Assembly (NCBI GenBank): GCA_013388675.1
Contig: JACAEW010000110.1
Span: 1-36,213, forward strand
Length of the DNA stretch: 36,213 nucleotides
Reading direction: 5' to 3'
Source of the DNA: Syntrophaceae bacterium
GTDB lineage: Bacteria > Desulfobacterota > SM23-61
Within the stretch, counting starts at the first letter, position 1. Each line of letters opens with the position of its first letter. The notes under the pieces were generated by a model that saw only the letters and a program-made list of their open reading frames with translations, did no database searches and was not told where the DNA came from. This document shows positions 1 through 36,213 of the stretch, piece after piece. The translations under genes were made by a program, and so were the position numbers.

Positions 1-11
1 CAAACCCGGCG

Positions 12-38
12 GTAGGGGCGGGGCGCGAACCGCCCTAC
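12..38. repeat. Short intergenic palindrome (family A, GTAGGGGCG type)
   Basis: Imperfect palindrome in which GTAGGGGCGG is answered by CCGCCCTAC across a GC-rich centre, just upstream of the first gene. Related palindromes with GGGGC/GCCCC arms occur near 9344 and 34417. It looks like a dispersed REP-like element; no function is evident. Confidence 0.5.
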
Positions 39-66
39 AACCTGTAGATTTAGAAAGGAGGGCATT

Positions 67-1290
67 ATGAAGAGAGCAGGAGGAGGATTCTTTCTGGTTG
101 TCCTGGCTTTATGCATTTTTTTCGGGTGGACCCATGGCGATTCTTTGGCCCAGGAAAAAACGGTCGCCTACTTGAGTTTGGCGGACTATACCGGGGCCAT
201 TGCCGGGCTCAACGTACCCGCCGACATGGGGGTGGAGGACTATTTCAAGGAGTTGAATGCCCGGGGAGGGGTGGAAGGGATCAAGGTCAAATTCATCGGG
301 GTGGATACCCGGTATGACGTGGCCCGGGGAGTTTCGGCGTACAAACGATACCGGACCGAGGCTAAGCTGCTGGTGGTCAATGCCATCGGGACTCCCATCG
401 GGAAGGCGGTCGCCCCCCTGGCGACGAAGGATAAACTCGTTCAGCTCGTCCCCGGGGACGGGGAGTTTCAGGCCAAGTTGGGAAGGATCTTCATCTGGGG
501 GCCTGCTTACCAGGACTCCTTTGCCGCCGCATTGGAATGGATGGTCAGTGACTGGAAAGCCAAGGGTAAAACGGGAATGCCGAAGATTGGGTTTATCAGC
601 TGGGACAGCCCCTACGGGAAAGAGTTCCTCCGCGGGGGAAAGGAGTATGCCGAGAAATTGAGAGTGCCCCTGTTGAAACCCGAATTCTTCCCCCCCGGAG
701 CCCTGGATCATACGGTCTACCTCACCCGCCTGGCCAGTGCCGGGGCCAACTATATCTTTGCCGGCGGAGTGGACCCCACCCCCACGAATATCGTCCGGGA
801 TGCCCACAAGCTCGGCCTGACCAAAAGCATCCAGATGGTCAACGACTATTGGGGGCCGACAGAACCCGTGGGCATTCGCGCCCACCCGGAACCCTTGGAG
901 GGGACGGTCATTACCTCCTACTATTTAAGGGGTGAAGAGGCCAAAAAGCACCCCTTATCGGCCTTGTGGACCAAATATCGGGGAAAACCCATCGCCGATT
1001 TGAATGAAAGCTACATCTTCGGAACGGTTTGGGGGATGGACTTCGAAGAAGCTCTTAAGATGGCCCTCAAGGATGGGGGATACGAAAAACTTGACGGGGA
1101 AGCCATGTTCAAAGCGTATCAAAAGCTCACCGGGTTCAAGAGGCAGGGGATCACCGGGCCCAACGCTTACAGCTCTACATCGCGACGGGGCAGTCTGGAG
1201 GTCAAGTTCTATCAGGTAAAAGGCGCCCGGGCGGTCCCGATCACGGATTGGATAAAAGCCCCCGATGCGGTCTCCCTGCATACATTTTAG
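67..1290 (+). CDS. Liv-type ABC transporter substrate-binding protein
   Basis: Periplasmic binding protein of the type I fold (LivK/amide-urea group), which presents a small amino-acid-like or organic-acid ligand to a membrane ABC permease. A basic start and a hydrophobic stretch (residues 4-24) followed by SLAQ form a Sec signal peptide. The mature part shows the two-lobe pattern of the family: a strand rich in small residues after the signal, then GFISWDSPYGKE near 180 and IFAGGVDPTP near 235. The ligand cannot be read from sequence. A strong AAAGGAGGG ribosome binding site precedes the ATG by a few bases. It is followed by a lipoprotein and a LivF ATPase on the same strand, so it belongs to the end of a Liv operon whose permease genes probably lie upstream of the window. 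It ends in TAG. Confidence 0.88.
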   Translation: MKRAGGGFFLVVLALCIFFGWTHGDSLAQEKTVAYLSLADYTGAIAGLNVPADMGVEDYFKELNARGGVEGIKVKFIGVDTRYDVARGVSAYKRYRTEAKLLVVNAIGTPIGKAVAPLATKDKLVQLVPGDGEFQAKLGRIFIWGPAYQDSFAAALEWMVSDWKAKGKTGMPKIGFISWDSPYGKEFLRGGKEYAEKLRVPLLKPEFFPPGALDHTVYLTRLASAGANYIFAGGVDPTPTNIVRDAHKLGLTKSIQMVNDYWGPTEPVGIRAHPEPLEGTVITSYYLRGEEAKKHPLSALWTKYRGKPIADLNESYIFGTVWGMDFEEALKMALKDGGYEKLDGEAMFKAYQKLTGFKRQGITGPNAYSSTSRRGSLEVKFYQVKGARAVPITDWIKAPDAVSLHTF

Positions 1291-1324
1291 GAATTCACCA
1301 TTCTAAAATAAGGAGGGGAAGAAA

Positions 1325-1843
1325 ATGAGGAAATGGCATTTTCTCGTATTTGTCGCGCTGGCCATGGCGCTTCTGGGAGCCTGCCAGTCGGCACCCCCAT
1401 CCCAGGACTGGACCATCAGCCCGCTGCGGGTTCCCCCGGCGCCTGAACCCCCAGTCGTAAGGGTGGCGCTCCCAACCACACTTCCAGACATGCTCGTCAT
1501 CCTTCGGACACGCATCTATTTTACCGGGTCGGGATACCAGCCGAAGGAGATGGTTGTGGTGGAGATGGACGTTCCTCCCGGACTGGAGATCCCGGCGGTG
1601 AAGCCGGGGGACCCGGTGGGGGTAGCTTTCGGATATGCCGATGAAAAAGGGGAGTTCACGGCCGATGTCACTCCCCCGACCAAGATCATGACTTTCCTGC
1701 GGGGGGATATCAGTCCGACTCTGGCCCCCGATCCCAAGTCCTTCAAACCCATTCCCCATGGGGTTTACACCTTCCGGGTTACCGGGGTTGAGTCGGGAAG
1801 GACTGCACTGTCCAAGATAGAGTTTCACCCACCGGGCAAATGA
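1325..1843 (+). CDS. Small hypothetical lipoprotein
   Basis: Protein of 172 residues with a type II signal peptide: MRKWHF, a hydrophobic core, then the lipobox LLGAC with the lipidated Cys at position 20 and a Pro/Ser-rich linker. The rest (about 45-172) looks like a compact beta-rich domain; I do not recognise the family. AAGGAGGGG precedes the ATG. It sits 34 nt after the substrate-binding protein and 19 nt before livF, so it is probably co-transcribed and may be an outer-face accessory of this transporter (inference). A lipoprotein in this position is not part of the classical livKHMGF set. Confidence 0.75.
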   Translation: MRKWHFLVFVALAMALLGACQSAPPSQDWTISPLRVPPAPEPPVVRVALPTTLPDMLVILRTRIYFTGSGYQPKEMVVVEMDVPPGLEIPAVKPGDPVGVAFGYADEKGEFTADVTPPTKIMTFLRGDISPTLAPDPKSFKPIPHGVYTFRVTGVESGRTALSKIEFHPPGK

Positions 1844-1862
1844 TGGAAGCAGAAAGGGCCCC

Positions 1863-2657
1863 ATGCTTCGGTTGAACAACATCGAAGTGATCTACAGCGA
1901 TGTAATTCTGGTGCTCAAAGGTGTCTCCTTGGAGGTGGCCCCGGGAAAGATCGTGGCTCTTCTGGGGGCCAACGGGGCGGGCAAGACGACCACCCTGAAG
2001 GCCATTTCCGGGATTCTTCGCACCGAAGAGGGAGAGGTCACCGACGGGAGCATTGAATTCGAGGGCCGGCGGATCGACCGCCTGGACCCGGAGGAGATTG
2101 TCCGCCTGGGCATCGTTCAGGTCATGGAGGGACACCGGCTTTTCGAACACCTCACCGTAGAGGAGAACCTCCTCGTGGGGGCCTACGCCCGCGGCGACAG
2201 CTTGGCCGTGAAGCGGGATCTCCATCGGGTTTACGAGTACTTTCCGCGCCTGAACGACCTCAGCAATAGGACCAGCGGGTACCTCTCGGGAGGGGAGCGG
2301 CAGATGCTGGTCATGGGACGGGGCCTCATGGCCCGGCCCAAGGTGATGCTCCTGGACGAGCCGTCCTTGGGGCTCAGCCCGGTCCTAGTCAGGGAGATTT
2401 TCAAGATCGCCCGGCGAATCAACGCGGAGGAGAAGAGCTCCATTCTCCTGGTGGAGCAGAACGCGGTGGCCGCGCTTTCCGTGGCCGAGTACGGGTACGT
2501 CATGGAGAACGGGAAGGTAGTGCTCGACGGGCCCACTCCCAAACTGAAGGATAACGAGGATATCAAGGAATTTTACCTGGGTTTGAGCGGCGTGGGGCAG
2601 CGCAAGAGCTACCGGGAAGTCAAGCATTACAAACGCCGGAAAAGGTGGTTGGGATAG
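1863..2657 (+). CDS. livF: Liv-type ABC transporter ATP-binding protein, LivF
   Basis: Cytoplasmic ATPase subunit of a branched-chain amino-acid-type importer. Walker A is GANGAGKTT (about 35-43), the ABC signature is LSGGERQ, and Walker B is VMLLDEPSLGLSP, followed by the H-loop-region substitution LLVEQN typical of LivF. At 264 aa it is about 25-30 residues longer than E. coli LivF; the extra part is a basic tail containing KHYKRRKRW. The ATG lies 19 nt after the lipoprotein stop, preceded by AGAAAGG. It is the last gene of the upstream operon fragment and ends in TAG. This is a separate system from the liv cluster at 20841-26762; that livF copy is broken, so this intact one could in principle substitute (inference). 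Confidence 0.9.
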   Translation: MLRLNNIEVIYSDVILVLKGVSLEVAPGKIVALLGANGAGKTTTLKAISGILRTEEGEVTDGSIEFEGRRIDRLDPEEIVRLGIVQVMEGHRLFEHLTVEENLLVGAYARGDSLAVKRDLHRVYEYFPRLNDLSNRTSGYLSGGERQMLVMGRGLMARPKVMLLDEPSLGLSPVLVREIFKIARRINAEEKSSILLVEQNAVAALSVAEYGYVMENGKVVLDGPTPKLKDNEDIKEFYLGLSGVGQRKSYREVKHYKRRKRWLG

Positions 2658-3074
2658 AAACAGGGGTTGCGGGTTTGGGGATAAGGACAACCCGGCGGGT
2701 CGCCCCTATCCGATAAGGATGATTTTCTGTAAGTATGTCAGCGAAAGATTTCCAAACTTCGTAACTGTTTAGCCACAGGGGAAAAGAGATCCCAATATAT
2801 GAGGAAGCCTAGAAATCCCCCTTGATCCCCCTTTTTCCAAAGGGGAAATCCGCTTTCATTCCTCTGAATCATTCAAAAAAGTCCCTTTCCCTTTGAAAAA
2901 AGCGAGGCCGGGAGGGATTTTGGGGGAAGCCTTTTTAACTAGCTAAACATTCACCAAAATTCAAACCCGATTTTCCCTTCGTGGGGCCCCCTTTCCTGAT
3001 GCCCTTCAAAGCGGAGTCCTTCCGAAAAAAAACACATCATAACCCCGTTTGTCCGGCTTCAAAAGTGTGATAAA
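2658..3074. other. Intergenic region with palindromic repeat
   Basis: A 417-nt stretch without a credible gene. It contains a weak hairpin (CGGGTT at 2670 with AACCCG at 2689, no T run), a family B palindromic repeat (2811-2931), and a possible promoter for the next gene near 3049-3076. Confidence 0.7.
2811..2931. repeat. Palindromic intergenic repeat, family B
   Basis: Left arm AGAAATCCCCCTT with CCCCCTTTTTCCAAAGGGG, right arm CCCTTTGAAAAAAG followed by GGGAGGGATTT. The arms are inverted copies around an AT-richer centre. Similar elements lie at 17970, 20462 and 20700. Confidence 0.65.
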
Positions 3075-3076
3075 AT
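3049..3076 (+). promoter_or_regulatory. Possible sigma70 promoter overlapping the annotated ATG
   Basis: TTGTCC (-35-like), 16-nt spacer, TAAAAT (-10-like). The -10 overlaps the ATG at 3075, which would put the transcript start downstream of that ATG. Seen by eye only. Confidence 0.3.
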
Positions 3077-3593
3077 GGCCCTGTTTCCGACTATTTCGGT
3101 TGGGAGGTGTCCCATCACTAAGGAAAATACAGACCCGTTGGCTGAGCGAAGGCAGAAGGAAGAGCTTCTACAGCGCCTTTCCCACCCTTTTCCCACCCTA
3201 ATGGTGGACCGGATCATATCGGTGGAAAAAGAAAAATCCATTCATACCGCAAAATGGGTCACGGCCAATGAGTTCTATTTGGCCGGCCATTTTCCGGAAG
3301 AGCCGATCCTTCCCGGGGTCCTGACCCTCGAGGGGATGGCGCAGAGCGCCATCTTCCTGGTTGCCGAATCCTTCGCCCGGGGACGCCTGAGCTGTTTTTT
3401 GGAAAAGGTAGACCGGGTGAGGTTCAAGAAGGCCGTCCTTCCGGGAGACCGGGTGGATTTTCGCGTCCAGCTTGCGGGCAGGGAAGGGGAGACCTGGAAA
3501 TTCAAGGGCCAAGCCCATGTGGCCGAAGAAACGGCCGCCGAAGCCAACCTCGTGCTTCGGGTCAGCTTTCGGGAAGTGGGGTTTGAGATATGA
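3075..3593 (+). CDS. FabZ-like 3-hydroxyacyl-ACP dehydratase (hot-dog fold)
   Basis: Hot-dog dehydratase that would remove water from a 3-hydroxyacyl-ACP. The FabZ pattern is clear: HPFPTLMVDRI, then GHFPEEPILPGVL holding the catalytic His, then LEGMAQSA with the catalytic Glu. The 172-residue ORF carries about 30 residues before the FabZ domain that the family does not need. The track start (ATG 3075) has no ribosome binding site and overlaps a possible -10 box. A GGGAGGTG motif at 3101-3108 precedes an in-frame ATC (3114), and TTG 3138 is another candidate, so the true start may be internal. The stop overlaps the next ATG by 4 nt (ATGA), so the pair is translationally coupled. Role in a secondary acyl-carrier pathway is inferred from the ACP, FabD and FabG genes at 9378-11599. 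Confidence 0.82.
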   Translation: MALFPTISVGRCPITKENTDPLAERRQKEELLQRLSHPFPTLMVDRIISVEKEKSIHTAKWVTANEFYLAGHFPEEPILPGVLTLEGMAQSAIFLVAESFARGRLSCFLEKVDRVRFKKAVLPGDRVDFRVQLAGREGETWKFKGQAHVAEETAAEANLVLRVSFREVGFEI

Positions 3594-4021
3594 TGGAAAA
3601 CCGTGTGATCCAGAGCATCCTTCCGCACCGTTATCCCTTTCTTTTGGTGGACCGGATCGTAGAGATGGAGCCGGGCAAGCGGGGAGTGGGGATCAAAAAC
3701 GTGACCGGCAACGAGTGGTTCCTGAACGCGGGGGCGGACTACCCTCCGGTTATGCTCCTGGAGTCCCTGGCCCAGGTGGGGGGGATCGTCCTGGGCTGCA
3801 AGGCTCGGGAGGAAAACCCCAACAGCCGGTTCATCGGCCTCTTCGCCGGAGTCTCCGACTTTCAATTCCTGCGCTTTCCGGCCGTGGGGGAGCAGGTCAC
3901 TCTGACGGTGGAACTTAGCCAGAGCCTGGCCTCCATCTACCGATTCAACTCCACGGCGCTCGTGGAAGGGGGAAAGATCGCCGGGGGCCAGATTCTCATT
4001 TCTTTTTCCCGGACCGCCTGA
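3590..4021 (+). CDS. FabZ-like hot-dog protein lacking the HFP catalytic motif
   Basis: A 143-aa hot-dog protein. Its N-terminus (ILPHRYPFLLVDRI) and the LLESLAQVGG helix with its conserved Glu are FabZ-like. The segment that should read GHFPxxPxxPG is instead NAGADYPPVM, several residues shorter and without the catalytic His. It is therefore probably inactive alone or works by a different mechanism. Because its start overlaps the intact dehydratase upstream by 4 nt, a heterodimer with one active and one structural subunit is plausible, as in mycobacterial HadA/HadB (analogy, not shown here). Alternatives are an ApeP/ApeI-like accessory dehydratase or a thioesterase-like hot-dog protein. Confidence 0.78.
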   Translation: MMENRVIQSILPHRYPFLLVDRIVEMEPGKRGVGIKNVTGNEWFLNAGADYPPVMLLESLAQVGGIVLGCKAREENPNSRFIGLFAGVSDFQFLRFPAVGEQVTLTVELSQSLASIYRFNSTALVEGGKIAGGQILISFSRTA

Positions 4022-4029
4022 ATAAGCCG

Positions 4030-4956
4030 ATGAAGCGTTTTCTTTTCCTCCCTTGGGTGTTGTCCGTCATCGGACTGCTCGGCCTGACTCATTCGGCTTT
4101 TGGGCAGGGGGCTTCCGGATATCTTTCCATCCCTTCGAAGAGAATATCCCTCTCCGGGGTCAATGTCCATTTCGTGGAAGCGGGGAAAGGCCCTCCGCTC
4201 CTGTTCCTTCATGGATTGGGGGGGTCCTGGAAAGACTGGTCCGCCAACCTTCCGGCCTTTGCCGCCACCCACCGGGTGATGGCATTGGATTTTCCCGGCT
4301 TCGGGGATTCGGATAAACCCGAGGTGGAATATTCCATAGAATGGTTGACCGATGTGGTGGAGAAGTTCATCCAAGAACAAAAGATCGACCCGGTGAACCT
4401 GGTGGCCCATTCGATGGGAGGACTGGTAGCCCTGAATTTGGCCTCCCGGCCCAATTCGCGGGTCAAGAAGTTGATCGTTGCCGACGCCGTGGGGATCGGG
4501 GACAAATCGGAATTCCTCGGTTACGCCATGTCTAAGAAGATCATGGGGCCCGAGACCCGCTGGGAAAACGTGGAAGCCTTCCTGAAGAATGAATTCCGGG
4601 CCATGGCAGACGATTTTATCAAGCAACAAAAGCCCCAGACGGCCCGGGAATTCTTTGAATCCCTCAAAATGCCCCTTACCGGAAAACCCCTTGTGCCCAT
4701 GACTCCCTCGGTCCAGATGACCGCCGACATCATTGATTTCGACATCCGCCCCAAATTGGGTTCGATTCGCCAGCCGACGCTCATCCTCTGGGGTGCGAAG
4801 GACCCGGTTGTTCCTCCCCAGGATGCCTCCTTCCTCCACAAAGAAGTCCGCTCCTCCACCCTGGTCCTTTTTCCCAACAGCGGCCACTCCCCCATGATCG
4901 AGCATCCCTCCCTTTTTAACCAGGAGCTGGATAAGTTCCTGCGCGCGGGAAAATAG
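4030..4956 (+). CDS. Secreted or membrane-bound alpha/beta hydrolase
   Basis: 308-aa alpha/beta hydrolase. An N-terminal hydrophobic segment (about 4-25, ending SAFG) is a signal peptide or anchor. The oxyanion-hole motif LHGLGG is at 60-65, the nucleophile elbow AHSMGG has Ser128, the acid is Asp258 in GAKDPVVPP, and the base is His286 in NSGHSPMIEHP, so the catalytic triad is complete. The substrate is unknown; esters or acyl thioesters are possible. The gene lies 8 nt after the second hot-dog gene, has no clear ribosome binding site, and probably depends on translational coupling. It ends the + strand operon with a TAG followed by a strong terminator. The signal peptide suggests that its substrate is outside the cytoplasm, which is odd if it works on the ACP pathway. 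Confidence 0.85.
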   Translation: MKRFLFLPWVLSVIGLLGLTHSAFGQGASGYLSIPSKRISLSGVNVHFVEAGKGPPLLFLHGLGGSWKDWSANLPAFAATHRVMALDFPGFGDSDKPEVEYSIEWLTDVVEKFIQEQKIDPVNLVAHSMGGLVALNLASRPNSRVKKLIVADAVGIGDKSEFLGYAMSKKIMGPETRWENVEAFLKNEFRAMADDFIKQQKPQTAREFFESLKMPLTGKPLVPMTPSVQMTADIIDFDIRPKLGSIRQPTLILWGAKDPVVPPQDASFLHKEVRSSTLVLFPNSGHSPMIEHPSLFNQELDKFLRAGK

Positions 4957-4985
4957 CCCCAATCGATGGTTTTGCTTGGGAAATA

Positions 4986-5023
4986 AAAAAAGGGCGGAGC
5001 CATTTCTGACCGCGCCCTTTTTT
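4986..5023. terminator. Bidirectional rho-independent terminator
   Basis: Perfect 11-bp stem AAAAAAGGGCG / CGCCCTTTTTT around a 16-nt loop, with T tracts readable on both strands. It lies between the convergent hydrolase (+) and phosphoesterase (-) genes and can serve both. Confidence 0.85.
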
Positions 5024-5132
5024 CTGGGACTTTTTGCCGGATCGTTTAAATATGGGTCTTCTCCCAATCGAGTGGGTAAAAAGGGAGAAAACGACTCCAT
5101 CGCATAGGCCCAGGGGGGCGAAACGCCCTTCT

Positions 5133-8100
5133 CTACTTCCAAGAAGGAGTTAGGACCTTAAAAGTGGCGTCTTTCCTGAACAGTTCGTCATCCCCTTTTT
5201 CCAGGTACAATTTTAAATTTCTATGCCTTATATAATGCCCGGGGGATTTGAGGGATTCGAAGGATGACCAGGCGCGATCCGCCAGCCCGGGGACCAACCG
5301 GAAGGTGGCGTCTTTCTTGAACAGGTCTTCATCCCTATACTTATCCAGTTTGATCATGCCATCCTGGACCCGGAAATAATACCCCGGGTAATTCACGGAT
5401 TGGAAGGAGACGTACTCTTTTTGCAAGGAGGGATATTGTTGCTCCGCGAGCCCCGGGATGATCCGAAAGGCGGCATCCCTTTGATCCATCTCGGTGCCCA
5501 CGACGGTTACCTCTCCCAGGAAATTTCGGTGCCGAATATAGCGGTCGGGGTAGTTGAAGGATTGGAGGGTAATCTGTCCGGCCTTTTCCATTTCGACCAG
5601 CGTAAAGGTCTCCCATGGCCCGATCGTTGAACGATTGGCCGCGAGCTCCCGGCCGCCGCCCCCTTCGGCACATACATATTTCCCGTTATGAGTGCGCAGG
5701 GCCACCTGATTCGGACCCGCTCCAATCATTTCGAAAATCTCCCAGTCCTTGATGTGAAGCTGATTGGCCAGTACCTTTCCTCCGCCGCCACCCGCTGCCG
5801 ATAGATATTGGCCGTTGTTGGCCCGCAGGGCCACCTTTCCGCCCTCCAGTTGGATTAGTTCGAAAGTCTCCCATTCTTTAATTTGGTCCCGATTGGCTAC
5901 CACCTCTCCTCCACCGCCGCCCACCGCACACACATATTGGCCGTTGTTGGCCCGCAGGGCTACCGATCGGCAACCGGGCGTAAAATTAGCCGTCTTGTCG
6001 ACGTTGGTTATCTCTTTCATCTCCAGGCTGGCAATCGAGCCGCCCGAGATTTTTATTTCCCGGAACTGGGGTTTTTCGCCTTTCACCGCCCCAGAAGTGA
6101 AAAGAAGCGGGCTGTTTGCCCGGAGCCACAAATGCCTCAAGAAAAGCTGCCCCCCATCCGTAGTGGCCCTAAAAAATTTTCCCGAATAGTCGTCCGTGAA
6201 ATAATAAAAATTGGTATCCTCGGGTCGCTCGGTTTCTCGGATTTTTTCGATTCTAAACTCATGCACTTTGTGGGTATGACCGGAAAACACAAGAACGGGT
6301 GTTTTTACGGACGTCCCGCTTAGGCGGTTGATTTTATTCAAGAAGCTGAGGCTATTTCCATCCGCGCAATAAAAGTTTAGCAGCGGATCCCGTTTCCCGG
6401 ATTTAAAATGCTTTGTTTTCGTAAAGGAGAAACCATCGGCCACCAGGTCAGCGAAATTCTTTTTGTAATTTTTATACAGATTTGTCAGCCAAGGAATTGC
6501 CGCACGGGGGTCTTTTTCGTGTTCCTGCTCGAATAAGACTTGGATCCCTTCGGTTTCGCCCTTCTCCAACCCGATTAGAGGAGCATGGGTGAATACCAGA
6601 ACCATTCCGTGCTCCGGAGCGTTTTCCAAGGCTCGATGAGCGAGTCGTATTTGATCCTCCACGATTCCCCGGTTGTGCGGCCCGTCCTGGATATAATCTC
6701 TGTCTTCATCCTCTTTGCCTTCTATTCCGACAAATTCCTCCTGCCGGGGATACCGGTCTGCGCCCGTATTCAAGAACAGCAGCTGATGATTGCCGATCTT
6801 AATTTTAAAGTCCGTATCATAGTTGATTGTGGCAAGATATTGACTTAATCCCCGCGGTTTAGGCTTGGCCAGCCAATAGGACCAGTCTTGGTCCAGGCTT
6901 GGTACCCAGCCATCGGTGTTGATCTTTTCCTTAAACGTCTTACGTTCCGAGATTTTCTTGTGTTTTCCTCCATCGCGGGGAAAAGCCCAGCAGTCATATT
7001 CACGGCCTTCCCCTTCCAAAAGACCATAACGCTCATTCGAATATCGACGATGGAGCATATATTCTGCCCACAGGACATTAAGATGTATTTTCAAGGATAA
7101 AGGCACCTCGTTCGCCAAGTAGTCGTGATTTCCAAGGACCGTGAAAATCGGGCACAGAAGCTCTTCCCCCTTGCCGTCCAGTCCCAGGATGATTTCGTAG
7201 AATTTGTTGAAATTCGAATAGCGCCAGGAATGCCCCGTGGCATCCTCTCGCCGGTCTTTGGCAAAATCTCCCTGTCCGCAAATAAACTTGCCATCCCACC
7301 AGCCGTCAAAATAGTAATCTGTGATGTCCCCTGTTAAAACGACGAGGATCTTTTCTCCGGCCCTCACTCTGGCATTCGCCAGCTTGATGAAGGCCCGGAG
7401 GTTGTCATTGAAGTTGATGTACCTCGAGGCGAGGGTCTTGCATTCACTCTCATTGCGAACCTGGCACAAGATTTCAGGGATCTGATCATTCCTCCTGGCA
7501 ATATGGGTATCGGTGATGTGCAGAATAGTAAACTCGTTGGACTGACTTAAGCTTTCGTGCACATAAACGGCATGGGGGTTGAAAATATTCCATCCCGTGT
7601 CGGGGTCCCCCACGATTCGGAGTTCTAAAAAAGCGGGCCATCCCACGGAGGTTTTCACCTCTTGAATCTGGTCTTCCCCCATCCCGACCTGAATGCGGGC
7701 GTCCCATCGGTAGCGCGCATCGTATTGTTGCTCAGGCCCGGTTTCGGCGAAAGTTCCCGAGGCGTAGCCCTTTGCGCCGTTTTCGAATTTCGGATGGCGA
7801 AAAACTTCGCCTACGCTGAGGATATTGAGGGTGATCTCCTTGCCCCTTACCGCGATTCTGGGGGGATATCGCCGCAGCCGCTCTGCCACCTGGGCCGGCG
7901 TTGGGATGGGGATTTCCGGCTCGGGTTTATCTCCCAGCCACCTGAGCCTTCCAGAAACGGTGATTTCGAAGCGTCTCAGGTCCTGGGAAGTTAGAATGAG
8001 CGGATTCCCCAGGCGGGGGCGAGCGATCTCTACTAACGACGCAAGTATTCCGGCCGCTCTGGGCTGTTTCTCCGCCGAAACAGGTCCGGATGCTTCCTTC

Positions 8101-8618
8101 GCGGCCTGGATCGTAAAGGGGCTATCACTGGAATCCGATATCAGGCCGTCGGGGGTCATAACAATAACCTGGAACTCCCGACCTTCCTGGGTCAGGGTTT
8201 CCGGAATCGTGTAGGAATATTCCCCGGAATTGGGAACTCGATCCGCAATCGGGATCCATACCCCAACTCCAGGCCCCCATTTCAGCCCAATCCGGACCTC
8301 GGGGATGTTTCCCGAGCTCGTCCAACGAATGGTAAAAGTTTTTCCCTTTTCCCATACCTCGCCGCCGTTTGGCGCGGTAACCCGGATTCTTCTGGGCTGT
8401 GCCGTTTGGGCCATCTTGAAAGCAGGATCGGTCTTGGTTTCATCATGGGCAATGGTCTTATTCTTTTCGGCAGCAGGAGGAAGAAGAGCTTCCCTGAAGG
8501 CGAGGGAAGGATTCCTTTGGTCGTCCCCCGCCCCCTCATTCCGGGCCACGGTAGCATGCAACGTGATCAACAGCCCCATAAGGGCGAAGAAAATAATCCT
8601 ATGAACCCTCATTTTCAT
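5133..8618 (-). CDS. Secreted calcineurin-like phosphoesterase with fascin-like and AbfB-like repeats
   Basis: Start chosen at ATG 8618, not 8678: AAAAGGAGGG lies just upstream and the protein then opens with a signal peptide (MKMRVHRIIFFALMG). That gives 1161 residues. Order: an Ig-like module beginning APNGGEVWEKG (about 77-170, Kre9/KNH-like); a calcineurin-type metallophosphoesterase core with the full metal-site series DTH (Asp370, His372), GD (Asp431), GNHD (497-499), THAP (His678) and GHTH (His781, His783); three fascin-like repeats, each with VALRxxNGxYxxAxGGGG (about 882-1010); and three AbfB-like repeats with SxxxPGxYxRxR patterns (about 1012-1160). It should hydrolyse phosphomono- or diesters outside the cytoplasm while the trefoil repeats bind a glycan or other surface. 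The core is long because of insertions between motifs. Stand-alone gene, TAG stop. Confidence 0.85.
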   Translation of the reverse strand: MKMRVHRIIFFALMGLLITLHATVARNEGAGDDQRNPSLAFREALLPPAAEKNKTIAHDETKTDPAFKMAQTAQPRRIRVTAPNGGEVWEKGKTFTIRWTSSGNIPEVRIGLKWGPGVGVWIPIADRVPNSGEYSYTIPETLTQEGREFQVIVMTPDGLISDSSDSPFTIQAAKEASGPVSAEKQPRAAGILASLVEIARPRLGNPLILTSQDLRRFEITVSGRLRWLGDKPEPEIPIPTPAQVAERLRRYPPRIAVRGKEITLNILSVGEVFRHPKFENGAKGYASGTFAETGPEQQYDARYRWDARIQVGMGEDQIQEVKTSVGWPAFLELRIVGDPDTGWNIFNPHAVYVHESLSQSNEFTILHITDTHIARRNDQIPEILCQVRNESECKTLASRYINFNDNLRAFIKLANARVRAGEKILVVLTGDITDYYFDGWWDGKFICGQGDFAKDRREDATGHSWRYSNFNKFYEIILGLDGKGEELLCPIFTVLGNHDYLANEVPLSLKIHLNVLWAEYMLHRRYSNERYGLLEGEGREYDCWAFPRDGGKHKKISERKTFKEKINTDGWVPSLDQDWSYWLAKPKPRGLSQYLATINYDTDFKIKIGNHQLLFLNTGADRYPRQEEFVGIEGKEDEDRDYIQDGPHNRGIVEDQIRLAHRALENAPEHGMVLVFTHAPLIGLEKGETEGIQVLFEQEHEKDPRAAIPWLTNLYKNYKKNFADLVADGFSFTKTKHFKSGKRDPLLNFYCADGNSLSFLNKINRLSGTSVKTPVLVFSGHTHKVHEFRIEKIRETERPEDTNFYYFTDDYSGKFFRATTDGGQLFLRHLWLRANSPLLFTSGAVKGEKPQFREIKISGGSIASLEMKEITNVDKTANFTPGCRSVALRANNGQYVCAVGGGGGEVVANRDQIKEWETFELIQLEGGKVALRANNGQYLSAAGGGGGKVLANQLHIKDWEIFEMIGAGPNQVALRTHNGKYVCAEGGGGRELAANRSTIGPWETFTLVEMEKAGQITLQSFNYPDRYIRHRNFLGEVTVVGTEMDQRDAAFRIIPGLAEQQYPSLQKEYVSFQSVNYPGYYFRVQDGMIKLDKYRDEDLFKKDATFRLVPGLADRAWSSFESLKSPGHYIRHRNLKLYLEKGDDELFRKDATFKVLTPSWK

Positions 8619-8893
8619 GCCCTCCTTTTGGAAGAATTGATAGGCTTCGTGCTTCCTGAATTCCTGGCCGTTTTCCATTCAAGATGAGAATGGATTGATT
8701 CAATAGTGACGGAAATCCCCTCCTTTCCCATTGGTACCCACTCGGGATAAAATTTGAAAAGGCATATAAATCCCATGCTTTACATTCAAAAGTCGGATCG
8801 GGAAATCCATCTCCAGCCTTATTTTCAAATAAATAAAAATACCAAGTCAAGGGCAAAAATGAGGAATCATCCTTTCTTGCCCAAGATGTATGC
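8619..8893. other. Upstream region of the phosphoesterase gene
   Basis: AT-richer 275-nt stretch. On the - strand there are possible -35 boxes (TTGACT near 8850, TTGAAT near 8791) but no convincing -10 at good spacing, so no promoter is called. The 85-aa track ORF here has no family signature and is treated as chance. Confidence 0.5.
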
Positions 8894-9331
8894 TTAGAGT
8901 GCAGAAACCGGTAATTTCAAATAATCGAACAGGTTAAGGAGATTGGGTTGCAATTCGGGAGGGATATGGTAGAGCAATCTTCCGTCCAGGGCTTGGAGGA
9001 CCTGGGTTTCTTCTCCGGTGACCAGGAGTTTCGAGTCTCTTTTCCGGATTGCCTGGAATTGAAAGGTTAGGGCGGCTTTGGTGGGCTTCAAGACCGTAGT
9101 GCGGATAATGATTTCGTCTCCCAAGCGGGCGGGTTCTTTGTAGGAACACTTCAGGTCGATAACGGGAGCTATATAACCCAGGCGGGTGAAATCCTGGGGG
9201 GAAAGCTGGAACTTGCTCAAAAGAGCGCTTCGACCCACTTCGAACCAGGCTATGTAGTGACCGTGCCAGACGATCCCCCAAGAATCTACCTCGTGGAATC
9301 GGACCCGGATTTCGGTTTCATCATATTTCAT
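8894..9331 (-). CDS. Acyl-CoA/acyl-ACP thioesterase, 4HBT (YbgC-like)
   Basis: Hot-dog thioesterase that would release an acyl chain from ACP or CoA. The family signature is near the start: VRFHEVDSWGIVWHGHYIAW with the conserved Asp16 and the WHGHY segment, then FEVGRSALL. From ATG 9331 the protein has 145 residues, about the usual length (130-145). The longer track ORF (from 9373) would translate a GC palindrome (family A repeat) into MGGRSAGRPYG, so the internal Met before KYDETE is preferred, although its ribosome binding site is weak. It follows the ACP gene by 46 nt on the same strand and closes the acyl-carrier operon; a role as chain-release enzyme is inferred from that position. TAA stop. 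Confidence 0.85.
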   Translation of the reverse strand: MKYDETEIRVRFHEVDSWGIVWHGHYIAWFEVGRSALLSKFQLSPQDFTRLGYIAPVIDLKCSYKEPARLGDEIIIRTTVLKPTKAALTFQFQAIRKRDSKLLVTGEETQVLQALDGRLLYHIPPELQPNLLNLFDYLKLPVSAL

Positions 9332-9343
9332 AAAGGCAGCACC

Positions 9344-9368
9344 GTAGGGGCGACCGGCCGATCGCCCC
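9344..9368. repeat. Short palindrome between ACP and thioesterase genes (family A)
   Basis: GTAGGGGCGA arm answered by TCGCCCC around CCGGCC. It lies just upstream of the preferred thioesterase start and may fold in the mRNA. Confidence 0.5.
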
Positions 9369-9377
9369 CCCATTCCA

Positions 9378-9635
9378 TCATGCCCTATGCGCTTTCACAA
9401 ATTCCGCCAGGGCATTCACCGACCGGAAAACCTTCTTCCCCACCTCGGAATCGGGGATGAAAACTCCGTAGGTCTTTTCCAGAGCCACAACCAGCTCCAG
9501 GGCGTCGATCGAATCGAGCCCCAGGCCCTCGCCGAAGAGGGGGGAGTCATCCTCGATATCCCCCGGAGTCACATCCTCCAGCTTCAGGGTGCTAATGATC
9601 AAATTCTTGAGCTCTAGAACCAAATCTTCAGCCAT
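9378..9635 (-). CDS. Acyl carrier protein
   Basis: 85-residue acidic four-helix carrier protein. The phosphopantetheine attachment site is Ser42 in GLGLDSIDALEL, a DSI variant of the common DSL motif. Acidic helix II residues (DALELVVALE) match the usual partner-recognition surface. It carries growing or modified acyl chains as thioesters between cytoplasmic enzymes. Its neighbours are FabG-like and FabD-like genes upstream and a thioesterase downstream, but no ketosynthase, unlike the housekeeping fabD-fabG-acpP-fabF cluster. It is therefore probably a specialised ACP (inference). TGA stop. Confidence 0.92.
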   Translation of the reverse strand: MAEDLVLELKNLIISTLKLEDVTPGDIEDDSPLFGEGLGLDSIDALELVVALEKTYGVFIPDSEVGKKVFRSVNALAEFVKAHRA

Positions 9636-9659
9636 TCAAGGTCCTTTCCAAAAAGAGCG

Positions 9660-9680
9660 ATCAGCTTTCAGCAATCAGCC
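9660..9680. repeat. Short repeat, family D (CAGCTTTCAGCAATCAGC)
   Basis: The same motif recurs at 12998 and, inverted, at 13055. It lies between the ACP and FabG genes. Confidence 0.5.
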
Positions 9681-9736
9681 CAAAATGATTCTTTATTCTG
9701 GGCAAAATCTAATAAGTGACCGCTGCTCGATTTATC

Positions 9737-10477
9737 TTATACCATTCCCCCATCCACGCATATGACCTGCCCGGTAATGTAAGAGGCCTCTTCGGAAGCC
9801 AGAAAAAGGACCAGGGAGGCCACCTCTTCCGGTCTGCCGAACCGTTTCATGGGAATAAGACCCAAAAATTCCTTTCTCACTTTGTCGTCCAATTTTTCGA
9901 TCATTTCCGTCTGAATGATTCCGGGAGAGACCGCATTGACTAGAATTCCGAAGGGAGCCACTTCCCGGGCCAGGGATTTGGTCAGGCTGATGACCCCGCC
10001 TTTCGAGGCTGAATAATTGGTTTGCCCCGCCCTTCCGGTGATGGCGCTGGGCGATACCATATTGATGATCCTTCCCCTTCTTTTCGCGATCATAGGACGG
10101 AGTGCCGCCCGGCAGCAATAAAAAGTGCCCCTGAGGTTGGTTTCGATGACCCGGTCCCAGTCCTTATCCGACATGAGCATCAAATAAGTATCCCGAAGAA
10201 CTCCGGCGTTGTTCACCAGCACATCCAGGCGACCGAAGCGGTCGAGCATCTCCTTAAACATACGGTCCACATCCTCTTTCAGGCTGATATCCGCCTTCCA
10301 GGCTATGGCTTTTCCTCCGGCTTCCTGACTCTCCCTTTCCACCTGCCGAGCGGCCTCCTCGTCATGGCCGAAATTCACAACCACCCGGGCCCCCATGCGA
10401 CTGAAGGCCCGGGAGATGGCCCGCCCGATTCCCTTGGAACCGCCGGTGACCAGAACCACCCGTTCATGGAAGTCCAT
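9737..10477 (-). CDS. fabG: 3-oxoacyl-ACP reductase, FabG-like SDR
   Basis: Classical short-chain dehydrogenase of 246 residues that would reduce a 3-oxoacyl-ACP with NADPH. The cofactor motif TGGSKGIG is at 11-18, NNAG at 89-92, and the catalytic set is Asn114, Ser142 or Ser144, Tyr155 and Lys159 (YSASK). The C-terminus (ITGQVICVDGGMV) is the standard FabG ending. The ACP gene follows on the same strand about 100 nt later, which supports an acyl-ACP substrate over a free alcohol. It is separated from fabD upstream by about 190 nt of repeat-containing DNA, so it may have its own promoter. TAA stop. Confidence 0.88.
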   Translation of the reverse strand: MDFHERVVLVTGGSKGIGRAISRAFSRMGARVVVNFGHDEEAARQVERESQEAGGKAIAWKADISLKEDVDRMFKEMLDRFGRLDVLVNNAGVLRDTYLMLMSDKDWDRVIETNLRGTFYCCRAALRPMIAKRRGRIINMVSPSAITGRAGQTNYSASKGGVISLTKSLAREVAPFGILVNAVSPGIIQTEMIEKLDDKVRKEFLGLIPMKRFGRPEEVASLVLFLASEEASYITGQVICVDGGMV

Positions 10478-10498
10478 CGATCACTCCAAGCCTAAAAA

Positions 10499-10529
10499 TG
10501 CGGAATTCGAAATGCGGAATGCGGAATTG
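10499..10529. repeat. Family C repeat (GCGGAAT heptamers)
   Basis: Tandem-like GCGGAATTCGAAATGCGGAA units, inverted relative to the copy at 10664. Together they bracket the fabD-fabG spacer. Confidence 0.55.
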
Positions 10530-10663
10530 AAAACCGCCCCATTTACCCGATGAACCCTGATCTCCAAATTCCCAACGCCATTCATGTTACGCCATCATGT
10601 TGATATTTTTTTACATTTGAGATTTCCATGCTTGGGTTTATTCGCGTTTGCGTTCCCGATCCT

Positions 10664-10697
10664 TTATTCCGCATTCCGCATTCCGAGTTCCGCATTC
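10664..10697. repeat. Family C repeat forming the 3' end of the fabD-like gene
   Basis: ATTCCGCATTCCGCATTCC units. Read on the - strand they encode the last residues NAELGMRNAE and the TAA stop of the acyltransferase, so the repeat has supplied a new C-terminus. Confidence 0.6.
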
Positions 10698-11599
10698 GAA
10701 AGTCCCTCTTTCAGGATCTCTTCTGCCGTGATCGCCTTGGCCCTGCGATTGACCCACCTGACCATCTGGGTAAGCACATTCCCCGGTCCAACTTCCACAA
10801 AAGTATCGATCCCATGATCGACCATCCGGAGCAAGACTCGATGCCAATGATTGGGCCGGGAGAACTGGATACTCAACTCTTCTTTGATTTCCTCCGGGGT
10901 TCTCAAAAGCTCCCCTGTCAGGTAACTAAGGACCGGAATTTGAGGAACGGTAACTTCCCATCCCTGAATCGCCTGAGCAAAAGCCTGCGAGGCCCTTTCC
11001 ATCAATGGGGTATGGATGGCCCAGCCGATGGGCAGCCGCTTGACCAGCAACGCCCCCCGCTCGATGCAGAGCCGGATCGCCTTCTCCACGCCTTCTTCCT
11101 GCCCCGAGATGACCAACTGCTGGGTGTTGTTAACCGAAGCCAAGTAAACTTGGGACGCCTCTCGGCAGGCTTGCTGGACTTCCTTCACCGAAAGGCCGAT
11201 GACCGCTGCCATGGCCCCCTTCTGCCTGAGCCCTTCCTCGGACATTTTTTCCGCGGCGATGATCACCCCTTCCAGACCCTGATCGAAGGTGAGCGATTCG
11301 GCGGCCACCAGGGCGGAAAAAATTCCCAGGCTGAAGCCGCTGGCCATTTGGGGTACAAAGCTCAACCTCTTGAGGATGGAGGCATAGGCACAGTTGGTTA
11401 CATGGACGGCCACCTGGGCATTGAAATCGAGGGAGAGCTCTTCCTCCGGACCTCGAAGACAGAGTTCCAGCAGGTCAAAGTCCAGAGCCTGGCTGGCTCG
11501 CTGAAAGCTCTCCAAGGCTTCCGGGTAGGAGGCCAGCTCTTGAACCATGCCGACCCGTTGAGACCCTTGGCCCGGAAAGAGGAACGCGACATCAGGCAT
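10664..11599 (-). CDS. FabD-like acyltransferase lacking the malonate-binding Arg
   Basis: 311-residue member of the malonyl-CoA:ACP transacylase family. FPGQGSQ is near the start, the nucleophile is Ser90 in SGFSLGIFSALV, GAMAAVIGL follows, His is in GWAIHTPLM, and the EVGPGNVLT ending is present. Two departures from E. coli FabD (compared from memory): the His before the active Ser is Phe (GFSLG, not GHSLG), and in a gap-free stretch between SALV and GAMAA the position of Arg117, which pairs with the malonyl carboxylate, is Ala. The active Ser, the His and the Gln in SIQFSRP are kept. It may therefore transfer or hydrolyse non-carboxylated acyl groups (inference). The start overlaps the radical SAM gene by 8 nt. 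The last ten or so residues come from an intergenic repeat. Confidence 0.85.
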   Translation of the reverse strand: MPDVAFLFPGQGSQRVGMVQELASYPEALESFQRASQALDFDLLELCLRGPEEELSLDFNAQVAVHVTNCAYASILKRLSFVPQMASGFSLGIFSALVAAESLTFDQGLEGVIIAAEKMSEEGLRQKGAMAAVIGLSVKEVQQACREASQVYLASVNNTQQLVISGQEEGVEKAIRLCIERGALLVKRLPIGWAIHTPLMERASQAFAQAIQGWEVTVPQIPVLSYLTGELLRTPEEIKEELSIQFSRPNHWHRVLLRMVDHGIDTFVEVGPGNVLTQMVRWVNRRAKAITAEEILKEGLSNAELGMRNAE

Positions 11600-12992
11600 G
11601 GGGTTCTCCGGTTGATATCGTCCGTCCGCGCAGGATCTTCATGTGTTCCCACAGAGGGCCTTTAACCCCGAATTTGCGCAGCTTGGACTGGAGGCGGAGG
11701 GAGACATTGATGCTCAGACCCGGAAAAATCCAGTTGGGGGAAAGAGAAGAGCGATGGCGGACAATATCCACCAGGCGGTCCCGCACCGCCGGCGCGATGT
11801 AGAACACGGGGTCGAGGAAGTCGGTGTCCGGCGACAGAAGGCCTTCGGCTTCGGCCTGGCGGGCCAGGCCGGTGCCGGGGAAAATCCGGAGGCCCACCAT
11901 GGCGATCACCGCCGTTGGAGCAATCTCCTCCATGAGCCGAAAAGTTTCCTCCAGGGTTTCATCCGTATCTCCGGGCGCTCCCAGGGAGAGACTGTGACAG
12001 ACTTCCAACCCCGCCTCGCGGGCGTAAAGGCTGCCTCGGCGGATGTCCTCCGGGGTGAAGTTCTTTCCCAATCGGGCCAGTACCGGCGGAGAGCCGGAAT
12101 CCGTGCCGAATTCCACCCCCGTGCACCCGGCCTGTTTCATGACCTTTGCGAGGGAGCGGCTGAAAAAAGCCGGGTTTGCATAACAGCTCCACTGAAGAGA
12201 GAGCCCTCTTTCGATGAAAGCTTCACAGACAGCTCGCGCATGGCTCTCCGGAAAATTGAAAATATTGTCCACGATGAAAATATTCCGCACACCCTGGTGG
12301 AGCAAGGCTTCAGCTTCATCGGCCACCCTCCGGGGTGAACGAAGCCGGACCGCCGTTCCTTCGATCAGAGGATAGGTACAATAGATGCAGGAAAAGGGGC
12401 ACCCTCTCTTGGTCTGGAGGTTGCCCATGCCTCCCTTGGCAAAATAGGCCTTCAGGTCCATGCACGTCCAATCCGGAGAGGAAAGGGAATCAAGGTTTTG
12501 AACCCAGGAAGGGCCGGACAATTCTTTGCTTTCCCTGGAGATGAATCCCTCGATCCGGGGAAAAGATGAATCCAACATCCCGCTCAGAACTTTGGGAAAA
12601 GCCTCTTCTCCCTCCCCCGCGATCCCCCCGTCCGCCTCCAGGAAGCTCAGGATCCTCTCCGGCATGAGGGTAAAACCCGATCCGCCCAAAAAAATGGGAG
12701 AGGAAGAAAATCGCCGGCATCGTTCGATTACCTTTTTAAAGAAAGGAAGGTAAGAAACGGATTCCGGATAAGCAACGTTGTCGATGTTGCGGAGGGAAAG
12801 GCCGATTGCCTGGGGAGCAAACCTGGAGATTGCGCTTTCGAGCGCCTGCTCCACGTCCTCTTCAAAACAAAGGTCCAGACAACAAACCTCTTGGCCGCAC
12901 GATTTCAGGGCTGAAGAAAGAAAAGCCAAACCCAGGGGGGCGACGGGGTCCGGCAGCATTTCGATATTGGGAGAGATGAGGAGAACGCGCAT
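11592..12992 (-). CDS. B12-binding-domain radical SAM protein
   Basis: 466 residues. The N-terminal part (1 to about 130) has the Rossmann-like layout of cobalamin-binding domains (MRVLLISPN..., GLAFLSSALK, FLGGSGFTL), but I do not see the DxHxxG base-off motif. The radical SAM core carries CPFSCIYC with Cys198, Cys202 and Cys205 for the 4Fe-4S cluster, then VDNIFNF and GVEFGTDSGS, both usual for this class. Such enzymes perform methylations, ring rearrangements or C-C bond chemistry on varied substrates. Its 3' end overlaps the acyltransferase start by 8 nt, so it is translationally coupled to an acyl-carrier module; a modification of an ACP-bound chain is a reasonable but unproven guess. 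No clear ribosome binding site: a family D repeat abuts the start codon. Confidence 0.85.
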   Translation of the reverse strand: MRVLLISPNIEMLPDPVAPLGLAFLSSALKSCGQEVCCLDLCFEEDVEQALESAISRFAPQAIGLSLRNIDNVAYPESVSYLPFFKKVIERCRRFSSSPIFLGGSGFTLMPERILSFLEADGGIAGEGEEAFPKVLSGMLDSSFPRIEGFISRESKELSGPSWVQNLDSLSSPDWTCMDLKAYFAKGGMGNLQTKRGCPFSCIYCTYPLIEGTAVRLRSPRRVADEAEALLHQGVRNIFIVDNIFNFPESHARAVCEAFIERGLSLQWSCYANPAFFSRSLAKVMKQAGCTGVEFGTDSGSPPVLARLGKNFTPEDIRRGSLYAREAGLEVCHSLSLGAPGDTDETLEETFRLMEEIAPTAVIAMVGLRIFPGTGLARQAEAEGLLSPDTDFLDPVFYIAPAVRDRLVDIVRHRSSLSPNWIFPGLSINVSLRLQSKLRKFGVKGPLWEHMKILRGRTISTGEPHA

Positions 12993-12997
12993 AAAGA

Positions 12998-13078
12998 AGC
13001 TTTCAGCAATCAGCTATTAGCAAAAATCCTTTTTCTCTCTTTTTCTATTTTTTTCGCTGACTGCTGATAGCTGATACC
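12998..13078. repeat. Inverted pair of family D repeats
   Basis: AGCTTTCAGCAATCAGCTAT at 12998 and GCTGACTGCTGATAGCTGAT at 13056 are near reverse complements around a pyrimidine-rich centre. The transcript could form a long imperfect hairpin next to the radical SAM start. Confidence 0.6.
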
Positions 13079-13205
13079 TTTTTTTCTCAAAATAACACAG
13101 GAAAACCACCTCGTCAAAAGGGATTTGGCCGGGCCTTGTTGCCGGGAGCTTTTCCCGTGAGGAAAAACAGGCAGCGGTCCGGTTTGGGTCCGAAGTATTT
13201 TCGGC

Positions 13206-13234
13206 TTGACTTTGCCGGATAGGGAATACATCAT
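13206..13234 (+). promoter_or_regulatory. Candidate sigma70 promoter for the acyl-CoA synthetase gene
   Basis: TTGACT (5/6 match), 17-nt spacer, CATCAT (4/6 match), about 60 nt before the ATG. Found by eye. Confidence 0.42.
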
Positions 13235-13297
13235 CGGGAATCAAAGAACCGGGACTCCAACGCCCCAGGAACCGCGATAAATTAGAGGGGAAAAAGA

Positions 13298-14719
13298 ATG
13301 TTTGAGAGGAAAAAAGAGGAAAATGCAAAAAATTTGACCCTTTTGTTCAATCCCCGCTCGATTGCCATCGTTGGGGCCTCGGATGATCTAACCCGCATCG
13401 GCGGATTGCCCATCAAGTTTCTTCGCCAGCACAAGTATCCGGGAAAGATATTCCCAGTCAACCCCAAGTACCGGGAAATCGCCGCTCTTCGCTGCTATCC
13501 CACCCTGAAGGATATACCCGAGCCCTTGGACCTGGCGCTGATCGGAATCCCCCGGGCTCTGGTTTTCCAGGCCCTGAGAGATTGCGCAGAAAAAAAGGTG
13601 CCTTTTGTCATCCTTTTCAGCGCAGGCTATGCGGAGATGGGGGAAGGGGGAAGAAAGGAGCAGGAGGAACTTCGACGATTTGTCCGGAGTGTTGGAATTC
13701 GGATGGTAGGCCCCAACTGCATCGGGATCGTCAATACCCATGATCGAGTGGCCACTTCCTTTACCAGCGGACTGGAAATCGACTCCCTGCTTCCGGGGGC
13801 GATCGGGCTGATCACCCAAAGCGGAGGGGTGGGGAACTGCATCCTCACCCGGACCTACGACCGGTCCATCGGACTGAGTTATTTTATTTCCTCCGGAAAC
13901 GAGCTGGACCTGGAAATTTCGGATTTTTTGGAATTTTTACTGGAAGACGAGAAGACGAAGTCCATTGCCCTGCTTCTGGAGGACCTGAAGGACCCTCATA
14001 AATTCAGCCAGGTTGCAGCGCGGGCCTGGCAAGCAGGTAAGCCGATCGTAGCCTTGAAAGTCGGGCGATCGGAAAAAGGTCGGCAGGCGGCCGCTTCCCA
14101 CACCGGGGCCATGTCCGGGTCGGATTCTCTCTATGAGGCGCTCTTCCGCCAAAGGGGGATTAGCCGGGTTTTCGATGTGGATGAGCTCTTCGAAGTGGCT
14201 CACCTATTTGCTTCCTACGCTCCCCCTGCAGGAAACCGCCTGGCAATTCTCACAACTTCAGGAGGAAGCGGCGCCCTGCTGGCTGACCTTGCTTCGGATC
14301 ATCATCTTTCCATGCCCGTCCCATCACCTCGGACCCTGGAGCAACTGCACGACGTGGTTCCGGCCGTGGCCCCCATCGCCAATCCCATGGACATCACCAC
14401 TCAGTTCATGAACGACCCGGAGGTCATCGCCCGATATATAACGACATTTGCGGAGGATGAAAATTTCGACATTTTGTTGATGAACTTCACCGTCTCCACC
14501 TCCGACCGAACCCTGAAAGTGGCGGATAAAATTGCCGCCATCCATCCAACTCTTCCCAAACCTTTGATTTTCTGCTGGCCCGTGGGAAACATGGCCCGCA
14601 CTGGCTTCGCCGGTCTGGAAAAGGCGGGTATTCCTCTCTTCTTCCACCCGGCCCGCTGCCTTTCGGCCTTAGGTCATTTCATTCGTTACGGCGTGCACCG
14701 GAATAAGCCACGGCGGTGA
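13298..14719 (+). CDS. NDP-forming acyl-CoA synthetase, alpha (CoA-binding) subunit
   Basis: 473 residues matching the alpha half of ADP-forming acetyl-CoA synthetases, which interconvert acyl-CoA + ADP + Pi and acid + CoA + ATP. The CoA-binding domain begins NPRSIAIVGASDD (about 18-30), followed by a succinyl-CoA-ligase-like part with MVGPNCIGI and ITQSGGVG, then ASHTGAMSGSD with the phosphorylatable His near 268. The ATP-grasp beta domain is absent, so it needs a separate beta subunit not found in this window. AGAGGGG precedes the ATG and a candidate promoter lies upstream. The stop overlaps the GTG start of the methyltransferase by 4 nt. In anaerobes such enzymes recover ATP from acyl-CoAs. 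Confidence 0.88.
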   Translation: MFERKKEENAKNLTLLFNPRSIAIVGASDDLTRIGGLPIKFLRQHKYPGKIFPVNPKYREIAALRCYPTLKDIPEPLDLALIGIPRALVFQALRDCAEKKVPFVILFSAGYAEMGEGGRKEQEELRRFVRSVGIRMVGPNCIGIVNTHDRVATSFTSGLEIDSLLPGAIGLITQSGGVGNCILTRTYDRSIGLSYFISSGNELDLEISDFLEFLLEDEKTKSIALLLEDLKDPHKFSQVAARAWQAGKPIVALKVGRSEKGRQAAASHTGAMSGSDSLYEALFRQRGISRVFDVDELFEVAHLFASYAPPAGNRLAILTTSGGSGALLADLASDHHLSMPVPSPRTLEQLHDVVPAVAPIANPMDITTQFMNDPEVIARYITTFAEDENFDILLMNFTVSTSDRTLKVADKIAAIHPTLPKPLIFCWPVGNMARTGFAGLEKAGIPLFFHPARCLSALGHFIRYGVHRNKPRR

Positions 14720-15384
14720 ATATGAAACAGGAAATCGACAAGGCGATGGCCGACTACTACGCTCGGCGGGCGTCAGAATACGAGCGGGTGTACCAGAAGC
14801 CGGAGCGGCAGGCCGATCTCAGAAGACTCGCCGATTTGCTGAGTTCCGCATTTGCCGGGCAGGACGTTTTGGAGGTGGCGTGCGGTACGGGGTACTGGAC
14901 GCAGTTCATTGCCAAGTCGGCAAGAAGCATCGTGGCTACGGATATCAACCCGGAGGTGCTGGACATCGCCCGCCGGAAGGATTACGGACCGTGTTGGGTT
15001 ACGTTTCTGGAATCGAGCGCCTATTCGTTGGCAGGGGTTGAAGCCGGCTGCTCCGCCGGATTCCACGGGTTCTGGTGGTCGCACATCCCCGTCCAGAAAA
15101 TTGGCGCATTTATCACCTGCTTCCACGCGGCTTTGTCAAAGGATGCGATGGTTGTCATGATCGACAACGCTTATGTAGAAGGTAGCAGCACGCCCATTTC
15201 ACGGAGAGACGAAAACGGGAACACTTATCAGATCAGACAACTGCAGGACGGAACGAAACACGAGGTCTTGAAAAATTTCCCTTCGTCGTTGGGTCTGCGC
15301 ACCATCTTGAAGCCCCATGCCAATGATGTCCGGGTAACGCCATTCGACTATTACTGGATGGTTCGGTACAGAACGAAGCGATAG
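14716..15384 (+). CDS. Class I SAM-dependent methyltransferase
   Basis: 222 residues. The SAM-binding motif I is VLEVACGTGYW (about 51-61), followed by the acidic end of strand 2 in ATDINPEVLD, as in the Methyltransf_11/25 group. FWWSHIP and VMIDNAYV fit the later core strands. The substrate is not identifiable. The start is GTG at 14716 (GTGA overlap with the upstream stop) or ATG at 14722; the overlap suggests coupling to the acyl-CoA synthetase subunit. Several other residues of the core are ordinary for the family. TAG stop. Confidence 0.83.
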   Translation: MNMKQEIDKAMADYYARRASEYERVYQKPERQADLRRLADLLSSAFAGQDVLEVACGTGYWTQFIAKSARSIVATDINPEVLDIARRKDYGPCWVTFLESSAYSLAGVEAGCSAGFHGFWWSHIPVQKIGAFITCFHAALSKDAMVVMIDNAYVEGSSTPISRRDENGNTYQIRQLQDGTKHEVLKNFPSSLGLRTILKPHANDVRVTPFDYYWMVRYRTKR

Positions 15385-15511
15385 GCGCACCGATCCAATA
15401 ATGGGGCCCCTGCCGGGATGGGCCAACATAACAAGGAGCATCGGCCCCCCCACGAGACTGGTCAAATCGGCCAGAGCGAGGTGAAGAAGCCGAATCGTCG
15501 GGGGAACCCTG

Positions 15512-16285
15512 CTATGCGCTCAGGGGGCGGGAAATCACTTCCTTTACGACGGGAACCTTCTGAGCCTGGCCGAGGATCACTCTTTTTATCTCCTGACCGG
15601 GAAGATTGAGGAGAGCCTGCCCCAATTTGCGGCCCCTTTCCAGTTCGTAGGGCGAGTCGATTTTGTTGATATAAGGAATCCCTCGAGCCTTTTCCGGGCA
15701 TTTCTCTAGGGTTGCCGCCAGGAGGCGGGCAATCATTTCTTCATCTAGAATGGTTCCTTCGGGCTTCTGGAGGATTTCCATGGCCCCTCTCCAACGAAAT
15801 ACGTGATTTTCATCCAGCGTGCATCCCAGGGCGTCGATTCCTACGACCGGCACCAGAAGAGTGGTATTCAGGGGGACCACCGGTTCTCCCTCTCTCGGCG
15901 CTTTTAGGGAATAACCCTTGGCTCCATCCGCTTCCGCAAGGATGCAGGTTACGCCCGGAATCTTTTCAATTTCCTCAATCCACGCGGGGGGAATCCCGTC
16001 CAATTTCCCATTCTCCAACCTTGCCCGGGCCACGAGTAGGCAGGGGGAAGAGGGGAGATGACCCAGGATCCACTCTCGCAGCGTTGAAAAGTCCCGGGAA
16101 ACAAAGGAAAGAAAATCCGCGGAAGGTTGGGGCTCCCAGATTTTTGTGGTCGTAGTAAGGATTACGCCCCGCTGGCGTTCAGCCATTTCCCGTCCCCAGG
16201 AAAACATCAAAGTGGTTTTCCCACCTCCGCCCACCAGGCTGATGATTTCCGGGTCTTTCAGTTGAAAAGCGTCCGCTAAAGTCAA
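15512..16285 (-). CDS. yqeC: YqeC-family selenium/molybdenum hydroxylase accessory protein
   Basis: 257-residue P-loop protein of the YqeC family, found with selenium-dependent molybdenum hydroxylase genes. The nucleotide-binding loop is SLVGGGGKTTLMF near the start, followed by LTTTTKIW and LAEADGAKGYSLKAP, both typical of the family. The start codon is TTG (16285), and its TTGA overlap with the mocA stop marks translational coupling. It is the last gene of the xdhC-mocA-yqeC operon. The precise biochemical role of the family is not settled; a function in maturation of a Se-containing Mo cofactor is the usual proposal. TAG stop. Confidence 0.87.
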   Translation of the reverse strand: MTLADAFQLKDPEIISLVGGGGKTTLMFSWGREMAERQRGVILTTTTKIWEPQPSADFLSFVSRDFSTLREWILGHLPSSPCLLVARARLENGKLDGIPPAWIEEIEKIPGVTCILAEADGAKGYSLKAPREGEPVVPLNTTLLVPVVGIDALGCTLDENHVFRWRGAMEILQKPEGTILDEEMIARLLAATLEKCPEKARGIPYINKIDSPYELERGRKLGQALLNLPGQEIKRVILGQAQKVPVVKEVISRPLSA

Positions 16286-16896
16286 ACGGGTTCCTCGGGT
16301 ATTTTGCCCATGAAATTTTGGTACTGTTCAGGAGTGTCGAGGTCGTGGATAATGGATTCGCTTTCCAATTCAACCAGAAAGACTTCCTGCGGGACCCTTT
16401 CCAGTACCTCCCGGAATCCCCGATCCCCTTCGATTCGGAATGCTTCGCATCGATGCTTCACGCTGAAGAGGGCCGGGTGGCCCCTCCTTCCCTTGTAAGC
16501 GGGGAGGAAAATCGTTTTTCCGGGAAAGCGGTTCCGGAACTCCCGGATGAGGGAGTTGTAAACCCTCGGCTCGATCCCGGGCTGGTCCGCCAATACGATG
16601 AAAAAAGCTTCGGATCGGTCGTCAAGAGCCTGCAAACCCCTTTGGATGGAGGTAATCATTCCCTTCGGGTAATCAGGGTTTAAAACCACTTTGAGCCGGG
16701 AGGTATCGATCGTTTCCCGAATCCTCTCGGCCTCGTGGCCCAGCACAAGGATGACTTCATCCACCTCCGTTTTATGAATTCCATCCAGGATGTGCTGCAG
16801 AAGGGGTTTTCCGCCCACGTCGAGCAGTTGCTTGGTCCTGCCCATTCGCTTGGATTCACCGGCAGCGAGAACGATGGCCGAAAAAAACATGTTCAT
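16282..16896 (-). CDS. mocA: Molybdenum cofactor cytidylyltransferase-like protein (MocA)
   Basis: 204-residue nucleotidyltransferase of the MobA/MocA group. The NTP-binding signature is LAAGESKRMGRTKQLL at the N-terminus, with the metal-binding ADQPGI in the middle and GHPALFS later, all as in MocA, which adds CMP to molybdopterin for xanthine-dehydrogenase-type enzymes. The start ATG overlaps the xdhC stop (ATGA) and the end overlaps the yqeC TTG by 4 nt. Partnership with XdhC rather than MoaA/MobB favours MocA over MobA. Confidence 0.86.
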   Translation of the reverse strand: MNMFFSAIVLAAGESKRMGRTKQLLDVGGKPLLQHILDGIHKTEVDEVILVLGHEAERIRETIDTSRLKVVLNPDYPKGMITSIQRGLQALDDRSEAFFIVLADQPGIEPRVYNSLIREFRNRFPGKTIFLPAYKGRRGHPALFSVKHRCEAFRIEGDRGFREVLERVPQEVFLVELESESIIHDLDTPEQYQNFMGKIPEEPV

Positions 16897-17753
16897 TCTT
16901 TCAAATCGGGTAGATCGAACTCTTTCCGCGGCTTGCTTGCCTTCTCCGATTCAGGCAGACAGGAATATGCCTTTCCCTTCCCGGTCTTTCTTCTCTTCTG
17001 GATCATCTCGGCCACAATGGCCACGGCAATCTCCTCCGGAGTAAGAGCGCCGATGTCCAGCCCGATGGGGGCATGAACAGCCTCCAATTTTTCCCGGGAA
17101 ATTCCTTTGGCCACCAGGCTTTCATAAACCGTCTGAATCTTCCTTCGGCTGCCGATCATCCCGATGTAGCGGGCCTTTGTTCCCACGGCCCATTCTAAGA
17201 CTTCCTGGTCGTAGGCATGTCCGCGGGTGACGATGACCACGTAGCTGGACGGATTGACCTTTAATTTCGGAAAGGCAAGGAAAAATTCCTCGGCCAGAAC
17301 CTCATTCGCCTCGGGGAATCTCTCCGGGTTGGCAAACTGGGGGCGATCGTCGATGACCGAGACCTCGAATCCCACCATCTTGGCCATCTTAACCACGAAA
17401 AGAGAGATATGCCCTCCTCCGAAGACAAAGACCCGTTCCGCGGGAAGAATCGGTTCGATGTAGATATCCATGACCCCTCCGCAGATCATTCCGCCTTCTT
17501 CGGCTTGCTTTCCGGTCAGGTCAAAATGGATGGTTCGCGGCTTCTGTTCCTTGATAATATTCATGGCCGCTTGCCAAACCTCGGCTTCCAGACAGCCTCC
17601 CCCGATGGTCCCCAGGAGGGTCCCGTCTTCGCGGATGAGCATCTTGGCTCCCACCTCGCGCGGGGTCGAACCCTTGGTTCCTATGATCGTCGCCAGAGCC
17701 CCCTTTTTCCCCTCCGATTTCAGTTTTTGGACCTCATCGAATAGGTCCCCCAT
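16893..17753 (-). CDS. xdhC: XdhC/CoxI-family molybdenum hydroxylase maturation protein
   Basis: Start set at ATG 17753 because GGAGGC lies 7 nt upstream; the track start at 17792 has none. This gives 286 residues. The N-terminal XdhC_CoxI domain shows KGSTPREVGAKMLI and GTIGGGCLEAEVW. The C-terminal Rossmann part begins VFVFGGGHISLF and includes VIDDRPQFANPERFP. XdhC binds and inserts the sulfurated Mo cofactor into xanthine dehydrogenase-type enzymes. It is the first gene of an operon with mocA and yqeC (4-nt overlaps). The client hydroxylase itself is not in the window. Confidence 0.88.
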   Translation of the reverse strand: MGDLFDEVQKLKSEGKKGALATIIGTKGSTPREVGAKMLIREDGTLLGTIGGGCLEAEVWQAAMNIIKEQKPRTIHFDLTGKQAEEGGMICGGVMDIYIEPILPAERVFVFGGGHISLFVVKMAKMVGFEVSVIDDRPQFANPERFPEANEVLAEEFFLAFPKLKVNPSSYVVIVTRGHAYDQEVLEWAVGTKARYIGMIGSRRKIQTVYESLVAKGISREKLEAVHAPIGLDIGALTPEEIAVAIVAEMIQKRRKTGKGKAYSCLPESEKASKPRKEFDLPDLKE

Positions 17754-18148
17754 GGCAAGCCTCCAGAATAATATTCTAATCCCCATCTTCACGGTCCGTG
17801 GAAAAACACGGGCCTCTCATCACTTCCCAGCGCCGATAAGCCGTATCTTGAAATCCATTGTTGGGCTTTGTTCGAAAAGTACATGATCAATGAATTTTAG
17901 GGAATCCTTCGTCAATGGCCAAAGTCTCGCCCCGCAGCCGGGATTTTCCTTAAGATCCCGGTCCTGCCGGAAATCCCCCCTGCCCCCCTTTTATCAAAGG
18001 GGGGGTGGGGGGGGATTTCAGAGAGGCGTTGACCAAACAAGATTTCTTGCCCCATTTCAGGCTTTCTTTTTTTGAACGCCCGGGCGATGAATCAAGTACT
18101 TTTCGAACAAAACCCTTTATTCACAATACCGTCCCCGAATCCCTCTCT
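17754..18148. other. Intergenic region with palindromic repeat
   Basis: 395 nt between xdhC and the histidine kinase end. It contains the family B hairpin at 17970-18019. No credible gene; the + ORF from 18005 is antisense to the kinase. Confidence 0.65.
17970..18019. repeat. Palindromic repeat, family B
   Basis: GAAATCCCCCC and CCCCCCTTTT face AAAGGGGGGG and GGGGGGGATTTC. A near-perfect long hairpin downstream of the kinase gene on the - strand; it might also work as a transcription-end structure. Confidence 0.75.
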
Positions 18149-20326
18149 TCACCCTTTACCCCCCTTACCCTGCCCTCTGTCGTTCACAGGCCCCACCGGG
18201 CCGAAGCAGCCCATGACCGCTTTGGGGTAGGGCAGGTTCAGGGTGAAGGTCGTTCCTTCCCCGTTGTTGCTCGTCACCGCGATGGTTCCTCCATGGTTCT
18301 TCACCACCGAGTGGACGATGGAAAGCCCCAGGCCCGTTCCCCCCTCCTTGGTGGTGAAAAAAGGGTCGAATATTTTGTTTTCCATTCCGGGAGGGATTCC
18401 TCCCCCCGTGTCGCTCAGGCGGATGGTCACGTCCCGGTCCTCGTTCTGGCTCAGGGAAATCCGCAGCGTCCCCCCTCCGGGCATCGCCTCCAGGGCGTTC
18501 ATCTCCAGGTTCACGACGGCCTCCCGGACCTGCTCCGGGTCCACGCGAATGAGGACCTTCCCTTCCGGGTACTCTTTCCGGACTTCGACTCGCTGCTTGC
18601 GCGCGGGGATGGAGATCCAGTCCAGGGTCCGGTCCAGGACCTCTTTCAGGTCCACCTCCTGGAAGGCGGGCGGTTTGGGTTTGGCGAATTCGAGGAAGTT
18701 GGTGAGCATGCGGTTGATCCGCTCCGACTCCTCGCCGATGAACTGGATCATTTCCGACTGGACCGGCTGGGCCACCCCTTTTTTGAGCGTCTACGCCGAA
18801 CCCAGGATGATTCCCAGGGGATTGCGGATCCCATGGACGAAGGAGGCCGCCATCTCCCCCAGGGCCGCCAACTTCTCCGACTGCATTACCTGCCAGTCTT
18901 TCTTCTTCAGGTCCTGGTAGAGTCGCGCCCTGGAGATGGCCATGGCCACGGCCGGAGCCAGGGCCTCCAGGGCTTCGATCTCCATGATGGTGAAGTTCTT
19001 TTCGCCTTTCTTGTCCCCCAAAAGGATGAATCCCAGGAGCCCCTCCTCCCATTCCAGCGGAAGCACGAGGGAAAGGCGGGCTTCGTTCATCTCCTGGACT
19101 TCGGGCTGGAGGGCGCGTATATTCTTGACCATTTCCAGTTCCACCGCCCTCTCGGACTTTTTCAGGTAGGCAATGAAAGGGCTATCCACCGGGAAGGAGC
19201 GCTCCCGGGGAAGCCCTTTGTGGCTGAAGAGCCGGTAACAGTTGGATTCGCTCTCCAGGATCCAGATTCCCACCCGGTCGAGGAGCAGGGCCTGGGAAAT
19301 GAAGTTCACGGTCGCCCCGAGCAAAGTCTGAAGGTCAAGAATATTGAGAAGCGTGCGGGTGAACTCGAAGAATTTCAGGCGGAAGAGATACCTTTCCCGG
19401 TAGAAGAACCGGTCGATGAACTCCTCCACCTTCCTCTCCAGCGGCCGCAGGAGGAAGACCAGCACCAGCACCATTGTGGCTTCCACTAGAAGGGACGTGG
19501 TCTCCAGCTTCCTCGCCACGATGTCGCATACGTTCTTGACGAAGAGGATGTAAATGACCAAAACCAGCCCGGAGAGGAGCGAATACAGGATCCCGCCCCG
19601 GATGATGAAATGGATGTCCACCAGGCGGTATTTCACGATCGCCAGGGCGAAAAAGAAGCTGATGAGGAGTGAGTACAGGCTGGCCACGAAGAAGAAGGAA
19701 TAGCCCAGGTGGAAGAGATAGTTCATCACGTGCAGGATAAGCCCGATGACGAACATGGAGATGATCCCCACCAGGATATAGAGGATCTGCAGCCGCTGGC
19801 GGGCGATCTTCGTTTGGCGGTAGGAAAGGATGAAATTCACCACCCCCCAGGCGAAGTACCCCAGCCCGATCAGGGCCAGGATCAGGGCCAGAAGCTGGGA
19901 CTCCAGGCGCCCGTGGAAGGTGAAGACGTAATAAAAGATGGACCCGATCTGCACCACCCGCCCGATGTCCACCTCCAGCAGAAGGATGAAGGGCACCAGC
20001 AGCGCCACGGGGCCCGCATACAGGACAAGGCTGCGCCGGCCGTCGAAGAACCGGGTCAGCTTCTGGGGAAAGACATAGGAAAAATGGAGGAAAAAAACGG
20101 GGAAGAGAAAGACCCCGATGAATATGACCTTGACCCCCACCAGGGCCACGGAATGGAGGTCGCTGTTGATCATGATCAGCTCGCCCGCGTTCCAGGCCAC
20201 GAAGGAAAGGATGAGCAGGGTGAAGACCCGGTTCACCACCCCTTTGGGATGGTCATAGAAGACAATCAGGCAGAGGGTGAGGTTGATGGCGAAGGCTAAC
20301 GCTGCGGGGATGGCATAGACGCTCAT
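18149..20326 (-). pseudogene. 7TM-GAF sensor histidine kinase interrupted by in-frame TAG
   Basis: One reading frame of 725 codons broken by a single TAG at 18791-18793. Part one (511 residues from ATG 20326) has about nine hydrophobic segments (1-300, a 7TM-type sensor region), a GAF domain (about 325-465) and the H box FVHGIRNPLG with His498. After the TAG the same frame continues through the rest of the HisKA helix pair and a full ATPase domain: NLEMNALEAM (N box), DTGGGIPPGM (G1) and TTKEGGTGLGLSI (F/G2). The break falls in GSA-TAG-TLKKG, where relatives usually have Glu or Gln, so one base change explains it. Without readthrough the kinase has its His but no ATPase. The downstream half could start at GTG 18775. 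No response regulator is adjacent. Confidence 0.87.
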
Positions 20327-20461
20327 AGACGGCGGCTCCTGGTTCCTTCTCTCCTTCCAGGCCTATATTCACGAGCGATCTACAAAATCGGTAATCCGTA
20401 TCAATTTAGTTATGTTATTTGAAAATCATACCCAGCCATCCCGAATAAGTTAGCCATCGCT

Positions 20462-20508
20462 GAAATCCCCCCCAACCCCCCTTTGCAAAGGGGGGCAGGG
20501 GGGATTTC
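20462..20508. repeat. Perfect-type hairpin repeat, family B
   Basis: GAAATCCCCCC, CCCCCCTTTGC and its complement GCAAAGGGGGG, then GGGGGGATTTC. The best-preserved copy of the family in the window. Confidence 0.8.
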
Positions 20509-20699
20509 TGGGGGATCGTTTGAGAGGGCAAAAGGTATCTTTTTCAAAAAGCCAAAGTGTTACGGCTATCCCAATATACCTTTTTCCGCGGATAAAAAAA
20601 AGAGGGAGCGGCTGAGGATGATCTGGGGTTGGGCAAGAAACCCAAATGGTTTAAAATTTGGCTTTTTGTAAGACTTTCGTGTTTTGAAAAGGTCGTCTC

Positions 20700-20810
20700 A
20701 GAAATCCCTCCCGGCCCCCCTTTTTCAAAGGGGAGGAGAGTTTTTGGTGGGATCCGAGTTGGCAGCTTCGGTTTTCCCCCTTGGGAAAAGGGGGAAAGAG
20801 GGAGATTTTC
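20700..20810. repeat. Palindromic repeat, family B (long variant)
   Basis: GAAATCCCTCCCGGCCCCCC and TTTTTCAAAGGGGAGG on the left; CCCCCTTGGGAAAAGGGGG and GAGGGAGATTTTC on the right. Confidence 0.65.
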
Positions 20811-20811
20811 A

Positions 20812-20841
20812 CTCCGCATTCCGAATTCCGCATTCCGCATT
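20812..20841. repeat. Family C repeat at the livF 3' end
   Basis: CTCCGCATTCCGAATTCCGC units; the last base overlaps the TGA stop of livF (- strand). The same type of repeat ends the fabD-like gene at 10664. Confidence 0.55.
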
Positions 20842-21560
20842 CATGCCTTCGCTTCCCCCAGATAGGCCGAGCGAACCATTTCATTTTTCCGCAGGCTCTC
20901 GGCGGCATCGCTGAGAAGGATCGTCCCGGTCTGGAGGACATAGCCCCGGTCGGCCACCTGCAGGGCCATGCGGGCGTTCTGTTCCACCAGGAGGATGGTC
21001 GTCCCGGTTTCATGAAGTTGCCGGATGGTATCGAAGATGCTGTCCACCAGGACCGGCGCCAGGCCCATGGAGGGTTCGTCCAGCAGGAGGACCCGGGGGT
21101 TGGACATGAGCGCCCGGCCGGTGGCCAGCATCTGCTGCTCCCCTCCGCTCAGGGTGCCGGCCACCTGGCGGCTTCGCTCTTCCAGCCGGGGAAACAGGGA
21201 AAAGACTCTTTGCAGGTTCGCGGCGACGACCTTGGGGTTGTTGACGGAAAACGCGCCCATCTCCAAGTTCTATAACACCGTGAGGCGGCCGAAAATTCTC
21301 CGCCCTTCGGGGACCTGGACAACCCCTTTTTCGACGATTTCGTGGGGAGGGTACTTCGTCAGCTCCTCTCCCTCGAAGCGGATGGATCCCTGCCGCGGCC
21401 GCAGCAAACCGCTGATGGTTTTCAGGGTCGTGCTCTTGCCCGCCCCGTTGCCCCCGATCAGGGTAACGACCTCTCCCTTCTCGACAACCAGGGAGACGTT
21501 CTTCAGTGCATGAATGTGCCCGTAATAGGCATGGACGTTTTCAACCGAAAGAATGGGCAT
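20841..21560 (-). pseudogene. livF: livF (ABC ATPase) interrupted by in-frame TAG
   Basis: One frame of 239 residues, normal for LivF, with a TAG at 21270-21272 (codon 97). Before it: Walker A GGNGAGKSTT and the Q-loop region VVQVPEGRRIFGRLTVL. After it, in the same frame: NLEMGAF, the signature LSGGEQQM, Walker B VLLLDEPSMGLAP and LLVEQNARMAL. The expected family text is LTVLENLEMGAF, so TAG replaces GAG (Glu). Unless it is read through or a base-call error, ATP binding and signature parts are split and the transporter loses one ATPase. The ATG lies 8 nt after the livG stop. A second, intact LivF is at 1863. Confidence 0.9.
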
Positions 21561-21568
21561 ATGGATGC

Positions 21569-22366
21569 CTAGTGAGAGGCGCCCCCCTTCCCCAGGTAGG
21601 CTTCGATGACCACCGGGTTATTCCGGATTTCATCGGGCGTGCCTTCGGCGATTTTCTTCCCGTAATCCAGCACGGTCACGGTTTCCGAAATGCCCATCAC
21701 CACCCGCATCTGGTGTTCGATCAGCAAAATGGTAATGCCCAGTTCATCCCGCAGGTGGCGGATAAAATCCATCATCTCCTGGGTCTCCCGGGGGTTCATG
21801 CCCGCCGTGGGCTCATCCAGGAGGAGGAGTTTCGGCCGGGTGGCCAGGGCCCGGGCGATTTCCAGCCTTCGCTGGTCCCCGTAGGGGAGGTTCTTGGCCA
21901 GGAAGTCCCCCTTTCCGGCCAGGTTGACGAAACGGAGGATTTTCCGCGCCTCCTCGGCCGCCTCCTTCTCCTCCCTTCGGGTCCCCGGAGTCCCCGCCAC
22001 AATGCCGAAAAAACCCGCTTTGAGGTGGCCGTGGAGCCCGACCAGGATGTTTTCCATCGCCGTGAGGTTGGGAAAGAGGCGGATATTCTGGTAAGTGCGG
22101 GTAATGCCCAGGCGGACAATCTGATCGGGAAGAAGCCCGATCAGCAGATGGTTGTCGAAAAAGATCTCCCCCTCTTCGGCTTTGTAGAAACCAGTTACAC
22201 AGTTGAAGAAGGTGGTTTTTCCCGCTCCGTTGGGGCCGATGATGCTGTGGATGCTCCTTTCCTTGACCTCTAAATCCAGTTCCTGGACGGCGACCAGGCC
22301 GCCGAACTTCTTGGTGGCCTTCCGGGAGGTCAGAATGGAATGATTTTTTTCTATTCCCGCGGCCAT
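21569..22366 (-). CDS. livG: Liv-type ABC transporter ATP-binding protein, LivG
   Basis: 265 residues from ATG 22366 (MAAGIEKN). The longer track start at 22519 lies inside livM and adds a glycine/arginine-rich stretch foreign to the family. Walker A is GPNGAGKTT, the signature is LPYGDQRRLEIARAL as in LivG proteins, Walker B is LLLLDEPTAGMNP, and the switch region is LIEHQMRVVM. It pairs with LivF as the second ATPase of the importer. It starts 35 nt after the livM stop and ends in TAG, 8 nt before livF. Confidence 0.92.
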   Translation of the reverse strand: MAAGIEKNHSILTSRKATKKFGGLVAVQELDLEVKERSIHSIIGPNGAGKTTFFNCVTGFYKAEEGEIFFDNHLLIGLLPDQIVRLGITRTYQNIRLFPNLTAMENILVGLHGHLKAGFFGIVAGTPGTRREEKEAAEEARKILRFVNLAGKGDFLAKNLPYGDQRRLEIARALATRPKLLLLDEPTAGMNPRETQEMMDFIRHLRDELGITILLIEHQMRVVMGISETVTVLDYGKKIAEGTPDEIRNNPVVIEAYLGKGGASH

Positions 22367-22401
22367 ACTTTTTTCCCCGGGTGTCCATCGGACGAGCCCG
22401 T

Positions 22402-24123
22402 TCAAATAGATACCTTCCCTTTCCCCCGGTTTCCCGCTTCCGCCCCGGAGGGGGAGTCCGGCGGTATGTCCGTCGGTTCTTCCTCGTGCAGTTCCCGTCG
22501 CCGCACCGCCTCCGGCCACAGGCCCTCCGGCCGAAGAAGCATCATCGCTACCAGGGCCGCTCCGTAAACCAGAAGCCGGTACTCGGCGAACTCCCGCAGG
22601 AGTTCAGGCAGGCCCACCAAGGCTACTGCGCCCACGATGACCCCGGGGATGCTCCCCATGCCACCCACGATGATCACGCAAAGGATATTGATGGAAATCA
22701 TGACATTGAAGCTATGGGGATAGATCGAGCCGAGCTTGCTGGCAAAGATGGCCCCGCTCAGAGCGGAAAAGCCGGCCCCCGTGGCAAAGGACAGCAACTT
22801 GGTGGCCACGAGGTTGATCCCCATGGCCTGGGCCACATCTTCGTCCTCCCGAACAGCCATCCAGGCCCGCCCCAGGCGGGAATCCCGCAGCCGCCAGGAG
22901 ATGAACCCGACCAAAAGACAGCCCGCGAGAATCAGGTAATAGAGCTGCTGGGGGGTCCCGAATTCGATCGCCCCCAGGGAGGCCTTGGGAATCTTGCCCA
23001 CCCCCTGAGCCCCTCCCAGCCAGGGCCGTAAAAAATCCGATAGAACGAGAATCCGGATGATCTCTCCGAAGCCCAAGGTGGCGATGGCCAGGTAATCGCC
23101 CCGCATCTTGAGCACCGGGATTCCCAGGAGCACCCCGAAAATGACCCCCAGCAGGATGGCGAAGGGGAGGGCCTCCCAGAAGGAAAGCTGGAAGAACCCC
23201 AGTTCAGGGGAAGTCAGAATCGCCACCGTGTAAGAGCCGATGGCGAAAAAGGCCACGTACCCCAGGTCCAGGAGGCCGGCGTAGCCCACGACGATGTTCA
23301 GCCCCAGGCCGAGGAGGACGTAGAGCCCCACGATGGTCAAGACCTCGCTCAGGAACAGGCCCAGGACCTGGGGAAGCACGAAAAGAAGCACGGCCAGGAG
23401 CGCCCATCCCGCCAGGCGAAGGGACCGCTGCTTGGCCGGGGAGGTTTGCCGGAAGGCCGTTCGCAGGGCTTCTCCCTTCCTGGCCCAGAGGTACATGATG
23501 AGGGCAATCCCCGCAAACAAGGAGGCCGCCCCCCAATGCGTCAGCCCGTTTGCCGCATAAAGCCAATCGTTCAGGGCCGATAAGGGTCCCCAGAGGGCGA
23601 ATGTAGGGCGGAGCAGGTCCTGTAGGACGCCTACGGCGACGGTACAAGCCAGGGAGGTTCCCAGGACCCGTCGAGCCAAGGGAGGGGACAGAAAAAAAAG
23701 GCCGGCCAGGAGGCCGCCCAAAGCCCCGCATAAAAGGAGGGGAAAGGGACCTCCTTCGACCCCCATATCCAGGGTGAGCATGCGGTACAGGGCGGGGGAG
23801 GCGTTGATGAAAATCTTACGGAGGTTGACCAGGTTCCCCAGAGTGACCAAAAGAGACAGGACTCCCGCCGCCACGAGCCCCGCCAGAAGGCTGTTTAGAA
23901 GGGGGTACGTCGATTCCATCCGGGTGGCGCGCCGCGTCGCCGAGTAGCCGCCAAACACGGGGACCAGAAGAAAGAGGGCATGGCCCATGGAGAGGACCTC
24001 GCTGATCACGCCCCGTTGGCTGAAGGCCTCCACCATTCCGATCAGGGCCAGAAGAACCCCCACGGCGCCGAAGATCAGGCCCATCCGGATGCCATTCTCC
24101 CAAAGGCTAGGACCTTGCTTCAT
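22402..24123 (-). CDS. livM: Liv-type ABC transporter permease LivM with long N-terminal membrane extension
   Basis: 573 residues, against about 320-425 in typical LivM. The conserved permease core (about 255-550) has the LivM patterns GLGLNIVVGYAGLLDLGYVAFFAIGSY near its start and ATLGFGEIIRIL and GGMGSIPGVIVGA further on. The first 230 or so residues are an additional, mostly hydrophobic region with perhaps six membrane spans (for example GLIFGAVGVLLALIGM) that I do not recognise. AAAAGGAATCGG precedes the ATG, 27 nt after the livH stop. It forms the transmembrane channel with LivH. The extension could tune assembly or recognition, but nothing in the sequence shows which. Confidence 0.9.
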   Translation of the reverse strand: MKQGPSLWENGIRMGLIFGAVGVLLALIGMVEAFSQRGVISEVLSMGHALFLLVPVFGGYSATRRATRMESTYPLLNSLLAGLVAAGVLSLLVTLGNLVNLRKIFINASPALYRMLTLDMGVEGGPFPLLLCGALGGLLAGLFFLSPPLARRVLGTSLACTVAVGVLQDLLRPTFALWGPLSALNDWLYAANGLTHWGAASLFAGIALIMYLWARKGEALRTAFRQTSPAKQRSLRLAGWALLAVLLFVLPQVLGLFLSEVLTIVGLYVLLGLGLNIVVGYAGLLDLGYVAFFAIGSYTVAILTSPELGFFQLSFWEALPFAILLGVIFGVLLGIPVLKMRGDYLAIATLGFGEIIRILVLSDFLRPWLGGAQGVGKIPKASLGAIEFGTPQQLYYLILAGCLLVGFISWRLRDSRLGRAWMAVREDEDVAQAMGINLVATKLLSFATGAGFSALSGAIFASKLGSIYPHSFNVMISINILCVIIVGGMGSIPGVIVGAVALVGLPELLREFAEYRLLVYGAALVAMMLLRPEGLWPEAVRRRELHEEEPTDIPPDSPSGAEAGNRGKGKVSI

Positions 24124-24150
24124 CCGATTCCTTTTCGGGTGTTTTCCCGC

Positions 24151-25218
24151 TCAGGCCTTTTTGACGGCCAGCCGTTCCCCCAAGAGACCGGTCGGCCTGA
24201 AGATCAAAACCAATACGAGCATGGTGAAGGCAATGGCATCCTTCAGTTGATACGGGGCCACAATGCCGAGGCCATCCAGGAACAGGCTGGGGCCCACCGA
24301 TTCGATCAAGCCCAGGAAGATCCCCCCCAGCATGGCCCCGGGGATATTGCCGATTCCCCCCAGCACCGCGGCGGTGAAGGCTTTGATACCCGGGATGAAA
24401 CCCATAAAGAAATGAACCTGCTTGAACATGAGCGCGTAGAGGACTCCCGCCGCTCCGGCCGAAATCCCGCCGATCACGAAGGTGGTCACGATCATCCGGT
24501 CGATGCTGATTCCCATGAGCGAGGCGGCCTCCTTGTCCTCCGATACCGCCCGAATGGCCTTTCCCATCTTGCTTTTCTGGACGAAGCCGTAAAGGGCGGC
24601 CATCATGACGGCCGCGGAGATGATCACGACGGCCTGAAATTTCAGGATCCGGAAGTCCCCGAACGTCCATTGCCCTTCAAGGATTTTCACGACCGGGTAG
24701 GCCTGGAACCCCGAGCCGTAAAGCCCCCGGAAGGTGTACTGGAGAAAGAAAGAGGCGCCGATGGCGGTAATCAGGGGAACCAATCGCGGGGCATTCCGCA
24801 GGGGGCGGTAGGCGATCCGCTCCAGGAGGACCGCGACCAGGGTGGAAGTGGCCATGGAAACCAGGAAAATGGCCGCCAGGCACAGGATCGGATGTTGATC
24901 CAAAAGGCCGGAGGAGTAAAAGGCCGCGGCCACAAAATACGCCGTGTAGGGACCGCTCATGAAGACTTCGCTGTGGGCGAAGTTGATCATCCGCAAAATC
25001 CCGTAAACCATGGTGTAGCCCATGGCGATCAGGGCGTAGATGCTCCCCTGGGCCAGGCCGAAGACCAGGAAATCGAACCAGTGATGGGCGCTGTACCGGC
25101 CGGCCCCCAGGGTTGCGGCCGACCCCCAGAGGATGAGCAGGAGAATGCTCCCCCCGATCAGCCACATGAGGACATCGGTCGGGTTAATTCTTTCTTTCCA
25201 TTGCTGCCGCATGAACAT
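24151..25218 (-). CDS. livH: Liv-type ABC transporter permease LivH
   Basis: 355-residue polytopic permease; the E. coli protein has 308. The signature LAQGSIYALIAMGYTMVYGI follows the first segment, then RMINFAHSEVFM, and AAVLGGIGNIPGAMLGGI near the C-terminus, all diagnostic for LivH. About 40 extra N-terminal residues hold one more hydrophobic segment. Two close ATGs (25218, 25212) are possible starts. It is separated from livK by about 245 nt containing a strong hairpin and a repeat, while livH-M-G-F are tightly packed. Confidence 0.92.
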   Translation of the reverse strand: MFMRQQWKERINPTDVLMWLIGGSILLLILWGSAATLGAGRYSAHHWFDFLVFGLAQGSIYALIAMGYTMVYGILRMINFAHSEVFMSGPYTAYFVAAAFYSSGLLDQHPILCLAAIFLVSMATSTLVAVLLERIAYRPLRNAPRLVPLITAIGASFFLQYTFRGLYGSGFQAYPVVKILEGQWTFGDFRILKFQAVVIISAAVMMAALYGFVQKSKMGKAIRAVSEDKEAASLMGISIDRMIVTTFVIGGISAGAAGVLYALMFKQVHFFMGFIPGIKAFTAAVLGGIGNIPGAMLGGIFLGLIESVGPSLFLDGLGIVAPYQLKDAIAFTMLVLVLIFRPTGLLGERLAVKKA

Positions 25219-25252
25219 TTAGGATGGTCTCGCAAAAAAGCATCGATAGGCT

Positions 25253-25360
25253 CTCCCCCTGGACGGGGGGAGGATCCGGGTGGGGGCGATAGATGGAATG
25301 ATTTGAAAGGCCTATCAAGCCCCTTCCCCATAATCCCTTCCCCCAAGGGGAGGAAGGATT
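25253..25360. repeat. GC-rich hairpin repeats in the livK-livH spacer
   Basis: Two small hairpins, CTCCCCC/GGGGGGAG at 25253-25272 and CTTCCCC/GGGGAGGAAG near 25338, about 70 nt apart. A similar arrangement occurs near 30525-30630. Confidence 0.55.
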
Positions 25361-25404
25361 TTCTTTTTTAGGGGTTCGTCCATTACGAAAATATGACCCA
25401 GGCG

Positions 25405-25438
25405 GATGAGCCGGGTCTTTTTCCCTTCCCGGCTCATC
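25405..25438. promoter_or_regulatory. Strong stem-loop between livK and livH
   Basis: Perfect 11-bp stem GATGAGCCGGG / CCCGGCTCATC with a 12-nt purine-rich loop on the - strand RNA, 26 nt after the livK stop and without a following T run. It may stabilise the livK mRNA end or partly terminate, giving more binding protein than permease (inference). Confidence 0.7.
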
Positions 25439-25463
25439 GTCGCTGGTTGAAGAGATCTTGGGG

Positions 25464-26762
25464 CTACTTCTTCGCCGGGGCCTTCGGGGCCGCCGGCTTT
25501 GCGGCCGGAGCGGCGGCCATGGGCGCCCAGAAGGGCTTATCGGGCATCACCAGTTTCTTCACGTTTTCTTCCGTGGTCTTGTAAACGGCGATCCTCGGGT
25601 CCGCGCAGTCTCCGTATTTATCGCAGGAGATGGTCCCGGTCAGCCCTTTCATCCCTTTCGTTGCATACAGAGCGTCGCGGAGTTTCTGCCGCCCGATGTA
25701 CAGGGTCCCATCCGGTCCCTTTTTGCCCACTTTCTGTATGGCCGCAAAGATCATCATGGCCGCGTCATATCCGTGGGCGTGGAACGGGGCGATGGGCTTT
25801 TCCCCGTATTTTTTCTGGTGCTTGTCCAAAAAAGCCTTATAGCCGGCCCCGAAGGCGGAGAAATCGGGACTCGAATGGTACATTCCTACGGCCGTATCTC
25901 CCGCGGCCTTGTAAAAGTCGGTGGAAAAAATTCCGTCCGCCCCCATCAGGGCCGTTTTTTCCAATCCCTTTACTTCCTTCACCTGGCGGGTGATGTGGCC
26001 GCCCGCCGCGATGAAAATCGGATAGTAAAGGAATTCCGGCTGGCCCGTGGCGATCTTGGTCAGAACCGGCCGCATGTCCGTATCCGTGGGGGCAACGGCT
26101 TCCTGGAAGGTGATGGTGCCCCCCATTTTCTTGAAGGTCTCGGCGAAAACGGCCTGCAGTTGTTCCGCGTACACGCTTCCATCATGGATGGTCGCGGCCT
26201 TTTTCACTTTCAGTTGCTTGATGGCGAACTCCGCGGCCACCGCCCCCTGAACCTTGTCGTTATGGGCGGTGCGGAGATAGCCGTCATAATCCGGTCCCCG
26301 CTTCGGGTCGGTCAGGTAGGGAGCCGTGTTGGAGGGAGAAACGGTGGCGATGCCCGCCTTCCAGAGAATCGGCGCGCCGGGGCGGGCCTCGCTGGAGCAG
26401 TTCGACCCGACCGCGGCCACCACGGTGGGGTCTGCCGCGATCTTGGTCGCCGCCGCTTGTCCGCCCTCGGCGTTGCAGCCCGTGTCCTGGGCGGTCAGCT
26501 TGATGGGATGACCCAGGAGTTTTCCCCCTTTGTCGTCTATGGCGATCTCTACCCCGCGCTTGGTATCCGTGCCCAAAGAGGCATCGGGCCCGGCAATCAC
26601 CATCCAGCAGGCGATGTGGATGGGCTCTCCGGGTTTCAGCTTGATGATCCCGATTTTGTCCTCGTATTTAAAGGCTTCCTTTTTAGCTTGGCCGTAGGCG
26701 GCCCCCGCGGCAAAGGCCGCGATCATGACTCCCAGCAGAGAATAAAGAAAAAGGCGTTTCAT
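25464..26762 (-). CDS. livK: Liv-type ABC transporter substrate-binding protein, LivK-like
   Basis: 432 residues. A signal peptide covers about 1-25 (ends AAYGQA). The mature protein has the type I periplasmic-binding pattern: GPDASLGTDTKRGVEIAIDDKGG early, AAVGSNCSSEARPGAPI and ATVSPSNTAPYLTD in the ligand-site region, then FAAIQKVGKKGPDG near the end. The last 20 or so residues form an Ala/Pro/Lys-rich tail (AAPAAKPAAPKAPAKK) not needed by the fold. AAAGGAGAAG precedes the ATG and a good promoter lies about 105 nt upstream. It heads the livKHMGF operon. Ligand unknown; branched-chain amino acids or another small acid are possible. TAG stop. Confidence 0.9.
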   Translation of the reverse strand: MKRLFLYSLLGVMIAAFAAGAAYGQAKKEAFKYEDKIGIIKLKPGEPIHIACWMVIAGPDASLGTDTKRGVEIAIDDKGGKLLGHPIKLTAQDTGCNAEGGQAAATKIAADPTVVAAVGSNCSSEARPGAPILWKAGIATVSPSNTAPYLTDPKRGPDYDGYLRTAHNDKVQGAVAAEFAIKQLKVKKAATIHDGSVYAEQLQAVFAETFKKMGGTITFQEAVAPTDTDMRPVLTKIATGQPEFLYYPIFIAAGGHITRQVKEVKGLEKTALMGADGIFSTDFYKAAGDTAVGMYHSSPDFSAFGAGYKAFLDKHQKKYGEKPIAPFHAHGYDAAMMIFAAIQKVGKKGPDGTLYIGRQKLRDALYATKGMKGLTGTISCDKYGDCADPRIAVYKTTEENVKKLVMPDKPFWAPMAAAPAAKPAAPKAPAKK

Positions 26763-27075
26763 GTTCTTCTCCTTTCCTTGTTATGATGGGTTTTCGCCCG
26801 CCAACCTGTTCTTCTTAGCCGCCTCTTTTCATCCCCCCTTCCCTTGCCTGTTTTAAAAAATAAACCCATCCTACAGACGGTTCATTTTTTTGTCAAGGTT
26901 TCTGTGGGCGGTTGGGCGGTGCCGGAAGATTCCCCCGATGCCCGCCCGAGCGCCCGCACCGGGCGGTTTCTCGCGCCGGACTGGCAGGATTGGAAACCAG
27001 GGACTTTGGTTCCCGCCGGGGCCTATTGCCATACCCTGCCGGACAAAGAAATCCTCCCGGGTGCGAACTTCGTGA
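26763..27075. other. livK upstream region
   Basis: 313 nt without a convincing gene. It includes the livK promoter and leader. The 94-aa + ORF at 26844 overlaps that promoter, runs into the GT20 gene antisense and shows no known motif. Confidence 0.6.
26868..26896 (-). promoter_or_regulatory. sigma70-type promoter of the livKHMGF operon
   Basis: On the - strand: TTGACA (perfect -35), 17-nt spacer, TAGGAT (4/6 -10). It predicts a leader of about 100 nt before livK. This is the best promoter match I see in the window. Confidence 0.7.
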
Positions 27076-29376
27076 TCAACCATCTCCCGGGAGAATCATG
27101 GGCCTTGAGGGAGAATAGGGGGCGCTGATTCCCAGGGGCGGGGCCGAAGACAGGCGGATTTGACTGAGGCTGGAAATCAAATCCCCCGCCCAGCGGTAAA
27201 TGTTTTTTTCCTGCACCGCCTCTCTCATCCTTCGCATGCGCGCCCGTTTTTCCGCCGGGTCCATCTCCAGGGCCAGGCGGATGGCCTCGGCCATCTGCTC
27301 CGTGTCATAGGGGTTCACCACCAGGGCATCCCGGAGCTCCCGCGCGGCCCCGGTGAACTGGCTGAGAATCAGGACCCCCGATTCGTCCCATTTGGCCCCG
27401 ATGAACTCCTTGGCCACCAGGTTCATCCCGTCATGGAGCGAGGTCACCAGGCATAAGTCGGCGGCCTCGTAGAAGGGGGCGATTTCCCGGTGGCTGTGGT
27501 GCCGTTTCAGGAATACGATGGGCCTCCATTCCTTGGTCTGGAAGCGCCAGTTGATCCTTTCGGCTTCCGACTCCAGCAGGGCGGTTAAATCGCGGTATTC
27601 CTTGATGTGGGTCCGACTGGGGGCCCCCAATTCCACGAAAGTGAACACCCCTTGATAGATCGGATATTTTTCCAGGAACCGCTCGATGGCCAGGAAACGC
27701 TCCCTAAGCCCCTTGGTGTAATCGATCCGGTCCACCCCCACGCCGAGGTATTGCCCCCGGATGCCCAATTCCCGCAGAAGCGTTTTTTTGAGGCCTCCAT
27801 TGAGCGACCGGAAGGCGGGGGAGGGCTGGGGGGCGGCGATGCTGATGGGGAAAGGCTTCACCTGGGTTAGATGGTTTTCCCGTTCCGCGGTGAAATTTTC
27901 CCAATCGATCCTCGACTCCAGGGCCCGGTCCACGGTTTCCAGAAAGTTGTTGCAATGGAACTGGACATGAAAGCCGATGAGGTCGGCCCCCAGCATCCCG
28001 TGAAGGATCTCCCTCTGCCAGGGACAGATGCCGAAGGACTCGGGGTTCGGCCAGGGGATGTGCCAGAAAAGGGCCACCCGGGCATCGGGCCTCTTTTCCT
28101 TGATCATCCGCGGGAAAAGGGCGAAATGGTAATCCTGGACCAGAATCCAGGGGTCCTGGGTGTTTTCTAATTCCGCCAGGGTCGCCTGGGCGAATTTCTG
28201 GTTGACCGCTTCATAGAAATTCCAGTCTTCGGCCCTGAAGACGGGGCGAGTATGGGCGATGTGACACAGGGGCCAGAGGCCTTCGTTGGAGAATCCGTAG
28301 TAATACCCCTCCTCCTCTTCCTTGGTAAGCCACACCCTTTTCAGCAAGTACTGGGGGTCTTCCGGGGGCACCCGGATCTTATCCCCTTCGTCGACCACCT
28401 CCCGGTCGGCGTCCCCGCTTCCGTGGGCCAGCCAGGTTCCCCCGCAAGACTGAAGGATCGGCTCCAGAGCCGTCACCAGGCCGCTGGCGGGGACGACGCA
28501 TTCGATCTTTTTGCCGCGCCTTTCATGAACGTAGGGCTCCCGGTTGGAAATCACGAAGAGAGGCCTTCCCTGCAAGAGGGTACGCACGTGTTCGCGGAGC
28601 CTCACCGGGGTCCATAGAGACTCGGCTTTCCGCCGCAGCCGGGCCTCTTGCTCGGCGGCGGAACGGGCCTCGGAAATGCTTTTTACCATCCGGGTGGCTT
28701 CCCGGGCCAGGGGTTCGAAGACTTTTCCGGAAGGGGGCGGCAGGGTAACTCCACCCTTTTCGGTCCGCAGGGTCTTCATCCATTCGGCCATCCGGGCGAT
28801 GGGGTGGACCATGCTCCAGCGAATCACCAGAAGGGTGGTAAGGGAGATGAAAAGAGCGCTCACCAGCAGGCGGATGAAATTATTCTCCCAGATGTGGGCC
28901 ACCCGGTCTTTGATCTGTTTGGTTTCATAGACCATCACCATGGCCCCGGCGAGCTTCTCTTCATGGTAGAGGGGAAGGGCATGGAGGTACATCTCCTTCT
29001 CCCCGAGGGGAAGGAAATTTCCCTCCTCCAGGCCGGTCTTCATGGCGTTGGCGGCGAGAGCCGGGGGGGTTTTTAGATGGGGGGGGAGTTGGGCGCTGGC
29101 CGCGGCCATATGGCCCTTGGCGTCGTAGATGGCGACCCCTGCCAGTCTTTCCCGGTTGCCGAACTTGTTCACGATCTTCTGGATGGAGGAGGTCTGGCCT
29201 TTGGCCACCAGGGGCTCGATACTTTCTTTTAAGCTCTCCCCCAGAATGGAGGCCCGCCGCTCCAGATCAAGGGTCATTCTCTCCTTCTCCTGTTCCACCT
29301 GCAGGAAGGTAAACAGGAGGACAATCGCGCTGATTACGACAAAAATTGACAGAATGACGCGGAGGGTGATCCTCAT
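27076..29376 (-). CDS. Membrane-anchored sensor-HAMP-GT20 fusion, trehalose-6-phosphate synthase-like
   Basis: Start set at ATG 29376, with GAGGAGGAACCG directly upstream, giving 766 residues; the track ORF adds 29. N-terminus: membrane span (about 8-28), extracytoplasmic sensor-like domain (29 to about 170), second span, then a HAMP-like linker (MVHPIARMAEWMKTL). From about 255 follows a glycosyltransferase family 20 domain: SNREPY, HGSGDADREVVD, DYHFALFPRMI, HIPWPNPE, GVDRIDYTKGLRERF with the Arg/Lys phosphate-contact pair, and HDGMNLVAKEF with the acidic catalytic-site residue. The acceptor and donor sites look complete, so it should make trehalose-6-phosphate or a relative such as glucosylglycerol phosphate. 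No OtsB-type phosphatase is adjacent. The layout suggests osmolyte synthesis under direct control of an outside signal (inference). Confidence 0.85.
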   Translation of the reverse strand: MRITLRVILSIFVVISAIVLLFTFLQVEQEKERMTLDLERRASILGESLKESIEPLVAKGQTSSIQKIVNKFGNRERLAGVAIYDAKGHMAAASAQLPPHLKTPPALAANAMKTGLEEGNFLPLGEKEMYLHALPLYHEEKLAGAMVMVYETKQIKDRVAHIWENNFIRLLVSALFISLTTLLVIRWSMVHPIARMAEWMKTLRTEKGGVTLPPPSGKVFEPLAREATRMVKSISEARSAAEQEARLRRKAESLWTPVRLREHVRTLLQGRPLFVISNREPYVHERRGKKIECVVPASGLVTALEPILQSCGGTWLAHGSGDADREVVDEGDKIRVPPEDPQYLLKRVWLTKEEEEGYYYGFSNEGLWPLCHIAHTRPVFRAEDWNFYEAVNQKFAQATLAELENTQDPWILVQDYHFALFPRMIKEKRPDARVALFWHIPWPNPESFGICPWQREILHGMLGADLIGFHVQFHCNNFLETVDRALESRIDWENFTAERENHLTQVKPFPISIAAPQPSPAFRSLNGGLKKTLLRELGIRGQYLGVGVDRIDYTKGLRERFLAIERFLEKYPIYQGVFTFVELGAPSRTHIKEYRDLTALLESEAERINWRFQTKEWRPIVFLKRHHSHREIAPFYEAADLCLVTSLHDGMNLVAKEFIGAKWDESGVLILSQFTGAARELRDALVVNPYDTEQMAEAIRLALEMDPAEKRARMRRMREAVQEKNIYRWAGDLISSLSQIRLSSAPPLGISAPYSPSRPMILPGDG

Positions 29377-29637
29377 CGGTTCCTCCTCAAGGTGAAGTGA
29401 ACTAAGGAAACAGCCTTTGCTTTTTCTTGACGGAGCCGGAGGGTATGGACCAGTTTCCCACATCTATTCCAAGATTGTCAACCGAAGCAAACTTGGAATG
29501 GGGAATTCGGAATAAAGGAACCAATGATTCAGAAGAGATACCTGCAAATTTTCGGAATTCAATCGGGGAAAAATGAATTGCCGGGCTCTCACGCCCAAGA
29601 GATTGCAGGGACGCCCGGCGCACGCCCCCGCTCCGGC

Positions 29638-30459
29638 CTAGGCCAGGCTCAGAATCTTCCGAGCCTCCTGGGCCGTGGCGATTTCCCGGCCGTATTCCCG
29701 GGCAATCCTGACCACTCTTTCCACCAGTTCGGCATTGCTCTGGGCCAGCCGTCCCCGGGAATAATAAATGTTATCCTCCAGGCCTACCCGCACATGCCCC
29801 CCCATGGCCATTCCCATTACCGCCAGGGGCAGCTGGCCCGGCCCGATTCCGATGACCGACCAGGTTGAACCCGCGGGAATGATCTCCGTCAGATAAAGGA
29901 GGGATTTGGCGGTTGCCGGCATTCCCGCCGGGGTTCCCAGGACAAATTGAAAATGAAGGGGCGCCTTGAGCAGGCCTTTTTCAAAATACTTTAGGCAAGT
30001 ATAAACCATGCCCACCTCGAAAATCTCCAACTCCGGTTTGACCCCCGTTTCCAGACACCCTTTGGCCAGGGCTTCCAGAAACTCCGGCGGGTTCAGAAAA
30101 ACATGCTCCCCCATGTTGATCGATCCCGCGTCATAGGAAACCAACTCCGGTTTCAGGGCCAGGGGCGTCAGCCTCTGTTCGATGGCCAGATTCCGTCCCG
30201 GAATTCCGCTGGTGGTAAGGCAAAATACGCAATCCACCTCGCTGCGCACCCGGTCAACGACCTCTTTGAAGATGGCGTAGTCCTGTGTTCCCAGGCCGGT
30301 CTGGGGATCCCGTACGTGAATATGCAGGATCGAGGCCCCGGCCTTCACCGCCTCGATGCCCGATCGCGCGATCTCTTCCGGAAGGATGGGAATGTAGGGA
30401 GTTTGCTTCCGGCTGATCCGCGACCCGGTGACTCCCACGGTGATGATCATTTTGTCCAT
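29638..30459 (-). CDS. BKACE-family beta-keto acid cleavage enzyme (DUF849)
   Basis: 273 residues of the BKACE/Kce family, Zn-dependent TIM-barrel enzymes that convert a 3-keto acid plus acetyl-CoA into acetoacetate and a new acyl-CoA. The metal-site motif HIHVRD is near 46-51; SYDAGSINMG and FEVGMVY follow; GGHVRVGLEDNIY near 225 is diagnostic. The keto acid is unknown; 3-keto-5-aminohexanoate, from lysine fermentation, is the best-known case. A purine-rich GGGGGGA precedes the ATG, and Met4 is an alternative start. It lies about 260 nt upstream of the GT20 gene on the same strand, with no obvious functional link. TAG stop. Confidence 0.9.
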   Translation of the reverse strand: MDKMIITVGVTGSRISRKQTPYIPILPEEIARSGIEAVKAGASILHIHVRDPQTGLGTQDYAIFKEVVDRVRSEVDCVFCLTTSGIPGRNLAIEQRLTPLALKPELVSYDAGSINMGEHVFLNPPEFLEALAKGCLETGVKPELEIFEVGMVYTCLKYFEKGLLKAPLHFQFVLGTPAGMPATAKSLLYLTEIIPAGSTWSVIGIGPGQLPLAVMGMAMGGHVRVGLEDNIYYSRGRLAQSNAELVERVVRIAREYGREIATAQEARKILSLA

Positions 30460-30888
30460 TCTGCGGATCCCCCCGTCGTTTCTATTTTCCTTTGCGGACG
30501 ATCCCGCAAAAAGCCCCCAAAACTCCCTCTCCCTTGATGGGGCAGATTTTGGTGGGGGGGGATGAACAGAGGGATTTCAAAGGTTCATCCACCCCCCGCC
30601 CCTTCATCCCCTCCCGCCAGGGGAGGGGAAATTTTGCTTTTTACAAAACCCTCTCCATAAAAAACTTTAAGAACGTGACCGCGCTTCGCGGGGTCTCCCG
30701 ACTCCCTCCTATTTATCCCCGCGGCTCGGAAAATGTCAACCCCAAAAGAGGACCAGGGAAATGCGGAGTTCGGAACGGCGGATGGGAAATCAAAGGACCA
30801 GAGCCCGAATTGCCAAAAGATGCCGATTCAGATTAGACTGAAGACATCCGCACCGATTTCCCATCCTTTTCAATCATCGAGGTTAGCC
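30460..30888. other. Divergent intergenic region with repeats
   Basis: 429 nt. It contains hairpin repeats (30551-30628), a small GC stem near 30676 (GACCGCG...), and a degraded family C repeat at 30759-30783. The track extends the cupin ORF upstream to 30733, but that part is repeat-derived. Confidence 0.6.
30551..30628. repeat. Nested GC-rich hairpins
   Basis: GGTGGGGGGGGATGAAC faces GTTCATCCACCCCCC; directly after it CCCCTCCC/GGGAGGGG forms a second tight hairpin. Similar to the element at 25253. Confidence 0.6.
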
Positions 30889-31269
30889 ATGAAGATCTTT
30901 CGCCTTAAAGATTTCGAATGGATTCCTGCCAGTCATGAATCCACCCAGTCCCCATCGGTCTGGAAAAAGGTTCTTTTGCAAAAAGCGGATTTATTGGAGG
31001 GTTGGGTGCAGATGGTGAATTGGTGCCGGATGGAGCCAGGGAAAGCGTTTCGGGCTCATTACCATGAGGATATGGAAGAGGTCTTCCTGATCTTGAAGGG
31101 GCAAGCCAAAATCCTGCTCAATGGAAAAGAGGCCTCCCTAGCGGAAGGAGAAGCCGTGATCATCCCGCCGCGAGAGGTCCACGAAATGAAAAACACCGGG
31201 GCCGAAGACCTGGAATACTTGGTGTTGGGAATTTCCATGGGAAAAGGGGGAAGAACCGTCGTGGTATGA
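30889..31269 (+). CDS. Small cupin-domain protein
   Basis: Start chosen at ATG 30889 (MKIFRLKDF), since the preceding 52 codons of the ORF are repeat-derived (AEFGTADGK) and GAGG lies just upstream. This gives 126 residues. Cupin motif 1 is PGKAFRAHYHEDMEEVFLILKG with His57, His59 and Glu63/64; motif 2 is IIPPREVHEM with His98. This is a complete metal site of a single-domain beta-barrel cupin. Such proteins may be isomerases, dioxygenases or ligand-binding regulators; none can be assigned here. It is a single-gene unit ended by a strong terminator shared with the convergent gene. Confidence 0.82.
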   Translation: MKIFRLKDFEWIPASHESTQSPSVWKKVLLQKADLLEGWVQMVNWCRMEPGKAFRAHYHEDMEEVFLILKGQAKILLNGKEASLAEGEAVIIPPREVHEMKNTGAEDLEYLVLGISMGKGGRTVVV

Positions 31270-31299
31270 TTCGCTGCCGAAGAACCCTAGGTCCAACAG

Positions 31300-31327
31300 A
31301 AAAGGCCCGCCGGGCGGCGGGCCTTTT
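31300..31327. terminator. Bidirectional rho-independent terminator
   Basis: Perfect 12-bp stem AAAAGGCCCGCC / GGCGGGCCTTTT with a 4-nt loop and a T run to 31330; on the other strand the A tract gives a short T run. It separates convergent cupin and gcdA. Confidence 0.9.
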
Positions 31328-31329
31328 TT

Positions 31330-33063
31330 TCATCCCTTGATCAGCCGGGGAAGCATGAGGTGGTGGTGGGGACAGATGGAACGGGGGTTCTGGTAAGCGG
31401 CCCCTGCGAAGGCCACCATATACTTCCGGATTTCCGGCAGGGGAACCACCTCATCCACGAATCCCGTCTTTGCACAATAGATGGGCCTCGACTTGTTGTA
31501 ATAATCCTGGGCTAGAGCGTTCATCCTGTCAATGACCGGTTTCAAGGGCCGGTTCGAATCCTTCTCCTTTACCAGTCTGCGGGCGAAGGAGGCGACCGCG
31601 GCCGTTTCCCCGTGCATCACATAGATCTCGCTGGTCGGTGTCCCGAGGGTGAAAATATTGTTGTTGTTCGCCTGGGGCCCCCCCATGATGTAATGGGCGG
31701 CCGCCGTTCCCTTCCTCAGGATCACGCACATCATGGGCAGGCTGGACTGCTCGATGGAGTAAATCAGGGATTGCCCCAGGCCCAGCAGCTCCGCCTTCTC
31801 GGCCAGGTCGCCCACGTCGATTCCGGTGGTGTCCTGGAACCAGATGATGGGGACCCGGTCCCTTCCGCACTGGGTGACGAACTCGTTGAACTTGATGAGG
31901 CCCTGGCGATAGAATTTGCCGCCCACCCCCGGGTAGGGGGCATACTCCGGGTAGCCTTTGGGCAAGATTCCCTGCTTGTTCCCCATAATGCCGACCAGGA
32001 ACCCGTCCACCTTGGCCAGGCCGGCGTACACCTCCGGGCCGTAGGCGGGCCGAAACTCCATGTGCTCGCTGTTATCGGTGAGCCTCGCCAGAACTTCCTC
32101 GAAATTGTAGGCCATCTTCTGGTTGAAGGGGACCAGGCGGTTGATCTCTTCGGGCGAGAACTTCGGCTCTTTGGGCTCGGCCACGCGGAAGAATTTGGGG
32201 TCGTAGGCGGGAAGGTATTTCATGTATTCCTTCAACCCATCCAGCACCCCTTCCTCCGTCTGAAAGACGGCCTTGAAGAATCCCGTGGAGTCGTAATGAA
32301 TTTCCACCCGGCCGGGGGGAACGGCCTTGAACTTCCGCGTGGCTTCGATGATTACCTCGGCTCCTTCTTCATCGAAGAAGCCCTTCGGACTCATCCCGCT
32401 CACGATTCCTCCTCCGCCCACGGCGATGTTGCAGTTCTTGTGCGCTAGAAGAATAGTCGGGCTGATTCCCTGGTACCCGCCCCCTGCGGGATTGGTCCCG
32501 TAGATCCCGGCAAGGACCGGGATCCCGAGCTTTTCCAGTTCGGCATGGCGGAAGAAGGTCGTCCCGCTCCCCCTCCGGTTGGCGTAGACTTTTTCCTGCT
32601 CCGGCAGCTTCACCCCGCTGCAGTTCACCAGCCAGACCAGGGGAAGGTGCAGGTTCTTGGCCATGTCTGTGACCCGCAGGACATTGTCCGCCTGCCCGGC
32701 GATCCAGGCGCCGGCCATGACTTTGTTGTCAAACCCGATGATGACCGCCCATTTCCCGCCGATCTTTCCCAATCCGTCCACCACCCCGGTGGTCCCGGAC
32801 TCCTCGTCCATCGGGTCGTAGAGGGTGTGCAGGGGGCACCAGGTGCCGGGGTCCACCAAGTATTCCAGCCTCTGGTACACGGTCATCTCCCCCCGTTTAT
32901 TGATCTCCTCCGTGGAGATGCCGGCGGCTTTCGCTTTTTTTACCGCTTCGGCGATCTCCCGCTCCACTTCGCGAATCTTGGCGATGTTCTCCTCGGAACT
33001 TTTCATTTGCCTTTCCGTCAAAGGCTTGCCGAAATCGGCCATCTTCTCGAAATACGGTTTCAT
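31330..33063 (-). CDS. gcdA: Glutaconyl-CoA decarboxylase alpha (carboxyltransferase) subunit
   Basis: 577 residues, close to the 587 of Acidaminococcus GcdA. Similarity to that subunit (from memory) runs end to end: FGKPLTERQ near the start, NKRGEMTVYQRLEYLVDPG, NCSGVKLPEQEKVYANRRG, GIYGTNPAGGGY, DTTGIDVGD, LRKGTAAAHYIMGGPQ and ICPHHHLMLPRLI. It moves the carboxyl group of glutaconyl-CoA to biotin, giving crotonyl-CoA; with the membrane beta subunit the free energy drives Na+ export. The biotin carrier and membrane subunits (GcdB, C, D) are not in the window. In syntrophic benzoate or glutarate degraders this enzyme lies on the way to crotonyl-CoA. A related acyl-CoA carboxyltransferase with another substrate remains possible. 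It shares its terminator with the cupin gene. Confidence 0.9.
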   Translation of the reverse strand: MKPYFEKMADFGKPLTERQMKSSEENIAKIREVEREIAEAVKKAKAAGISTEEINKRGEMTVYQRLEYLVDPGTWCPLHTLYDPMDEESGTTGVVDGLGKIGGKWAVIIGFDNKVMAGAWIAGQADNVLRVTDMAKNLHLPLVWLVNCSGVKLPEQEKVYANRRGSGTTFFRHAELEKLGIPVLAGIYGTNPAGGGYQGISPTILLAHKNCNIAVGGGGIVSGMSPKGFFDEEGAEVIIEATRKFKAVPPGRVEIHYDSTGFFKAVFQTEEGVLDGLKEYMKYLPAYDPKFFRVAEPKEPKFSPEEINRLVPFNQKMAYNFEEVLARLTDNSEHMEFRPAYGPEVYAGLAKVDGFLVGIMGNKQGILPKGYPEYAPYPGVGGKFYRQGLIKFNEFVTQCGRDRVPIIWFQDTTGIDVGDLAEKAELLGLGQSLIYSIEQSSLPMMCVILRKGTAAAHYIMGGPQANNNNIFTLGTPTSEIYVMHGETAAVASFARRLVKEKDSNRPLKPVIDRMNALAQDYYNKSRPIYCAKTGFVDEVVPLPEIRKYMVAFAGAAYQNPRSICPHHHLMLPRLIKG

Positions 33064-33404
33064 CCAGTTTCCTCCCGCGATTCTTTGGTCAAACCAGGTT
33101 TGCTGAACCCGTAAAAAGTCTTCTAAGCCGTCACCCCGGCGAAAGTCAGGGCCCAGAACTTATGGAAATGAATACATTCCGGCTTTCGCCGGAATGACGG
33201 AATGTATTGGAACTCGACTTTTTACGAGATCATCATTTTTAACATAGCCAAAATAAATATTTTTAACAAGGAATTTTTATCCGCCAGAGCCGGGGGGGCA
33301 TGATCCTCAAACCCTCCAGGCTTCATGCTTTTGCTTTTCTTTTCCCGGGCCCTAAAGTATTCTACAAAGACTTGAAAAAATCCAAGGAAAGCGAAGGGGG
33401 AAAA
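33064..33404. other. Divergent intergenic region with MITE-like element
   Basis: 341 nt between gcdA (-) and the DNA glycosylase (+), mostly a nested palindrome (33110-33226). The glycosylase ORF can be extended back to 33300, but ribosome binding evidence favours 33405. Confidence 0.65.
33110..33226. mobile_element. 117-bp MITE-like nested palindrome
   Basis: Terminal inverted repeats CGTAAAAAGTC (33110-33120) and GACTTTTTACG (33216-33226) match over 11 bp. Inside, CCGTCA and CCGGCGAAAG (33128-33145) are mirrored by CTTTCGCCGG and TGACGG (33183-33200). No coding capacity and no clear target duplication. It looks like a non-autonomous element or a large REP-like unit (family E). Confidence 0.65.
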
Positions 33405-34343
33405 ATGAATTTCGAGATCCGCATGGAAGGGCCCTACGATCTTTCCCGCTGCGCCTGGGCATTTTGCCATTTTCCTCAGGATGGAACCGATGTCTGGATT
33501 CCTCCCCGGGAAACCCTCCCGGCGGAATACCATCGCCTTCACCTGGTTGAAGAGGAGCCCATTCTGATCAGCGTTCAACAGGAATTCCCGCTGCAGGATG
33601 ACCGGGCCCGGCTGATCGTCCGGACCCACCCGGCGAGGCCTCGAAATGCTTCTTTGCTCGAGCAAAGAGTCCGGTGGCAGTTCCATGGCGAAGCTTCTCT
33701 GGACGGCTTTTACCGGAAGGCCCGGAAGAACCCTTTTCTGGGCCCGCTGGTCAAGGCCCTATACGGAGTGAAACCTCTCCGCCCTTCGACCGTATTCGAA
33801 ATGGCGGTCATAGCCCTTTCGGAGCAGCAGATTTCTCTCAACGCCGCCATCCAAATCCGCTCCCGCCTGGTCCGGGCTCTGGGAGAGAGAATCGTCGTCG
33901 AGGGAAGGGAATACCGCGCCTTCCCCACTGCCCGAGCTCTGGCCGGGCGCACGGTTCGGGACCTTCGGAAACTTTCTCTTTCGACGCGCAAAGCGGAGTA
34001 CCTCATCGACCTCGCCCGCAAGGTGGCGCAAGAGGTGTTTGACCTGGAAGGCCTGCGCGAGCGGTCCAACGAGGAAGTCATCTCCGCCCTGACCTCTTTG
34101 CGGGGATTCGGACAGTGGAGCGCCGAGTACCTCCTGGCCCGCGGCCTGGGCCGGACCGAAGTCGTGGCTGGGGGCGACCTGGGAATCCAGACCCTGGTGG
34201 GAAAATACCTTGGGCCCGGACGCCGGCTCACCGAAAAAGAATTGAGAAAAATGCTGGAAGAATGGGGCCCCCACAAAAGGTGGGTAGTCTTTTACCTTTT
34301 CTGCGCCTCGCGATTGGGCTTAATCGGGATGAACCGCCTGTAG
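33405..34343 (+). CDS. DNA-3-methyladenine glycosylase, AlkA-like (HhH-GPD)
   Basis: Start at ATG 33405 (MNFEIRMEGP), preceded by AAGGGGGAAAA, gives 312 residues. The N-terminal part fits the beta-rich AlkA_N region. The HhH-GPD core (about 125-300) includes ALSEQQISLNAA, the helix-hairpin-helix LTSLRGFGQWSAEYLLARG and, right after it, GGDLGIQ with the catalytic Asp258. It lacks the four-Cys iron-sulfur loop of Nth/MutY, which supports AlkA. It removes alkylated bases from DNA. Single-gene unit. TAG stop. Confidence 0.87.
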   Translation: MNFEIRMEGPYDLSRCAWAFCHFPQDGTDVWIPPRETLPAEYHRLHLVEEEPILISVQQEFPLQDDRARLIVRTHPARPRNASLLEQRVRWQFHGEASLDGFYRKARKNPFLGPLVKALYGVKPLRPSTVFEMAVIALSEQQISLNAAIQIRSRLVRALGERIVVEGREYRAFPTARALAGRTVRDLRKLSLSTRKAEYLIDLARKVAQEVFDLEGLRERSNEEVISALTSLRGFGQWSAEYLLARGLGRTEVVAGGDLGIQTLVGKYLGPGRRLTEKELRKMLEEWGPHKRWVVFYLFCASRLGLIGMNRL

Positions 34344-34416
34344 GGACAACGGTCCGGTGGCCACTGCAAAGGAAGGAGGATTGCTCCTAGAAAGGTCAGG
34401 GAAAATGTTGCCGTTT

Positions 34417-34444
34417 GTCGGGGCCCGATGCATCGCGCCCCGAC
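34417..34444. repeat. Short palindrome (family A-like) in a convergent spacer
   Basis: GTCGGGGC / GCCCCGAC arms with an inner GATGCATC palindrome, between convergent glycosylase and SDR genes. There is no T run, so a terminator role is uncertain. Confidence 0.55.
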
Positions 34445-34504
34445 GGGTCTTCGCGAGGACTTTTCCTTCTTACCAAGAAGGTCTATTCGTTGGGCAACGA
34501 GGGC

Positions 34505-35275
34505 CTAATAATGCGCCAGCCCCACCGTGATCCCGCCGCAAATGAATATGACCTGCCCGGTGATAAACGAAGATTCATCCGAGGCCAGGAAGAGGATCAG
34601 GTTGCCCACGTCCTCGGGCTGCCCCATTCTTTTCAGGGGGATTCCGTTGATGATCGCTTTGGTTCGCGGGCTATCCGCGGGATTCGCGGAGGTGAAAAGT
34701 TCGGTGGCGATCGGGCCCGGGGCGATGGCGTTCACATTGATATTGTACTGCGCCAATTCTAGGGCCCACGTGCGGGTGAGGCCAATGAGGGCCGCCTTGG
34801 TGGCCGCGTAAACCGTCCGAAGCTCCTTGCCCAGGCTGGCCCGCGAGCTGAGGTTGACGATCTTCCCATACCGGTGGGTTTTCATGGAGGGAAGAACGGC
34901 ACGGGTGCAGAAGAAAGCTCCCTTCAGGTTCACATCCACTACTTGGTCCCAGTCTTTTTCCTGAACGTTCTCCAGCGGGGCCGGCTTGACGATCCCCGCG
35001 TTATTGACGAGGATGTCCACCCGCCCCCATTTGGAAAGGATTTTTTCGACGGCCTTCTCCACTTCTTTTTTTTGGGTCACATCGGTTTCGATGCCCAGGG
35101 TCTTCCCCCCTAGAGCCTTCAACTCTTTCCCCAATCGAGCCAAATCCTCCGGGAGGATGTCCAGCAGAGCCACGGATGCCCCTTCTTTAACCATTTTAAA
35201 GGCCGCAGCTTTCCCGATCCCCCTGGCCCCCCCCGTAATCATGGCCACACGATCCTTCAATCTTCCTTGATTCAT
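34505..35275 (-). CDS. Short-chain dehydrogenase/reductase (probably NAD-dependent)
   Basis: 256-residue classical SDR. TGGARGIG at 14-21, Asp39 at the end of the second strand (VALLDI) favouring NAD over NADP, NNAG at 91-94, Asn116, Ser143/144, Tyr156 and Lys160 (YAATK). The ending ITGQVIFICGGITVG is FabG-like. Without an ACP neighbour and with Asp39, a dehydrogenase of a hydroxyacyl-CoA or small alcohol is more likely than a biosynthetic FabG (inference). It lies about 100 nt downstream of another SDR on the same strand. TAG stop. Confidence 0.86.
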   Translation of the reverse strand: MNQGRLKDRVAMITGGARGIGKAAAFKMVKEGASVALLDILPEDLARLGKELKALGGKTLGIETDVTQKKEVEKAVEKILSKWGRVDILVNNAGIVKPAPLENVQEKDWDQVVDVNLKGAFFCTRAVLPSMKTHRYGKIVNLSSRASLGKELRTVYAATKAALIGLTRTWALELAQYNINVNAIAPGPIATELFTSANPADSPRTKAIINGIPLKRMGQPEDVGNLILFLASDESSFITGQVIFICGGITVGLAHY

Positions 35276-35379
35276 ACACCCTCCCCCAGCGTTTAGGTCC
35301 GAGGCCCCAGGTTTGCGGAAAAAGAGTTAAGCCATTCTCCGACGCCCCCAACCTCATTCCTCAAACCTTGGACCTAGAT

Positions 35380-36168
35380 TCACATCATCAGGGCTCCCCC
35401 GTTCACATCCAGCGATACGCCGGTTACGTATCCCGCCAGGTCCGAGGCCAGGAAGAGGCAGCAGGCGGCTACCTCATCCACGTCCCCGATCCGGCCCAAG
35501 GGGACTGCCTTTTTCAAATCCTCCTCGGACCCTTTCTCCTGGATTCTTTTCATCAGCCTCTCCGAGTTGGTAATCCCCGGGCAGACCGCATTCACCCGGA
35601 TATTATCTTTGGCCAGGATTCTGGCCAGGTGGCGGGTAAGCCCCAAGACTCCGGCTTTGGAAGCGGTGTAATGAACCCCCGCAGTGGGGCTCACGGATCG
35701 GCCGGCCTGGGAGGAAAGGTTAACGATTGCCCCGCATCCCTTCCTACGAAAGATCGCCACCGCTCTCTGAGAAAGGAGGAACAGGGAGGTAAGATTTAAA
35801 TTTAATATCCGATTCCATTCCTCCAGGGAAATCGCCAAAAAATCCGTGGGCAGCCCCCCTCCGGCGTTGTTGATCAGAATGTCAAGCCCGTCATAGGTCT
35901 CCTCGATTCTCCGAAAGATGCGATCCAGTTCCGGGGTTTGGGTGACATCGGCGGGGATGCCAATCGCCCGCCCTCCCCTGGCACGGACCTCCTCGCATAC
36001 CTGAGTAAGCCCCTCTTCCTGCAAATCCACCAGCGCCAGGCGACCCCCTTGGTGGGCGAACAGGAGGGCGCAAGCCCTGCCGATCCCCGCCGCCGCGCCC
36101 GTTATCAAGACCGCTTTGCCATCGACGAGTTTCGCCCCTTCGAGGGCTTGCCAGACACATTCTTTCAT
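35380..36168 (-). CDS. Short-chain dehydrogenase/reductase (probably NAD-dependent)
   Basis: 262-residue classical SDR. TGAAAGIG at 23-30, Asp48 in ALVDL favouring NAD, NNAG at 100-103, Asn125, Ser152/153, Tyr167 and Lys171 (YTASK), and the ending GYVTGVSLDVNGGALM. AAAGGACAGG lies before the ATG. About 14 residues precede the usual SDR start. Sequence and spacing suggest an operon with the SDR downstream; the two differ enough not to be a recent duplicate. Substrate unknown. Confidence 0.86.
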   Translation of the reverse strand: MKECVWQALEGAKLVDGKAVLITGAAAGIGRACALLFAHQGGRLALVDLQEEGLTQVCEEVRARGGRAIGIPADVTQTPELDRIFRRIEETYDGLDILINNAGGGLPTDFLAISLEEWNRILNLNLTSLFLLSQRAVAIFRRKGCGAIVNLSSQAGRSVSPTAGVHYTASKAGVLGLTRHLARILAKDNIRVNAVCPGITNSERLMKRIQEKGSEEDLKKAVPLGRIGDVDEVAACCLFLASDLAGYVTGVSLDVNGGALMM

Positions 36169-36213
36169 CGGCCTGTCCTTTTCACGGATTCTAACCGCAT
36201 CCTGAAAGATAAC

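Follow-up and report, generated by a model that had tools for sequence, protein, structure and literature searches.

A WalK-type Cache-HAMP receptor fused to an OtsA-type glycosyltransferase in a Syntrophaceae bacterium: a probable receptor-gated trehalose-6-phosphate synthase

The characterised OtsA proteins are, to our knowledge, soluble. Bacterial Cache-HAMP receptors drive signalling outputs, usually kinases. The 2016 survey of Cache domains (PMC4822843) describes only signalling outputs, namely kinases, chemoreceptors, cyclases and others, and SMP_2 has none. The gene described here lies in a 36,213-nucleotide stretch of the genome of a Syntrophaceae bacterium (contig JACAEW010000110.1; hereafter the window), and its output is a GT20 glycosyltransferase. 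The component families are known; the pairing of such a receptor with a glycosyltransferase of biosynthesis lies outside the outputs recognised in PMC4822843. No description of a trehalose synthase combined with HAMP or Cache was found in the library searched, which lacks the majority of subscription titles, and the architecture may already be on display in protein databases.

The coding sequence starts with an ATG at 29376, a start residue common to most relatives. The encoded protein is composed of a first membrane span (TM1), a periplasmic single Cache domain, a second span (TM2), a HAMP domain, a helical linker and a complete GT20 domain, as follows.

27076..29376, minus strand: Cache-HAMP-GT20 coding sequence, 766 amino acids
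29382..29387, minus strand: Shine-Dalgarno sequence AGGAGG, 5 nt before the ATG
29293..29376, minus strand: first membrane span, residues 1-28, a hydrophobic helix that is part of a continuous helix (2-59) in the models
28891..29292, minus strand: extracytoplasmic single Cache domain, WalK type, residues 29-162 (profile, Foldseek, Pfam and NCBIfam matches of relatives)
28816..28890, minus strand: second membrane span, residues 163-187, a hydrophobic segment within model helix 153-205
28615..28815, minus strand: HAMP (AS1, connector, AS2) continuing as a coiled helix, residues 188-254 (conservation, kinase alignment, models)
28561..28614, minus strand: helical linker between HAMP and enzyme, residues 255-272, conserved, with W255 and L260 invariant
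27157..28560, minus strand: GT20 catalytic domain, OtsA type, residues 273-740 (Pfam, Foldseek, residue conservation)

The first-pass annotation had placed a fusion of a sensor-like domain, a HAMP-type linker and a complete GT20 at this position. The location is confirmed and the architecture well supported; the sensor is now identifiable as a WalK-type single Cache domain.

Since Pfam searches with the single sequence were silent on both HAMP and Cache, alignments of relatives were built, comprising 42 N-termini and 67 full-length homologues. Searched against the PDB, the N-terminal profile matched the extracytoplasmic Cache domain of WalK/YycG (5is1, E = 8.8e-6; 4ywz, 8.4e-5; 7dud, 1.3e-4). 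Structure prediction of this region, as the first-pass annotation had proposed, gave a Cache fold between two TM helices: in the AF2 models (mean pLDDT 82), the N-terminal half opens with the TM1 helix (residues 2-59) and a five-stranded sheet (78-151), which together form the PAS-like sheet and long N-terminal helix of a single Cache domain. Foldseek ranked a WalK model first (272 columns, E = 5.7e-12), followed by the erWalK crystal structures (TMt 0.76-0.80). Among the relatives, the NCBIfam HK_WalK model matched L041 (residues 2-246, E = 3.3e-7) and L003 (residues 2-199, E = 5.7e-6), and Pfam gave sCache_3_2, SMP_2 and CHASE8 matches on the N-termini. The profile match, the Foldseek result and the alignment with HAMP-bearing histidine kinases described below identify the sensor as a WalK-type single Cache.

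The Pfam HAMP profile (PF00672) gave no match on the window protein at its gathering score, and HAMP was therefore assessed through relatives, kinases and structure. Six of the 42 relatives gave sub-threshold matches to the profile, the best at E = 0.0048. The window protein aligns through TM1, Cache, TM2 and HAMP (residues 2-254) with histidine kinases encoded in other genomes of the phylum, and all four of the aligned kinases that were scanned carry a Pfam HAMP domain (E = 1e-13 to 1e-15). In the AF2 models, one helix comprising TM2 and HAMP AS1 (153-205) leads through a connector into the AS2 helix (218/221-251/254). In these monomer models, two amphipathic helices and a connector directly follow TM2, with a proline in AS1 and a glutamate at the start of AS2. 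Both residues are highly conserved among the 67 homologues (Pro192 in 62, Glu226 in 63), and W199, R204 and P222-L223 are further conserved positions. The lowest pLDDT of the structured part, about 55-67 in the monomer, falls at the junction between HAMP and GT20. The predicted helix-loop-helix, together with the end-to-end alignment with kinases, supports the presence of a HAMP domain, in line with the original proposal.

The enzyme half is complete. Pfam GT20 covers residues 274-738 (E = 1e-113, 381 bits against a cut-off of 32.5) and profile positions 4-472 of 473, placing the protein within the family, and the gene is the sole GT20 of the source genome. NCBIfam ranks PRK14501 first (473 bits), then OtsA (417.6) and GgpS (301), all below their own equivalog cut-offs. 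Because 417.6 bits falls short of the OtsA cut-off of 564.85, we file the gene as a GT20 of OtsA type and not as an OtsA equivalog, and the substrate identity therefore rests on residues and context. The model superposes on Mycobacterium thermoresistibile OtsA (5jio) with a Foldseek TMt of 0.87 at 34% identity. With the donor- and glucose-6-phosphate-binding residues of MtrOtsA as the reference set (PMC6879718), the equivalent donor residues R550, K555, D649 and E657 are present in all 67 homologues. The glucose-6-phosphate residues R279, Y359, D415 and R588 are likewise present in 67/67, and H417 in 66/67, the exception being a glutamine, as in MtrOtsA. These residues argue strongly for a trehalose-6-phosphate synthase, and from the active site and the gene neighbours we infer that the product is trehalose-6-phosphate.

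Upstream of the gene, the window encodes a beta-keto acid cleavage enzyme, and downstream of it lie genes for branched-chain amino acid transport; no trehalose gene adjoins it. The first-pass annotation had stated that no phosphatase is adjacent and had left product and fate open. The former is correct for the window, but the search that it suggested for otsB or ggpP elsewhere in the genome revealed one trehalose-phosphatase, unlinked to the synthase and C-terminally fused to a beta-phosphoglucomutase-type HAD (L113:2090-3661; T6PP equivalog score above cut-off), and in most relatives a phosphatase gene adjoins the receptor-GT20 gene. Since a phosphatase is encoded in the source genome, the product does not lack a metabolic fate, and the question is mostly resolved, with active-site residues and neighbours pointing to trehalose-6-phosphate and trehalose. 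A foreign origin of the phosphatase contig (the bin is 5% contaminated) was considered and rejected; the gene is native, because its orthologues are 92% identical in a genus relative and 82-83% identical in the family.

Several observations concern this second locus. In the genus relative with the 92% identical orthologue (G002, L127:31-5381), an MscS channel, the beta-phosphoglucomutase/trehalose-phosphatase fusion and an intact GH65 phosphorylase-type gene lie in a row, forming a cassette for making and breaking trehalose beside an osmotic channel. In the source genome (contig C19, L113:3658-4953), the phosphatase fusion is followed by a GH65 gene that is cut short at about 50 residues, where the sequence passes into an antisense gene resembling, by eye, uroporphyrinogen decarboxylase; this reflects either a rearrangement or a chimeric contig. 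The GH65 catalytic domain (PF03632) was not found elsewhere in this genome, and TreT (PF21269) and DUF5752 (PF19027) are both absent from it. A separate irregularity lies in the window itself, where a 7TM-GAF histidine kinase (18149-20326, minus strand) is split by a single in-frame TAG (18793-18791); the L003 orthologue (11242-13425) is intact at 727 aa, and the interruption is either a nonsense mutation or an assembly or sequence error.

Among the 64 homologous loci for which 2.5 kb or more of downstream sequence was available, a trehalose-phosphatase is encoded nearby in 40, DUF5752 in 31 and TreT in 32, and 52 carry at least one of the three. In the sister genomes L002 and L003, a convergent TreT-DUF5752(-phosphatase) operon abuts the receptor-GT20 gene. 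Twelve of the 64 loci bear DUF5752 and TreT with no phosphatase detected nearby; these loci, together with the score below the OtsA cut-off, would suit an enzyme that makes another phosphorylated glucoside (e.g. glucosylglycerol-phosphate) or uses another acceptor. We regard this as improbable, given that the GgpS score is lower than the OtsA score and far from its cut-off of 569 bits, that in all members scored the OtsA model leads the GgpS model by at least about 115 bits, that all glucose-6-phosphate-contacting residues are kept, and that the neighbours are trehalose-type phosphatases above the T6PP equivalog cut-off.

With a TreT-like trehalose synthase encoded near half of these loci, the phosphate route could be dispensable for bulk trehalose, and the protein layout mimics that of Cache-HAMP diguanylate cyclases. 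Trehalose-6-phosphate might then itself be the signal, made by the receptor-synthase and erased by the phosphatase, while TreT would be the main determinant of trehalose levels. However, no bacterial trehalose-6-phosphate effector was identified in the present analysis, and the source genome lacks both TreT and DUF5752, so that we give this explanation very little weight. Equally slight is the chance of the fuller version, in which trehalose-6-phosphate would be a bacterial second messenger synthesised upon an envelope signal, erased by the phosphatase and read by DUF5752 or TreT, while bulk trehalose comes from other routes.

DUF5752 is repeatedly encoded between the trehalose-phosphatase and a TreT-like gene (e.g. 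L003:9445-10164), and in L020:2567-4165 it is fused with the phosphatase in one reading frame. It is likely a trehalose-pathway protein; no paper on it was found in the library searched. As Sulfolobus acidocaldarius carries both DUF5752 and TreT, the Sulfolobus GT4-type TPS pathway was considered as the same system and rejected, because its TPS is a distant TreT relative without a canonical phosphatase. Other neighbourhoods differ: in an acidobacterial locus (L007:8201-10216), an alpha-amylase with a maltogenic-amylase C domain (TreS-like) directly follows the GT20 gene, and the receptor-GT20 genes of L026 and L038 are followed, instead of trehalose genes, by a dihydroorotase-like gene in both and a dihydroorotate dehydrogenase in L038.

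The survey of the architecture proposed in the first-pass annotation revealed that the fusion is not a one-off. A scan of the genome collection yielded 180 relatives, and most of the best 80 retained match end to end at 51-83% identity; by their record titles, they come from Acidobacteria, Nitrospirae, Nitrospinota, Elusimicrobia, Bacteroidetes/Ignavibacteria, Deltaproteobacteria and Methylomirabilota. The colinear Cache-HAMP-GT20 fusion thus recurs in dozens of genomes of several phyla. By a reading of the match tables, in which a full-length match had to begin within residues 1-6 and extend to about residue 740 or beyond, the fusion was counted in 12 of 99 sampled genomes of its own phylum, in about 11 of the 119 genomes sampled from Acidobacteriota and in 14 of the 100 from Nitrospirota, a share of roughly 10-14% in the latter two groups. 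In the GT20 tree, all 88 receptor-bearing sequences form one clade (support 0.997), outside of which lie receptor-less and C-terminally extended GT20s; this topology is consistent with a single origin of the fusion.

The same comparisons bear on the strongest rival explanation, in which the N-terminal part is an anchor or scaffold that keeps the synthase membrane-bound or dimeric, with no transfer of signal. Within the genus, the Cache domain diverges faster than the enzyme (62-64% vs 88% identity), it has no known ligand pocket, and sensor-less GT20 homologues exist, as expected of a mere anchor. However, a plain anchor would not need a folded Cache and a HAMP at fixed spacing, W255 and L260 of the linker are invariant, and the sensor and HAMP are present in 88/88 clade members. 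In addition, dN/dS of the window gene against relatives in the genus (Nei-Gojobori, with synonymous sites partly saturated) is 0.11-0.12 for TM2 and HAMP, as compared to 0.09 for GT20: HAMP is under purifying selection and is about as constrained as the enzyme. The Cache domain is likewise constrained (0.15-0.23). Anchoring alone is accordingly an unlikely account, though it deserves more credence than the other alternatives.

We consider it probable that the protein is a receptor-gated trehalose-6-phosphate synthase, a transmembrane receptor and enzyme in one polypeptide. Regulation by an external signal is suggested by anatomy and conservation. Direct signal control of osmolyte synthesis, which the first-pass annotation had put forward, is the best reading of the conserved fusion, the retained catalytic residues and the purifying selection on HAMP. 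The periplasmic WalK-type Cache would sense an external or envelope signal, and the change would travel through TM2 to the cytoplasmic HAMP and the conserved helical linker, where it may alter the activity or the dimer arrangement (quaternary state) of the cytoplasmic OtsA-type GT20. The enzyme is predicted to join glucose from a nucleotide-glucose donor to glucose-6-phosphate, yielding trehalose-6-phosphate. In the source genome, the phosphate is probably removed by the unlinked beta-phosphoglucomutase/trehalose-phosphatase fusion, while in relatives this step would fall to an OtsB-type phosphatase encoded beside the synthase. Trehalose, a stress protectant, would thereby come under fast control. 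The natural candidate for the stimulus is osmotic or desiccation stress, given that trehalose is a stress solute and that an MscS gene adjoins the phosphatase gene of a relative.

If true, this would give some bacteria one-step control of osmolyte synthesis from outside, without a kinase or transcription, and would make the enzyme that commits a cell to a compatible-solute pathway the output of a widespread receptor. As the fusion recurs across several phyla, a single protein may suffice for these cells to turn on a protective sugar. This yields a testable prediction of how trehalose synthesis switches on in Acidobacteriota, Nitrospirota and related lineages, and the receptor-GT20 loci offer a handle on DUF5752.

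Compared with known systems, the protein shares with OtsA (5jio; E. coli 1gz5) the GT-B fold and the donor and acceptor residues, but it is membrane-inserted, bears Cache and HAMP domains and scores below the NCBIfam OtsA equivalog cut-off. With WalK (YycG), it shares the TM1-Cache-TM2-HAMP module in both sequence and fold, whereas its output is a biosynthetic glycosyltransferase in place of a kinase. Cache-HAMP diguanylate cyclases such as DgcN/YfiN, a weak NCBIfam match to its N-terminus, similarly couple a receptor to a synthase-type catalytic output; however, the cyclases make a second messenger, while the window protein is predicted to make a metabolic intermediate. Finally, the bifunctional OtsA-OtsB proteins (PRK14501) are the nearest GT20s by NCBIfam score, and several sister GT20s in the tree carry a C-terminal extension of phosphatase size. 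In PRK14501 the fused partner is a phosphatase, whereas in the window clade it is a receptor.
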